From positions 17,695 to 81,694 of the forward strand of contig JACWAE010000075.1 in NCBI GenBank assembly GCA_014874385.1: 64,000 nucleotides of DNA, written 5' to 3'. A program made the translations under genes and the position numbers. Below, in pieces: positions 1-64,000 of this stretch. The notes under the pieces are model-generated. The model was not told the DNA's origin. It made no database searches and worked only from the letters and a program-made list of their open reading frames with translations. Origin of the DNA: Dehalococcoidia bacterium. Lineage in GTDB: Bacteria > Chloroflexota > Dehalococcoidia > SZUA-161. The first letter of the stretch is position 1. Every line of letters begins with the position of its first letter.

Positions 1-262
1 GCGGTGAAACCATAATACCACCCCGCTACCCGACCAGGGAGGCAAAAACTGCTTACGAGCTTTCTCGCGGAGAGATATTGCTCAATGATTAGTATAGCTC
101 CGTCACACGGATCGCACATTAGGATGGGTTGTGACCTAGGGGTAACGCTACAATCTAATGCGCAACGTTGAACATTCTGGACAAACGTTGTTGTCGAAGT
201 TGAACAATTTGCAAAATTTGGTTTGGGGAGCTATTTGGTAGCAATCTTGAGTTTAACGATGA

Positions 263-724
263 TTATCGCTTACCAAGACGGCTGGCATAAGTTCTTATAG
301 CTTCTTCTTGTTCTTTCGTTTCAATAGAACCTGGCCTCTTGGCTCTCACTTCGCTAATAGCTTCTTCCGAACTTAGGCATGAACTAACCAAGTAGCATGC
401 TAAGATGGTTCCAGTTCTTCCCAAACCTGCTCCACAGGAGATGCCGACAGGTTTTCCCTCGGCGAGCGATTTCGTAATGAAGATAATCATTCTATCGATC
501 TGAGCTTTATCTGGAGCAGTGAAATCAGATACAGGCTCGTGGCAATCGGTAATGCCTAGGCGTTCTATTTGAATATGGTTTACCTTAGCCTTATTCTTTT
601 CAGCCATCCGCACTAACGCAAGAATGCCTTGACTTTTAAGCCACGTTATATCTTGTTCAGAAGCCGGAGCCTGATGCCCCGCCAATTTACCCTCAATTAC
701 CCAGCTAAAGTTCAATTTATTCAC
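263..724 (-). CDS. Dual-specificity/tyrosine phosphatase-like protein (DUSP23-like)
   Basis: CGAGLGRTGT matches the C-x5-R phosphatase loop (preceded by Ser rather than the usual His). Confidence 0.75.
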   Translation of the reverse strand: MNKLNFSWVIEGKLAGHQAPASEQDITWLKSQGILALVRMAEKNKAKVNHIQIERLGITDCHEPVSDFTAPDKAQIDRMIIFITKSLAEGKPVGISCGAGLGRTGTILACYLVSSCLSSEEAISEVRAKRPGSIETKEQEEAIRTYASRLGKR

Positions 725-779
725 GTGTATTATTCTCTTTCAAATTATCTTAGGACCAAACCGCATTAACTTTATTAAC

Positions 780-1376
780 CTATTTAAATTTTATCTCGCG
801 GCTGAAAACTTGGACAAAAAGGTCAGATTTTTTGTATGCGCGACGAATTTCTTCATCGGTAGGACTCGAGGCAATAACTTTACACACTACCTCATTTTTT
901 CGAACAGTAAGTGTGGCATCTCTAACTCTTTGATCCAGTTCGTAGTCCAAGGCGTCAGCTATCCTTAAAATACCTGCCAGCCTCTTGGTCACTTCTGTTT
1001 TTTGAGGGATAGCTGTATGGTTCCATTTATCTCCTGTATGAAAAAGTGCGCAGTATTGTATGATGATGGCTTCCTCTTCATTCAGGGGGCCCCCTTTCAG
1101 TTCCTCTTTTAATGTTAAAAAGCTGCACATATTATGTTCGAACTTACCATACCCAACTGCCTTTGGGTTTCGCCCGATGTCATGTGGTAAAGCTATAGCC
1201 TTAGCAAGAAGCAAGTCTGCCTCTTTCTCATCCACTAGCTTTAGCTTGGTGAACTGCTGTAATATTCTCTGCGTTAGCTGGGCTACCTTATCTGCATGCT
1301 CTTTATTCCAGCCATTGTTCCCGTAATTATACTTTTCAGCAATTCGAGTGACATGTTCAAGTTGTTCCGGAGTCAT
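780..1376 (-). CDS. HD-domain phosphohydrolase (Ppx/GppA C-terminal-like)
   Basis: HD motif ALPHDIGR, downstream H..TGDKW and RIADALD motifs. Confidence 0.7.
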   Translation of the reverse strand: MTPEQLEHVTRIAEKYNYGNNGWNKEHADKVAQLTQRILQQFTKLKLVDEKEADLLLAKAIALPHDIGRNPKAVGYGKFEHNMCSFLTLKEELKGGPLNEEEAIIIQYCALFHTGDKWNHTAIPQKTEVTKRLAGILRIADALDYELDQRVRDATLTVRKNEVVCKVIASSPTDEEIRRAYKKSDLFVQVFSREIKFK

Positions 1377-1394
1377 TGCTACCTCCCCCTTATT

Positions 1395-1850
1395 TTATGA
1401 GTCGAGTAGTGGTTCTATTTCTTCAAACCATATCCCGGCAAGTTCTCCCCATCTTTCCACATAGTTGAACTGGGTATTAATCTCTAAGAAAAAAGGAGCC
1501 GCATTTTTTGCTTCAATTTTGTTTAATTTCAATAGCGACATGTCTGGTGTGACACCTTCTTGCCAGCAATTCCGTAGTAACTTGATAGCCTTATCAGCCT
1601 TATCGCCAAGTCGTTCCTTCACTGCTGGGACTATCAGGTCTCTTATTATGCTCTCTATGCCGTGTCTCGCCAGCAAATCATTGGTCACATTTGAATATGA
1701 ACCTTTATATCTTTGCCCCTCTGCATTTCTATAACCTTTTTTATCTAACCATTCATAATTCTCCCCTTGATTACCAGGGCCCAGTCCCCAGATAAATCGA
1801 CTAGAGTTCCTCAAATACCTTTCCAGCTTTGAGCCTTGTTTAGCGTCCAT
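1395..1850 (-). CDS. Hypothetical protein
   Basis: Open frame in the same orientation and close to the HD-domain and phosphatase genes; no family recognised. Confidence 0.5.
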   Translation of the reverse strand: MDAKQGSKLERYLRNSSRFIWGLGPGNQGENYEWLDKKGYRNAEGQRYKGSYSNVTNDLLARHGIESIIRDLIVPAVKERLGDKADKAIKLLRNCWQEGVTPDMSLLKLNKIEAKNAAPFFLEINTQFNYVERWGELAGIWFEEIEPLLDS

Positions 1851-2395
1851 ATTAACCCCCTAATTGAAATCTTACGATTCGCTAGATTGTACGTACTACC
1901 TGCATATTATATACCATATTTAAACAATATTGTCAAGTCATTTCTAAATGTTATATTCTAATATGATATTTAATGATGTGATGGCTAAGTAGACTGAGGC
2001 TAATTGAAATGATGATTTGTCTAAAGCTGTTGATGTCCAAGTTGATATAGTCAGCTTATCCTTCGCTGAGACTAAGGCAGAAATCTATGAATTTAGGCGG
2101 GATTCTAGAGGATTCCAACTCATATCTGGTCACATTACCTCTATCTAGCCCCCACTTTATTAAAAAGGAAATCGTCGCTTCATATATCTTTCCCCACCAA
2201 TCTAGCGGTGGCCTATTCCAGTCCTTCTGGTATCTCTGGATATATTGTTCCCTTTTGTAAAGGGGACTAGGGGCATTTAACCTGTCATGAATACGGCAAT
2301 CTTTGCTAAAGGGCCAAGGGTTGATAAGAGCATTTGTAAACGCTCCTATCAAAGGCGCTTTGGCATTTCTTGCAACTCCGGCTAAAATAGACCTC

Positions 2396-3049
2396 ATGAA
2401 GACCTCCAGTTTGGAAGAATATCTGCAGCCCAGTGAGCTCTGCGACTTCGACCGCAGCCCTGAAATCAAGGCGAAAGCCAGAGAGCTGACCGAGAGCTGC
2501 CGCACCGCAAGGCAGAAGTTCCAGCATCTCTTTGGTCTCGTCAAAGAGCTGCCTTATGGCCTCGAGGACTGGGACGTGGCAGCCTCGGAGACGCTGGCCA
2601 AAGGCTGGGGGATGTGCTCAGGCAAGAGCAACCTTTTAGTAGCACTGCTCCGGTCTCTGGGCATCCCCGCGAGATATCGCATATACCGCATAAGGGCTGA
2701 GGTGAACCTCTGGATAGAAGTTACCGAAGAGCGTGCCCTGTCGCAGCGTTTGGGTGCTGCCCCCAGCGAGCAGGACCACGTTGACTGTCAGGTCTGGCTC
2801 GGTAAATGGCATCCCTGCGACCCCGCGCGGGACACGCCTCTGGAGCGCGGGATGGCAGCGCTGGGTTTGCCACTGAAGCGTGAAATTATTCCCGATGCAT
2901 CAGGCCGCATTCATCACACCATCCTTGCTAATTTCGACAATTGGGCAAAACAGAGACAAAACAGGAGGATGGTCCGACAAGATAGAGTGGAGACCTTTGC
3001 CAGAGTCAATGAGCAGTTCTCGCGGATAAGAGCCTTGGGTCAAAGCTGA
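2396..3049 (+). CDS. Transglutaminase-like cysteine protease superfamily protein
   Basis: Core GMCSGKSNLLVALLRSLGIPARYR is typical of the transglutaminase-like fold; start chosen at internal ATG (ORF opens at 2303). Confidence 0.7.
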   Translation: MKTSSLEEYLQPSELCDFDRSPEIKAKARELTESCRTARQKFQHLFGLVKELPYGLEDWDVAASETLAKGWGMCSGKSNLLVALLRSLGIPARYRIYRIRAEVNLWIEVTEERALSQRLGAAPSEQDHVDCQVWLGKWHPCDPARDTPLERGMAALGLPLKREIIPDASGRIHHTILANFDNWAKQRQNRRMVRQDRVETFARVNEQFSRIRALGQS

Positions 3050-3082
3050 GCCAATTTCTGGCAAATGAGAGACTGTTTACCA

Positions 3083-3178
3083 ATGGGGGAGTGCAGAGGG
3101 GGATTCTCCCCCTCTGCCGGGGGTTTGGGGGTGTCCCCCAAATTTCCCATTCCCCCAAGACTGGGGGCTAGGGGGTTG
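3083..3178. repeat. G/C-run dispersed repeat, copy 1
   Basis: gggggagtgcagagggggattctccccctctgcc...gggggtgtcccccaaa...ccccaagactgggggctaggg; second copy at about 9768-9862. Confidence 0.7.
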
Positions 3179-3226
3179 AAAAATGATTGCCACAGAGCAT
3201 TTTCAAGGTTAATATAGTAAACTGCA

Positions 3227-3793
3227 ATGCATCAGAATAAAAATCCCCTCCTCGTGATTGTGGGTATGGCCGGTGCGGGAAAGTCCTCGGCAGCGCGCCA
3301 TCTCGAAAAAAAAGGCTGGCACGTGATACGCTTCGGGGCATTAACCATGCAGGAACTGGAAAAAAGAGGCCTACCCATCAACGAAGCGAACGAAAAGGCT
3401 GTCCGCGAGGAGTTGAGGGCAACGCATGGTATGGATGCCTATGCCAGGCTGTTGCTTCCCCAGATATTAGAAAGTCTCTCGGTCAGGCCCACAGTCATCG
3501 ATGGACTCTATTCCTGGGCCGAGTATAAGTTTCTGAGAGGCCATTTCCGAGAGCAAATGAAGCTTGTCGCCATATGCACGACGCGCTCTGTACGTTATGC
3601 CCGGTTATCTCGGAGGCGTGATCGCCCCTTATCCATCGCAGAAGCCGAACAGCGGGACTATGCCGAGATCGAGAACGTGGAAAAAGGCGGGCCCATCGCC
3701 ATAGCGGACCACACCATAGTCAACGACGGCACCGAAAAAGAGCTATTCCAGGCCGTGGACAAACTCCTGTCCACCCTGTACACAGCCTCATGA
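3227..3793 (+). CDS. P-loop kinase, dephospho-CoA kinase-like / AAA family
   Basis: Walker A GMAGAGKSS near the N-terminus; nucleotide kinase-like layout. Confidence 0.65.
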   Translation: MHQNKNPLLVIVGMAGAGKSSAARHLEKKGWHVIRFGALTMQELEKRGLPINEANEKAVREELRATHGMDAYARLLLPQILESLSVRPTVIDGLYSWAEYKFLRGHFREQMKLVAICTTRSVRYARLSRRRDRPLSIAEAEQRDYAEIENVEKGGPIAIADHTIVNDGTEKELFQAVDKLLSTLYTAS

Positions 3794-3824
3794 AACTGCT
3801 AACAATAATTACTTAGGAACTTAG

Positions 3825-3912
3825 GTGCCGTTCGTGGTGAGCCTGTCGAACCATGAACGGCCCTTCGACAAGCCTGTCCTGAGCTAGCCGAAGGGCTCAG
3901 GGCGAACGGTTA
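3825..3912. repeat. Dispersed CCTGAGC/GTCGAAGGG repeat
   Basis: cgttcgtggtgagcctgtcgaa...cccttcgacaagcctgtcctgagc...cgaagggctcagggcgaacggt; related copies at about 18630, 34090, 51447, 52752. Confidence 0.7.
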
Positions 3913-4026
3913 AAATTGTGCTTCTCCACTTTTTAACGGGGGATGAAGAAGAGTTCGTAGGGGCGAAGCTACCCATCCCCATCATAGTGGGGTCATCTAC
4001 GCTTCATTTTTGCTACAGGCTGCTGT

Positions 4027-4452
4027 CTACTTTATCCCCAGCTTCTTAAGGGTCTTCTTCCACCACGGCTCCCGGCGAGTGGCGAGCAGCATCACCTGGC
4101 TCTCCAGCTCACGTATCCTCTCCTGGGCAGCCCCGAGCTGGCCTGCAAGCTGGAGGTTCGTCTTCTGCAGGTCGTTGATGAGGTCTACAGCCCAATTGGT
4201 GCCGCTGTCAGCCTGAGAAGCATTGTCCGCAGCAGGTTCACCTTCCAGCGTGGCCTTATCTTCGCCAGAGGTATCCAGGGTTTCCACCTTTATGCTCGGC
4301 AGGTCGAGGATGCGGTACTCCTCGCCGAACTTACCCTGGACAAGCACGTGGGGAATTTTGCCGTCCTTGATATGACGGCGTATGGTTTTGGGGGATACTC
4401 CGAGGGTCTTAGCAGCCTGCGCAATGGTAACACCCTGCTCAGGTATATCCAT
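4027..4452 (-). CDS. Helix-turn-helix (MerR-like/excisionase-like) DNA-binding protein with C-terminal coiled coil
   Basis: GVTIAQAAKTLGVSPKTIRRHIKDGKIPHVLV HTH; heptad-like LQKTNLQLAGQLGAAQERIRELESQV; start at internal ATG. Confidence 0.65.
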   Translation of the reverse strand: MDIPEQGVTIAQAAKTLGVSPKTIRRHIKDGKIPHVLVQGKFGEEYRILDLPSIKVETLDTSGEDKATLEGEPAADNASQADSGTNWAVDLINDLQKTNLQLAGQLGAAQERIRELESQVMLLATRREPWWKKTLKKLGIK

Positions 4453-4590
4453 GCGCCATAGGCTATACCCAACATGGGCTTTCGTCAAGGGGTTTGTAGA
4501 ACAAATTTCACAAAAATTCGCCTTTTTGCCACATTTGGCTAAAACTGGTACCAGAAACCAGCTTGACAAAAGCATGAGGTCGAAATATAA

Positions 4591-5430
4591 ATGGATAGTA
4601 TGATCCAGATTAGTCAGTTCGGAGAAATCACGCAGTTCAAGATGGGACGCGAATCCCAGGGGCAGGCGCCCTGGGGACCTCCGGGGCAAGTGCTCTACTG
4701 GACCGCAGCATATCTTATAGACGGGCTACTCATAGACACAGGCTGCCCCCATACCGCAGAGGAGTTTGTGCGTTCCCTGGAAGGCTGCTCTATCAAGATT
4801 GTTGTGAATACCCACTATCATGAAGACCACATTGGCGCTAATTACCTTCTGCAGCAGAAATTCGGCCTCAAGATACTGGCTTCCCCTGAATCTATCCCTC
4901 TCATCAACGGGGTCTACAAACTGTACCCGTATCAGGAGTTGGTCTGGGGCTATCCTGTGCCCACTAAAGTCGAACTCCTGCCTGATAAAATTGAGACTGA
5001 GCATTTCCACTTCGATGTAGTTCCCACGCCCGGTCACTGCAAGGGTCATGTCGCATTGGTGGAGCCTGCCCGGGGCTGGTGTTTTTCCGGAGACCTTTAC
5101 CTTTCTCGAGAGCCCAAGGCAATCCGCCCGGAGGAGGATATAGCTGAGATCGCAAGGTCTATGCAGAAACTGGTAAATCTCAAGACCGACCAGCTTGTTC
5201 TATTCACCTCTCTGGGCAATGTGGTTCAGGATGGGCGCGAAGCTCTGCAATCATGCATAGCGTACTTGAAAGACTTGTCCCTGAGAGCAAAACAGCTCGA
5301 GAAACAAGGGCTTTCAGCAGGCGCCATTAGGGACAAGCTTTTCGGTAGGGAAACGGTTCTCGCCGGGCTTACCGAAGGACAGCTCTCTGCGGAGAACATG
5401 ATTCGAGCTGCCCTGCGTGCCCAGATATGA
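4591..5430 (+). CDS. Metallo-beta-lactamase-fold hydrolase
   Basis: NTHYHEDHIGAN (HxHxDH), PTPGHCKGHVAL, FSGDLYL motifs. Confidence 0.85.
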   Translation: MDSMIQISQFGEITQFKMGRESQGQAPWGPPGQVLYWTAAYLIDGLLIDTGCPHTAEEFVRSLEGCSIKIVVNTHYHEDHIGANYLLQQKFGLKILASPESIPLINGVYKLYPYQELVWGYPVPTKVELLPDKIETEHFHFDVVPTPGHCKGHVALVEPARGWCFSGDLYLSREPKAIRPEEDIAEIARSMQKLVNLKTDQLVLFTSLGNVVQDGREALQSCIAYLKDLSLRAKQLEKQGLSAGAIRDKLFGRETVLAGLTEGQLSAENMIRAALRAQI

Positions 5431-5463
5431 GGTTCACACCTGCCCTGGGATGTGCAGGTTTTT

Positions 5464-6351
5464 TCAAATGAGACTGTGCTGTCTCAGATAATCCAACCCT
5501 AACTCCCTGCCTTTGGCAATCATATCGGCTGTATGCCCGAAATCCCAGATTCTGACATTCTCAAAAGCTTCAATGTAGATATGATGGATAGCGTCCTTGG
5601 GCAGTTTGCTTGACCAACTATACTCGTCAACCAACTGATGGCTAATTACGGCATCTATCGTCTGTCCGACAACACGCAGCATACCTCTGGGGGCTCGCTT
5701 GGCGAACTGGAGAGGTCCTATATCAATGGCATAGAGTTCCGTAGCGCCCGCATCTACAGCCACTCTCATCGGCAAGTCGCTGACCACGCCGCCATCCACA
5801 TATTGACGGCCTTCGTATTTCCAGGGGACAAGAAGAATGGGCAGTGCGGCGCTCGCCATGATGGCATCGAGAATTGACTCGGAACGGTCTATGCCGAAGA
5901 CATACAGTTCGCCACTACTGAGGTCAACTGCCGTTATGTAGAGTTCAACGGCTTTTATATCGGAGAACTGGCGTATGTCCTGAGGGAAAAATGACTCCAG
6001 CAGCCCTTCTAATTTTTTGCTATCGTAGAGACTGCTCTTACCGGTAATCAGCCGCCACATAGCCGATATGTAGTCTCTACGCACAACGACTCTCTCTGAA
6101 GCCTCGCGCCATATCTTCTCCAGATGGCGCGCTCCTTCCAGAGTGGGATTGACGGCAAGAAACGCAGCGTTTATAGCTCCTACAGAGGTTCCGACCAGAA
6201 TTTGAGGTCGAATATCGTGCTCCATGAGGGCCAACAGGACTCCAACCTCCAGGGCACCACGGTTCGCCCCGCCGCTGAGCACAAAGGCAACTTTTTTAAC
6301 CGGTTTGTCCTTCTCAGGAGTGCTATGCTCCCGCCCGCTTTCAGCTTCCAT
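5464..6351 (-). CDS. Patatin-like phospholipase
   Basis: GGANRGALEVGV oxyanion motif, GTSVGAINA (GxSxG), VDGGVVSDLP (DGG). Confidence 0.9.
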   Translation of the reverse strand: MEAESGREHSTPEKDKPVKKVAFVLSGGANRGALEVGVLLALMEHDIRPQILVGTSVGAINAAFLAVNPTLEGARHLEKIWREASERVVVRRDYISAMWRLITGKSSLYDSKKLEGLLESFFPQDIRQFSDIKAVELYITAVDLSSGELYVFGIDRSESILDAIMASAALPILLVPWKYEGRQYVDGGVVSDLPMRVAVDAGATELYAIDIGPLQFAKRAPRGMLRVVGQTIDAVISHQLVDEYSWSSKLPKDAIHHIYIEAFENVRIWDFGHTADMIAKGRELGLDYLRQHSLI

Positions 6352-6451
6352 CCCAAGAATCCGCCACCGCCAAGCAGGATAACAGACGACTGCAAACGTG
6401 TCAACGCGAGTGTAGGGATGGTTCGCGAACCCCCTATCGCGGGATTATCGA

Positions 6452-6730
6452 CTAATATGTCCCCGGCGCGGGCTTTTCACCTGGATGCAACCTGCGCCAT
6501 TTTGCCAGCAGTTGCTTCTTCGTCTCACGATGTGCCGGGTCGGGCACGCAGGCATCTGCGGGGCATATCTCAGCACAATGAGGCCTCTCGTAGACTCCCA
6601 CGCACTCGGTGCACCGGTTTGGATCAATAGAGTGCGCAGTGCCGATAGCTTTGTTGGGGCATTCTGGACGGCAGTCTCCACACAGCCAGGGGACTGTAGC
6701 GCACTTTTCAGTGATGATTTTGTAGGCTAT
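6452..6730 (-). pseudogene. 2x[4Fe-4S] ferredoxin-like frame without standard start codon (pseudogene or non-canonical start)
   Basis: Manual translation: IAYKIITEKCATVPWLCGDCRPECPNKAIGTAHSIDPNRCTECVGVYERPHCAEICPADACVPDPAHRETKKQLLAKWRRLHPGEKPAPGTY*; not in the ORF track because the frame has no ATG/GTG/TTG. Confidence 0.65.
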
Positions 6731-6884
6731 CGCCTTAGCTTCCTCTCGAGTCTCATCTTTACGATTGTCACATTTCCAGTTTGGAATGTCAATCAGGAAG
6801 CTGGGGGCTGAATTTCACCATGTTTAGTCAGGGGTCAGGACATGATGCACATTGTAGATGAGGAGGCAATTCGTTTGTCTCAAT

Positions 6885-6942
6885 AAAACAAACAGACCGT
6901 GGCATCGCCTTTCGAAGCCGTCACGGTCTTTTTTCTGTTTGT
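6885..6942 (+). terminator. Rho-independent terminator-like hairpin
   Basis: gaccgtg (6895-6901) pairs with cacggtc (6922-6928), followed by TTTTTT; flanking acaaacag/ctgtttgt extends the symmetry. Confidence 0.6.
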
Positions 6943-6970
6943 GAGGAGTACAAATACAAACTAAAAGAAA

Positions 6971-7162
6971 TTAAGCAATAAGGTAGGGTCGCAGCATCGC
7001 TAGTTCTGCCGCCATCTCCCTTTCATCGTCCACTATGACCTTAAGTCTTCGCCCGGAGGGCAGCATATAGATGTACTTCTTCACCGCGCCTATCACCGGG
7101 ATTTCGCTAGGACGGTCGTTTTCAGCTAGCTCCTTCTCAGCACCTGCAGTTGTAGTTTCCAT
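6971..7162 (-). CDS. Small hypothetical protein
   Basis: 63-aa frame, plausible composition, no family recognised. Confidence 0.35.
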   Translation of the reverse strand: METTTAGAEKELAENDRPSEIPVIGAVKKYIYMLPSGRRLKVIVDDEREMAAELAMLRPYLIA

Positions 7163-8100
7163 GGAACTGTACCTCCTCAGCTACCATTGTGTCCGATAGG
7201 AAAGGAGCTAACAATCCCTCTCAGGTACTTTTTTTGCTATACTTTAGTCAGACCAGCCCAAATACTGTTGGAGCATCAAAGTTGAGGTCAAAAACGGGGA
7301 AAATAAGAGGGTTACCGTGAGACACGAGACAGAAGAGAACGACCCTTTTTCGATCTCCTGACGCCTATGCCAGAGACATTGTCTGCCAGATACCATTCGA
7401 GGTCCTTGATTTTAGCTCTGGCCTCCGATGTAACCTGTTTACGGGGTATGGCCTCTCTTCCCTGTTACCATATGCGCGAGGGCTATCCATCCTCTAACCA
7501 GCCTGAGCAGCCTGTTCACATCCCCTCCTTCAGGCAAGCTTCACTCCTAGAGACTTCAGTCCAAATGTAATCTCCGTGGCTGGAATTTTGACCTGAAAGG
7601 CAGAGGCTGACAATCTTACGAGAGTACCTTTGTTCACCGTACTTTGGTTTTCCAGACAGAACCAAACTGAGGTTGACGCGGATATAATGACCACAAAAGG
7701 GTTTGGTTGGGGTGAATTAAGTATGAAGACCGACAGGCTGAGCCTAAGTAGTCTTTGACATTTCTGTTGTGGCGTCTCTCTCTCCATCGAGATGAGACTT
7801 TTGTTACAGACATTTCAAACATTGATTGAATAGAATATTACGATGACTGGGCCAGGCTCCCAGCCAGCCTCGCTCGCTCTGGATGGGTTCTCTCCTTCCT
7901 ACCCTGGAGCGGGCGAGGGGCTTTACTAGACAAGATTTATCAGCTTTTATACACCAAACCACTCTACCTTTTGGGCAAGCCCTGACCTCGGATTCAACGT
8001 TAAGCCGAAGCTGCCCGCCATCTAGACAATAACGTAGGGGCGACCCGGTGGGCCATCCTCTTCGTTGCCTTAGCGTACTCAGTATGATATAGTTTGAAAT

Positions 8101-9318
8101 ATGAGTGCTGAAGTTATACACGGCGGTACAATCACCTCGCCGCAGGGTTTTATCGCCGGTGCCACCTACGCGGGCATCAAGAGCAAGGGCGACAATCTCT
8201 TAGACCTGGGTATTCTCTGCTCGGAGGTGCCCTGCATCGCTGCTGGCGTCTTCACCACGAACAAGATCAGAGCAGCCCCGGTCCTGCTGTGCCAGCGTAA
8301 TCTCAAGGGCAGCCAGGCTCAAGCTATCGTAGTCAACAGCGGCTGCGCCAATGCCTGCACCGGCCAGCAGGGCATGGCCGGCGCTGAGCAGATGACGGCC
8401 TTGACCGCCCGAAACCTGGGGCTGCTGCCCGAAGAGGTGCTGGTCGCCAGCACCGGCGTTATCGGCAAGCAGCTCCCGATGCAGAAAATTCGAGATGGCA
8501 TCGAAAGCATAGTGCTATCTCCAGAAGGCGGACATACTCTGGCGAAGGCCATCATCACCACCGATACCCTCCCCAAAGAGATCGCAGTGAAAGTTAATCT
8601 GGGGCAGAATGAGGGCGAGATTATCATCGGCGGCATCGCCAAGGGAGCCGGCATGATCCACCCCGACATGGCTACCTTGCTCTGCTTCCTGACCACAGAT
8701 GCCGCTGTCTCACCTGCTTTCCTCAAGAAAGCGCTTCAGAGGGCTGTCGATGCCTCTTTCAATATGATTACCGTAGACGGGGACACCAGCCCCAATGACT
8801 CCGCAATCATACTGGCCAACGGACTCGCCGCAAACAAGGTACTCAAGGAAGGGAGCTCCAGAGCGAAGGAGTTCGAAGAGGCTCTGACTGAGGTCTGCCT
8901 TTTCCTCGCCAAGTCTATCGCCAGAGACGGAGAAGGCGCTACCAAGCTCATTCAAATCACCGTTGAAGGCGCGCTCACCATCGCCCAGGCGCGCAGCGGC
9001 GCTCGCATAGTTGCGGGCTCACCCCTGGTGAAATCGGCAGTGCACGGCTCCGACCCCAACTGGGGGCGCATCATCGCTGCGCTGGGGAGGAGCGGAGTGG
9101 ATATGGAGGAGACCAAGGTAGACCTCTACCTGGATAGCCTCTGCCTGATGAAAGAAGGCCGCCCGCTGCCCTTCGACCAGGCCCGGGCCAGGTCCATCCT
9201 GGACAGGGCAGGGGTGCCGATTAGGATATGCCTCAACCTTGGCGATGCCTCAGCCACCGCCTGGGGCTGCGACCTCTCCGAGGAGTACGTCACCATCAAC
9301 AGCGAATATACGACCTAG
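8101..9318 (+). CDS. argJ: Bifunctional glutamate N-acetyltransferase/amino-acid acetyltransferase
   Basis: KGAGMIHPDMATLLCFLTTDA (ArgJ autocleavage region), GSDPNWGRI, C-terminal SEEYVTINSEYTT. Confidence 0.95.
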   Translation: MSAEVIHGGTITSPQGFIAGATYAGIKSKGDNLLDLGILCSEVPCIAAGVFTTNKIRAAPVLLCQRNLKGSQAQAIVVNSGCANACTGQQGMAGAEQMTALTARNLGLLPEEVLVASTGVIGKQLPMQKIRDGIESIVLSPEGGHTLAKAIITTDTLPKEIAVKVNLGQNEGEIIIGGIAKGAGMIHPDMATLLCFLTTDAAVSPAFLKKALQRAVDASFNMITVDGDTSPNDSAIILANGLAANKVLKEGSSRAKEFEEALTEVCLFLAKSIARDGEGATKLIQITVEGALTIAQARSGARIVAGSPLVKSAVHGSDPNWGRIIAALGRSGVDMEETKVDLYLDSLCLMKEGRPLPFDQARARSILDRAGVPIRICLNLGDASATAWGCDLSEEYVTINSEYTT

Positions 9319-9462
9319 GTTTTTCGCACATGACGTCAGAATTTGGGTAGGTTGGAGCACCCGCTCCAATCTATCAAAAGAAACCTGCCATACACACCTT
9401 GCCCGCTCCCTAACTAGGTGCTAGAATTGGGTCAGACGCGGTAAGCCGGTCAAGGAGGACAC

Positions 9463-9744
9463 ATGCCAATACCGAGAGAACAGTTCGACGAAGGTCTGGA
9501 CGGTACCAGTTATAAAGTAATCGACTTCCTCAAGTCACATTCTACAGAGGCTTTCGAGGTCGATGAGGTAGTGGGGGGAGTATTCGCTCCGGCACCAGGC
9601 TCGAAGCAGGCCGCCCCTACTTCACCTGAAATGATGGCTAAATCGAAAAGGATGGAGTTCTTCCTGGCAGACCTGGTGCAGAAAGGGATGGTAGATAAGA
9701 GGACGATCGGTGATAAGACCTACTACTGCATTCACAAAGACTAG
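9463..9744 (+). CDS. Small hypothetical protein, winged-helix-like
   Basis: Open frame after purine-rich ggaggac; no confident family. Confidence 0.5.
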   Translation: MPIPREQFDEGLDGTSYKVIDFLKSHSTEAFEVDEVVGGVFAPAPGSKQAAPTSPEMMAKSKRMEFFLADLVQKGMVDKRTIGDKTYYCIHKD

Positions 9745-9767
9745 CACAACAGGATATCAACAACAGG

Positions 9768-9862
9768 GAAGTGCAGAGGGGTAGAGCCCCTTTGCCAGGA
9801 GACTTGGGGGTGTCCCCCAGATCCTTTAAGTCCCCCCAAGAGTGGGGGATTTAGAGAGTCAA
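9768..9862. repeat. G/C-run dispersed repeat, copy 2
   Basis: gggaagtgcagaggggtagagcccc...cttgggggtgtcccccagatc...ccccccaagagtggggga; matches 3083-3178. Confidence 0.7.
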
Positions 9863-9989
9863 AAAGATGCTTGTAAACGCCCTCGGCCCAACAGAGAGCA
9901 TAGAAAGCTAATAACCTCATTGGCTTGCCCACTATCTCAACTTTCGTGATTTCATCGGTGTTAAATTGGCCTTGGGGAGAGGAAAGAAA

Positions 9990-10511
9990 ATGGAGTTTAT
10001 GGAGGTCATTCGCAAAAGGAGGAGCATCAGGAGATTCAAGCCCGATCCCGTCCCCGAAGAAGAGCTTAAATATATTCTGGAAGCTGCCAGACTAGCGCCC
10101 TCATGGGCTAATACCCAGTGCTGGCATTTCATAGTAGTGACCGACCCTGAAATCAAGGGGAAGATAGGCGAAGCTGGATTCAGATGGAGTGCCAGAGGTC
10201 CGGCGATGATAGTGGCCTGCGCCGACCCCGCACAGTCTGGTTTTAGAGAAGACCAGTATTACTATCTCACGGACATAGGCATCGCCCTGGAACACCTGGT
10301 GCTGGCAGCGGTGGACCGAGGCCTGGGCACATGCTGGGTAGTGGGTTTTCACGAGGACCAGGTAAAAGAAATACTGGGTATCCCTGAGAACATACGCGTC
10401 ATCGCACTAACTCCTCTGGGCTATCCTGCTGAAGAGCCGTCTGCCAGGAGCAGGAAGAGCCTTGAGCAGATATTCAGCTACAACCGGTACGAGCAAAAAC
10501 AGAGCAAATAA
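9990..10511 (+). CDS. Nitroreductase family protein
   Basis: MEVIRKRRSIRRFKPDPVP N-terminal FMN motif, GLGTCWVVGF, ALTPLGYPAE. Confidence 0.9.
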   Translation: MEFMEVIRKRRSIRRFKPDPVPEEELKYILEAARLAPSWANTQCWHFIVVTDPEIKGKIGEAGFRWSARGPAMIVACADPAQSGFREDQYYYLTDIGIALEHLVLAAVDRGLGTCWVVGFHEDQVKEILGIPENIRVIALTPLGYPAEEPSARSRKSLEQIFSYNRYEQKQSK

Positions 10512-10556
10512 TGCCGATAAGTTATCACGATATAAGCGACAATACAGGAGAAGAAA

Positions 10557-11153
10557 GTGGCAGATAGTTCTCAGCAAGGACATTACCACGCGGGCATGTC
10601 CAGCAAAGCATTTCTCAACGCAGAACGCGTTATCCAGGAAATCAGCCTTAAGAATGGTGATAAGTTCCTGGATGTCGGATGTGGAGAAGGGCGTTTCTCG
10701 CTTGCTGTCTCAAAGCTCGTCGGCAACAAGGGTAAAGTGTATGCTCTTGATAGCTACGAAAAATCGATTGCTGTCTTGAAAGAACAGATACATCGAGATA
10801 ATATCAGCAACATCGAAGCAATCGTAGCCGATGTGACCAAAAAGATGCCGCTGCCCGATGCCATTATAGATGTGTGCCTGATGGCAAACGTAATGCACGG
10901 CTTCCTCGCTAACGGAGAGGTACCGGCTGTCATGACAGAGGCAGCCAGAGTCATGAAGGTAGGAAGTACGCTCGTTGTAGTGGAGTTCAAGAAAATCGCT
11001 GGTCCTCCGGGTCCTCCCATATCCATAAGGATGACCCCTGAGGAACTTGAGAACCTGATATCTGGATACGGCTTCGAAAAGCTTAGGGCCGTTGAGGTTG
11101 GCCAGATTCACTATGCCGCCATGTTCCGTACCGTGCCCCGGCACAGTAACTGA
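10557..11153 (+). CDS. Class I SAM-dependent methyltransferase
   Basis: FLDVGCGEGRFSLAVSKLVG motif I, ALDSYEKSI, EAARVMKVGSTLVVVEFK. Confidence 0.85.
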   Translation: MADSSQQGHYHAGMSSKAFLNAERVIQEISLKNGDKFLDVGCGEGRFSLAVSKLVGNKGKVYALDSYEKSIAVLKEQIHRDNISNIEAIVADVTKKMPLPDAIIDVCLMANVMHGFLANGEVPAVMTEAARVMKVGSTLVVVEFKKIAGPPGPPISIRMTPEELENLISGYGFEKLRAVEVGQIHYAAMFRTVPRHSN

Positions 11154-11160
11154 GATAGCG

Positions 11161-11454
11161 TTAGGCTTCTGAGAACGGCTCCATCCAGAAAGAGAGATTA
11201 TCAATCCCTTGCTGGCATCTGAAAAGCTCCCTTATCTCATTTTGCTCTTCTTCATTAAGCGGCTTCTGGGAATCTAAGTAGCCTATAACCTGAGTAAAAG
11301 TAGAGGCGAACCTGCTGCCATCGTCACTCAGCGTGAATCTGCCGCATACATACAGGAGTTTTTTCCCCTTATGTTCTAACTCATTCCATTGATACCCGCT
11401 CAGCATGTCTCCATACCATTCTTCCCATTTTTTCTTAAATTCGTTGTCTATCAT
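11161..11454 (-). CDS. Hypothetical protein
   Basis: 98-aa frame starting MIDNEFKKKWEEWYGD; no family recognised. Confidence 0.45.
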   Translation of the reverse strand: MIDNEFKKKWEEWYGDMLSGYQWNELEHKGKKLLYVCGRFTLSDDGSRFASTFTQVIGYLDSQKPLNEEEQNEIRELFRCQQGIDNLSFWMEPFSEA

Positions 11455-11497
11455 GACAAATCTCCTCAAATGAATTATTTGACATAACAACCAGGGC

Positions 11498-11956
11498 TCA
11501 GCCACGGCTTGCCGACTTCATCGCCCTGCCCGCCTGCTCCAGAAAAACGTCCCTGTTGGCCGGGGATATGACCACATTGCAGCCCCTGCTGCGCCTTATC
11601 TCCACCACGTTTTTAGACGAGGTAGCGAAACGGACCCCGCTGTAGGCAAACGCTTTCGCTCCCGAAGCAGACCTGACCTCCTCTATCGTGGAGAAAGGGA
11701 TATTCCAGGCGAAAGGCCCTCCGAAAACTATTCTGATCTTATCGCTGTATATCTGATAGCGCTGTGGCATGATTACCCTAAATAGCAGCGCATAGAAGAC
11801 GGCTATCCCGAACATCCCGAAAGCATCCGCCTTATTCTGGAAAAGTAGAACGCCGCCCATCACCAGAAACAAAACCAGGATGCCCCCCAGTAGTATCTTG
11901 AGCCATAGGTCCATTCCGGGTTTGTCCTCATAAAGCAAGAAAGCCGGACTTTTCAT
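11498..11956 (-). CDS. Membrane protein with PH-like domain
   Basis: Two hydrophobic helices, then RYQIYSDKIRIVFGGPFAWNIPFSTIEEVR. Confidence 0.5.
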   Translation of the reverse strand: MKSPAFLLYEDKPGMDLWLKILLGGILVLFLVMGGVLLFQNKADAFGMFGIAVFYALLFRVIMPQRYQIYSDKIRIVFGGPFAWNIPFSTIEEVRSASGAKAFAYSGVRFATSSKNVVEIRRSRGCNVVISPANRDVFLEQAGRAMKSASRG

Positions 11957-12115
11957 CTTAATGCCTGATTCAATTTAAACATATCACGCACCTGCCTGTC
12001 CAGGGGTTTGTCCATACCCTTCAAAAATAACGGTGAAAGCTATGAGGCAGCTGGTGATAATCAACAGAGCTACGGCATCTGGAAAATCTCCGGAGTGGAA
12101 TCATTCTCTGGTTGC

Positions 12116-12910
12116 TCATACCGTGAACCTGGCGACCCTTGGTGCTTCTAATAGCTCCCATCTGCCTTTTACGCCGCTGTCCAGCGCAGCCACCTCAATA
12201 TGCAGCATGGCGATACCGCAATCAAGGCGCTTGGATACGCCAAAGTCCAGCAGGGGGCTGTCTACCGAGACCGTGATACTGTCAGGTTCCACATTAAAGC
12301 GCCACGGCTGCCTGTTCACAGCGGAAGGCGCCAGCCTTGCAGCCTCCAGAGCAGCCTTAATCCAATTGGGCCATTCCTTCTCACCCAGCCCCGAAACCAT
12401 CTCCGCCAGTGGTTTGCGCCGGTGGAACATCCCGAAGCCCGTCTGCGCCCTTTCCCCCAAAGAGGAGACCTTTGCGGTGTGACCCACAGGGGTTACTGCA
12501 AATACTCTCTCTTTTTCTCCAGCGCTGACTGCTGATTCAGCGACCTCGCGGCGGAAAAACATAGAACCACCCACCCAGCACGTGCCCAGTCCCATAGCCG
12601 TGGCTTCGAGGACAATACCCTCTCCCGTATAGCCGATCTTCTCGTTGACATAAGGATCGTCAATATCCCCGATGAAAGCGATGAGAGAGGGAGCGCCTTT
12701 GACCTTGCCGTACGAGCCGGCTATGCCCCTGAGTACTCTGTCGGGTGATTCGGAGACCATCTCGGCACGAGCCTCAGTGTAGGGTCGGAATCCCCCGCAA
12801 ACCGTTTGAAGCTGGTTCAGTTGAGCTGGCTCCAAAGGGATGGAGTCGTATCTGCGTCTTGACCTTCTGAGCGGTATGGCATCATGCCATCGGGAAAACG
12901 GTATCTCCAT
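12116..12910 (-). CDS. Nitroreductase-family protein (TM-nitroreductase-like)
   Basis: AIPLRRSRRRYDSIPLEPAQLNQL, AMGLGTCWVGGSMF, ALEAARLAPSAVNRQPWRF. Confidence 0.8.
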   Translation of the reverse strand: MEIPFSRWHDAIPLRRSRRRYDSIPLEPAQLNQLQTVCGGFRPYTEARAEMVSESPDRVLRGIAGSYGKVKGAPSLIAFIGDIDDPYVNEKIGYTGEGIVLEATAMGLGTCWVGGSMFFRREVAESAVSAGEKERVFAVTPVGHTAKVSSLGERAQTGFGMFHRRKPLAEMVSGLGEKEWPNWIKAALEAARLAPSAVNRQPWRFNVEPDSITVSVDSPLLDFGVSKRLDCGIAMLHIEVAALDSGVKGRWELLEAPRVARFTV

Positions 12911-13008
12911 GTATGTTACGCTCTTTTCAATGGCATGATGGCACTTTTTGAATAAAACTGCAATGATAAGGTGCGTAAGGTAATGCCATGAAGTGAACAG
13001 TGATATAA

Positions 13009-14112
13009 CTAACTCAGCAAAGTCTTCTGGGTCTCCTCATCGAAGGCCTGCATGTTAGCCATATTGAAGACGAGTTCGATCTCTTGTCCGGGCCTTGCCG
13101 GCGTGCGAGCATCGACCCGTGCTAAAAATGGCTTGTCGTCGCTTAACATATGGAGGAAGAACTCGTTCCCCATTAACTCGGTAACATCCACCTTGGCACG
13201 GATTGACGAGGCAATTATTCCCGGTGCCATGTATGCCGGAGAATGGATATCTTCCGGCCGGATGCCGAAAACGATTTTTTTGTCCAGGTATTTATCAAGT
13301 ATGCCCGCTTTTTCTTTGGGCACTGGCATCTGGAATGTCCCCGCATCCAGATAAATACCGTCCTGCCCGCTTTTCACAATTACATCGAAGAAGTTCATCG
13401 CTGGACTTCCGATGAAGCCCGCCACGAAGACGTTGCCAGGCTTTTCATACAGCTCCTGAGGTTTGCCGACCTGCTGCAAAACACCCGTTTTCATCACAGC
13501 GATGACCGTAGCCATAGTCATGGCTTCCACCTGGTCGTGGGTTACGTAAATGAAGGTAGTGCCCAGCCGCTGGTAGAGTTTGCTCAGCTCAGCGCGAGTC
13601 TGCACCCGGAGTTTTGCATCGAGATTGGAGAGAGGCTCATCGAGCAAGAACACCACTGGCTCCCGCACAATGGCTCGTCCCAGTGCCACTCGCTGGCGCT
13701 GTCCCCCGGAGAGCTGACGGGGCTTTCGTTTAAGCAGTTCCTCGATCCCCAGAATTCGTGCTGCTTCCTTTACTCTGCGCTCTATCTCAGGCTTAGGAGT
13801 TTTCCTAAGGCTGAGGCCGAACGCCATGTTATCGCGTACCGACATGTGCGGATAAAGGGCATATGATTGAAACACCATCGCTATGTCCCGGTCCTTGGGA
13901 GCTACATCATTGACCAGTTTTTCCCCGATATATATATTGCCGCTGGTGGGTACTTCCAGGCCTGAGATGAGGCGTAAAGCAGTGGTTTTTCCACAGCCAG
14001 AAGGCCCGACCAGGACCAGAAACTCCTTGTCGGGTATAGTTAGAGTCAAGTCGTTGACTGCTACAGTCTCACCGAATCGCTTGGTAATGTGCTCAAAACG
14101 TACTTCAGACAT
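13009..14112 (-). CDS. Sugar ABC transporter ATP-binding protein (MalK/UgpC type)
   Basis: Walker A GPSGCGKTT, signature LSGGQRQRVALGRA, Walker B VFLLDEPLSNLD, C-terminal TOBE-like region. Confidence 0.95.
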   Translation of the reverse strand: MSEVRFEHITKRFGETVAVNDLTLTIPDKEFLVLVGPSGCGKTTALRLISGLEVPTSGNIYIGEKLVNDVAPKDRDIAMVFQSYALYPHMSVRDNMAFGLSLRKTPKPEIERRVKEAARILGIEELLKRKPRQLSGGQRQRVALGRAIVREPVVFLLDEPLSNLDAKLRVQTRAELSKLYQRLGTTFIYVTHDQVEAMTMATVIAVMKTGVLQQVGKPQELYEKPGNVFVAGFIGSPAMNFFDVIVKSGQDGIYLDAGTFQMPVPKEKAGILDKYLDKKIVFGIRPEDIHSPAYMAPGIIASSIRAKVDVTELMGNEFFLHMLSDDKPFLARVDARTPARPGQEIELVFNMANMQAFDEETQKTLLS

Positions 14113-14205
14113 ATCTCAATACCTATTTGGAACCGAACTTTGATTAACTGAATCAAAAGACCGATTACAAATTTTATCCTTTCCGCTGCTTTAAGTAAAC
14201 CGCTC

Positions 14206-15102
14206 CTACCCTTTAAGCGCTCCCGCTGTGATGCCCTCGACAAAGTACCGCTGCAGCGCGAAGAAGACGATCAGCGGTAATATCATCGAGATGAATGCGG
14301 CCGCAGTGAGCAGCTGCCACTGCGTGCCAAAAGAGCTGACCAGATTGTTTATTGTCAGGGTCATCGGCGCCTTGCTGGGAACCTGCAGGTAGACAAGAGC
14401 GACCAGCAGGTCATTCCATACCCAGAGGAACTGGAAAATAGCCAGCGAGGCGATTGCCGGAACCGACAATGGCAAGATTAGTCGGTAAAACACCCGCATA
14501 TTCGAGGCGCCGTCGAGATACGCCGATTCCAGCAGCTCTTTCGGCAGAGTGCCAAAAAACGTCGTCAGCAAGAAAACCGCAAAGGGCAGACCATAAGCAG
14601 TGTGTGCCAACCATATCCCAGGGAAACTACCCACTAAATGTGTATCTGTAAAGAAGCGCAATATCGGTATCAGGGTCGCCTGGATGGGCACAACAATCAG
14701 GGCGACCACCAAGATGAATAGAATGTTGCGTCCCGGGAATTTCATCCAGGCAAATGCGAATCCGGCGAAGGCCGCCACTATTACAGGAATTATTGTTCCG
14801 GGTACGGAGATTATCAGGCTGTTGATGAAGCTGCGTCCCATCCCATTCTGCGAAATTACAGTACTGTAGTTGTCCAGAGTGAACTTGAAAGGAGTTTGGA
14901 ATGCCGTCCACCATCCTGACGCGGCTACCTCTGTTGAGGGGCGGAAAGAGCTTACCAGCAAGCCAATGGTCGGAGTCAGCCACAATAAGCCTATGACGAT
15001 TATAATGACATGCAGGGGCAATCTTGAGAGGAACCTTCTCAGATGCACCAATATTCTCAAGAAGGTAGGCCTCATATCTACTGCTTCTTCAGCAGTACTC
15101 AT
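14206..15102 (-). CDS. Carbohydrate ABC transporter permease (MalG type)
   Basis: Six hydrophobic helices; EAA-type loop ELLESAYLDGASNMRVFYRLILPLSVPAI. Confidence 0.9.
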   Translation of the reverse strand: MSTAEEAVDMRPTFLRILVHLRRFLSRLPLHVIIIVIGLLWLTPTIGLLVSSFRPSTEVAASGWWTAFQTPFKFTLDNYSTVISQNGMGRSFINSLIISVPGTIIPVIVAAFAGFAFAWMKFPGRNILFILVVALIVVPIQATLIPILRFFTDTHLVGSFPGIWLAHTAYGLPFAVFLLTTFFGTLPKELLESAYLDGASNMRVFYRLILPLSVPAIASLAIFQFLWVWNDLLVALVYLQVPSKAPMTLTINNLVSSFGTQWQLLTAAAFISMILPLIVFFALQRYFVEGITAGALKG

Positions 15103-16076
15103 TCCGTCCCTCCTTGAAATCTAACGCGGCGAATGCTGATGAACATTATGGGCAATATTGCCACAAAAAGTAACACAGCAAGAGCGCCGGCCTTGCCAAA
15201 ATCCGAATAATTAAACATCTCTTTGTACATCATGGTGGCTATTACATCTGTGTTGAAGTTGCCCGACGTCATCACCCACACTATGTCGAAGATCTTTAAG
15301 GCCTGGATGACCAGCGTAATCACGACAAGTGCAATCGTGGGAGCCAGCATTGGAATAATGATTCGCCGCGCTACCTGCAGTTCGTTCGCTCCGTCCACTC
15401 GCGCCGCTTCGATTACTTCGGTGGATATGCTCTTCAAGCCGGCAGAGAGAACTACCATAGCAAATCCTGTCCACATCCAGACGCCCACTATTATGATGGC
15501 AACGTTGTTGGTGTGAAATGGCGCCGGTAATATATGGTTAGTAAAAGGGACCGCCTGCTGCACCAGCCAGGCCTGGGGCTGAAGGCCGACCTTTGTGGTG
15601 ATCTCGTTGACAAGTCCAATTTGTTCGAACCCACCCGGTTTATAAGCGTACATAAACCTCCAGATAACGGATGCAGCCACAAAGGAGATAGCCATGGGAA
15701 TAAAAATAACTGCCTTTGCTACAGCCTCATATCGCACCCGTCCGGTCAGGATAGCGAAGAGGAGACCAAGGCCGACAGCGAGTAAAGTGAACAACGCTAT
15801 CCACAATATGTTGTTAAATATAGCATCCAGTGTGATCCGGTTGGTGAAGACGTAGATGTAGTTGCTAAAACCAACGTACGAAGAAGAATTCGCGTTCATG
15901 AAGCTCAGACGTATAGTGGCGACTACGGGATAGACCAGGAATATTGAGAGAAAGAGAAACGCCGGCAGCAGCCACAGCCAGGTAGATAAACGCCCTCGCC
16001 TGTTGATGGAGCGCCAATTTACGTGGATTTTGCCGGTGAGCCGGCTCCTGATGGTTGAACGGTGGCGGTCATTCAT
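15099..16076 (-). CDS. Carbohydrate ABC transporter permease (MalF type)
   Basis: EAA loop EVIEAARVDGANELQVARRIIIPMLAPTI; adjacent to MalG-type gene. Confidence 0.9.
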   Translation of the reverse strand: MNDRHRSTIRSRLTGKIHVNWRSINRRGRLSTWLWLLPAFLFLSIFLVYPVVATIRLSFMNANSSSYVGFSNYIYVFTNRITLDAIFNNILWIALFTLLAVGLGLLFAILTGRVRYEAVAKAVIFIPMAISFVAASVIWRFMYAYKPGGFEQIGLVNEITTKVGLQPQAWLVQQAVPFTNHILPAPFHTNNVAIIIVGVWMWTGFAMVVLSAGLKSISTEVIEAARVDGANELQVARRIIIPMLAPTIALVVITLVIQALKIFDIVWVMTSGNFNTDVIATMMYKEMFNYSDFGKAGALAVLLFVAILPIMFISIRRVRFQGGTE

Positions 16077-16101
16077 TGCATAACCATATCACGATACTGT
16101 T

Positions 16102-16137
16102 GCGGGGCAACCCCAATGGTTTTAAGGATTGCCCCGC
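16102..16137 (-). promoter_or_regulatory. Intergenic stem-loop between binding-protein and MalF-type permease genes
   Basis: gcggggcaa pairs with ttgccccgc (9 bp). Confidence 0.6.
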
Positions 16138-16180
16138 GCTTCTTCGGGCAGCAATTCGTTAGACTTTTACGCTTATTTCA

Positions 16181-17515
16181 TCAATAGTTGGCTACAGCCA
16201 CAGACTCGATGTTCTGCAGGATACTATCGAGCTGGTCCGGATTCTGCAGGTAGTTCAGGACACCGGCCCAAAACGCATTCTCCACCGGTGCAGGCATAGC
16301 ATCATCCTGGCTGAAGCGGAAGATAGCAGCACTGCTCAGCTGCTTTGCTGCATTTTGCGTTACGATGTTGGGGTAATCGCTCAGCGGGACCTTGTTATTG
16401 ACCGAGGTGAAGCCGCCGCGCTTTACCCAGATGGCCTGCGCGCCTGCGGTAGATAGGTAGGTGACTAACGAGCGGACAGCCGGCGTATCCTTGAACGCTA
16501 CCACCAGGTCAGCACCGCCGGTTACCGCGTTCTGGTAAGCAGAGCTAATGACGGGGAAGGGGTAGAAGTTGTAGTCCGCACCGGCCACCAGGCTGGGGAA
16601 TTGCGTTGAGATGAACCCAGCTGCGAAGTCTCCCAAATAGTCCATAGCTGCCTTGGGTGGTGTCTCATAGGGCAGGTAAGTGCCGTCCTGGAAGTTTGTG
16701 GCTAGAATCGCAGTAGCTCCTCCAGGAACATAGCCCTGGGTCAATGCAACCTGGCCGAACATCTGGAAGGCGTCCTTGACCCTTGGATCTGTCCAGGGAA
16801 TCTGGTGGTTGACCCACTGGTCGCTGACGTCAGGGCCGTACTTACTTAACAGAATCTGATCGATCCAGTCGGCACCCGGCCAGCCGCTAGCCGCGCCGCT
16901 TTCCACCGCTATGGACCACGGGTATGCCGGTGTCGCCTTCGCCGCTACGATTTGATCGGAAAGCGCTATCATTTCATCCCAGGTCTGGGGAGTGGTCCAG
17001 TTGTTAGCTGTAAACGTTTTGGGGTTGTACCATATAGTCCCCTTGCTAGAGGCTTTCATGAAGATGGCATACAAGTTCCCACTCACAGTTCCGAGATCGA
17101 CCCACCCTTTCGCATAGTCCTGGTTGATCGTTGTCATGTCGAGGAAATTATTCAGTGGTATCAAATCTCCTTCATTGGCCAGTGTCTGCATCAGCCCCGG
17201 ATTGGGGAGTATAGCGATGTCAGGAGGGGTACCAGCCTCTATGCGAGTCTTAAGGATAGCATTCAGGTCTCGAGTACCGGTAAAATATACGATACCACCT
17301 GTATCATGTTGCCACGGCTCGACCATGGCGTTGAAACTAGCCAGCTCTTCGCCTCCCCACGTTCCGAGTACCTCAACGTCGCCAATCGGCGATACGGTAG
17401 GTGTGGGAGTCGTCGTGGGCGTTGTCGTACAGGCAAAAGAGCCCAGCAAAGCCACGACAATCACCATCACCACCCCCAGCCAGAGCTTGCCGCGATGTAA
17501 TGGAACCTTTCTCAT
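16181..17515 (-). CDS. Extracellular sugar-binding lipoprotein of ABC transporter
   Basis: Lipoprotein signal (VVALLGSFAC), Thr/Pro linker, periplasmic binding-protein body. Confidence 0.9.
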   Translation of the reverse strand: MRKVPLHRGKLWLGVVMVIVVALLGSFACTTTPTTTPTPTVSPIGDVEVLGTWGGEELASFNAMVEPWQHDTGGIVYFTGTRDLNAILKTRIEAGTPPDIAILPNPGLMQTLANEGDLIPLNNFLDMTTINQDYAKGWVDLGTVSGNLYAIFMKASSKGTIWYNPKTFTANNWTTPQTWDEMIALSDQIVAAKATPAYPWSIAVESGAASGWPGADWIDQILLSKYGPDVSDQWVNHQIPWTDPRVKDAFQMFGQVALTQGYVPGGATAILATNFQDGTYLPYETPPKAAMDYLGDFAAGFISTQFPSLVAGADYNFYPFPVISSAYQNAVTGGADLVVAFKDTPAVRSLVTYLSTAGAQAIWVKRGGFTSVNNKVPLSDYPNIVTQNAAKQLSSAAIFRFSQDDAMPAPVENAFWAGVLNYLQNPDQLDSILQNIESVAVANY

Positions 17516-17761
17516 TACGGATACCTCCTTTCATTGTGCTGCCCAAAAGAATCGTATCAGATTATAGATTACAAAGTCATAACATGTAACACTTGAAATG
17601 TCAAATTTTCATTACATTTCTTAATTTTATGCACGAGGTTAAGACATAGTACTTCTCCTGGACAGACCTCGGACATTTTCAAACACGAAATTCTCGCCAG
17701 GTTGGGAAAGAGGTTGTAAGCACTCTCTCAGATATGGTAATATTGATGCTCATTTTGTGTT

Positions 17762-18592
17762 ATGATTAAGTGTCAAATAAGGTACAAGCGGATGCAACGC
17801 AGGCATAGTTCAGGCAAAACAATCGTAGTCAAGATCGGCGGCTCGACGCTGGGCAGTCACGACACCACGCTCGATGACTTGGTGTCCCTCCAGAAGAAAG
17901 GCATCCTGCCCGTAGTTGTTCACGGCGGCGGCAGCAAGATCACCGAGTGGCTCAAGAAAATGGGGGCTGCCACCACCTTCGTCCGTGGCATGAGGATGAC
18001 CGATGCCGCAACTCTCGAGGTGGTCATCGCCGTGCTCGCCGGGCTGGTCAACAAGGAGCTTGTGGCTGCAATCATGTCCAGGGGTGGCAAAGCTATCGGA
18101 CTGAGCGGTGTAGATGGCGGACTGATTCAGGGCAGGGTGGAGAACCCCGAGCTTGGCTATGTGGGCGAGGTAGTGAAAGTCAATGCCGAACCTGTTAAAG
18201 CTGTTCTCAGCGCCGGATATATCCCTGTGATCGCTCCCGGCGGATTAAGGGCAGCGAGCGGGGACAGCGACCCCGTGAAGCTTCTTAACATAAATGGGGA
18301 TGTCGTGGCCAGCGAGATCGCAGGTGCGCTTAAGGCGGAGAGGCTTATCTTCCTCACCGATGTACCAGGGGTACGTGACAGCGAGGGTAAATTCCTGCCC
18401 GGGCTATCCGCCGCTGAAGCTAAGAACATGATAGCCTCCGGGGTTATCTCGGGGGGCATGATACCCAAGGTGGAGGCATGTCTTAATGCCCTCTCGCGTG
18501 TGCCCTCGACTCAGATTGTCGACGGCCGCTCCGCCCGTGCACTGCTCTCCGCCATCGAAGAGGAGAACATAGGAACAAGAATCGAGCCATAA
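17762..18592 (+). CDS. argB: Acetylglutamate kinase
   Basis: VVKIGGSTL, VVHGGGSKI, VRGMRMTDAATLEVV, LTDVPGV; ATG at 17792 is an alternative start. Confidence 0.95.
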   Translation: MIKCQIRYKRMQRRHSSGKTIVVKIGGSTLGSHDTTLDDLVSLQKKGILPVVVHGGGSKITEWLKKMGAATTFVRGMRMTDAATLEVVIAVLAGLVNKELVAAIMSRGGKAIGLSGVDGGLIQGRVENPELGYVGEVVKVNAEPVKAVLSAGYIPVIAPGGLRAASGDSDPVKLLNINGDVVASEIAGALKAERLIFLTDVPGVRDSEGKFLPGLSAAEAKNMIASGVISGGMIPKVEACLNALSRVPSTQIVDGRSARALLSAIEEENIGTRIEP

Positions 18593-18604
18593 TTTCAGAA
18601 TGTA

Positions 18605-18658
18605 GGGGCGAGGTGACCTCGCCCAAGTAGCCCGTTCGCCCTGAGCCTGTCGAAGGGC
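18605..18658. repeat. Intergenic palindromic repeat (GTAGGGGCG type) followed by CCTGAGC/GTCGAAGGG repeat
   Basis: gggcgaggtgacctcgccc then cgttcgccctgagcctgtcgaaggg. Confidence 0.7.
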
Positions 18659-18687
18659 AAATCACCATAGAAGGTTAGGATAAGGAA

Positions 18688-19869
18688 ATGACCGACTGGC
18701 AGAAACTCGAAAAAAATTACTTTATGCCCACCATCAAACGCATGCCTGTGACCCTGGTCAAGGGCAAAGGGGTGCAGGTGTGGGACGACAAAGGCAGGGA
18801 ATACCTGGACTTCACTGCAGGCTGGGGAGTGAACAGCCTGGGACACTGCCACCCTGTGTTGGTAAAAGCTCTCACTGAGCAAGCCAAAACCCTCATCCAG
18901 ACATCTAACCAGTTTTACACCATACCCCAGATACAGCTCGCCGGGCTGCTTATAGAGAATAGCTGCTTTGACAAAGTATTTTTCTGCAACAGCGGCGCCG
19001 AGGCCAACGAGGGCGCGGTGAAGCTGGCCCGCCGCTATGGTAAGCTCCATCTGAACGGCGCTTACAAGGTGGTCACCGCGTTGAACTCCTTCCACGGGCG
19101 TACACTGGCGATGACCGCTGCCACCGGACAACGCAAATTCCATGAGCCGTATTTGCCCATCCCCGACGGCTTCATAAACGTGGAGTACAATAACATCGGC
19201 GCTATCAAGAAAGGAACCTCTTCACAGACTTGCGCTGTGATGCTGGAGCCTGTCCAGGGCGAGGGCGGCGTCAATATCCCGGATGACAGTTATCTCAAAG
19301 CAGTGCGGGCCTGGTGCGACCGGAAGGGGATTCTTCTCATCCTCGACGAGGTACAGACAGGGATAGGACGCATCGGGACACTCTTTGGCTACGAGCAATT
19401 CAATGTCGAGCCCGATATTATCACCCTGGCCAAAGGACTGGGCGGGGGCATACCCATCGGGGCGTTCCTGGCTAAAGAGAAAGCGGCCGTCTTTGCTCTG
19501 GGCGAGCATGGCTCCACCTTCGGCGGAAACCCGCTGGCCTGCGCTGTGGGCTACGCAACCTTGCAGTTTGTCATCGAAAATGATATACCAGATAAGGTGA
19601 AAAGGAACGGAGCTTACCTGCTATCCCAGCTTAACAAGCTCAAGTCTAAATACGATTTCATCGTAGAGGTGCGAGGTCGCGGGCTTCTGGCTGCCATCCA
19701 GTTCAATAGCGACCTCACCCAGGATATAGTTAAATCATGTATGGAGCGCGGGCTCCTGCTCAATCCGGTGAAACCGAACGCTATTCGCTTCATGCCTCCG
19801 CTGACCGTAGCCAAAAAGGATATAGACGCAGCGATAGGCATACTGGATAAAGTTCTGGCAAAAGCGTAG
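18688..19869 (+). CDS. argD: Acetylornithine aminotransferase
   Basis: Class III PLP aminotransferase: FFCNSGAEANEGAVKLAR, LILDEVQTGIGRIGTLFGYE, TLAKGLGGGIPIGA. Confidence 0.93.
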   Translation: MTDWQKLEKNYFMPTIKRMPVTLVKGKGVQVWDDKGREYLDFTAGWGVNSLGHCHPVLVKALTEQAKTLIQTSNQFYTIPQIQLAGLLIENSCFDKVFFCNSGAEANEGAVKLARRYGKLHLNGAYKVVTALNSFHGRTLAMTAATGQRKFHEPYLPIPDGFINVEYNNIGAIKKGTSSQTCAVMLEPVQGEGGVNIPDDSYLKAVRAWCDRKGILLILDEVQTGIGRIGTLFGYEQFNVEPDIITLAKGLGGGIPIGAFLAKEKAAVFALGEHGSTFGGNPLACAVGYATLQFVIENDIPDKVKRNGAYLLSQLNKLKSKYDFIVEVRGRGLLAAIQFNSDLTQDIVKSCMERGLLLNPVKPNAIRFMPPLTVAKKDIDAAIGILDKVLAKA

Positions 19870-19924
19870 GGGCGAGGTTGCCTCGCCCTGGAAACCAAAG
19901 GTGAACGGAAAGCGAGGAACAACA

Positions 19925-21160
19925 TTGAAGGACAAGGTAGTGCTGGCATATAGCGGCGGACTCGATACCTCCGTCGCCATCCGATGGATCGGCGAGAAAT
20001 ACCAGATGAAAGTTATCGCCCTAAGCATAGACCTCGGTGCTGAGAAGGACTATGAGGGTATTCGCCAGAAGGCGCTCAAGGTAGGAGCAGCCAAAGCGCT
20101 GGTAGTGGATGCCAAAGAAGCGTTCATCAACGATTTCGTCTTCCCCGCCCTCCAGGCGGATGCCATATATGAGGGGCAATACACCCTTGCTACCGCACTG
20201 GCGCGCCCTCTCATAACAAAGCTCATGGTACAGACAGCTCTCAGAGAAAAGGCATCTGCGGTAGCTCACGGCTGCACCGGTAAGGGCAACGATCAGGTCA
20301 GGTTCGATGTAACCGTACTTGCCCTGGCCCCACAACTTGACGTAATAGCGCCGGCGCGCGAGTGGGGTTTTACCCGAGAAGAAACTATGGAATATGCTAA
20401 ACGCTACGGCATACCTGTGCCGGTCACTGTGAAAAGCCCTTATTCCATAGACGAGAACCTCTGGGGCAAAAGCATCGAGTGCGGCATACTCGAGGACCCC
20501 TGGGCCGAGCCTCCCGAGGAGGTGTTCACCTGGACCAAATCGCCACAGAAGGCTCCCAACAAACCGCAGTATGTCGAGATAGGCTTCAATCAGGGCATCC
20601 CCATCAGCCTTGGCGGAAAGACAATGGGCGGTGTAGAGCTGGTGGAGAAGCTAAACGCTATCGCCGGAGAGCACGGCGTGGGCAGGATAGACCACCTGGA
20701 AAACCGCCTGGTAGGTATAAAGTCGAGGGAGGTCTACGAGGCTCCGGCAGCTACGGTGCTGCTCGCAGCTCACCTTGCCCTGGAGCAGATGACGCTGGGC
20801 AAAGACCAGCTTCGCTTCAAAGCGCGGGTGGCCCAAGAGTATGCCGACATCGTATACAACGGCCTCTGGTTCTCAGCTATGCACGAAGACCTTACGGCTT
20901 ATGTAAAGAGCACACAAATCCATGTCGAAGGAACAATTCGGGTGAAGCTATTCAAGGGCAAGGCGACCGTGGTCGGGCGCAAGTCGCCCAAGTCGCTCTA
21001 CAGCTATCACCTTGCCACCTATGACAAAGAGGACAAATTCGACCAGAGCGCCTCGGTGGGCTTCATCCAGATATTCGGCCTGCCGGTGAAAACGCAGGCG
21101 CAGGTACAGAGGAAGCTGGACGAGAGTCTGCGCAAAATCGGGGAGAGCGAATTCGTTTGA
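19925..21160 (+). CDS. argG: Argininosuccinate synthase
   Basis: VVLAYSGGLDTSVAIRW, GCTGKGNDQVRFDVT, YSIDENLWGKSIECGILEDPW; TTG start inferred. Confidence 0.96.
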   Translation: MKDKVVLAYSGGLDTSVAIRWIGEKYQMKVIALSIDLGAEKDYEGIRQKALKVGAAKALVVDAKEAFINDFVFPALQADAIYEGQYTLATALARPLITKLMVQTALREKASAVAHGCTGKGNDQVRFDVTVLALAPQLDVIAPAREWGFTREETMEYAKRYGIPVPVTVKSPYSIDENLWGKSIECGILEDPWAEPPEEVFTWTKSPQKAPNKPQYVEIGFNQGIPISLGGKTMGGVELVEKLNAIAGEHGVGRIDHLENRLVGIKSREVYEAPAATVLLAAHLALEQMTLGKDQLRFKARVAQEYADIVYNGLWFSAMHEDLTAYVKSTQIHVEGTIRVKLFKGKATVVGRKSPKSLYSYHLATYDKEDKFDQSASVGFIQIFGLPVKTQAQVQRKLDESLRKIGESEFV

Positions 21161-21189
21161 AATCGAGCTAAACTCAGAGGTCTAGATAT

Positions 21190-22566
21190 ATGGATAAACC
21201 TATGCGCGATCGTTTCAGTAAAGAACCCAATAAGCTGGCGAAGGGCTACACCGTCTCGGTACCCTTCGACAAACGCCTCTATCGCCATGACATCGCTGGC
21301 TCCGTAGCTCATGCCCGCATGCTCTGGAAACAGGGCATCATCCCCGATAAGGATGCCGAGCTAATCATAATGGGGCTCACTTCTATCAGGGAGGAGATTG
21401 AGAAGGGACAGTTCCAGTTTAATAAGGAGCTTGAAGATATCCACATGAACATCGAGGCCCGCCTCATTGAGAAGATAGGCGATACCGGGGGCATGCTTCA
21501 TACCGCCCGTTCCCGAAACGACCAGGTCGCCCTGGACATGAGGCTGTTCACTAAAGAAGCGATAAACGAGACCATTGACGGTCTAAAGGCTTTCCAGAGT
21601 GCGCTCTTAGACCTTGCCGAAGCTAATACGGGCGTGTCCATACCAGGGTATACCCATCTTCAGAGGGCACAGCCGGTTTTATTTGCACATTATCTCCTCG
21701 CCTATTTCGAGATGTTTCAGCGCGACATCGAGCGCCTCCAGCAATGTCTCGAACGCACCGATGTCATGCCTCTGGGCAGCGGCGCTTTAGCAGGTGTGTC
21801 TTATCCCATAGACCGCAGCTCTGTAGCCAGGGAGCTGGGCTTCAGCAAGGTGAGCGCTAACAGCATAGATGCCGTTTCTGATCGCGACTTCGTCATAGAG
21901 TATCAGGCGGCAGCCAGCATAATCATGATGCACCTCTCGCGCCTGGCCGAGGAGATTGTACTCTGGTCTACAGCCGAGTTTGGCTTCATTGAGCTTGACG
22001 ATGCCTTCGCCACAGGCTCAAGCATCATGCCCCAGAAGAAAAACCCGGATGTGGCTGAGCTGGCGCGAGGCAAGGCAGGCAGGGTTTACGGCCATCTCGT
22101 AGCTATCCTTACCACGATGAAAGGCCTGCCCCTGTCCTATAACCGCGATTTGCAGGAGGATAAAGAAGGGCTTTTTGACTCTGTAGATACCGTGCTCTCC
22201 ACGCTCGAGGTATTCACCGCCATGATAGCCGGTGTGCACATAAATGCAGAGCGTACCCACAGCGCCGCCGGCGGCAACTACAGCCTCGCTACAGACATTG
22301 CAGATTACCTGGCCAAGAAAGGCATACCCTTCCGCCAGGCTCATGCCATCGTGGGCAAGCTGGTGCGCTACGCCATCGAAAACAAAAAGTCCTTGTCCGA
22401 ACTGGAAATAAAAGAATACAAAACGTTCAGCCCCAAGTTTGAGGCGGATGTAAAGTCCATCACCGTGGAGTCCTCGCTGGTATCGCGCAATGTTCCCGGG
22501 GGGACTGCCCCCGAGCAAGTCCGGATAGCCCTGGCGGCAGCTAGAAGGATGCTCAATGGCAAATAA
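21190..22566 (+). CDS. argH: Argininosuccinate lyase
   Basis: HTARSRNDQVALDMRL and GSSIMPQKKNPDVAELARGK signatures. Confidence 0.97.
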   Translation: MDKPMRDRFSKEPNKLAKGYTVSVPFDKRLYRHDIAGSVAHARMLWKQGIIPDKDAELIIMGLTSIREEIEKGQFQFNKELEDIHMNIEARLIEKIGDTGGMLHTARSRNDQVALDMRLFTKEAINETIDGLKAFQSALLDLAEANTGVSIPGYTHLQRAQPVLFAHYLLAYFEMFQRDIERLQQCLERTDVMPLGSGALAGVSYPIDRSSVARELGFSKVSANSIDAVSDRDFVIEYQAAASIIMMHLSRLAEEIVLWSTAEFGFIELDDAFATGSSIMPQKKNPDVAELARGKAGRVYGHLVAILTTMKGLPLSYNRDLQEDKEGLFDSVDTVLSTLEVFTAMIAGVHINAERTHSAAGGNYSLATDIADYLAKKGIPFRQAHAIVGKLVRYAIENKKSLSELEIKEYKTFSPKFEADVKSITVESSLVSRNVPGGTAPEQVRIALAAARRMLNGK

Positions 22567-23236
22567 AATCAAGCTGGCCCCCTCTATACTGTCAGCCGAC
22601 TTCGGCCGGCTGGGTGAGCAGGTAGTGGAGGCCACCAGGGCAGGCGCCGATTATATACACGTAGATGTCATGGACGGGCACTTCGTGCCCAATATCACCA
22701 TCGGCCCTCTGGTAGTGGCAGCCATCCGCCCTCACACCAATCTCCCTCTTGATGTCCACCTGATGATAGAATCGCCGGAGAAGTATGTCCAGCAGTTCGC
22801 TCAGGCCGGCGCCAATATCATCACGGTTCACGTTGAGGTATGCCCCCACTTGCATAGAGTGGTAGAATCAATAAAAGAGCTGGGGGTCAAGGCAGGGGTC
22901 TCCCTGAATCCGAGCACCCCCTTGACCACAGTGGATGAGGTATTGTCGGCTCTGGACTTGGTGTTGCTGATGTCTGTCAACCCCGGTTTCGGGGGACAAC
23001 AGTTTATCGAGGGCACAGTTGGCAAAATCGCCCGTCTCAGGCGTAGACTCGATGAACTGGGGCTGGCTGCTGAACTGGAGGTAGATGGGGGCATTAATGC
23101 CGAGATAGCGCCTAGAGTAGCCAGAGCGGGGGCGCGGGTGCTGGTGGCCGGCGCTGCCGTGTTCAACAAAAAGGAAGGCGTCTCACAAGCGTTGGGGAGG
23201 ATTAGAAAGAGCCTGCGCAGGCTTAATGATGGATGA
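22556..23236 (+). CDS. rpe: Ribulose-phosphate 3-epimerase
   Basis: LAPSILSADFGRLGEQV, HVDVMDGHFVPNITIG, MSVNPGFGGQQFI, VDGGIN; overlaps argH end. Confidence 0.96.
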   Translation: MANKIKLAPSILSADFGRLGEQVVEATRAGADYIHVDVMDGHFVPNITIGPLVVAAIRPHTNLPLDVHLMIESPEKYVQQFAQAGANIITVHVEVCPHLHRVVESIKELGVKAGVSLNPSTPLTTVDEVLSALDLVLLMSVNPGFGGQQFIEGTVGKIARLRRRLDELGLAAELEVDGGINAEIAPRVARAGARVLVAGAAVFNKKEGVSQALGRIRKSLRRLNDG

Positions 23237-23243
23237 AAGGGAG

Positions 23244-23426
23244 CTAGCCGCTAACCTTTTGCCGGGTGCGCAGACACCTGGTGCAGATGTTAATCCGCTT
23301 CCTTTTGCCGTCTATGACGATGGTGGTTTTGCTGATATTAGGCAACCAGCGCCGCTGGGTATGGCGCTTGGAATGGGATATATTATCTCCAACCTGTGGT
23401 TCCTTTCCACACAACTCGCACTTCAA
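23244..23426 (-). CDS. rpmB: 50S ribosomal protein L28
   Basis: MKCELCGKEPQVGDNISHSKRHTQRRWLPNI... with zinc-type Cys pairs (CxxC ... CTRC). Confidence 0.93.
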   Translation of the reverse strand: MKCELCGKEPQVGDNISHSKRHTQRRWLPNISKTTIVIDGKRKRINICTRCLRTRQKVSG

Positions 23427-23509
23427 CGCCTTCTCCTTTGACTAAGACTCCATTTTCTTGTAGAATTCACTGTAAAATATAACACAATCAAGCCGAGATA
23501 GCAAGTAAA

Positions 23510-25165
23510 ATGAAGAGAGGCCAAGAAATCAAGAAGAGTATTGTTGTGAATAAAAAAACTCGTTGCAATGGACATGACTTGAACGGCATGTTCAACGCTG
23601 CTACCCGCCTACTGGAACGCAACGCCCAGTCGATCAACGCACTCAACGTTTTCCCCGTGCCGGATGGCGATACAGGCATCAACATGCTCTTAACTATGCG
23701 GGCAGCGATAGATGAGGCCAGCCGCAACGATAATGGGAGCGCAACAGTGGTCGCTCAGGCGATAGCCAGGGGCTCCCTCATGGGAGCTCGCGGGAACAGC
23801 GGCGTGATATTATCCCAGATATTTCGGGGGTTGGCACACGGGCTGGATGGTAAGCGCACCTTCACCGCCCCTGATTTTGCTAATGCCCTTGCTCAGTCAG
23901 CCGACTTCGCATATAAAGGGGTAACCAAGCCCGTGGAAGGAACCATCCTCACCGTCATACGCGAAGCTGCGGCTGCGGCTCAGGCCAAAAGCTCCTCCAA
24001 TAACACGGACATGCTGTCAGTAATGGAGACAGTAGTCGAAGAGGCCAAAGCCTCCGTGGCGAGGACACCCACTCTGCTGCCCGTGTTGCGCCAGGCCGGG
24101 GTGGTGGATGCCGGAGGACAAGGGCTCTATGTCGTATTTGAAGGCGCTCTTCGCTATCTGCGGGGCGAAACGGAGGAAGCCGAGCCTGTAGAGACAGCAC
24201 CGCCAGAGGCAACCCCGATTATCACTGCCCCAAAGCCCCCCGAAAACGTCCAATACGGATACTGCACCGAGTTTCTGCTTCATGGCAAAGGCCTCGATCC
24301 GGAAGGCATAAGAGAGAAGCTAACCACCCTCGGCGAATCCGTTCTGGTAGTCGGCGATGAAGCTATGATAAGAGTACATCTCCACACCTTTGACCCCGGG
24401 ACTGCCTTGAGCTACGCTTCCGCTTTGGGCACCCTGCAGCAGGTGAAAGTGGAGAATATGGACGATCAGCATCAGGATTTCCTCGCCGCCAAGCTGCAAC
24501 AGCCGATAGGCAATGTCTCTACCATTGCTGTAGCCTCGGGAGAGGGACTCATCCAGGTATTCTACAGCGTCGGAGCAACGATAGTCGTTTCCGGCGGTCA
24601 GACCATGAACCCCAGCGTCCAGGAGCTTCTCCAGGCCGTGGAATCAGTTTACTCAGACAGAGTTATCATCCTGCCCAACAACGCTAATATCGTGATGGCA
24701 GCCCGTCAGGTTCCGGAGTTGACCAAAAAGCAGGTCGAGGTTGTGCACACAGAGACCATACCTCAGGGAATAGCCGCGCTCCTGGTCTTCAATTACGAAG
24801 CTGACCTTGAGACAAACGTTGCTGCCATGAAGACAGCTATATCAACAGTTCACAGCGGCGAGGTCACCACCGCAGTGAGATCGATGAGCCTCGACGGCAT
24901 GACAGTGAAAGAAGGGCAGGCCATCGCCTTTCTCGACGGCGAACTGGTGGTCGCAGATGATAGCATGCCGCAGGTCGTCCACAAGCTTTTGGACAGGGTG
25001 GATGTTGAGAAAGCAGGATTGGTCACTATCTACTATGGGGCCGATACCGAGCAAGCCGAGGCTGAGCGCATAGGGGAGTCAGTCCGGGAGAAATACCCCG
25101 CTCTGGAAGTAGAAGTGGTTGCCGGTGAGCAGCCATACTATAATTACATCATCTCTGTTGAGTAA
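23510..25165 (+). CDS. DAK2-domain fatty acid kinase-like protein (FakA/YloV family)
   Basis: NALNVFPVPDGDTGINMLLTM, GARGNSGVILSQIFRG, PNNANIVMAARQ. Confidence 0.9.
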   Translation: MKRGQEIKKSIVVNKKTRCNGHDLNGMFNAATRLLERNAQSINALNVFPVPDGDTGINMLLTMRAAIDEASRNDNGSATVVAQAIARGSLMGARGNSGVILSQIFRGLAHGLDGKRTFTAPDFANALAQSADFAYKGVTKPVEGTILTVIREAAAAAQAKSSSNNTDMLSVMETVVEEAKASVARTPTLLPVLRQAGVVDAGGQGLYVVFEGALRYLRGETEEAEPVETAPPEATPIITAPKPPENVQYGYCTEFLLHGKGLDPEGIREKLTTLGESVLVVGDEAMIRVHLHTFDPGTALSYASALGTLQQVKVENMDDQHQDFLAAKLQQPIGNVSTIAVASGEGLIQVFYSVGATIVVSGGQTMNPSVQELLQAVESVYSDRVIILPNNANIVMAARQVPELTKKQVEVVHTETIPQGIAALLVFNYEADLETNVAAMKTAISTVHSGEVTTAVRSMSLDGMTVKEGQAIAFLDGELVVADDSMPQVVHKLLDRVDVEKAGLVTIYYGADTEQAEAERIGESVREKYPALEVEVVAGEQPYYNYIISVE

Positions 25166-25241
25166 ACGAGTCCCAAGGCCTCCAATATATTGGCCAGGAA
25201 TGCACCCGTATCCCCAATCTACTAGCAAGGGAAAAATTGCT

Positions 25242-27650
25242 TTGAATCAGACTATTGAAAGCTTGCGCAAAGTCCTGAAGCTGGAACAGGCCAAAGGATA
25301 CAGCGATAAAGCCGTTATGGGAGGGCTGGACAGATTCCTGCGTAACCTGTCCCCGCCCGATGAGAGGCTCTCTCGACTGCTCTCGCTCAATTACTCGGCC
25401 CTGGACACTGGGGCACGAGAAAGATGGATTAAGAATATACTCGGTCAGCTTGACTCAGGAGAACTGAGAGTGCAGCCCCCGCCTGAAATCATCGCCCCTG
25501 AACAGAAACACCTGGCTACACATGCCAGACATGGCAGCAAGCAATCCCTGGACGCCCCAATCACCTCAATTAAAGGCATAAACTTAAGTCTCGCCAGTAA
25601 ATTTGACAAGCTGGGGGTGAAGACGGTTCGCCAGCTTCTCTACTTCTTCCCCCGCCGCCACATAGACTACAGCCAAAGAAAGCTCATCTCGGAGCTGGAG
25701 GTAGGCGCAGAGCAGACTATCGTGGCCACCATCTGGGAAGCCGCCCAGAAGGGCAAAGGATACAGGATGCGCAACACGGAGGCCGTAGTCGGCGACGAGT
25801 CAGGCAACATAAGGGTTATCTGGTTCAACCAGCCCTATCTGGCCAAGAAGCTCACCACCAACAGCCGGATTGTGCTCAGCGGCAGGGTAGCAGAATTCCG
25901 GGGCAGAAAGGTTTTCCAATCACCAGAGTGGGAGCTTCTGGAGTCCGACGACCTGATTCATACCGGCAGGCTGGTTCCTGTCTATCCGCTTACCGCAGGG
26001 CTCTATCCCCGGACAGTGCGCAGGTTAGTCAAAGGGACATTGGACCGCTGGCTGCCTGAACTGACCGATTTTCTTCCTGAAAATGTGAAAAGAAGTGCGG
26101 CATTGCTGCCGCTTCCCGAAGCTATTCGGCAAGCTCACTACCCGGATAATGAACTCAGCAAAGACCAAGCCAGGAAGCGCTTGGCTTTCGACGAACTCTT
26201 CCTCATCCAGCTTGGAGTGCTGGCCAAGAAACGGGACTGGCAGGAAGACGGTATAGGAAATGCCTTCAATGTAGACAGCAGCCATCTTGAGCCGTTTTTC
26301 AATTCCCTGCCTTTCAAATTGACCTCTGCCCAGATACGCATCCTGGCCGAGATTCAGAGCGACCTGAGCAAAGCGAAGCCGATGAGCCGGCTCCTGCAGG
26401 GTGAGGTCGGCAGCGGCAAAACAGTGGTGGCTACAGCCGCGCTGCTGCTGGCTACCGCCAACGGCTATCAGGCTGCACTCATGGCGCCGACAGAGATTCT
26501 GGCCGAGCAGCACTTCTATACTATTTGTGGCTTGTTGAGTAGAGCAGGCGGTGAATCCAGCGATGACAGGCCTGTTCGCACATTCTCCTCAATGCTTCCT
26601 CACCCCATCAGCGTGGGACTCATAATAGGAGGCCTCAAAGAGAGCTCAAAGCAGGAGCTTCAGGAGCGTGTCTCAGCAGGGGAGATAAACATCGTTATCG
26701 GCACTCACGCCCTTATTCAGAAAGGGGTTGATTTCCAGAATCTGGGGTTTTGCGTGGTCGACGAGCAGCACCGCTTCGGAGTTATGCAGCGTGCTGCGCT
26801 GCGCTCCAAAGGCTCCTGTCCTCATGTCCTGGTGATGAGCGCCACTCCCATCCCGCGTACCCTGGCGCTCACCTTATACGGCGACCTCGACCTCTCAATG
26901 CTGGACGAGCTGCCACCGGGCAGAATTGAGATAAAAACCAGGTTCCTCAGCCCGGAGCAACGGCAGAAAGCTTACGATTTCGTCCGCAAACAGGTTGCTG
27001 AGGGACGCCAGGCCTTCATTATCTGCCCCTTAATCGAGGAGTCCGAGGCAATCGTGACCAAGGCAGCCATCACGGAACATGAGCACCTCTCCAGAAGCGT
27101 ATTCCCTGACCTGCGACTGGGATTGCTCCACGGTCGCCTCAACAGCGCAGAGAAAGATGAGGTAATGCAGCGCTTCCGCAACGGCGACATAGACATACTG
27201 GTATCGACGCCAGTGGTAGAGGTAGGCGTAGATGTCCCTAACGCCACGGTGATGCTGATAGAAGGCGCTGACCGCTTCGGCCTGGCGCAGTTGCACCAGT
27301 TTCGCGGCCGCGTGGGCCGGGGGCAACACCAGAGTTACTGCCTGCTCCTTGCTGAGACGCCCTCGGCGGAAGCTAAAGAGCGGCTATCGTTACTCGAACG
27401 TATACGCAATGGATTTACCCTTGCCGAAGAGGACTTGAGGCTCAGGGGGCCGGGAGAGTTCTTCGGCACCCGCCAGAGCGGGCTCCCTGACCTGAAGATG
27501 GCAAAGCTCTCCGATGTCGAACTTTTGGAGCTTGCCCGCAGTGAAGCAATTCATCTTTTCGAGGCTGACCCCTACCTCAAGCAGCCGGAGCACAGACTCC
27601 TTGCCAGGGAGGTCAGCCGCCTATGGTATACTGAAGGGGAGTTAAGCTAG
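25242..27650 (+). CDS. recG: ATP-dependent DNA helicase RecG
   Basis: [60 protein letters not shown]; start inferred (frame opens at 25119). Confidence 0.95.
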
Positions 27651-27652
27651 CT

Positions 27653-29311
27653 ATGCTTAAATATAAAATCGCTCGACTTCTGGAACAAGCAGCCAAAGCA
27701 GCCCAGGTGGAGGGACTGCTTCCTGCGATAGCCTTACCTGAGGTCATCGTAGAGCGCCCTCAGAACCCGGAACACGGTGACTATGCCTCCAGCCTCCCCT
27801 TGAAGCTAGCGAAAGCAGCGCGGATGGACCCGCTGGCTATCGCCAAAACCCTGGCAGACCTGATGACCGAGACCAGGGAAGTGGAAAAGGTCTCGGTAGC
27901 AGCGCCGGGCTTTCTAAACTTCTTCCTCACAGATAAATGGCTTGCTGAGCAGGTCGAGGAGATTTTGAGTGCAGGAAAGAGCTACGGAAACCTCGCTATA
28001 GGCAAAGGCACCAGGGTCCAGATTGAATTCGTCAGTGTCAATCCCACAGGGCCCATTCACGTCGGGCACGGGCGAGGCGCTGTACTTGGCAGCACCCTGG
28101 CTAATGTACTCAGCGCCGCTGGCTATGCTGTGGAGAGAGAATATTATGTAAATGATGCCGGTAACCAGATGGATGCCTTCTTTCGCTCCCTCTATTGTCG
28201 TTACCTGCAAGCCCTGGGCAGAGAGTGCGAGATGCCCGCCGACGGCTACCAGGGCTACTACCCGGTAGAGTTGGCTAAAAAGATAGGCGACGAGAAGGGG
28301 AAGGCTTTCCTCGATATGCCCGCTGAGCAGGCAGTTCAGGAGATCGGTAAAATTGCGCTGCCCCGGGTCATAGCCGACATTAAGTCTGATTTAAAACTTC
28401 TGGGCGTGGAGTTCGATGTCTGGTTCAGCGAGCGCACACTCTTCGAGAAGGGCCAGTACGAACGGGCCATGGCTTTGTTGAGGAAGGGTGGCTATATCGA
28501 AGAAAGAGAAGGCGCGCAATGGTTCGTCTCCACTGCTCTGGGTGAGGACAAGGACAACGTCCTGGTGCGCACCAATGGCGCTCCGACCTACTTTGCCTCG
28601 GATGTTGCCTACCATTACAACAAGTTTCTGGAGCGCGGGTTCAACCAGGTGATCAACATCTGGGGGGCCGACCACCAGGGGCACGTTTCACGGATGAAAG
28701 CTGTAGTGGGTGCGTTGGGCATAAAGCCAGAGAGGCTGAAAATAATAATCTCGCAGATGGTTACGCTGCGCCGCGGTGAAACGCTGATCAGGGTATCTAA
28801 GCGTACCGGCGAATTGATTACCCTGCGCGAGCTGGTGGAGGAGGTAGGAGCTGACGCCTGCCGTTTCTTCTTCCTCTCTCGTTCCGCAGACAGCCAGATG
28901 GATTTCGACCTGGAGCTGGCGAAGAAGGAATCGGTTGACAATCCTGTTTACTATGTCCAATACGCCCACGCCCGCATCTGCAGCATTCTGCGCCTTGCCC
29001 AGGAACAGAAAATAGACTGCTCCAAAGGCGATGTGGGGTTACTGACTCATAAGGCTGAACTCGACCTGATACGCCAGATGATGTCGCTACCGGAGATAAT
29101 AGAGCTTACAGCACAAAAGCTTGAGCCCCACCACCTGCCATACTTCGCCCAGGACCTGGCGACCTTGTTCCACACCTTCTACAAGCAGTGCCGTGTCGTC
29201 TCAAAAGATGGAGCTTTGACAGGTGCACGACTCAAGCTGGTCAAAGCGGCGCAAATCATCCTCGCTAAGACACTGGGCCTCATGGGGATGACCGCGCCGG
29301 AGCGCATGTGA
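27653..29311 (+). CDS. argS: Arginyl-tRNA synthetase
   Basis: [22 protein letters not shown] (HIGH-type), [16 protein letters not shown]-terminal DALR region. Confidence 0.96.
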
Positions 29312-29315
29312 GCCG

Positions 29316-29888
29316 CTAAAGCTTCTCGTCCTTGTACTGCTTCGCTAGCGGTGGATAAAAAGCATGATGCCCGTCCGTCCACCCTCTCTGCTTCTCAGTA
29401 ACCTGCCCTTTGACTCTTGCCGGTACACCCACAACAAAAGAGTTGGAAGGTATTTTCATGCCCTCGATAACCACCGAGCCCGCAGCGATAACGCAGTTAT
29501 CGCCGATCTCTGAGTTGTGCAGGGTAGTGGCGTTCATGCCGATTAGCACATTGTTCCCTATCCTGGTGCTGTGCACTACAGAACCATGCCCCAGTATTAC
29601 ATTATTGCCAATCTCCATATTGTTCCCGGCATGCAGCGTGCAGTTATCCTCGATATCTACATAGCGCCCTATCTTTATCCTGGCAAAATCCGCCCTGACC
29701 ACTGCACCGGGCCAGACATTGGAGTAATCGCCAATCTCGACATCCCCTACAATATAGGCTGCCTCGCTGATAAAAGCTGACTCAGCTATCTTGGGTGCTT
29801 TTCCGTTGAAACTCCTGATCACCTGAAACCTCCTAGTCTCCGGGAAAGAATGTGCGGGTATTATAGCTTCTTTCCCCAAGCGCTGCAA
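29316..29888 (-). CDS. Gamma-carbonic anhydrase-family hexapeptide-repeat protein
   Basis: Left-handed beta-helix repeats; NVWPGAVVRAD, LGHGSVVHSTRIGNNVLIGMNATTLHN. Confidence 0.9.
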   Translation of the reverse strand: MQRLGKEAIIPAHSFPETRRFQVIRSFNGKAPKIAESAFISEAAYIVGDVEIGDYSNVWPGAVVRADFARIKIGRYVDIEDNCTLHAGNNMEIGNNVILGHGSVVHSTRIGNNVLIGMNATTLHNSEIGDNCVIAAGSVVIEGMKIPSNSFVVGVPARVKGQVTEKQRGWTDGHHAFYPPLAKQYKDEKL

Positions 29889-30016
29889 AGGTGATTCCTC
29901 GATTCATCTCCCTCAACGGGAGAGGTAGGGAGGTGACAAGAGTGATTAGCACTCTTTCTTGACAGATGAGCACTCGAGTAGTATAAGCAGTCAGATAATC
30001 AAAACAGGAGAGCATT

Positions 30017-31351
30017 ATGACCGAGCCTGCCAGCAACTCGCCCATCTACCAGCGCCCCGTCGAACTATTGCAAAACCTCATCCGCTTCGACACCACCAAC
30101 CCGCCGGGCAACGAAGCCGAGTGTGTTGCTTATATCGACAGCTTGCTGAAAGAGGCAGGTATTGAATCTACCCTGCTGGCCAAAGACCCCAACCGTACCA
30201 ACCTCATCGCCCGACTGAAGGGTCAGGGCAATTCCCCTCCGTTCCTGCTCTATGGACACGTAGACGTGGTCACTACCCTTGGACAGGTCTGGACACATCC
30301 TCCTTTCGAAGGAAAAGTTGTAGACGGCTATGTCTGGGGGCGGGGCGCGCTGGATATGAAAGGTGGCGTCGCCATGATGCTGGCTGCTTTCCTCCGAGCA
30401 AAGGCCGAGGGCTTGTCACTATCGGGCGACGTTGTGCTGGCTATCCTGTCAGACGAGGAGGGAGGCGGTGATTACGGGGCCAAGTACCTGGCGGAGAACC
30501 ACCCGGAGCAGTTTAAAGGTATCCGCTACGCCCTGGGAGAGTTCGGTGGCGCTACAATTCACATCTGCAAGAGAAAGCTCTATCCGATCATGGTTGCAGA
30601 AAAACAGATCTGCTGGATGAAGGCATACGTGCGCGGGCCCGGCGGTCATGGTTCGGTACCCATGAGGGGCGGCGCTATGGCGAAACTGGCCCGTCTGCTT
30701 CAGCAGTTGGAGCAGCGACGCCTGCCGGTGCATATCACACCAGCAGCACGTCGCATGGTTGAGGGCATAGCCTCTGCCTTTTCATTTCCCGGGAACCTGC
30801 TTCTGCGCCAGCTCCTCAATCCCAGGCTCACCTCCCTGACGCTGAGACTTCTCGGCACCAGAGGGCAAGGCCTGGAACCATTGTTGCGTAACACTGTCAA
30901 CGCAACCATTGTCCGCGGCGGCGAGAAAATCAATGTGATCCCCAGCGAAATCGCCCTGGAACTGGACGGCCGTCTGCTCCCCGGCTACAGCCCTGACGAT
31001 ATGATGGCTGAGCTGCATCGTATAGTTGGTAATGAGGTAGAGTTCGAAGTAGCACGGCACGATCCCGGCCCCGCTGAGCCGGACATGGGATTTTTTGACA
31101 CCCTGGCAGGTATTCTACGCGAGGCAGACCCGGGCGCTATGCCCGTTCCTATGTTCATGCCCGGAGTTACAGATGGCCGCCATTTTTCTCTGCTGGGCAT
31201 TCAGACTTATGGCTTCACTCCGATGAACCTGCCGCCGGGTTTGGAATTGCTGCAAAGGGTGCACGCCGCCGATGAATGCATCCCTCTCGAATGTGTGGAC
31301 TTCGGCACCAGCGCCATCTACAAAGCCCTGCAACTTTATGGGAAAACGTAA
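30017..31351 (+). CDS. M20-family peptidase (ArgE/DapE/carboxypeptidase type)
   Basis: YGHVDVV, GRGALDMKGGVAMML, DEEGGGDYGAK, PGVTDGRHF. Confidence 0.92.
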   Translation: MTEPASNSPIYQRPVELLQNLIRFDTTNPPGNEAECVAYIDSLLKEAGIESTLLAKDPNRTNLIARLKGQGNSPPFLLYGHVDVVTTLGQVWTHPPFEGKVVDGYVWGRGALDMKGGVAMMLAAFLRAKAEGLSLSGDVVLAILSDEEGGGDYGAKYLAENHPEQFKGIRYALGEFGGATIHICKRKLYPIMVAEKQICWMKAYVRGPGGHGSVPMRGGAMAKLARLLQQLEQRRLPVHITPAARRMVEGIASAFSFPGNLLLRQLLNPRLTSLTLRLLGTRGQGLEPLLRNTVNATIVRGGEKINVIPSEIALELDGRLLPGYSPDDMMAELHRIVGNEVEFEVARHDPGPAEPDMGFFDTLAGILREADPGAMPVPMFMPGVTDGRHFSLLGIQTYGFTPMNLPPGLELLQRVHAADECIPLECVDFGTSAIYKALQLYGKT

Positions 31352-31557
31352 AGGCGGGTTTGAAACCAGCTTAACTCAACAATGACGTCTCTCTATGAGT
31401 TGCGAACAAACCTCGCGCTGGCTATCAGCAGCAGATGCCTTGTAATTAAACGCAGGGGCACAGCGCGAAGAAGGGCTTTGATAACGACTCACATAAAAGG
31501 TTATAATAATCACTGTTGTCTGGCAAGCTAATCATATAGAAGAAAACGGGAGTCCGA

Positions 31558-33717
31558 ATGCAAATATTAAAGCAAATCAAATATGAACCCGCCAGAGTTA
31601 TAGGCGGATACACAGACCGTATACTCATAGTTGACCTGGGCACTCGGCAAATCGCTATTCAAGAACTGCCACCCGACTTTAAGAACAAATACGTAGGTGG
31701 ACGGGGATATGCTTTAAAGCTCATCTGGGACGGCACGACACGGAGTACTCGTTATGACAGTCCTGAAAATATCCTTGTCATGGCCAGCGGACCGCTCGGC
31801 AATGAGCCCGGATTCCCCGGAACCGGTAAATTCATAGTCGGCACTATCTCGCCCCTGACAGACACGTTCATCGATTCCAATGTCGGCGGCCATTTCGCAC
31901 CGCTGCTGAAACTTGCAGGTTTCGATGCCCTAGCTGTTTCCGGCATATCTAAGGAAGATGTGGTCATTCTGGTTGATGGCGATGCAGGGACTATCAGCAT
32001 CGCCGCTGCGCCTTCTTACAGCAAGGAAATAGATGATGGCTCCCTCTCCTTTGGCCAGAGGCTGCTCAAAGATGTCAACGGCGATGAATACAGCGACTCC
32101 GTTGCTGCCGTGAGTGTGGGGAAAGGCGCGTGCAATGCCAGGTTCGGGATTGTTAACAGCCTCTTTTTTGATAGAAAGCGCAGCCGCATCCGCAGCAAGC
32201 AGGCTGGCAGGGGTGGTACAGGGACAGTCATGCGATTCAAGGGACTTCGCGCCATTGTTGCCCGCTCCAGCCTGGCAAAAGCGAATGGAAATAATGCCGT
32301 AGACAGGGAAGGCGTGCGGCAGGCAGGCTCGCTGCTCAAAGAGGTTGTTTCCCAAGCTGACCCCAAGCAGCTCCACCTCTCCGCATGGGGCACCACCGTT
32401 TTATCCGAGTACATGGACAAGTTCCATCTCTTCCCCATCGACAACTACCAGTACGGTCAAAGCCCTGAGTCCTCGAAGCTCTTCGCCAGCGTCTTTCTTG
32501 ACAGGTACTTTAGCAAGAAAATACCCGATGGCTGCTACTACGGATGCAACCTTGCCTGCGCCAAGGGTGCTGAAAACGTCGAGCTGACGCGGGGCCCCCG
32601 CGCCGGTCAGAAAGTCTCTATTGACGGACCTGAGTATGAAACCGTGGGCGCAGTCTGCTGCATGGGAATCTTTGACCCTCATTTTGTCATGGAATATAAC
32701 TGGTACTGCGATGAATACAGCCTCGATACCATTTCTACGGGCGTCACAATTGCGTTCTTTATGGAGTGCTTCCAGCGCGGATTTCTGACTGCCGCTGACG
32801 TAGGTTATGAGTTGACATTCGGCAACATCGAGGCTGTGGACAGGCTGCTGCACGAAATAGCCAGCGGAGAAGGTTTCGGCAAAGTCGTGGGCCAGGGTGT
32901 AGCCAGGGGCAAGAAATGGGTTGCTCAGAAGTATGCTGCCCGACACGGCACTTCTGAACATAATGTTATGGCCGAGCTGAACAAATTCGGCATGGAAGTA
33001 AAAGGGCTCGAGTTCTCCATGTACATTAGCAAAGAGTCACTCGCCCAGCAGGGCGGCTATGGCTTCGCTCTCAAGGGGCCGCAGCATGACGAGGCATGGC
33101 TCATCTTCATAGACCAGGTCCACAAGGAGATGCCCACCCTTGAGCAAAAGGCCAACGCGCTCAAGTGGTTTCCCCTCATCCGCACCTGGTTCAACGCTAC
33201 CGGGCTATGCAAGCTCCCCTGGATAGACGTGCGCAATCCGGAGGCAGCCAGTACCAGTGAGCCTGCCAAGAATCTTCCCACACTGGCCTATTACGTCAAG
33301 TACCTCAATGCGACCACAGGAAGCAACAAGAAGCTGGAAGACATTCTGGAAGATTCCGAGAGACTCTACATCCTGCAGAAACTGATCAATCTGCGTCAGG
33401 GAAAAGGGACCCGGGCCAGCGACCAGATTCCCTGGAGGGCAATAGGGCCGGCCTATTTCAATGAATACGAATTTCGAGCCGAATATTATGATGAATGGTT
33501 AAAAAAACAGCTTGACGGCGATCAAATCCCTGCGAGTCCGGAAGAGCGGCATAGACTTCTCATGGAGAAAAGAATACAGGCCTATCAGAAGCTCTGCGAC
33601 ATTGTCTACAAAGAGAAAGGTTTCACCTCCGAGGGTATACCCAGGCGTGAAACCGTGACCAAGTTCGGGCTCATGGACGAACAGGCAAGCCGGCTACTTA
33701 AGGAATTCGGCGTCTGA
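31558..33717 (+). CDS. Aldehyde ferredoxin oxidoreductase-family protein
   Basis: YVGGRGYALKLIWD, GPLGNEPGFPGTGKF, VGGHFAPLLKLAGFDALAVSG, CYYGCNLACAKG cluster motif, distal ATGLCKLPW. Confidence 0.93.
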   Translation: MQILKQIKYEPARVIGGYTDRILIVDLGTRQIAIQELPPDFKNKYVGGRGYALKLIWDGTTRSTRYDSPENILVMASGPLGNEPGFPGTGKFIVGTISPLTDTFIDSNVGGHFAPLLKLAGFDALAVSGISKEDVVILVDGDAGTISIAAAPSYSKEIDDGSLSFGQRLLKDVNGDEYSDSVAAVSVGKGACNARFGIVNSLFFDRKRSRIRSKQAGRGGTGTVMRFKGLRAIVARSSLAKANGNNAVDREGVRQAGSLLKEVVSQADPKQLHLSAWGTTVLSEYMDKFHLFPIDNYQYGQSPESSKLFASVFLDRYFSKKIPDGCYYGCNLACAKGAENVELTRGPRAGQKVSIDGPEYETVGAVCCMGIFDPHFVMEYNWYCDEYSLDTISTGVTIAFFMECFQRGFLTAADVGYELTFGNIEAVDRLLHEIASGEGFGKVVGQGVARGKKWVAQKYAARHGTSEHNVMAELNKFGMEVKGLEFSMYISKESLAQQGGYGFALKGPQHDEAWLIFIDQVHKEMPTLEQKANALKWFPLIRTWFNATGLCKLPWIDVRNPEAASTSEPAKNLPTLAYYVKYLNATTGSNKKLEDILEDSERLYILQKLINLRQGKGTRASDQIPWRAIGPAYFNEYEFRAEYYDEWLKKQLDGDQIPASPEERHRLLMEKRIQAYQKLCDIVYKEKGFTSEGIPRRETVTKFGLMDEQASRLLKEFGV

Positions 33718-33761
33718 GGTAAGCCGGGAAGAAACATCGATTACAACGTAACGGCTCCGGC

Positions 33762-34013
33762 ATGAAGATAGTAGTTTCAATTAAGTTCTTCGGGATGCAG
33801 CGTGCTCTAACTAAAACCGATGGTATAGATATGCCTATCACGGAAACGGCGAGAGTGACCGATGTCCTGGAATACGTCAGGAGCCGATATCCCGAACTCC
33901 CTTTAGACCAGGAGACGGTCCTTATCACCGTCAACCACGAACAGGCATCTCTTGACACACTGCTGAAGCCCAATGACACCGTCTCATTTCTGCCCTTCAT
34001 CTCTGGCGGTTAG
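33762..34013 (+). CDS. MoaD/ThiS-family sulfur carrier protein
   Basis: Ubiquitin-like size, DTVSFLPFISGG C-terminal Gly-Gly; directly downstream of AOR-type gene. Confidence 0.85.
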   Translation: MKIVVSIKFFGMQRALTKTDGIDMPITETARVTDVLEYVRSRYPELPLDQETVLITVNHEQASLDTLLKPNDTVSFLPFISGG

Positions 34014-34133
34014 CCGCAATCTGCTCAAAGCTCAGCAACCCTATCGCGCCTAATAACATTTCCCTCCCTTGACGTGAGAGGCTAGAGCTTGTCCTGAGCT
34101 CGTCGAAGGATTGTCGAAGGATGAGGGTGAAAC

Positions 34134-34162
34134 GTAGGGGGCGTTCAATTGAACGCCCCTAC
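34134..34162. repeat. GTAGGGGCG-type palindromic repeat
   Basis: gtagggggcgttcaattgaacgcccctac. Confidence 0.75.
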
Positions 34163-34227
34163 AATTTTACCTTGCCCTCACTCTCATTCTGTGTTACACT
34201 CAATGGGATATTTTCAGGAGGTCTCCT

Positions 34228-35205
34228 TTGAAAAAAGGTCGTGTCTTCTCCGGAGCCAGGCCTACGGGCAAGCAGCATATCGGTAACTATCTGGGGGCTA
34301 TTCAGAATTATGTCAAGCTTCAGCAGGACTACGATTGCATCTACTGCATCGTGGACATCCATGCCCTGACCACCCTCGAGGATACCCATATGCTCAAGGC
34401 CAATACCTACGATATGATGCTGGACTGGCTGGCAGCAGGGCTCGACCCCGAGAAAAGCATCCTCTTCGTGCAGTCCCATGTCCCCGAGGTTATGGAGCTT
34501 CACACTCTGCTCAGCATGGTCACTCCTCTGGGCTGGCTGCTCCGCGTCACCACCTTCAAGGAAAAGGTCAAGATGCAGCCTCACAACGTAAACTACGGTC
34601 TTGTTGGCTACCCGGTGCTGATGACCGCAGACATCGTGCTCTACAAAGCGGACACCGTGCCCGTGGGCGAAGACCAGTTGCCCCACCTGGAGATAGCGCG
34701 CGAGATCGTGCGCCGCTTCAACAACATCTTCGGCCCCACCTTCCCCGAGCCCCAGGCCAAGCTTACCAACTTCCCCATGGTGCTGGGTCTGGATGGTGAA
34801 AAGAAAATGAGCAAGAGCCTCGATAACCAGATCGAACTCGCAGCCTCTGCCGAGGAGACCACCAGGAGGATAATGGCCGCCTTCACCGACCCTGCCCGCA
34901 AGTTTCGCAACGACCCCGGCCATCCAGAGGTGTGCAATGTCTATAGCCTGCACCATTTCTACACATCTTTGAAACTGGACGAAATCGCAAAGAAGTGCAG
35001 AGCAGCGGAAATCGGCTGCGTCGAGTGCAAGCGAATGCTCGCTGAGAACATAAACAAAGCCCTTGCCCCATTCCGAGAGAAAAGGGCGCAATTAGCCGAG
35101 AAATCCGGGTATGTAGATGAAGTTCTCGCGGACGGGGCTCGTCGCGCCCATGCCATAGCCAGAGAGACCATCATAGAGGTCAGGGGTAAGATAGGATTAC
35201 CATGA
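34228..35205 (+). CDS. trpS: Tryptophanyl-tRNA synthetase
   Basis: FSGARPTGKQHIGNYLGA (HIGH-like), EKKMSKSLDN (KMSKS). Confidence 0.95.
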   Translation: MKKGRVFSGARPTGKQHIGNYLGAIQNYVKLQQDYDCIYCIVDIHALTTLEDTHMLKANTYDMMLDWLAAGLDPEKSILFVQSHVPEVMELHTLLSMVTPLGWLLRVTTFKEKVKMQPHNVNYGLVGYPVLMTADIVLYKADTVPVGEDQLPHLEIAREIVRRFNNIFGPTFPEPQAKLTNFPMVLGLDGEKKMSKSLDNQIELAASAEETTRRIMAAFTDPARKFRNDPGHPEVCNVYSLHHFYTSLKLDEIAKKCRAAEIGCVECKRMLAENINKALAPFREKRAQLAEKSGYVDEVLADGARRAHAIARETIIEVRGKIGLP

Positions 35206-36008
35206 CTGCCCTGCCTTTGTCCCAAAGTGGTAGAAGCGCTCTCGAGGTAGCTGCGGAGGCAGCGAGGCAAGCCGGCGAAACCCTCAAAACACATTTCCAG
35301 GAGAAAACGCAGGTAAAGTACAAGGGTCGAGCCAATATCGTTACCGATACAGACCTGCGTTCAGAGGAAATACTCAAATCGTTCCTGCTAGCCGAGTACC
35401 CCGACCATAGCATACTCTCTGAGGAATCTCAGGCTATCAATGGCAACTCAAGCTATAAATGGATTCTCGACCCACTTGACGGCACGAATAACTACTCCTT
35501 CGGCATACCCTTCTTCTCCATAGTAATCGCCCTCACCGAGGGGAAAGACGTTTTACTGGGCATTGTCTACGACCCCCTGCGCGATGAGATGTTCTCAGCC
35601 CAAAGGCGCAAGGGGGCTACCCTCAACAACTCGCCCATCCACGTCACCAGGAAAAAGACTGTTCGGGAGTCGCTCATCGGCCTGGACCTGGGCTATGTCG
35701 ATGAAAAAGGCCAAAAGTCGCTCGAGTTTATAACCTCACTCTGGCCAGAAATGTACGCTTACAGAATTATGGGCTCCGCGGCGCTGGGCATGGCTTACGC
35801 TGCCTGCGGACGGCTCGATATTTACTTTCATCTTCTGTTATACCCCTGGGAGCTAGCCTGCGGTCAATTGCTGGTAACTGAAGCCGGTGGGGTGGCGACC
35901 GACCTGGACGGCAAGCCGTTGAAAGTAGGGCAGGGCTCCGTCATCGCCTCCAACAAGGCAGTTCACGCCGATTTCCTCCGGATACTCAAAGAAAGAAACC
36001 TGGGGTAA
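35202..36008 (+). CDS. Inositol monophosphatase family protein
   Basis: ILSEES, WILDPLDGTNNYSFGIPFF, WELACGQLLVTEAGGVATD. Confidence 0.92.
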   Translation: MTALPLSQSGRSALEVAAEAARQAGETLKTHFQEKTQVKYKGRANIVTDTDLRSEEILKSFLLAEYPDHSILSEESQAINGNSSYKWILDPLDGTNNYSFGIPFFSIVIALTEGKDVLLGIVYDPLRDEMFSAQRRKGATLNNSPIHVTRKKTVRESLIGLDLGYVDEKGQKSLEFITSLWPEMYAYRIMGSAALGMAYAACGRLDIYFHLLLYPWELACGQLLVTEAGGVATDLDGKPLKVGQGSVIASNKAVHADFLRILKERNLG

Positions 36009-36011
36009 TTT

Positions 36012-36039
36012 GTAGAGGCAATTCATGAATTGCCCCTAC
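36012..36039. repeat. GTAGRGGC-type palindromic repeat
   Basis: gtagaggcaattcatgaattgcccctac. Confidence 0.75.
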
Positions 36040-36063
36040 CTATCGCACTCCCGACATGATTAA

Positions 36064-36093
36064 GGTAGAGGCACAGTATACTGTGCCTCTACC
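36064..36093. repeat. GTAGRGGC-type palindromic repeat (perfect 30-bp palindrome)
   Basis: ggtagaggcacagtatactgtgcctctacc. Confidence 0.8.
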
Positions 36094-36136
36094 TATTCTC
36101 CTCGTGGCTAGCGGGAAACCCCAACCCAGCCTTTTT

Positions 36137-36817
36137 TCATTCGCCCTCTTTGTGCTTCTTGGTTTCAGCCATGAATTGTTCCAGCTTGTCATCGCTTCCT
36201 GATACTATCAGAACATCACCCTGCCTTACTATCTCCACCCGGTCAGGTGTAACTATTACCTCTTTTCCTCTTTGAATTAACAAAACTGCCAGACTCCATT
36301 TGCCCCCACGACCCAACCCTATATCAGACAACGATTTCCCCACGAAGTATGGCGATACTGCCAGTTTAGAGACCCCATAGCTGGGGGCCACCGGTATATA
36401 GTCCTGAACGTCTGTCAAAATCAGACTATGCGCAACTCTAATCCCCATCTCGCGCTCAGGGTAAACAACCTTATCCACCCCGATTTTGTCAAGTATGGTC
36501 CCATGCAAATCATTCTCAGCTCTGGCTATCACATAGGGAATCCCCAGCTTTTTCAGCAGGATTGCACACAACACACTATTCTGAATCGCCTCCCCCATCG
36601 TCACTATAGCCACATCGAAGTTGGCGACACCAAGCTCCCTGAGCACAGCCTCGTCTGTGGCATCTGCCTGCACAGCATGCGTTATCTGAGTTGATATGTT
36701 TTGAACCTTTTTCTCATCATCGTCCACGGCCATCACATCATGCCCCATGCTGAAAAGCGTGGTAGCCAGACTTATTCCGAACCTTCCCAGTCCTATAATC
36801 AACACCTGCCTTTTCAT
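36137..36817 (-). CDS. trkA: Trk/Ktr potassium uptake regulatory subunit (TrkA-N/RCK)
   Basis: VLIIGLGRFGISLATTL Rossmann motif, TrkA-C C-terminus, adjacent to TrkH. Confidence 0.92.
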   Translation of the reverse strand: MKRQVLIIGLGRFGISLATTLFSMGHDVMAVDDDEKKVQNISTQITHAVQADATDEAVLRELGVANFDVAIVTMGEAIQNSVLCAILLKKLGIPYVIARAENDLHGTILDKIGVDKVVYPEREMGIRVAHSLILTDVQDYIPVAPSYGVSKLAVSPYFVGKSLSDIGLGRGGKWSLAVLLIQRGKEVIVTPDRVEIVRQGDVLIVSGSDDKLEQFMAETKKHKEGE

Positions 36818-36826
36818 GTCAGCCTC

Positions 36827-38389
36827 CTATCCTATCCTTACTTGATCTTGCGGGTACCGATATTCACTCGGCTGCTGACGCTGGATGAGGGCCAATACCA
36901 AAACGAGAGGCCCCAGCCGCCCGATAAACATAACAGCGGTAATAATCAACCGACCCGCCACAGATAAATCAGGGGTTATCCCTGTTGATAAGCCAACGGT
37001 TCCGAAGGCGGAAACCGTCTCAAACAAAAGCCTTAAAAATCCGAATCCCTTATCGGTGATTGTCAGCACGAAAACTACTATGAAAATGAGAGTTATAGAC
37101 AACATCACCAATGATAGCGCCCGGTGTATCTGCTGATTTGCGAATTCCCTGCCAAATGCTCCGGCATGTTCCTTTCCCCTGATTGTACTCCATATTGTTG
37201 CGACAAGCATGCCAAAGGTATTGACTTTTATACCTCCTGCGGTCGACCCTGCGGCCCCGCCAACGAACATGAGAAGTATAGTAAAGAATTGCGAATAGCT
37301 TTCCATACTGCCTATGTTAATACTGGAGAATCCCGCAGTTCTAGGGGTCACAGACTGGAAGAAGGCGTTAAGGACCTTATAGGGAAGTGAGAGAGGGCCA
37401 AGAGTATCCGCGTTACCGTACTCCGTCAATAAAATAGCCACAGTACCTAAAACCAGTAGCCCTAAAGTGGTGACCAGCACTATCTTGGTATCAAGGGAGA
37501 GTCTGCCGAAGCGTCGCATCCTGCCCACATCGGCCACGACTATAAAGCTGATGCCGCCGAGAATAATAAGCGCTGCGGTCGTAAGTATTACCGTTGTATC
37601 CGTTTGATAGCCCAATAAACTGCGAAAATTGCCAAAGAGGTCTAGCCCGCAGTTGTTGAAAGCCGAAACGGCATGAAATATTGCCCTCCATGCGGCTGTC
37701 CCCGTCGGATTCTGCACGGAGAACCGGATATAAAAGATTGCAGCGCCTATGGCTTCAACTATGAAGGTAAAAAGTAGAATCCTTCTCACCAGCTTGACCA
37801 TGCCCCCCAGCCTCTCCGTGCCTAATGACTGTCCGATTAGCCACCTCTCCCGAAGCCCGATCCTACGGCCTAATAACAGTAACAGGAGAGTAGCACTGGT
37901 CATGAACCCCAGGCCGCCGACCTGAATCAGTACCAGAATAACCCCTTGGCCGAAGCTGCTCCAGTAGGTCCCTGTGTCTACTACGGCCAGCCCCGTAACG
38001 CATACGGCTGAAGCTGCGGTAAAGAGAGTGTTAACAGGAGAGGTAAATTGCCCCGTTTTGCTCGCTACAGGTAGCATAAGCAGAATAGTGCCGAGGATTA
38101 TTACACCAGCAAAGCCATATATCATCATCAAAGGGGACAAGCCAGGTTGCTTAGGTCTGGGGATTGGAGGCAGAGGGATAAGCCACGGCCTGACCCTGGC
38201 TACACGGAATACCCTGTCTCCGAGCCTTCGCTCTGCTGGCTTTCGCTTCCAAACCGGCGGTATCTCGGGCAGTTCCAGTTCAATCTCTTCTTTTTTAGAA
38301 GACGATGTGAGCTTATCTTTTAGCCACCTGCCAATTCGTCCGATATTCATATTGCTCCCTATTTTACCTCTTTTGTCCACCTGAGTCAT
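36827..38389 (-). CDS. trkH: Trk-type potassium transporter, membrane subunit
   Basis: Multiple TM; TAASAVCVTGLAVVDTGTYW, GGAAGSTAGGIKVNTFG, ETVSAFGTVGLSTG. Confidence 0.92.
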   Translation of the reverse strand: MTQVDKRGKIGSNMNIGRIGRWLKDKLTSSSKKEEIELELPEIPPVWKRKPAERRLGDRVFRVARVRPWLIPLPPIPRPKQPGLSPLMMIYGFAGVIILGTILLMLPVASKTGQFTSPVNTLFTAASAVCVTGLAVVDTGTYWSSFGQGVILVLIQVGGLGFMTSATLLLLLLGRRIGLRERWLIGQSLGTERLGGMVKLVRRILLFTFIVEAIGAAIFYIRFSVQNPTGTAAWRAIFHAVSAFNNCGLDLFGNFRSLLGYQTDTTVILTTAALIILGGISFIVVADVGRMRRFGRLSLDTKIVLVTTLGLLVLGTVAILLTEYGNADTLGPLSLPYKVLNAFFQSVTPRTAGFSSINIGSMESYSQFFTILLMFVGGAAGSTAGGIKVNTFGMLVATIWSTIRGKEHAGAFGREFANQQIHRALSLVMLSITLIFIVVFVLTITDKGFGFLRLLFETVSAFGTVGLSTGITPDLSVAGRLIITAVMFIGRLGPLVLVLALIQRQQPSEYRYPQDQVRIG

Positions 38390-38540
38390 CCATCAGACGA
38401 TGTCATCCGCCAGATAGCAAGTGTAGCGTGGCCATTCGCTTACGAAAGATGGGGGCCATCCCCATATTCATCGCTGCGCAAGTTTGAAAAAGGCACTTTT
38501 TGATGCTATATTATTTGCAGACCTTTGAAAATAAATGACC

Positions 38541-38742
38541 AGGAGGTGAGAGCAGTGACCTGTGCGCGTCTTTACTTCACTTGAGTTTGAACCAAAAGGC
38601 CTGATGCAGGTTCTGCATCAGTCATCTGCTCGAAGGATCTCCGTGTCCAGAGAGAGGCGAGGGAGGTAGCCATAGCGTTTTAGCCATTGGGCTTAAGACG
38701 CCTGTAAAGCGGTGGTGCGGAGTCTTCGGCCATCGCTTTTTT
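38541..38742 (+). promoter_or_regulatory. Structured leader with mini-ORF, two hairpins and terminator-like stem upstream of dehydratase-family gene
   Basis: aggaggtg RBS + GTG start encoding MTCARLYFT* (38555-38584); ctgatgcag-gtt-ctgcatcag (38601-38621); gcgttttagcc-attg-ggcttaagacgc (38675-38701); gcggtgg...ccatcgc-TTTTTT (38709-38742). Confidence 0.55.
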
Positions 38743-38779
38743 GTTTGCTTCAAAGTAACTGAAAGGAGTTTAGTACATA

Positions 38780-40054
38780 ATGACAAACGATAACAGGCAA
38801 ATGTGGACTGATTTAGGAATAGACCTCGAGCGACACGAAATGCTGCTTAATGCCCTGGGGCCGGCTTATAAAGAGATCTATCTCGCCCAGATGAATCGTC
38901 CTGAAGGGATGGAGTTTTTTGACTTCGTCGTTGGAGATATTCACGGCATTAGAGTGCGAGAGTTGCGCCAGCACGCCAAGGAAGGCGGGAAAGTAGTAGC
39001 CACCTACTGCGTCTTTGTACCAGATGAGATAGTTCTGGCTGCAGGCGCCGTTCCGGTGGGTCTTTGCGCGGGGACTAATTTTTCCATTCAGGCAGCAGAG
39101 CAAGTTCTACCGCGCAACACCTGCGACCTGATCAAGTCCTCCTTCGGCTTCAAGCTGGGACGCACCTGCCCGTATATTCAGACAAGTCATCTCATTGTGG
39201 GGGAGACTACCTGTGACGGCAAGAAAAAGATGTTTGAGATCCTGTCTGAGTACCAGCCTGTCTATGTGATGGAGGTGCCCAACAAGAAGAACAGAATAAG
39301 TCGTGACCTGTGGCTATCAGAAGTAGTTGCCTTCAAAGACGTTGTTGAGAAGCTGACTGGCAACAAGATCACGGAGGAGAAGCTAGCCCAGGCCATCAAG
39401 CTGGTGAATGGCAAGCGTCGTGCTCTCCAGCGACTGTATCAAGCCCGAAAAGCTAACCCAGTTCCCATCAGCGGAAAGGATGCACTACTGGTAACCCAGG
39501 TTTCCTTCTACGATGACGTTGCTCGTGACACCCAACAGATCAATGCTCTTTGCGATGAGTTGGAGAAACGAATTACCAATAGAAAGGGAGTCTTTCCGCC
39601 AAACTGCCCTCGTATCCTCATCTCGGGGTGTCCTATGGCTATCCCCAATTGGAAGCTGCACCATCTTCTGGAAACGTCTGGTGCTGCCGTGGTTTGCGAA
39701 GAGTCATGCATCGGCACGCGGGCTTTCAGCGACCTGGTGGCTGAGGACAAGCGGAGCATGGACGACCTGCTTAAAGCCATCGCCGATCGCTACATGCAAA
39801 TCCACTGTGCCTGTTTCACGCCGAACACTGAGCGGATAGAAGATATCTTAAGGCTGGCGAAGGAGTACAAAGTTGACGGTGTGGTTCATTACAACTTGCT
39901 GTACTGTCATACCTACGCAAATGAAGCGGTGAGGGTAGACAAAGCCCTGGAGAAGGAGGGCATACCACTCCTCCGCGTGGAGACTGACTATAGTGATGAT
40001 TCGGGGCAACTAAGGAACAGAATCGATGCCTTCCTGGAGATGATACAGGAGTAG
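38780..40054 (+). CDS. 2-hydroxyacyl-CoA dehydratase/benzoyl-CoA reductase-family protein, double-cubane cluster type
   Basis: YCVFVPDEIVLAAGAVPVGLCAG, NTCDLIKSSFGFKLGRTCPYI, VGETTCDGKKKMFE; Cys-rich HgdB-like architecture. Confidence 0.85.
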   Translation: MTNDNRQMWTDLGIDLERHEMLLNALGPAYKEIYLAQMNRPEGMEFFDFVVGDIHGIRVRELRQHAKEGGKVVATYCVFVPDEIVLAAGAVPVGLCAGTNFSIQAAEQVLPRNTCDLIKSSFGFKLGRTCPYIQTSHLIVGETTCDGKKKMFEILSEYQPVYVMEVPNKKNRISRDLWLSEVVAFKDVVEKLTGNKITEEKLAQAIKLVNGKRRALQRLYQARKANPVPISGKDALLVTQVSFYDDVARDTQQINALCDELEKRITNRKGVFPPNCPRILISGCPMAIPNWKLHHLLETSGAAVVCEESCIGTRAFSDLVAEDKRSMDDLLKAIADRYMQIHCACFTPNTERIEDILRLAKEYKVDGVVHYNLLYCHTYANEAVRVDKALEKEGIPLLRVETDYSDDSGQLRNRIDAFLEMIQE

Positions 40055-40301
40055 CTATCAAGGCATGACGGCACGGTCAAATTCCAGTCGAGAGAATAAT
40101 GATGCTGGTTGTAGATGGCTACCGACAACCTTTGCGGGCACCACCTTTCGAACCTAAACAAGAAGCCCAGAATGTCTACAGCGTAGGGCTCTCAACCTCT
40201 CGGTTTTTTCTGAACGCTTTACGATTGCCTGTAAAAATTGACAACAAACAAAACAGGTGTAATAATGAATTAGCAACTACGCAGATGTTAAGGAGTAAGC
40301 C

Positions 40302-40664
40302 ATGATGACTAAAGCTGAAGACAAATGCGAGATATGGGCGGTGGACCAAAAGAAAGTGACCAAGACGAAGAATCGCCTGCCTACTGATGAGACATTTACA
40401 GTTCTGGCAGAGACTTTTGGGGCGCTGGCTGATTCTAACCGGGCTAAGATACTGCATTCTTTAGTAGACCAGGAATTATGCGTCTGCGATATTGCGTGTG
40501 TCGTTGGAATCTCGGAATCTGCCATATCACAGCACCTTCGAATACTGCGAACTCTTCGCCTGGTCAAGCAACGCAAGGAAGGGCGCATGATGTATTATTC
40601 TTTGAATGACGACCATATCCGTCAGCTTCTAGATATATGCTTAGAGCATACAAAGCATACTTAG
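40302..40664 (+). CDS. ArsR/SmtB-family metal-responsive repressor
   Basis: ELCVCDIA (alpha3 metal motif), winged helix SESAISQHLRILRTLRLVKQRKEGRMMYYSL, C-terminal DDHIRQLLDICLEHTKHT. Confidence 0.92.
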   Translation: MMTKAEDKCEIWAVDQKKVTKTKNRLPTDETFTVLAETFGALADSNRAKILHSLVDQELCVCDIACVVGISESAISQHLRILRTLRLVKQRKEGRMMYYSLNDDHIRQLLDICLEHTKHT

Positions 40665-40734
40665 TGGAGCTTTTTATTTTGCATATCGATTTAGCTACTA
40701 CGCAATCGATAAATCAAGAAAGGAAGGCACCAGG

Positions 40735-43044
40735 ATGATAAGAGAAAGAGCCTTTAGAGTGGAGGGTATGGACTGTGCTGACTGCGCTCTTAAGATAGAA
40801 AGCGCTGTTTCTAAGGTTAAGGAGGTAGCATCAGCTCAGGTTTTCCTATCATCCTCAAAATTGGTGGTCAAACCTGCCAGCGATGGGCTGGACATAGGAG
40901 AAATAGTCAAAGCAGTGGAGAGGCTTGGCTATAAAGCGGAGCCAGAGGAGGCCACCCAATCCCTATCCCTTTATGTCGAGGGCATGGACTGTGCTGACGA
41001 GGTGGCAGTCATCCAGAAGAAATTCAAAAGCTTGCCCGGACTCCTGAATTCCGAAGTGAATCTTGCCAGTCAGAAAGTGGACGTTACCTACGACCCCTCT
41101 CGGCTTTCTTCTCAGGATATTATCAAATCTATTGCGGAAACTGGTATGAATGCTCGGCTGGCTAAGGCCAGAACCAGGGCAAAAGCCTGGTGGCAGGACT
41201 TTCGGGTTAAGCTCATTGCAGCTTCAGGCATTCTCTTACTTATTGCTTTTGTCCTGGAACGAGTGGGTTTAGACCATAATATAGCCAGGTCCATATATGG
41301 CGCCTCGATTCTCGTTGGGGGTTATTATCCGGCTAAAATGGCTCTGGCCGGACTCCGTGCCAGAACACTCAACATTTATACGCTGCTGGTAGTAGCCACA
41401 ATCGGAGCCATTGTCCTGGGGTTCTGGGATGAAGCAGCCGTTCTTGTTTTTGTCTATACATGGGGAGCCATCCTCGAAACTTATGCCACAGAAAGAGCGA
41501 GAGGCTCTTTGAGGCTTTTAATGGAACTGGTACCCCGGGAAGCACTGGTGAAAAGAAATGGCCAGGAGCTAACCCTGCCGGTGGAGGAAGTACAGGTGGG
41601 GGAGACCGTAATTGTACGACCTGGCGAGAAGGTCCCTCTTGATGGAACAGTTGTAGCTGGTTCTTCTTCGGTAGATCAAGCTCCCATAACCGGTGAATCA
41701 ATCCCGGTAAGTAAGACTCCAGGTGACTTAGTCTTCGCTGCCAGCATTAACCAGCGTGGTTCTCTGGAAGTAAAAGTTGGCAAACTGTCCCAGGATACGA
41801 CCCTGGCCCGGATAATCCATTCGGTGGAGAGGTCAGAGGCTAAAAAGTCCAGCTACCAGCACTTCGCCGAGCGATTCGGCCGGATATACACACCCACAAT
41901 GTTTTGCGTAGCAGTAATTGTCGCTGTGGTACCCTGGCTATTGGGTGAGCCTTTTACTCCCTGGTTCTACCGGGCACTAGTGGCACTGGTGGTCTCTTGT
42001 TCCTGCGGCCTGGCACTCTCGGTGCCTATCTCGGTGCTAGCTGCCGTAAGCGCCGCGGCCAGAAAGGGCGTTCTAATCAAAGGCGGTGCCGACCTCGAAG
42101 CCGCTGGCCGTGTTGAAGCAGTGGTTTTTGATAAGACAGGGACACTGACAATAGGTCTGCCCAGGGTGACGGATGTTATTGCCTTAAATGGCACAGCCCC
42201 TGGGCTTCTTTCTGTAGCAGCTTCCGTTGAGTCGCGCTCGGAGCACCCGCTGGCAGATGCTATCCTGAGAAAGGCACGTGAAGATGGAGCCGAGGTGATA
42301 CCGTTGAAAGAGTTTGAAGCTTTAGTCGGAATGGGAGCCAGAGGCCGGATTAATGGCAAGGATTACTATGTTGGGAGTAAGCGCCTCGCTGACCAGATGT
42401 TGATTCCCCTGGTCAAAGCGGAGAAGGAGATAACCCGACTTCAGTATGAAGGTAAGACTACCATCCTGGTAACAGGTGAGGGTAATATCCTGGGAATAAT
42501 CGGCGTTGCGGACCAATTACGACCGGAGGCTAAAGACACGATAGTCAAGCTCAAAAAAGCCGGAATGAAGCGAGTCGGCATGTTGACCGGAGATAATGAA
42601 GGGACTGCTCGGGCAATTGCAGCCCAAGCCGGTCTAGACGAATATCGGTCTCAACTGATGCCGGAAGATAAAGTGGAGGCGGTCAGGCAGTTAAAACAGA
42701 AATATGGCAGGATTGCCATGGTGGGTGATGGAGTCAATGATGCCCCGGCTATGGCAGCCGCCGATGTAGGAATCGCCATGGGCGCGGCCGGTACCGATGT
42801 GGCTCTGGAGACTGCTGACCTAGCGCTGATGTCAGACGATCTTTCTAAGATATCCTTTGCCCTTGGTATCAGCCGGAAGGCCATGAACATTATCAAACAG
42901 AATGTGGCCGTCTCACTGGCTATTGTCGCCTTAGTCGTCACGCTGGCTCTAATTGGTAAGATAGGTCTGGTACCAGGGCTTCTCATAAACGAAGGTAGCG
43001 CGCTTCTGGTTATGATTAACGGCCTACGCTTGCTGAGGAGCTAG
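40735..43044 (+). CDS. Heavy-metal translocating P1B-type ATPase
   Basis: GMDCADC HMA domain, second HMA-like GMDCADE, TGES, VSCSCGLALSVP (CSC in TM motif), DKTGTLT, MVGDGVNDAPA. Confidence 0.95.
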   Translation: MIRERAFRVEGMDCADCALKIESAVSKVKEVASAQVFLSSSKLVVKPASDGLDIGEIVKAVERLGYKAEPEEATQSLSLYVEGMDCADEVAVIQKKFKSLPGLLNSEVNLASQKVDVTYDPSRLSSQDIIKSIAETGMNARLAKARTRAKAWWQDFRVKLIAASGILLLIAFVLERVGLDHNIARSIYGASILVGGYYPAKMALAGLRARTLNIYTLLVVATIGAIVLGFWDEAAVLVFVYTWGAILETYATERARGSLRLLMELVPREALVKRNGQELTLPVEEVQVGETVIVRPGEKVPLDGTVVAGSSSVDQAPITGESIPVSKTPGDLVFAASINQRGSLEVKVGKLSQDTTLARIIHSVERSEAKKSSYQHFAERFGRIYTPTMFCVAVIVAVVPWLLGEPFTPWFYRALVALVVSCSCGLALSVPISVLAAVSAAARKGVLIKGGADLEAAGRVEAVVFDKTGTLTIGLPRVTDVIALNGTAPGLLSVAASVESRSEHPLADAILRKAREDGAEVIPLKEFEALVGMGARGRINGKDYYVGSKRLADQMLIPLVKAEKEITRLQYEGKTTILVTGEGNILGIIGVADQLRPEAKDTIVKLKKAGMKRVGMLTGDNEGTARAIAAQAGLDEYRSQLMPEDKVEAVRQLKQKYGRIAMVGDGVNDAPAMAAADVGIAMGAAGTDVALETADLALMSDDLSKISFALGISRKAMNIIKQNVAVSLAIVALVVTLALIGKIGLVPGLLINEGSALLVMINGLRLLRS

Positions 43045-43104
43045 TCAACTCGTGTTAATGGCCGACGCTGAGCGTTATCAAAAGCAGAACGGAGATCAGT
43101 AGCC

Positions 43105-43353
43105 ATGGAATGCATAGGGTGGCACTGGACTCAGAAAATGTCCTTGAGAGAGATTGCATCCCGAATGAAACTAAGCGAGGTTACAGAGTTTTCGACTGGG
43201 GACATTGCTGGTGTTTTTAAAAAGAGCATAGTTGTTGTGGTACATCCTATTTGGGGCTCCTCCAAGGAAGCCGAGAAAATATTAATATACGCCCATCATA
43301 TTCCTGACGGAGGAAAGAACGTGCTATTTGAGGAATTAACTAGAGAATTATAG
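43105..43353 (+). CDS. Small hypothetical protein
   Basis: 82-aa frame between P1B-ATPase and SemiSWEET-like gene; no family recognised. Confidence 0.35.
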   Translation: MECIGWHWTQKMSLREIASRMKLSEVTEFSTGDIAGVFKKSIVVVVHPIWGSSKEAEKILIYAHHIPDGGKNVLFEELTREL

Positions 43354-43396
43354 GAAAGAGCGAAATACCTTGACAGCCTGCTAGAAGCAGTCTAGC

Positions 43397-43699
43397 ATGT
43401 TAGCTAATAAAAAAATGAATGATATAGCTTGGTATGCTGTTGGGGCGGTAGCAGCGGCTCTCACCAGCTTCGGTTTTGTGCCACAGATTGTGAAAATATG
43501 GCAGACAAAGTCGGTTAGAGACGTAAGCCCTATCACCATTCTCCAATTTATTGCCGGGGTATTGCTCTGGACTGTCTACGGAGTGCATCTTAGAGACCCT
43601 GTAGTAATAGCTGCAAACCTGGTATCGCTAGCTATCCTGATCGTAGCTCTGCTCCTCTACTTCCGCTTCTTCAAAAAGAGCAAGCCCGAAAACCGCTAG
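43397..43699 (+). CDS. SemiSWEET-like PQ-loop transporter
   Basis: Three hydrophobic helices; FVPQIVKIWQTKSVRDVSP PQ-loop. Confidence 0.85.
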   Translation: MLANKKMNDIAWYAVGAVAAALTSFGFVPQIVKIWQTKSVRDVSPITILQFIAGVLLWTVYGVHLRDPVVIAANLVSLAILIVALLLYFRFFKKSKPENR

Positions 43700-43712
43700 C
43701 TGAACACCCTTG

Positions 43713-45407
43713 CTAAATCCCCTCCTCTCTTAGAGCGTTGACAATGTACTGAATCTCCTGAGTAGTCAGGCCAAAGCGGTGCAGTGTATGACGGATAATC
43801 TCCAGCCCCGCCTCCAGCTCGGGGCGCACCATCTCAGCGACCCCCAATTCACGCAATGTCTTAATATCCTCATCTCGATGCACCCGGGCCACTACGTCGA
43901 GCCTGGGATTTATTCTGCGAGCATTCGCCATTGCCAGCCTTGTAGCTATCGGGTCGGGGAACGTAATCACCATCACCCTGGCCCTTTCCAGCCCTGCCCG
44001 CGCCAGGATTTCAGGATTAGCAGCATCACCATATATACAAGGAACACCCCTGGCACGCACCGGATCTAAATTTTTGGGGTCTATATCTACAACCAAATAA
44101 GGGAAATTTCTACGTTCCAGCACCTTCCCCAGGTTTCGAGCCACCTGTCCGTAGCCGCAGATCACCACATGTCCCGACAGGCGCTTGCTTTCATCCGAAA
44201 AACCGGGGTCGGTATGCGAGGCAAATAGCCGCGACACCCCTCTCACCTGAATCAGTCGATGATACAACCCCGATACCAGGCCCATGCCAAAGGGTGTCAG
44301 CAACATGGTGATGCCTGCAGCAGCCAGGGTCAAAGAGTACAGGTGTTTGGAGATGATACCCATGTCCAGGGCAACAGCAGCTATTACAAAGCTGAACTCT
44401 CCTATCTGGAACAGGCCGCTCCCCGCAAAGAGAGTGGTCTTGCTGCTGTAGCCGAAAGCCCAAACTATAACAGAGACTATGATAAACTTGCCTACCACTA
44501 TTGCCGCCACTACACTCCCAACTTCCGCTGGATTCGCCACAATGAAATGGGGGTCCGCGAGCATGCCCAAAGAGACGAAGAAAAGAATGGCAAATATGTC
44601 CCTCAAAGGCCCGATGTCCGCACGAGCCTGGTGAGCATACTCAGCTTCACTCACCAGCAGCCCGGCCAGGAATGCGCCCAGCGCTACGGAGAGCCCGACA
44701 TAGTAAGCTCCAAAGGCTGCTCCAAAGACCAGGCACACCACTGTCAGCACGAAAAGCTCCCTGGAGCGTCTTTCGGTCACCCTTCTCATGAACCAGGGCA
44801 GCACCCATAATCCCAGCACGAATATCATCGCTAGAAACGAGAGAGCTCTCAGGAGATCCCATCCCCAGGCCCTCGTAAATACGCCCCCGTCGCCCCCCAG
44901 AGAAGGGAGGATAAGCATTACAATGACCACGCTGAGGTCCTGCACCAGAAGGATGCCAGCCATCACCCGCCCGTGAGGGCTTCCCAGTTCGCCGCGCTCT
45001 ATGAGCGTTTTCAGCACTATGATAGTGCTGCTCATGGATATGAAAAGGCCGAACAGGAGAGACTCTCTAACCGGCCAGTGAAGCAGCCAGCCTAAACCAA
45101 AGCCCAATCCCGTAGTAGCGATTATCTGGGCAGCGCCTCCTAACGTAGCGACCCTGCCTATCTGCCTGAGGGTCTTCAGGGAAAACTCCATACCCAGAGT
45201 GAACATCAGAAGCACCACGCCGATGGTAGCGAGGGTTTCAACATCAGCCACATCGTGAATCAAGTGCAGACCGTAAGGCCCGATGGCAATGCCCACCAGG
45301 AGATAGCCCACAATGACGGGCAGCCTAAGGTGGTGCGCTATCATGCCGCCGACAAGGGCAGCCCCCAGTACTATGGCCATGTCCTCCAACAAGCTCAGCT
45401 CAGTCAT
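43713..45407 (-). CDS. CPA2-family cation:proton antiporter (Kef-type) with TrkA-N domain
   Basis: HHLRLPVIVGYLLVGIAIGPYGL, many TM, HVVICGYGQVARNLGKVLERR Rossmann domain. Confidence 0.92.
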   Translation of the reverse strand: MTELSLLEDMAIVLGAALVGGMIAHHLRLPVIVGYLLVGIAIGPYGLHLIHDVADVETLATIGVVLLMFTLGMEFSLKTLRQIGRVATLGGAAQIIATTGLGFGLGWLLHWPVRESLLFGLFISMSSTIIVLKTLIERGELGSPHGRVMAGILLVQDLSVVIVMLILPSLGGDGGVFTRAWGWDLLRALSFLAMIFVLGLWVLPWFMRRVTERRSRELFVLTVVCLVFGAAFGAYYVGLSVALGAFLAGLLVSEAEYAHQARADIGPLRDIFAILFFVSLGMLADPHFIVANPAEVGSVVAAIVVGKFIIVSVIVWAFGYSSKTTLFAGSGLFQIGEFSFVIAAVALDMGIISKHLYSLTLAAAGITMLLTPFGMGLVSGLYHRLIQVRGVSRLFASHTDPGFSDESKRLSGHVVICGYGQVARNLGKVLERRNFPYLVVDIDPKNLDPVRARGVPCIYGDAANPEILARAGLERARVMVITFPDPIATRLAMANARRINPRLDVVARVHRDEDIKTLRELGVAEMVRPELEAGLEIIRHTLHRFGLTTQEIQYIVNALREEGI

Positions 45408-45582
45408 CTCGCTCCTTAGAGAATTCGGGCACTGCTATGGCAGCCGGGCACGCGTGGAAAGCATGATACATATTAGACGTCTTAAAAGCTACGGGTGGAA
45501 AGAATATTAAAGGATAGACGAAACAGTTCGTGACTAAAACAGATGCCTCGTGCTCCAAAGATATATAATCAGTCATTTCGCA

Positions 45583-45792
45583 CTAGGATAGCCCGTGTAT
45601 GGCGATACGGCGTATGGTTGAGGCAGGTATAGGAACACCCTTCACCATAGCCCCATCATAGCCCCACCTCCGCCACAGGCGTGGGTGACGTTTAAGCTCC
45701 CGCCGGATGAACTCTATCTCGCTATCCGAAAGCTGGCCTGCCCATCCCGGCTGAAGCAGTTTCCTATCTGGGCGTATCGCAGTAACTGCCAT
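45583..45792 (-). CDS. Small hypothetical protein
   Basis: 69-aa basic frame; no family recognised. Confidence 0.35.
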   Translation of the reverse strand: MAVTAIRPDRKLLQPGWAGQLSDSEIEFIRRELKRHPRLWRRWGYDGAMVKGVPIPASTIRRIAIHGLS

Positions 45793-45878
45793 ATCGTTCC
45801 TTCAGCGCTGCACCGTTTTTGTTCTCCTATCCTCAGTAGTGCAGCTTTTCCGTGGCTGCTCCACATTGGACGACACAT

Positions 45879-46286
45879 TCAATCCTTCTTACCTTTGTAA
45901 ATCGAGAACGTTCCCATCGCCTTAGCCGCCAGATGCCCCCCGTTTTTTATCTCTGCTTCCATCACCGCAATCCTCTTACCCCTGTGAATAACTCTCGACT
46001 CACAGGTAAGGATACCAGATGACACAGCCTTAAAATAGCAGATGCTAATCTCAATCGTCAAGAATAACTCATCTTCATTTACAAGAGAATACAGTGCTGC
46101 ACCCATGCCCGAGTCAGCCAGAGTATAGATGGCTCCTCCGTGCACGATCCCGGCAGCGTTAAGCAACTTTTTGTCCACTTCCAGGACGCACAGACTGTTA
46201 CCATCCTCGACCTTGGTGTAAGTTACGCCTACCATGTCACGGAATGGACTGAGGCCTTTTGCCGCTATAGAGTATTGCCTTGCCAT
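45879..46286 (-). CDS. PaaI-family hotdog-fold thioesterase
   Basis: NAAGIVHGGAIYTLADSGMGAAL hotdog motif. Confidence 0.88.
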   Translation of the reverse strand: MARQYSIAAKGLSPFRDMVGVTYTKVEDGNSLCVLEVDKKLLNAAGIVHGGAIYTLADSGMGAALYSLVNEDELFLTIEISICYFKAVSSGILTCESRVIHRGKRIAVMEAEIKNGGHLAAKAMGTFSIYKGKKD

Positions 46287-46423
46287 AGATACCCCTCGCT
46301 ATCCGGCTATCTTCACACAGTATTGCCCGCCGACTTTTTGTGCTATTATACCATCGGTCGCAGCGGAATACCGCAAACAATACCTGACGGAGCTCAATAT
46401 CCCGGAAAATGAATAGAGAATAG

Positions 46424-47122
46424 ATGAAATTCGTTAAACGCGAAATAGGGTATTTTATATATGGTTTGATTTTCTGGCTTCCTATTGGCATAGCGTTTGT
46501 TATCGGCCTCTACATCTTTGGCGACCTTGAAAACCTGGGAAGAGGGTTTCTCGCCTTCTTCCTTCCTGAACGGTTTGTTTACCCCGGTCTGGGAATAGGC
46601 TTCTGGTTCATTCTCTTCTATGCGACCGGACTCATCGCGCAAGGAACCATTATAGGCAACTCTCTTTGGGGGATACCATTATTTGGCGCTATCTTCAGAA
46701 AAGGCGGGAAGACAGTTACCATCGATAACTTGCTCAATCTAAGCCCCTGCTTATGCCTGCGTTCCGAGACCTGTATCTGCTACGCCTTTATACTCTGGGA
46801 AGAAAAGGTCAGGCCGGGTAACGAGAGCGCAGATTTCGACCTGATAGATATCTATCAGCCCCACCCGCCTGCCCTGGTGACTGGCCGGGTCTTCTCGGTA
46901 AGGAAAGGGACGATAATCAAATTGGGCAACAAATCGGGGGACATCATCAATATCCTGCTCTACGGGCTGAAAAGGCCGGAGGAGCTTAAGTATCTCCCCT
47001 GGGAAGGTGAAACTGAAGAGGAGTTTAAAGAAAGAGTCAAGCATTTTGGGTTAGATATCGAACCCTCACCGCTGCTGCAATCTGCGCTGGACAAGATTGA
47101 AAGAACGAGGAGGCTATTATGA
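46424..47122 (+). CDS. Membrane protein, possibly DUF502-like
   Basis: Two N-terminal TM segments, soluble C-terminal part; family assignment tentative. Confidence 0.5.
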   Translation: MKFVKREIGYFIYGLIFWLPIGIAFVIGLYIFGDLENLGRGFLAFFLPERFVYPGLGIGFWFILFYATGLIAQGTIIGNSLWGIPLFGAIFRKGGKTVTIDNLLNLSPCLCLRSETCICYAFILWEEKVRPGNESADFDLIDIYQPHPPALVTGRVFSVRKGTIIKLGNKSGDIINILLYGLKRPEELKYLPWEGETEEEFKERVKHFGLDIEPSPLLQSALDKIERTRRLL

Positions 47123-47580
47123 AGACGAGTGAAGGACGGCTGGGACGTGTCTTCGTGATACGGCTTGAGGATGGTGACGTGCTCCCCGGATGTATCGAGA
47201 GATTCGCCGAGGAGAAAGGCGTATCTGTAGGTCACGCCATACTGGTGGGCGGCATCGGGCAGGGTCAAATCGTGGTCGGCCCGCGATATTCCCCTAAAAT
47301 GCCTCCCGAGCCCATGCTGCTGCCCATCGATGGCGCTCATGAGGTGGCCGGTGTGGGCGTGCTCGCACCCGGCGAGGACGGCAAGCCTGTATTGCACATG
47401 CACGCCGCCCTGGGCCGCTCCGGACAGACCATGACGGGCTGCCTGCGCCCCGGCGTCACCACCTGGGTAGTGGGCGAGGTCATCCTCTATGAAATCCTCG
47501 GTGCCAGAGTAGGCCGCATCAAAGACAAAAAGAGCGGCTTCGCCCTGCTGCAACCACTGAAGGGCAAATCCAAAACGTAG
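47119..47580 (+). CDS. PPC-domain (DUF296) protein
   Basis: VFVIRLEDGDVLPGCIERFAEEKGVSVGHAILVGGIGQ, HMHAALGRSGQTMTGCL. Confidence 0.85.
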   Translation: MKTSEGRLGRVFVIRLEDGDVLPGCIERFAEEKGVSVGHAILVGGIGQGQIVVGPRYSPKMPPEPMLLPIDGAHEVAGVGVLAPGEDGKPVLHMHAALGRSGQTMTGCLRPGVTTWVVGEVILYEILGARVGRIKDKKSGFALLQPLKGKSKT

Positions 47581-47723
47581 GGGCGATTCACAAACCGTCT
47601 TGTAGGGAACCCCCACTGAAATGTGATAAATTTTTAATCTTTCACCCCTCCCATTTTATGACTTCTTCATTCTACAGGCTTAATATTTATCCTGTATCAC
47701 CATAAAGATGTGCCTCCAGGGGG

Positions 47724-48344
47724 TTGAAAAGTATGAATTGGGACAAAATACCTGACCAGCCCGCGATCGACAGCGTCATCGCCGGAATGCGCGAACGCAA
47801 CTTCAACCCTGTGCTTGTGCCGGACAAACAGAGCGCGCTGGAGAAACTGAAACAGATGATCCCTGCCGGGGCTGAGGTCATGACCGGCAGCTCAACGACA
47901 CTGGAGGAGATAGGCTTCATCGACTACCTCGCCGAGAGAAAACACCCCTGGCGCAACCTCAAGGACGGCATCATCGCCGAAAAAGACCCTCAGAAGCAGC
48001 GGGACCTGAGGCGAGCCAGCACCATTTCTGAGTATTTCGTCGGCAGCGTTCAGGCCATAACCGAGACCGGGCAAGTACTGGGCGTGGACGCCACAGGCAG
48101 CCGTCAGGGCGGCTATGTATTTGGCGCCAGGAATGTCATCTGGGTAGTGGGAATCAACAAGATAGTCTCCGACCTGGAGAAAGCGATGAAGCGGCTTATT
48201 GAACACTGCGTGCCTCTGGAAGATGCCCGAATGAAAAGCACAGGCGGTGCGGGCACCTTCATCGGCAAGATAGTCATTTATGAACGGGAAGGCTTACCGC
48301 AGCGCATCTCCACCATCCTGGTCAAAGAGAAGTTGGGCTACTGA
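47724..48344 (+). CDS. LUD-domain protein (LutC/YkgG family)
   Basis: VMTGSSTTLEEIGFIDYL, GSVQAITETGQVLGVDATGSRQGGYVFGARNVIWVVGINKIV. Confidence 0.88.
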   Translation: MKSMNWDKIPDQPAIDSVIAGMRERNFNPVLVPDKQSALEKLKQMIPAGAEVMTGSSTTLEEIGFIDYLAERKHPWRNLKDGIIAEKDPQKQRDLRRASTISEYFVGSVQAITETGQVLGVDATGSRQGGYVFGARNVIWVVGINKIVSDLEKAMKRLIEHCVPLEDARMKSTGGAGTFIGKIVIYEREGLPQRISTILVKEKLGY

Positions 48345-48463
48345 GCCTGAACAATTTTAACGGGTAGGTTGCAGCATCCGCTCCAACTGAGTTATTTCCC
48401 CTCTCTCTATTCATGATGCGCCGCCGCCTCTTGAAATAGTGAAGGTTACGCCTATAATCACAT

Positions 48464-48491
48464 GTAGGGGCGGTTCGTGAACCGCCCCTAC
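48464..48491. repeat. GTAGGGGCG-type palindromic repeat
   Basis: gtaggggcggttcgtgaaccgcccctac. Confidence 0.8.
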
Positions 48492-48609
48492 GATGAAAAA
48501 ACCGGAGCCATAATCGGTAGGACAGACGCCCCCGTCTATCCTTCATATCATTGTTCGCCTCTGGTGTACGAAGCAATCTCATCGCCACCCTTAACAACGA
48601 ACACTGTAA

Positions 48610-48630
48610 GGGCGACCCGTTGGGTCGCCC
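48610..48630. repeat. Palindromic repeat, related short copy
   Basis: gggcgacccgttgggtcgccc. Confidence 0.6.
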
Positions 48631-48701
48631 AACTTGCCCTTGATTCCTATGTGAGTGTAGCATATAATCTCGACAGGCTGATTGAGAAAGGTTAATTATC
48701 A

Positions 48702-49421
48702 ATGGCATTGAATTTGAAGGAGCTAATTCGGCGAGCCAAAGACTACGTAGAGCTTGAATGCAACACAAAGGTGACCAAGATCATTTTTGCAGAGCGCTTC
48801 ATTCTCATGGGACAAGAGGACGTCGTCCTATCGGTGAATACTATAGATACTGAAGAACCAGAATGGTGGGTAGTTGGTGGCTCAACGCCGATGAACCTTT
48901 ATCCCAAATCGCGTTTCCCATCACCTGATGAAGTATTTTCAATGCACACAGGTTTGATGTTACGCTTAACTGCACGTAATTTCGAGCAATCTTATGAGGC
49001 ACCTAAAGAAATTGGTTACGATGCTTTCATTTGCCATGCAGGCGAGGACAAAGAGCAAGTTGCACGACCTCTCGCAGAAGCCCTTGAGCATATGGGATTT
49101 AGTGTTTGGTACGATGAGTTTGAACTTAGACTAGGAGACAGCCTCCGAAAGTCCATTGATAAAGGCCTTGTTAATTCACGATACGGAATTGTGGTTCTCT
49201 CAAAGCCTTTTTTTGCGAAGAACTGGCCTCAATACGAACTACATGGACTGATTGCGCGCGAGATAAGCGGCCATAAAGTTGTTCTCCCTATTTGGCACGA
49301 CATAGAGAAAGAAGATATCCTTACGTACAGCCCGACACTCGCTGACAAAGTCGCAGTAAGCACAAAACAAATGAATATCCACGAAATTGCTCACGCTTTA
49401 GCAAAAGTCCTAAATGAATAG
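48702..49421 (+). CDS. TIR-domain protein with uncharacterised N-terminal domain
   Basis: YDAFICHAGEDKEQVARPLAEALEHMGFSVWYDEFELRLGDSLRKSIDKGLVNSRYGIVVLSKPFFAKNWPQYEL. Confidence 0.88.
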   Translation: MALNLKELIRRAKDYVELECNTKVTKIIFAERFILMGQEDVVLSVNTIDTEEPEWWVVGGSTPMNLYPKSRFPSPDEVFSMHTGLMLRLTARNFEQSYEAPKEIGYDAFICHAGEDKEQVARPLAEALEHMGFSVWYDEFELRLGDSLRKSIDKGLVNSRYGIVVLSKPFFAKNWPQYELHGLIAREISGHKVVLPIWHDIEKEDILTYSPTLADKVAVSTKQMNIHEIAHALAKVLNE

Positions 49422-49472
49422 TATCAGCGGGTGGGCTCCATTTTATTCCACTTGCCCTATTTTCTACGAATA

Positions 49473-49494
49473 GGTTGGAGCACCTGCTCCAACC
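49473..49494. repeat. GGTTGGAGC palindromic repeat
   Basis: ggttggagcacctgctccaacc; related copy near 9350-9371. Confidence 0.65.
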
Positions 49495-49536
49495 GTTAAC
49501 AGATAGGCTAAGGAATATGATATTGAGGAAAAGAGT

Positions 49537-50070
49537 ATGTTAGACCCTGAAGAAAGACAGCAACTTAAGAGAAAAATGCTGGTTTTGAAGATCCTCTGGG
49601 GCTTTTTCACGGTAGCATTAGTCGCCTATGTGGTTGTAGCTCACCTAATAGGTAATGAAACGGTAATAATAGGCTATAGCAATACCACCCTCTTGATTAT
49701 CAAGATCGTTCTCGCCGTAGCTGCATTTTCGGCCTTAGTGAATGCTTATTTTTGGAGGAAGTCCATGCTCACAGCCTGGCAGAAACGCCCCAAATCAGGA
49801 TTCATTCGACAGATGTTCACTATGAAGACCCTAGCGCCCACGTCAAGCAGCGATGCAGCAGTCAAATACGCAACTGCAACAAGGATCTCTATTGCGTTTG
49901 CGGAAAGCGTGGGAATCTACGGGTTAATTCTGTTCATCATGAGTGGTGAGTTCGTAACACTTTATTCATTTATAGGTGTCTCAGCTCTGGCCCTCTTCTA
50001 TTTACGCCCTAAATTTGAAGATCTTGAGCAGCTAGTCATAAATATGAAGCGCATGGAGAATTCAAATTAG
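49537..50070 (+). CDS. Hypothetical membrane protein (about 4 TM helices)
   Basis: Hydrophobic segments ILWGFFTVALVAYVVVAHLI, LLIIKIVLAVAAFSALV, SVGIYGLILFIM, FIGVSALALFYL. Confidence 0.65.
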   Translation: MLDPEERQQLKRKMLVLKILWGFFTVALVAYVVVAHLIGNETVIIGYSNTTLLIIKIVLAVAAFSALVNAYFWRKSMLTAWQKRPKSGFIRQMFTMKTLAPTSSSDAAVKYATATRISIAFAESVGIYGLILFIMSGEFVTLYSFIGVSALALFYLRPKFEDLEQLVINMKRMENSN

Positions 50071-50143
50071 TCTCGTCTGCATTCAGTGTAGGGGTATGTT
50101 AGAGTACCTGCTCTAGGCCACTGAGTCAGACGAATGACACAAA

Positions 50144-50173
50144 TGTAGGGGCACGGCATGCCGTGCCCCTACA
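50144..50173. repeat. TGTAGGGGC perfect 30-bp palindromic repeat
   Basis: tgtaggggcacggcatgccgtgcccctaca. Confidence 0.85.
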
Positions 50174-50214
50174 TAAATTACAGAACCAAGCCTTGTCCAC
50201 ACCCTGTCCAGGCT

Positions 50215-51273
50215 CTATTCCTGGTACTCGGCGGGCGTTATGGTCATCTCCAACCTTGTGGTGAAGTTCCGCAGCACTACCATGTCCAGCTTTTTGCCGA
50301 TAACGTCCCCGGTCAGCATGTGGTGTATGTCGTCCACCCCGGCCACCGGCTCCTGCCCCAGCGAGATGATGATGTCGCCCTCCCTCAAACCCGCAGCCTG
50401 AGCCGGACTACGGGGCGCTACGTTCATCACCTGTACGCCTGACTCGTTCTTCAGCAGGTAATACCTCACCACACGCACAGGCAGCGGCACCATCTGTCCC
50501 GAGATGCCCAGGTAGCCCCGGGTGATCTTGCCCTCTCTGATGAGCACGCTCACCACCCAGCGCAGCGTGTTCACCGGTATAGAGAAGCAAATGCCCTGCG
50601 CGAACTGGATAATCGCCGTATTTATGCCCACCACCAGGCCACGCGAGTCCACCAGCGGCCCGCCGCTGTTGCCCGGATTGAGCGCAGCATCCGTCTGTAT
50701 CATGTTCTCGATTAGCCTGCCGCTGCGGCTGCGCAGAGAGCGCCCCAGTGCGCTCACCACCCCTGCCGTAACCGTGCTCTGGAAGCCCAGCGGGTTGCCG
50801 ATGGCGATGACCAACTGTCCCACCTTCAGCTTGCTCGAATCGCCCAGTTGCGCAATGGGCAGGCCCGAACCGGTGACCCTCACCAGGGCCAGGTCCGTAG
50901 CTGAGTCCTGGCCCACCAGATGGGCACTGTAATCGCTGCCGTCCGCCAGGCTCACCTCTATCTCGCCCGCGCCCTCCACAACGTGGCTGTTGGTCACCAC
51001 ATACCCGTCGGGAGCTATGATTACCCCGGATGCGCTGCCTTCCCCCTCATTCGGCCATCTCCGGGGACGGTCAGAAGCTTTCTTCCTCACCCGTATGCTC
51101 ACCACAGCAGGCCCTACCCTGGCCACTACGTTCGTCACAGCTTTAGAATAGGAATCCAGGAAGTCCGCTCCCTCCTCGAAAGAAGAAGGAGCCGGCTTCT
51201 CCGCCTCCGCAGCAGCCGGGTAATCCAGAAACTTAAGTTCGAAATCCGATGCTCCACCAGCTACATCCATCAC
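50215..51273 (-). CDS. HtrA/DegP-like trypsin-family serine protease with PDZ domain
   Basis: GYVVTNSHVVEGA (His), DSATDLALVRV (Asp), ALNPGNSGGPLVDSRG (Ser), C-terminal PDZ; no evident N-terminal signal/TM. Confidence 0.93.
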   Translation of the reverse strand: MMDVAGGASDFELKFLDYPAAAEAEKPAPSSFEEGADFLDSYSKAVTNVVARVGPAVVSIRVRKKASDRPRRWPNEGEGSASGVIIAPDGYVVTNSHVVEGAGEIEVSLADGSDYSAHLVGQDSATDLALVRVTGSGLPIAQLGDSSKLKVGQLVIAIGNPLGFQSTVTAGVVSALGRSLRSRSGRLIENMIQTDAALNPGNSGGPLVDSRGLVVGINTAIIQFAQGICFSIPVNTLRWVVSVLIREGKITRGYLGISGQMVPLPVRVVRYYLLKNESGVQVMNVAPRSPAQAAGLREGDIIISLGQEPVAGVDDIHHMLTGDVIGKKLDMVVLRNFTTRLEMTITPAEYQE

Positions 51274-51520
51274 ATCCCTCCAGATTCCATGTTATCCCAA
51301 CAGCGCGTCGAACGCAATCAAGCCAGTTAACGAAGCAGGAATCCGTCATGAAAATTACGATATTCACCAAGAAGAATGAAAATAGTCTTTCCCAGAGCAA
51401 AGACAACTAATAGGCTGTGGATGATAACATCCACAGAGAGCATAGAACGGGCCGTTCACCCTTCGACAGGCTCAGGGCGAACGGTAAAAACACTATTTCC
51501 AAAGGAATTACCTAACATAA

Positions 51521-51635
51521 TCCCCCCTTTTTTAAACTTGTCCCTGACTCGTTCAGGGAGGGGGCAAGGGGGATTAGGCGCCTGAATCCTTCCTCGGTGT
51601 AGGAGCAGGTTGGAAACCTGCCCTACCGGTTATCT
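51521..51635. repeat. Composite intergenic repeat, copy A
   Basis: ccccccttttttaaa...gggggcaagggggattaggcgcctgaatccttcctcggtgtaggagcaggttggaaacctgccctaccggttatc. Confidence 0.75.
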
Positions 51636-51756
51636 CAGGGCAAGAAGAACACCGGAAGGGGCGAGAGGATTGTGGTGAGGAGATTGCTTCGTCGTCCGGC
51701 AGTGTGTAAGGGCGAGTTAGAAACCAGATGTGTAGGGGTAGGGAGCGCGAATTATT

Positions 51757-51850
51757 CTCCCCCCTTTTCTAAAGGGGGCAAGGGGGATTAGGCACCTGAA
51801 TCCTTTCTCGGTGTAGGGGCAGGTTGGAAACCTGCCCCTACTGGTTATCA
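51757..51850. repeat. Composite intergenic repeat, copy B
   Basis: ctccccccttttctaaagggggcaagggggattaggcacctgaatcctttctcggtgtaggggcaggttggaaacctgcccctactggttatc. Confidence 0.75.
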
Positions 51851-51999
51851 TCCCGAAGCCTGGTGACCTTAGACGAAGCCAGCAGCGCCACCCAATTACG
51901 AACAACTATTTCCTCTTTTCTTACTTTCCTCTTGATTCTCACGGGAGCGACTCCTATAATCTCAACAGGCGTAAATTTCCTGAAAGAGGGGAGGCAGTC

Positions 52000-52695
52000 A
52001 TGGCAGAGCAAAGAAAACCTCCTTATATCGAGAAGGTTGACGAGAGAGGCAATTTAGAGGTGTGGATTGTCGACGGCACTTACATTCGCGGCAATATGGA
52101 CGAGGAGTTCACCAATTTCGGCCAGCACTATCGCTACCACTACATTCCGATGAACGAATTCTGGATCGACCACGAAGCCGAGAATGATGAGCGACAGTTT
52201 TTCATTGAGCACCTGCTTATGGAACGCCGCCTCATGGCCAAGGGCATGCCTTATGAAGAAGCCATCGTAATTGCTGACCGTGCCGAGCGTAAAGAGCGCC
52301 GCCGCGCCGGCGACTTGAAAATCATGACCCACAAGGGAAAGACATTGCCCGAAGGCAAAGACGTTCACGAGAGGCTGTGGCGCAAACTGGAGGGCCGCCT
52401 CAGCGTCTGGATAGTCAACGGCAGGCTGGTGCGCAGCGCCTTCGACATCGACTTCACCGAAGGCGGGCATGACTACGTTTATGAGTTCGTGCCTGAGAAC
52501 GAGGCATGGATAGACAACGATATCGAGGAAGCCGAGCGCGGCTATGTGCTGCTGCACGAGCTCCACGAGCGAAACCGCATGGCCAGTGGCTGGCCTTACA
52601 ACAAGGCCCACGCCGAATCGAGCCGCCTGGAATACCACTGCCGCCATCACCCCGACGAGCTTCACGACAAGCTGGTAGACGAAGGCTGGGTCTAA
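52000..52695 (+). CDS. Uncharacterised protein with internal domain duplication
   Basis: LEVWIVDGTYIRGNMDEEFTNFGQHYRYHYIPMNEFWID vs LSVWIVNGRLVRSAFDIDFTEGGHDYVYEFVPENEAWID; second copy carries HELHERNRMASGWPYNKAH. Confidence 0.75.
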   Translation: MAEQRKPPYIEKVDERGNLEVWIVDGTYIRGNMDEEFTNFGQHYRYHYIPMNEFWIDHEAENDERQFFIEHLLMERRLMAKGMPYEEAIVIADRAERKERRRAGDLKIMTHKGKTLPEGKDVHERLWRKLEGRLSVWIVNGRLVRSAFDIDFTEGGHDYVYEFVPENEAWIDNDIEEAERGYVLLHELHERNRMASGWPYNKAHAESSRLEYHCRHHPDELHDKLVDEGWV

Positions 52696-52896
52696 CCACC
52701 CTATGCTCAAATTCGGGCAGACACACGGGTCTGCCCCTACGCCTGTGAGGACACGCCCTTCGATGGGGCTCAGGACAGGGCTTAGGGCGAACGGTTAAAA
52801 GGCTATTTTCAAAGCAATCAAAGAGCTGTGGAGGACCCTTCTACGGAAAGGTCACAGCGGGCAGAAAAAGCCGGACGAATCTCAGAGTAGCAGACA

Positions 52897-53484
52897 ATGG
52901 AAAACGAAGTCCTTCTAACCGATGGTTCGATAACGCTCCGGCCTCTCCAACCCAGCGACGCTTTGCCCCTCTATCAGGCGGTGCGGGAATCCCTCCCCGA
53001 GCTCCTGCCCTGGATGCCTTGGGCATATGCCGATTACTCCATCAAGGATAGCAGGAAATGGTTAGAGTCATGTGCCAGGACATGGGCCAAAGGCAAAGAG
53101 TACAATTTCGTCATAATAGATTCCAGGGACGGCAGCCTCCTCGGCGGCTGCGGCCTGAACCAGGTCAGGCGCAGGACACGCTTCGCCAACCTCGGCTACT
53201 GGGTGCGGAGCAAATACACCGGGAAAGGGGTTGCCACCGCAGCGGCGCTGCTGGTATCGCGTTTCGGATTCGACGAGCTGGGTTTGACCCGTATCGAGAT
53301 CGGCGCTGCCACCAGCAACAATGCCAGCCTGCGTGTGGCGGAGAAGGTGGGCGCTGCCCGGCAGGGGATTCAAAAGAGAAAGATAACCTTCCGCAACAAG
53401 GTCTACGACAGGGAGGTGTTTTCACTGACTCCGAAAGACCTCGAAAACCGCGGGCAGAGCGAGCTGTCCAGGGCTTGTCCATAG
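52897..53484 (+). CDS. GNAT-family (RimJ/RimL-like) N-acetyltransferase
   Basis: ITLRPLQPSDALPLYQAV, GYWVRSKYTGKGVATAAALLVSRFGFDELGLTRIEI. Confidence 0.9.
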   Translation: MENEVLLTDGSITLRPLQPSDALPLYQAVRESLPELLPWMPWAYADYSIKDSRKWLESCARTWAKGKEYNFVIIDSRDGSLLGGCGLNQVRRRTRFANLGYWVRSKYTGKGVATAAALLVSRFGFDELGLTRIEIGAATSNNASLRVAEKVGAARQGIQKRKITFRNKVYDREVFSLTPKDLENRGQSELSRACP

Positions 53485-53597
53485 TCTGTCCAACGGCGTA
53501 ACCACCTCTGGATTCATACTTGCACCGTTCCATAATTAGGTGCATAATATCCCCCCTGATTCTATCATTTATGTAATCTTGTTACAGAGATATTGAA

Positions 53598-54155
53598 GTG
53601 CAGCACATACCCTCGACAAAGCTATCAAGGCTTGCTCAGGAACTGGGGATCGAGACCTGCCTGGAATTCGATGCGGGGCTGCTTGTTCCGGAGCAAAGGA
53701 TAAGAGACCTTTGCTTTGAAAACAGATGCGGTAACTACGGCAATAACTATATGTGTCCGCCTCATATAGGCTCAGTGGAGGAAATCAAGGTTCGACTCAA
53801 GGAGTTCCGGCAGGGTGTCTTGCTGCAATATTCGAAAGCGCTGGATGTTACCAGCGACATCAAAGGGCTGAGGCAGACCAAGGTTGACTTTCATAATATG
53901 GTGCTGCGACTGGAAGAGTGCCTGAGAAGCAGAGGGCTAAAGCAGGTATGGGGGATGATCGGAGGTAACTGCGCACTCTGCGAGATTTGCAAAGCCGAAA
54001 CCGGTGACCCATGTCCTCATACTGACAAAGCAAGGACATCGCTGGAATCGCTAGCAATAAATGTGGTAGGATTGCTGGAGAAGCTCAGCCTTGACAGCGA
54101 CTTTCGCCCCGATAGAATAACCTGGACAGGCTGCATCCTGTTCAAAGAAGAGTAA
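53598..54155 (+). CDS. DUF2284-like Cys-rich metal-binding protein
   Basis: CFENRCGNYGNNYMCPPHIGSVEE, GGNCALCEICKAETGDPCPH. Confidence 0.8.
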   Translation: MQHIPSTKLSRLAQELGIETCLEFDAGLLVPEQRIRDLCFENRCGNYGNNYMCPPHIGSVEEIKVRLKEFRQGVLLQYSKALDVTSDIKGLRQTKVDFHNMVLRLEECLRSRGLKQVWGMIGGNCALCEICKAETGDPCPHTDKARTSLESLAINVVGLLEKLSLDSDFRPDRITWTGCILFKEE

Positions 54156-54216
54156 AGCTGATAGAGCCCTTCAGAGTTCGCTGTGGATGTCAACATCCAC
54201 AGCCCCCGTCACAACT

Positions 54217-54450
54217 TTAATGTGTTTCTTCCGGCATCTTTGGCAGCACCACAGGGGCTGGGCTTGCTTTTTGCCCTTTGCTATATCTGCCTACCCCCGA
54301 CCTCTGGCTCCCTCCCCACTCCCAGGCACTGGAAAAGCGCTTCACAACTCCGCACTTTTTGCAAACACCGAGGTTTTTCTCGTCTATTAACCAGTGATGA
54401 ACACACGCCTTAGGCTGGTCATCATACACTGTCCCTTGAACATCCTCCAT
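54217..54450 (-). CDS. Small hypothetical protein with Cys pair
   Basis: CVHHWLIDEKNLGVCKKCGVVKRF. Confidence 0.5.
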   Translation of the reverse strand: MEDVQGTVYDDQPKACVHHWLIDEKNLGVCKKCGVVKRFSSAWEWGGSQRSGVGRYSKGQKASPAPVVLPKMPEETH

Positions 54451-54715
54451 CTCTAACCTCCCTCGGCGAGAATAGGAAATCCACTACACAACCCAATGTG
54501 CCTCATTCGCCATCGTAAGCCCTGGTTCAATCAACTTAAGAGCACTTCAAGCGAGGTGCCCAAAAACAGGGAAACAAAGGGGATATTGTGATGAATATTA
54601 ACAGGACAACTCTCATAAAGAGGAATTGTGGGCATCATTCCCAACTGCCCATTATCCTCAACCTAACCCTTCAAACCGAATGAATGAGGGCAGAATCTAA
54701 CTGCCCCTCTTATCT

Positions 54716-55021
54716 CTACCGCCTCGTTTTAGAGTAGCAGTCAGAGCAGTACACCGGCCGCCCGTTGCGGGGCTCGAAGGGTACCTGGGTACTTTTGCCG
54801 CAAGAGGCGCATACAGCAGGGAACATTTCCCTCTGCTGTCGGTAGCCCCCGCCGCTATACCCACCACCACCGCGCTGTTGTTTTCTGGCTGCCCTGCAGT
54901 CAGGACAACGCCCGGGTTCATTGGTGAAGCCCTTGGACGCGAAGAACTCCTGCTCAGAAGCGCTGAAGGTGAAACTTGTGTTGCAATCTGAGCACGTTAG
55001 AGTCTTGTCCTCATAACTCAT
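54716..55021 (-). CDS. Zinc-ribbon domain protein
   Basis: Four CxxC motifs: TCSDC, RCPDC, VCASC, YCSDC; Gly-rich linker; start at MSYEDK. Confidence 0.8.
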   Translation of the reverse strand: MSYEDKTLTCSDCNTSFTFSASEQEFFASKGFTNEPGRCPDCRAARKQQRGGGGYSGGGYRQQREMFPAVCASCGKSTQVPFEPRNGRPVYCSDCYSKTRR

Positions 55022-55252
55022 GGATGACCTCCTTTTATTAGGACCTGGTTGCAGTTTGATCATCCATGGCCTGGGGAATGCCTGACTTGTAGAACAGGTC
55101 GGGGAATAGCAAACTCCGAACAGGTTACCTTAACATAATAACACATAATTGAGGTTTGTCAAGTACGAGAGTAAAAAGGGTGAGTGCATAACTCACTCTT
55201 TGCGAATCAGCCTTCAGTAAACCGTAAATTAGCCTGAAGCAGGCGCTCCAGG

Positions 55253-56194
55253 CTAACCAGAGGTGTCGGCTAGCCGCACCAGCTCAGCGTAGCCAATCCC
55301 GGAAACCGCCTGGCCATCCAGATATCCGGATACTGTCGTCCTGCCCTCCCAGAAGTGGAAAGTGGGTATTGACAGAGACTCAAACATTCTAATCTCCTGC
55401 TGAGCATGTCGTGCCCTGAGCACCAAATCCAGGCCACGAGCCTTATCTCGAACACGCCAGACAATTCCATACTCCCTGCCGCTCTCCAGAGAAACCCAGG
55501 AGTCCAGCCTCTCCAGCACGATTTTGTGCGTATGGTGAACCGAGTTATCGGGCATCATAATTGTCAGGTCGTATGACCTGACCGATTCATCAGGGTTGAC
55601 GATACGCCAGAAAACAAGCTCTGTGTTATTGTCGAGCTGGACAGCGAACCAGTCCCAGCCTCCCCGGCCCAGGGAGTTAATCCACATGTGGTCCATCCAG
55701 CCTATGCCATCGACATCGAGCTTTTGCCCCTGTAACTCAATCCACCCTTTAGCTTTGAGTCGAGTGAAGGAATAATAATATGAGTCTCCACCGGTCCACT
55801 CGCTGACCCCACCGCCGCTGCCCAGAAGGGCAGGTTTTTCTGAAACAAGGGCGATATCGAGGCCGAGCCCGGCTCCATAAGATTCAAGTTTGTAGGAAAA
55901 CGAATGCTTGTCAGTGCGAAACCAATGGTCGCGACCCCAACGCAAGTCGAGCTTTTGCTCGACATAATGCAGCACCGAGCCGGAGACGAAATGGTGAAAG
56001 CGCCCCGCCGTAAGGTCAGAGATAGAGAGAATCTTGAGCCCGATGGTGAAATAGGCCACCATAGCTCCGTACTCCCTGCCCTCGTAGTCTGCAAGGCTGA
56101 AATGCCCGTACCACCACTCCGCAGGAAACGCTGGGTGCGCCCCCTCGTCACGCGGAAAGCGGATTTTCGTTGTACTAGCCTTCTTTCGCATCAC
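55253..56194 (-). CDS. Lipocalin-like/CrtC-type hydrolase-fold protein (carotenoid 1,2-hydratase-like, AttH superfamily)
   Basis: FPAEWWYGHFSL, DGIGWMDHMWINSLGRGGWDWFAVQLDNNTELVFWRI. Confidence 0.75.
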   Translation of the reverse strand: MMRKKASTTKIRFPRDEGAHPAFPAEWWYGHFSLADYEGREYGAMVAYFTIGLKILSISDLTAGRFHHFVSGSVLHYVEQKLDLRWGRDHWFRTDKHSFSYKLESYGAGLGLDIALVSEKPALLGSGGGVSEWTGGDSYYYSFTRLKAKGWIELQGQKLDVDGIGWMDHMWINSLGRGGWDWFAVQLDNNTELVFWRIVNPDESVRSYDLTIMMPDNSVHHTHKIVLERLDSWVSLESGREYGIVWRVRDKARGLDLVLRARHAQQEIRMFESLSIPTFHFWEGRTTVSGYLDGQAVSGIGYAELVRLADTSG

Positions 56195-56392
56195 AGTTGA
56201 ATTCTCACCGCCATCGCTGCTTTTGTCAAGCGCTCCGCACTACCGAGCCCCAGGCAGATGCAATTAGCCAGATTAGATGGTAAACTAGACTTTACTACAT
56301 GGAGTGCACAGGGGTGTCATTACCTAAGGAAGGGGTCAGGGGATTGGTTGTGATAAATAGAGCACCGATCATGGGAAAGGAAGGGGCGAAGG

Positions 56393-56890
56393 ATGGCAGA
56401 TAACCTGGCAATAATCAACAGGGCCATCGAGGAACATCACACCATCAGAGGGCATATAAAGCTTGTAGGAGATTCAATAAGTGACCTGGAGGCTTTGTTC
56501 AGCTTACAAAAGGCGCGCCCTGACTGGATCCTTAGCTCACCGGAGGCTCTGTCCGAGAAACAAGTTAAGCTGCAACAGACAATAAACTCCCTTGACGAGG
56601 GCCTGAAAAACCACTTCAGCTTCGAGGAAAGGCTGTTTCCGCCTTTATTCGGTGAATTGCTTATGCAGGCGCTTATACTCGAACACAGGGGGATAAAGAA
56701 ACAAATAGACGAAGCCGAATCGTTAGTAGCCAATACCAAGCTGGAGGGATTGAGTCAGAAGGAACTGCTGTCCAAGAAAGCCCAAATCCAACAGAAGATC
56801 GAAGGTATCCTCCAGCTTGTGGAGGAGCACGCTGGCAGAGAGGAAACTATCCTGAAGATGTTGAAAACAGCCCTGGAAGCCAAAAGGTAA
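56393..56890 (+). CDS. Hemerythrin-like domain protein
   Basis: EEHHTIRGHI, LKNHFSFEERLFPP, LEHRGIKKQI, VEEHAGREETIL: spaced His/Glu ligands of a four-helix bundle. Confidence 0.7.
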   Translation: MADNLAIINRAIEEHHTIRGHIKLVGDSISDLEALFSLQKARPDWILSSPEALSEKQVKLQQTINSLDEGLKNHFSFEERLFPPLFGELLMQALILEHRGIKKQIDEAESLVANTKLEGLSQKELLSKKAQIQQKIEGILQLVEEHAGREETILKMLKTALEAKR

Positions 56891-56941
56891 TTTCAGGGAT
56901 ACCCGTCCACTGCATGGACTGTCGCTACATCTTTATGGAAA

Positions 56942-57952
56942 TCATTTTTTCTTTTGTGAATGCCGCCACTGGACATAGAGCGTAGTGCCCTCATCCAATG
57001 AGACCTTGGGCTGCCACCCCAACTCGTCTCTGGCTTTAGCACCATCGAGGTATATACCTTTGTTGACAAACTGGAGGCCCGAGCGAGTCAGGTACGGCAT
57101 ATCCTTGACGTGCCGCATCCTGGACCATTCCTCCATGAGCGCACACCATACATAGGCCACAGAGTAGGGCATAGTAACTTGAACCCTTGGCCCGCCCATG
57201 GCTTTAACCATAGAAGCAGCGAACTTCCGCAGCGGAATTGCATCCGGGGGAGCCACATTATAAACCTCGCCTATGGCCCGCTCGCTGGTAGCTGCTAAAA
57301 TGGCAAAGTCAGCGGCATCGGTGGCATATACAATGCTGTACTTAGGGTTCGACCTGCCGGGCCACATTATAAGGGGCAGCGATACTTGACGATAAACACG
57401 GTCAGCAAGAAGCCTGTCCCGCGGGCCGTAGACTGCTGCTATCCTGATCATTGAGACCTGGATTTTGCCTTTCTTGTGGTACTCAAAGGCTACCTCCTCA
57501 GCCCGCAGCTTGGCAAAATCGTAGTAGGCATCCCGACAGAAGGCTACATCGCAGGGGGTGGACTCGCAAACCGGGGTATCGCCTTCGCAAAGCTTGCCAT
57601 GAACGCTGCCAGTGCTGACGTGCAGGAAACGGGGGACCCCTGTCTCAACGCAGGCCCTGAGCATATTATCAGTACCCTTTATGATTGAGGACTCAAACCA
57701 CTTCCATGCTCCCCAACCAGGCGTAACCCTGGCCGCAGCGTGATAGACAACATCGACACCATTGACAGCGGGGAGCAGGCTGTCATAGTCCTCAACATCG
57801 CCGAATATGATCTCGGCCCCTGTAGTTTTCAGATGGGTAATGTTGGAGGTTTTTCGAGCCAGAGCACGCACTTCGTGACCCTGCGCCAGCAGGCGCTCCA
57901 CGAGGTGGCTCCCCAGAAATCCCGTACCTCCGGTAACCAGCGTCCTCATCAT
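56942..57952 (-). CDS. NAD-dependent epimerase/dehydratase family protein
   Basis: LVTGGTGFLGSHLVERLLAQGHEV, YDFAKLRAEE (YxxxK), VYGPRDRLLA. Confidence 0.9.
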   Translation of the reverse strand: MMRTLVTGGTGFLGSHLVERLLAQGHEVRALARKTSNITHLKTTGAEIIFGDVEDYDSLLPAVNGVDVVYHAAARVTPGWGAWKWFESSIIKGTDNMLRACVETGVPRFLHVSTGSVHGKLCEGDTPVCESTPCDVAFCRDAYYDFAKLRAEEVAFEYHKKGKIQVSMIRIAAVYGPRDRLLADRVYRQVSLPLIMWPGRSNPKYSIVYATDAADFAILAATSERAIGEVYNVAPPDAIPLRKFAASMVKAMGGPRVQVTMPYSVAYVWCALMEEWSRMRHVKDMPYLTRSGLQFVNKGIYLDGAKARDELGWQPKVSLDEGTTLYVQWRHSQKKK

Positions 57953-58076
57953 GCCCCTTCTACAAGAACTTGCCCGCTGCCAGCATTCCCCTTAGCAGGT
58001 GGGCTGCAGCTTACACAAAGGGAAAACTACCGTCAACCAAGCCATTCAAAGAGGAGGATTCGAACTTCGAAGGTTT

Positions 58077-58685
58077 CTATAGCTTCCCCTTGGTGCTGGG
58101 GACATCGCTTCCTACCCGCTCATCTATCCTGGTAGCTTCATCCAGGGAACGCCCCAGAGCCTTGAACAGCGCCTCCACCCTGTGATGGTCATTGCCCCTG
58201 CTGAGAAGCCTGGCATGGAGGTTGATTTTAGCTTCAGTGGCGAAGCTCTGCAAAAAATGTCGGATGAGGTCAGTGTCCAGGCCGCTTATATCTTTGCCCT
58301 CCAGGACTGCCTCGATAACGGCATAAGGCCTGCCGCTGATATCAACCGCCACCAGAGACAGCGCTTCGTCCATGGGGACTATAGCGTCTCCCATCCTGAC
58401 TATGCCGCGTCGATCGCCCAGCGCCTTGTCGAACGCCTGCCCCAGACAGATAGCGACATCTTCAAGGATATGATGATGCCCTACCTTGAGGTCTCCTTTC
58501 GCCTCGACTGTTATGTCGAACAAGCCATGCCGTGCTATCTGCTCTATGAGGTGGTCGAGCATTCCTATGCCGGTTTTGGCCTGGCACTTTCCCCTGCCGT
58601 CGAGGTCGAGCTCGACCTTGACCTTGGTCTCGGCTGTCTCCCGGTTGATGGTAGCTTTCCTCTTTTTAACAGTTTTAGCGGCCAT
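58077..58685 (-). CDS. hisB: Imidazoleglycerol-phosphate dehydratase
   Basis: [54 protein letters not shown]. Confidence 0.97.
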
Positions 58686-58686
58686 C

Positions 58687-59808
58687 CTACCCTCCTTTGT
58701 AATTTGCCAGTGCTTCTATCAGAGCATCGGTGTGCTCCGGCTTGCCCACACTTATGCGCAACATGTTCTTGAGCGAAGGCGTAGCGAAGTATCTCACAAA
58801 GATGCCCTTGCTATCAAGTTCCTGCTTTATCTTCCAGGCATTGCCCTTGACCACCCGAAAAAGGATGAAATTGGCCTGAGACGGCAAGGGGCTGAGGACC
58901 CCTTGCTTTTTCAGCTTGTCGGAGAGCCGCTTCCTCTCGGCGACTATTGCCTTGACCTTGGTTTGAAGATAGTCCTCATCTGCCAGCGACTCCTTCACCG
59001 CAATCATAGCTGCTGCGTTCACATTATAGGGCATCTTGATCCTGCGGATAAGCTCGGCGATATTGGCGGAGAAAATGCCATATCCTGCCCTGAGACCACC
59101 CAGACCTGCCCACTTGCTGAACGAGCGCAAGACCACCAGATTAGAGTACTTGGGAACGAGCGGCGCAACGGTCTGGCCGCAGAACTCATAATATGCCTCG
59201 TCTACAACCACAACCACGCCAGTCTCGACCAGCTTCAGTATGTTGCTTTGAGAAGTAGCGTTGCCCGAAGGATTATTGGGGGAAGCGATGAATATCACCT
59301 TTGTCCGCTTGTCTATGGCCGATTTTACACCCTTGATGTCCACCTCGTAGGTATCGCTACGGGGCACGGTGACTGTCCTGCCCCCGCAAACCGACGTGCT
59401 GAAAGGGTACATTCCGAAGGTGGGCACACAGTTAATCACTTTATCTCCAGGTTCGAGGAAAAGGCGCAGAACCAGGTCGATGAGTTCATCGCTGCCGCTG
59501 CCGGCCACGATATGCTCACGGCTGACTCCCGCATACTCCTCAAGAGGCCCTATGATCTCACGATGCAGAGGGTCAGGATAAATGTGATAGAAATGGTAGT
59601 TTGCCAGTGCGCGGCGCACGCGTGGCGAGCAGCCATATGGATTCTCGTTTCCATCAAGCTTTATCAGCTTGTCAACAGGGACTCCACAACGCTCGCTGAG
59701 CACTTCAAGCGGTACTATGGGCTCATATGGCTCAATGCCTGCGAGGCTGCCTCTAATGAGCCTCTCAACGCCTCTAGCAGCATATCGGGTCATTTCCCAG
59801 CCTTTCAC
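58687..59808 (-). CDS. hisC: Histidinol-phosphate aminotransferase
   Basis: [48 protein letters not shown]. Confidence 0.96.
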
Positions 59809-61130
59809 TTTCCCAACTGTTCCAGTCTCTTCTCGACCGATACAGCGTGGGCAATCAATCCTTCAGCCCGGGCGATAATTGCTGATGCCGGGCCGAGTGA
59901 ACGTAAATCCTTGTCGCTCAAGTCAATCAATATGGATACCTTGAGGAAATCCAGCACGCTCAGTGGCGAGCTGAAGCGGGCGGTTCTACCGGTGGGCATA
60001 ACATGACTCGGGCCCGCTGTATAATCGCCAATGGCTTCGGGAGCGCCGATGAAGATACCGCCGGCATGGCGAATGCGGTCAAGGTAGGAACGGGCATTTT
60101 TTACCATGAGGCAGAGGTGCTCGGGAGCATATAGGTTCACCAGTTTAATAGCCTCGTCCATATTGGTAACGACGACTATAGCGCCATTTTGCTCCAGAGA
60201 TTGCTTCGCAATGATGCGCCGCTCCAGTTTGGCAAGCTGACGCTTGATTTCCTCACCAACCTCATCAGCCAGGCGGGACGAGGTGGTGATGAGGATGGCA
60301 GAGGCCGCTTCGTCGTGCTCCGCCTGAGCCAGAAGGTCGGCGGCGCAGAAAACGGGGTTTGCCGAATCATCGGCTATGATAACGGTCTCGGTAGGACCAT
60401 GCAGCCCGTCTAGAGCTACAGTTCCGTAGACCTGCTTTTTAGCCAGGGTGACAAAGATGTTGCCCGGCCCGCAAATCTTGTCCACCTTGGGGATAGACTT
60501 GGTGCCATAAGCTAAAGCAGCGATAGCCTGAGCGCCCCCGACTTTGAACACGCGACTCACCTTCGCTATGTCCGCCGCTACCAGCGTGGGCGCGGGAACC
60601 GTGCCATCGGGGGCTGGAGGGGTCGCGATGATTACCTCAGGGACCCCGGCTACCTTAGCCGGTATCACTGTCATAAGCACAGTCGAGGGGTAATACGCCC
60701 TGCCTCCGGGGATATAGACCCCCACCCTCTCCATGGCGCTCAAGATGAAACCCAGCCCTCACTCAACAAAGTCCAACCCCAGCTTCTTCTTCTGAATCAA
60801 GTGGAATGCATGCACCCTATCGGCAGCCAGTCGGAGAGCGTTGACCAACTCCTTGTCAACCTTTTTATAGGACTCGGCGATCTCTCCTTTAGTCACCTCA
60901 AGCTGAGCCAGGCCCATGCCGTCGATTTTTCTGCCGAAATCTAAAAGGGCATGGTCTCCCCTGCTGCGCACCTCGCTGAGGATTCGCCGCACCGCCTCAT
61001 CAGGCGTAATATCCTCATCGAATATCTGCCTGATCCTCTGCTTGACGCCGGGCAAGGCCACAGCGAACTCGGCGGTAGAGTGCCCCAGCAGCAGAGATTT
61101 GGCAGCTTCCAGGTCTCGGATTACCTTCAT
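59805..61130 (-). pseudogene. hisD: Histidinol dehydrogenase, interrupted by one in-frame TGA (60759-60761)
   Basis: N-terminal part 60759-61130 and C-terminal part 59805-60743 lie in the same frame: ...[42 protein letters not shown]...; C-part carries GPGNIFVTLAKKQVYG, YTAGPSHVMPT. Confidence 0.9.
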
Positions 61131-61879
61131 TCCAGATACTCCTTGGCGGCTTTCATAGAATTTACTATAGACTGCTCGCGAAATGCCTGAAGCTGCTCAC
61201 GGGGAACCATCTTCAGAACCTGCTCGCGCCTTTCATCGAAAGAAGCAAAAAATGTCTCCCGTTCCTCAGGAGCTATTTGTCGCACCCAGATAAGGTACTT
61301 TTCAGCGAAGTGGTGAAAGTCCTCCCAGTTAGCTTTTCGGGTGGTAACCGTTAAGACGAACTCGCTCCACCTTTTCAGGTTGGAGGCGTCGATAAAGCTG
61401 ACGGCTACGCCGTCAGCCGAGCCATTAAGCTCAATCCGAATCACTGACATGTTCTTATTGTTGAGCCTTTCCGAGCGGTCAAGCTCGAATTGAAGCACCC
61501 GGTCCAGAAGATTAGCTATCGGGTTGCCTCCCACAGGCGACGACTTGCCAAAAAAAGGGCGATAAATTCTGTATATCCAGGCCTCATCGGTGACCAGATG
61601 GGAAAGATAACCGGCAACAAAGGACTTGGTCGCAGGGTTCAAGTCAGTGTTCTCGATAAGCTCAGGATGTGCTCGTAACATAAGCTTCATTCCGCTCTTC
61701 CCCTCCTCGCTCTCCAGAGGGAGGAAATGAGTCTCCTCCCGGCCGGCACCGACGAAAAATCGTATATCCGGCGCCGTAGAGCCGAGGTAGTAACTGCCCT
61801 TATTCCCATCAACGACCGGATGGTGTAGCCTCTCTATCGCTTCCTTTGCGATACCTAGATGCAGACAGATCGGAGGCAA
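61127..61879 (-). CDS. Zinc-dependent phospholipase C-like protein
   Basis: HLGIAKEAIERL, YYLGSTAPDIRFF, AGYLSHLVTDEAW; ATGA overlap with hisD start. Confidence 0.7.
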   Translation of the reverse strand: MPPICLHLGIAKEAIERLHHPVVDGNKGSYYLGSTAPDIRFFVGAGREETHFLPLESEEGKSGMKLMLRAHPELIENTDLNPATKSFVAGYLSHLVTDEAWIYRIYRPFFGKSSPVGGNPIANLLDRVLQFELDRSERLNNKNMSVIRIELNGSADGVAVSFIDASNLKRWSEFVLTVTTRKANWEDFHHFAEKYLIWVRQIAPEERETFFASFDERREQVLKMVPREQLQAFREQSIVNSMKAAKEYLE

Positions 61880-61891
61880 AAGACTCCTTTC

Positions 61892-63304
61892 TCAAGAAAC
61901 GCAGCTAGCCTCCATGCCTCTCCTCATAGTTTCAACGAGATAGGCTATCTTATCTTTCTTATCAGGCCGCCTCATAGCTTCGGTGTTCCCGATAAGACAT
62001 GCCGATGACTCAAACAGTGTATCTATTATCTTAAGATTGTGCCTGGCGATAGTTGAGCCGGTCTCAGTGTTCTCGATGAGGACATCGGCGTCCTCGGGCA
62101 GAAATGCCTCGCTCGCCCCCCAAGTAGGGATAAGCTTATATGGCGCCAGATGATTGTCATGGGCATACTTATCGGCGATATTGACATACTCCGAAGCTAC
62201 TCGCAGCGCGGAGTCCCTTTTCATTTTCCTTAAATCGTCCGTGCTTGAAACGCGCAAATCCTTACTGACCACAGCGACAATCCTCACCTTGCCGAAGCCA
62301 AGGACAAGCACTTCATCCACCGGACTGGAAGGGAATCGAAAGAGGTGGTCCCTCAGCCAGTCCCTGCCCGTAATAGCCAGGTCGAAATTACCATTGGCTA
62401 CCTGTTGAGGCATATCCTGAGGTCTGATCACCTTGACCGTCACCCCGTCAAGGTCGCTCCGCGGCCTGTTGCTGGTTTTGCCTGCATTATAACCCTCTAT
62501 TTTGAGGCCAGCCTTGTTCAAGAAAGCCACAGCATGGCGCTGCTGGTGACCATCAGGCAGCGCCAGACAAACCGAAGACCCTCTCATGGCTGCAGGCTTT
62601 GAAGCAAAGCCTGCTTCAATGGCAGAAGGCTCCTTGACATAAGATTTCACGGCTTCCCCTGTTGAGAGCGAAGCCAGAAGAGGGCTCAAGTTTTTTCTCT
62701 CCAGACTATCCCTGTTGGCAACCAGGTAAGCACTGCTTTCCAGAAGTGCAGCCACCGGAATCAGGCCCTGCTCCTTAAGCTTTCTTGATGAAGTCTCAGC
62801 GATTATCGCCAGCTCCGCATTCTCCGGTGGGTATACCCCGGCTGACCCCCAAACGGGGAATATCTGGAATCTCCTCAGCCGCTGCTTCAAGGCGAAGACC
62901 TCGGCCAAGTTAGGGTATTCACTGACGATACGCAGACTATCGTTGTGGTTTTTCCATGCCTCCGATGAGGAGTATCCCGACGACCTGGCAGCCACAGCGT
63001 ACAGGTTTCGCCTCCCATAGCCTAAATCTCGAACCTTGACCACAGCCTCGCTGCGGTATTTAGCTAAAAGCTCCTCCACCCAGTCAAGGCGGCAGATGCC
63101 CAGGTCATAGTTACCTATAGCCACCTGGATGGCGATGTCCTTCTCATGGAACACCTTCAGAAAAAGGCCAGAGGTTCCCGGGCACTGCGGCCTGTAGGAG
63201 CGGGAACCATCGCAGTAATCGCTGACGTTAAGACCCGCTTCTTTCAGCAAGTCCGCTGTGCTGTCTTGAAGTTGACCTTTGGGCAAGGCAAGCTTTACTT
63301 GCAC
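61892..63304 (-). CDS. hisG: Tandem two-domain ATP phosphoribosyltransferase (HisG-HisG)
   Basis: Domain 1 from LALPKGQLQDSTADLLKEAGL; domain 2 from LALPDGHQQRHAVAFLNKAGL and containing ADVLIENTETGSTIARHNL. Confidence 0.9.
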   Translation of the reverse strand: MQVKLALPKGQLQDSTADLLKEAGLNVSDYCDGSRSYRPQCPGTSGLFLKVFHEKDIAIQVAIGNYDLGICRLDWVEELLAKYRSEAVVKVRDLGYGRRNLYAVAARSSGYSSSEAWKNHNDSLRIVSEYPNLAEVFALKQRLRRFQIFPVWGSAGVYPPENAELAIIAETSSRKLKEQGLIPVAALLESSAYLVANRDSLERKNLSPLLASLSTGEAVKSYVKEPSAIEAGFASKPAAMRGSSVCLALPDGHQQRHAVAFLNKAGLKIEGYNAGKTSNRPRSDLDGVTVKVIRPQDMPQQVANGNFDLAITGRDWLRDHLFRFPSSPVDEVLVLGFGKVRIVAVVSKDLRVSSTDDLRKMKRDSALRVASEYVNIADKYAHDNHLAPYKLIPTWGASEAFLPEDADVLIENTETGSTIARHNLKIIDTLFESSACLIGNTEAMRRPDKKDKIAYLVETMRRGMEASCVS

Positions 63305-63996
63305 CTCGCCTCCTCAAGAAGCTTCAGTAACCCGGCAGGGGAGGACTTGAGCCGCTTTTTGCCACTCGACTGATCGAGCACCTCTATCCCTTCTCCACCG
63401 CGCATATTTACTACCCAGCGAAAATCAGCGGTCTCCCTGTAACCAAGGTCGAACTCAGCGATATAACCTGCGTCACGCAATTGACGGGCTAATGCCAGAG
63501 TGGGCTTGAGCCCTTCATCTTTCGCCCTGAGTAAAACCCTCTCTCGCCGCGGCACCTCTCTGGACAGTCCCATGAGCTCGTCAATATACAATGCGAACCC
63601 CGAGGCACAAATGTCCTTCCCCCCGACCAGGGGAATGAGTTCGTCGTATCGACCTCCTCCACCCAGCCTGCACCCTGAGCTATAGAACCCGAAGATAATG
63701 CCGGTATAGTACTCGAAGCCCCTCCCCGAGGTGAAATCTATCTGGTAGTCAAAACCCAAATTGGTCAGCAGGTTCGCAATCCTGGCAAGTTCATTCAGAC
63801 TGGGTTCGAGAGCAGGCAAAGATGAGCAGAAAACACCCCGCAGGTTTTCCACAAAGCCAGGGGAGTTCCCCTTCAAACCGAATAAGAGTTGCAGGTTCTT
63901 CCCCAGCTCAGGGTTCCCGCCCTTCAGGTCACCCAGCACACCCGGATTTCCCGAGAAGACCTGCTCCAGCACATCGGCCTCTTTCTCACCAGCCAA
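63295..63996 (-). CDS. hisZ: ATP phosphoribosyltransferase regulatory subunit / HisRS-like (possibly extends past the window)
   Basis: FDYQIDFTSGRGFEYYTGIIFGFYSSGCRLGGGGRYDELI (HisRS motif 2/3-like), located before hisG. Confidence 0.85.
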   Translation of the reverse strand: MAGEKEADVLEQVFSGNPGVLGDLKGGNPELGKNLQLLFGLKGNSPGFVENLRGVFCSSLPALEPSLNELARIANLLTNLGFDYQIDFTSGRGFEYYTGIIFGFYSSGCRLGGGGRYDELIPLVGGKDICASGFALYIDELMGLSREVPRRERVLLRAKDEGLKPTLALARQLRDAGYIAEFDLGYRETADFRWVVNMRGGEGIEVLDQSSGKKRLKSSPAGLLKLLEEARCK

Positions 63997-64000
63997 CCCC

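Follow-up and report, generated by a model that had tools for sequence, protein, structure and literature searches.

Do the two HisG-type domains that this locus encodes in one chain share the work of a single enzyme, or is one of them a dead companion of the other? The gene lies in a 64,000-nucleotide stretch of Dehalococcoidia DNA, called the window here. A preliminary description had read it as a fusion whose halves had reciprocally lost different catalytic motifs, with either a division of labour or one pseudo-domain beside one active domain as the outcome. The parts of the locus are given below, with residues numbered along the tandem chain and counts referring to 77 non-redundant tandem proteins.

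61892..63304 (-): tandem hisG-hisG gene encoding 470 aa; GTG start within the end of hisZ
62663..63304 (-): D1, first HisG domain, residues ~1-214; Arg56 equivalent retained, PRPP loop gone
62576..62662 (-): linker between the domains, residues ~215-243; pLDDT low at 224-239, dN/dS ~0.6 in the nearest pair
61895..62575 (-): D2, second HisG domain, residues ~244-470; has an intact PRPP loop but has lost the Arg56 equivalent
63200..63202 (-): D1 Arg35, corresponding to Arg56 of P. arcticus HisGS; R in 74/77 D1
62783..62794 (-): D1 TSSR at residues 171-174, where the PRPP loop would have TGxT; TGxT in 0/77 D1
62540..62554 (-): D2 DGHQQ at residues 251-255, where KGR(L) would stand; D and H in all 77 D2
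62468..62488 (-): D2 NAGKTSN, residues 273-279, aligned to the Arg56 region; no arginine, differs between relatives
62423..62425 (-): D2 Arg294, equivalent of Arg73; R in 77/77 D2 and 14/77 D1
62051..62062 (-): D2 TGST at residues 415-418, the preserved PRPP loop; all 77 D2 have TGx[TS]
63295..64000 (-): hisZ (regulatory subunit), 3' part; remainder lost at the contig end

The tandem gene is a single open frame, free of stops across both domains. The Pfam HisG model (PF01634) matched it in two stretches at 204 bits against a cut-off of 25.5, as did TIGR00070 (NCBIfam) at 237.5 bits against 75.75; scored separately, D1 reached 82.5 bits and D2 127.4 bits, each half above the cut-off alone. The halves are 30% identical to each other and are the sole HisG matches of the whole genome. 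The claim that one 470-aa frame holds two HisG domains is borne out by these scores, and the motifs quoted for it are present. By family models the protein is a HisG, and ATP phosphoribosyltransferase activity is predicted for it. PF01634 was the only Pfam family matched at E ≤ 1, and the C-terminal regulatory domain PF08029 was absent.

The GTG start of hisG-hisG sits inside the 3' end of hisZ, which adjoins it upstream. Although hisZ is broken by the contig end in the window, it is complete in relatives and lies upstream of the tandem gene wherever their loci reach far enough, in agreement with the earlier statement that HisZ is encoded next door. The HisZ proteins score under the TIGR00443 cut-off, and they owe their name to gene context and fold family; a separate hisS is present elsewhere in the genome. 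After hisG-hisG the gene order is a PF00882 protein, hisD, hisC and hisB. The PF00882 (zinc-dependent phospholipase C-like) gene (window 61127-61879, -) occupies the same gap between hisG-hisG and hisD in other branches of the class, and its product could be imagined as a putative histidinol-phosphatase; the same genome carries, near window 35241-35990, a gene of the inositol-monophosphatase family. The hisD gene has an in-frame TGA at window 60759-60761 (-), in the context LDFVE*GLGF. In the nearest relative (L032) hisD is intact, with GAT (Asp) at this position and several clustered base differences, and the TGA may be an error, strain variation or a recent inactivation.

A frameshift or a chimeric assembly could in principle have joined two hisG genes: the source genome is assembled in 118 contigs, contamination being 6.4%, and in one relative (G058, locus L139) D1 and D2 occupy two overlapping frames. 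The fused frame, however, recurs in dozens of independent assemblies, down to ~43% identity, and is under purifying selection, which makes an artefact exceedingly improbable; the survey of independent assemblies refutes the sequencing error fusing two ORFs that the preliminary description had raised. Among the named genomes searched we found 58 tandem relatives, nearly all matching the full 470 residues and all labelled Chloroflexi/Chloroflexota or Dehalococcoidia groups. Among 60 relatives of the genome, 51 had HisG, and in 37 of these there were two matches, nearly always in one frame. Across 294 genomes of the class that were at least 90% complete, 280 had HisG, ~159 with at least two matches and ~121 with one, a split counted by hand as matches per genome rather than as confirmed same-frame pairs. 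In a survey of 221 genomes of the phylum, genomes of other classes had one HisG match in nearly all cases, and only three genomes had two. Four single-HisG class mates that we examined (L003, L004, L005, L011) carry the long form with PF08029, so the class holds two alternative enzymes, the long form or the tandem with HisZ.

Several relatives depart from the usual arrangement. In G058 (L139 2328-3693) D1 ends in TAG and D2 could start at an overlapping GTG, either as a natural split or through a frameshift, and the motif asymmetry described below is unchanged. In G009 (L137 1691-3379) TPDSRLQTPD-like repeats are inserted in frame, both in the linker and within D2, and G317 and G399 each have three HisG matches, possibly a tandem plus a long-form HisG. 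Apparent frames of 640-752 aa in deep branches were rejected as larger fusions; their surplus length is read-through of GC-rich sequence ahead of the HisG start, which overlaps hisZ in a different frame.

Both domains are constrained. For five pairs, dN/dS was 0.125-0.142 in D1 and 0.065-0.157 in D2; in most pairs the values for D1 and D2 were ~0.12-0.16, and the linker was relaxed. D1 as a decaying pseudo-domain is thereby ruled out, as its dN/dS equals that of D2. In an IQ-TREE analysis of 99 rows, the D1 domains, the D2 domains and the single-domain HisGs were each split from the rest by one branch (SH-aLRT 99, 98 and 98). D1 and D2 have in common features that most single HisGs lack, namely E137 instead of K, W95 and a one-residue deletion at position 170. 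Read on an unrooted tree, these sequence data fit a single duplication-fusion event no later than the ancestor of these lineages, with mainly vertical inheritance afterwards and long-form genes instead of the tandem in other lineages.

What the two halves have kept was read from an alignment in which the separated D1 and D2 portions of the 77 tandem proteins were set beside 43 single-domain HisGs, that of E. coli among them, and the HisGS of Psychrobacter arcticus, the reference sequence of which is identical to PDB 5m8h. The PRPP loop (T180-G-x-T183) is intact in every D2 and in no D1. In the window D2 reads ENTETGST and D1 reads AETSSRKL, just as had been described for the loop in both halves. 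The Arg56 column shows the opposite pattern, with arginine in 74 of 77 D1 domains vs 1 of 77 D2 domains, the one being an ambiguous alignment. In 73 of the 77 proteins Arg56 is confined to D1 and TGxT to D2. Mean column entropy follows the same division: 0.80 bits in D2 vs 2.21 in D1 at the PRPP loop, and 2.29 in D2 vs 1.54 in D1 around Arg56. All 43 single-domain HisGs have TGxT, 33 of them with an aligned Arg56 in the same chain, and most of the remaining 10, E. coli included, have an arginine one column away. Since loop and arginine occur in one chain in single-domain HisGs and are split in the tandem, the parts have been divided between the halves. The three D1 domains without Arg56 have S, S and K. 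An apparent lysine at this position occurs in G030 (L029 1486-2901, -), in family f16, which includes several single-contig genomes.

Reciprocal loss therefore does occur, but not at the motif first named. It is the Arg56 equivalent that D2 has lost, and its diverged start, correctly described as sequence, is not decayed: with D and H invariant in 77/77 relatives, the PDGHQQ start is, on the evidence of conservation, a new motif and not erosion. The KGR motif itself is loosely kept on the other side, with KG-x in most D1 domains and its arginine (R32) in 35 of 77, vs DGH in every D2. The Arg73 column is arginine in all 77 D2 domains and in only 14 D1 domains, most of the others having H, N, Q or S, and two residues further on, at position 75, K or R is present in 76 of 77 D1 domains. 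D1 is variable at the PRPP loop and at C115/K116; other D1 positions are kept, among them E137 (74/77), E163 (57/77) and D/E172 (77/77).

AlphaFold2, run on the full chain with an alignment of 63 tandem proteins (A1), gave a model with a pLDDT of 89.7 and a pTM of 0.87, disordered only at residues 224-239. A pTM of 0.87 for a two-domain chain implies that D1 and D2 are placed confidently relative to each other in the prediction, their equality with a HisG dimer being a separate matter. The best PDB match found by Foldseek was to P. arcticus HisGS chains, with a TM-score of 0.87 by target length, over one half.

In P. arcticus HisGS, Arg56 crosses the dimer to the PRPP pyrophosphate in the partner subunit, and the R56A mutation lowers activity 42-fold (PMC9734150); Arg73 contacts the ATP gamma-phosphate across the dimer (PMC10998830). 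In the same enzyme R32A lowers activity 25-fold and R56K is poorly active. We consider it likely that the tandem protein is a HisG pseudo-heterodimer, covalently joined and sharing a single composite active site, a reading that takes its cis and trans residue roles from this one solved homolog, ~22% identical. In an ordinary HisG dimer each site combines the PRPP loop of its own subunit with Arg56 of the partner. If the D1-D2 pairing is equivalent to such a homodimer, D2 would give the loop and D1 the arginine, forming a single composite site per chain, and the mirror site would be dead, its loop gone from D1 and its arginine gone from D2. The composite-site model predicts such a pattern, in which one site is deprived of loop and arginine alike and the other keeps the two. 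D2 His253 may replace Arg32. HisZ, whose gene lies just upstream, would serve as activator and make the enzyme subject to feedback by histidine, and with one chain in place of each HisG dimer the assembly would be (HisG-HisG)2(HisZ)4, with two active sites instead of four. As Arg56 acts across the dimer in the P. arcticus structure, D1 by analogy probably still contributes to catalysis. The proposal of one pseudo-domain and one active domain was right that the PRPP loop is lost in D1 and kept in D2, but is too simple, given an arginine that is supplied in trans in P. arcticus HisGS (PMC9734150).

Two observations weigh against the composite-site model. The three D1 domains without Arg56 count against it, including the one with lysine, given the poor activity of R56K in P. 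arcticus. Arg73 would be expected in D1, yet it is invariant in D2 and present in only 14/77 D1 domains. The K/R at D1 position 75 may or may not substitute for it; otherwise Arg73 may have a different role in the tandem, or the D1 site may still bind nucleotide. This last option leads to a rival reading in which the active site is in D2 and the D1 site has become a regulatory site, binding a ligand such as ATP, ADP or AMP with the help of D2 Arg73 across the interface. It would explain why all 77 D2 domains keep a residue that, in the plain one-site model, serves a dead site, it accords with the trans contact of Arg73 in P. arcticus, and several D1 positions (E137, E163 and D/E172) are still conserved. 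Against this, the D1 cleft is variable at the loop and at C115/K116, and Arg73 could owe its retention to a structural or cis function; on balance we regard a regulatory D1 site as unlikely.

Many enzymes retain inactive paralogous halves as scaffolds, and the loss of the D1 PRPP loop would also suit a D1 that is merely a structural or HisZ-docking pseudo-domain, with D2 self-sufficient or paired with the D2 of another chain. Retention of Arg56 in 74/77 D1 domains and its disappearance from nearly all D2 domains would be unexpected if D1 had no role in catalysis. D2-D2 pairs would be without Arg56, and the pTM of 0.87 favours packing of D1 with D2 within one chain. A purely structural D1 is very improbable, and the composite site remains the preferred reading.

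How does the tandem compare with known systems? With the short-form HisGS + HisZ enzymes of P. arcticus, A. baumannii, L. lactis and T. maritima it has in common the fold and family, a hisZ neighbour, the PRPP loop, the trans arginine and the lack of a C-terminal regulatory domain. Short-form HisGS, however, is a homodimer of ~210-230-aa chains with KGR and two sites per pair, joining HisZ in a hetero-octamer HisZ4(HisG2)2, whereas the tandem is a fused two-domain chain with unequal halves, an invariant DGH in D2 and one predicted site. Because of the HisZ neighbour and the absence of PF08029 we file it as a short-form variant, although its two fused, diverged domains depart from the single-domain homodimer of that form. 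The long-form HisGL enzymes (E. coli, M. tuberculosis, C. jejuni; also L003-L005 and L011) have the PF01634 catalytic domain in common with it, but they combine one such domain with PF08029 and do not need HisZ, while the tandem has two catalytic-type domains, hisZ and no PF08029. A third ATP phosphoribosyltransferase architecture, a (HisG-HisG)2(HisZ)4 hexamer with half the usual active sites, a site rewired by DGH for KGR and an allosteric, vacated D1 site, is a speculative extension to which we give a low probability. Outside the family, the C1 and C2 halves of mammalian adenylyl cyclase form a fused pseudo-dimer with one surviving composite site. The logic is the same, homologous halves complementing one site as the mirror site degenerates, but fold and reaction are unrelated to those of the tandem HisG, and the likeness is an analogy only.

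Within the pathway, hisA, hisF, hisB and hisD likewise arose by tandem duplication and fusion of one module (PMC7284861), and their elongation is ancient and universal, whereas that of hisG is confined to one class as far as searched. Our search of the open-licence literature, with subscription literature outside its scope, returned no description of a tandem or fused HisG or of a Dehalococcoid ATP phosphoribosyltransferase. An earlier elongation analysis found no internal repeats in hisG (PMC7284861), which would now join the his genes with elongation. ATP phosphoribosyltransferase, which opens the histidine pathway, is a textbook example of allostery, and the trans role of Arg56 has been argued from the structures and mutants of one species. 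In the tandem, one half apparently carries Arg56 and the other the PRPP loop it serves, a separation maintained over a bacterial class that would amount to a natural experiment on that role. The composite-site model is also directly testable, since the tandem allows mutations to be made in one half only.
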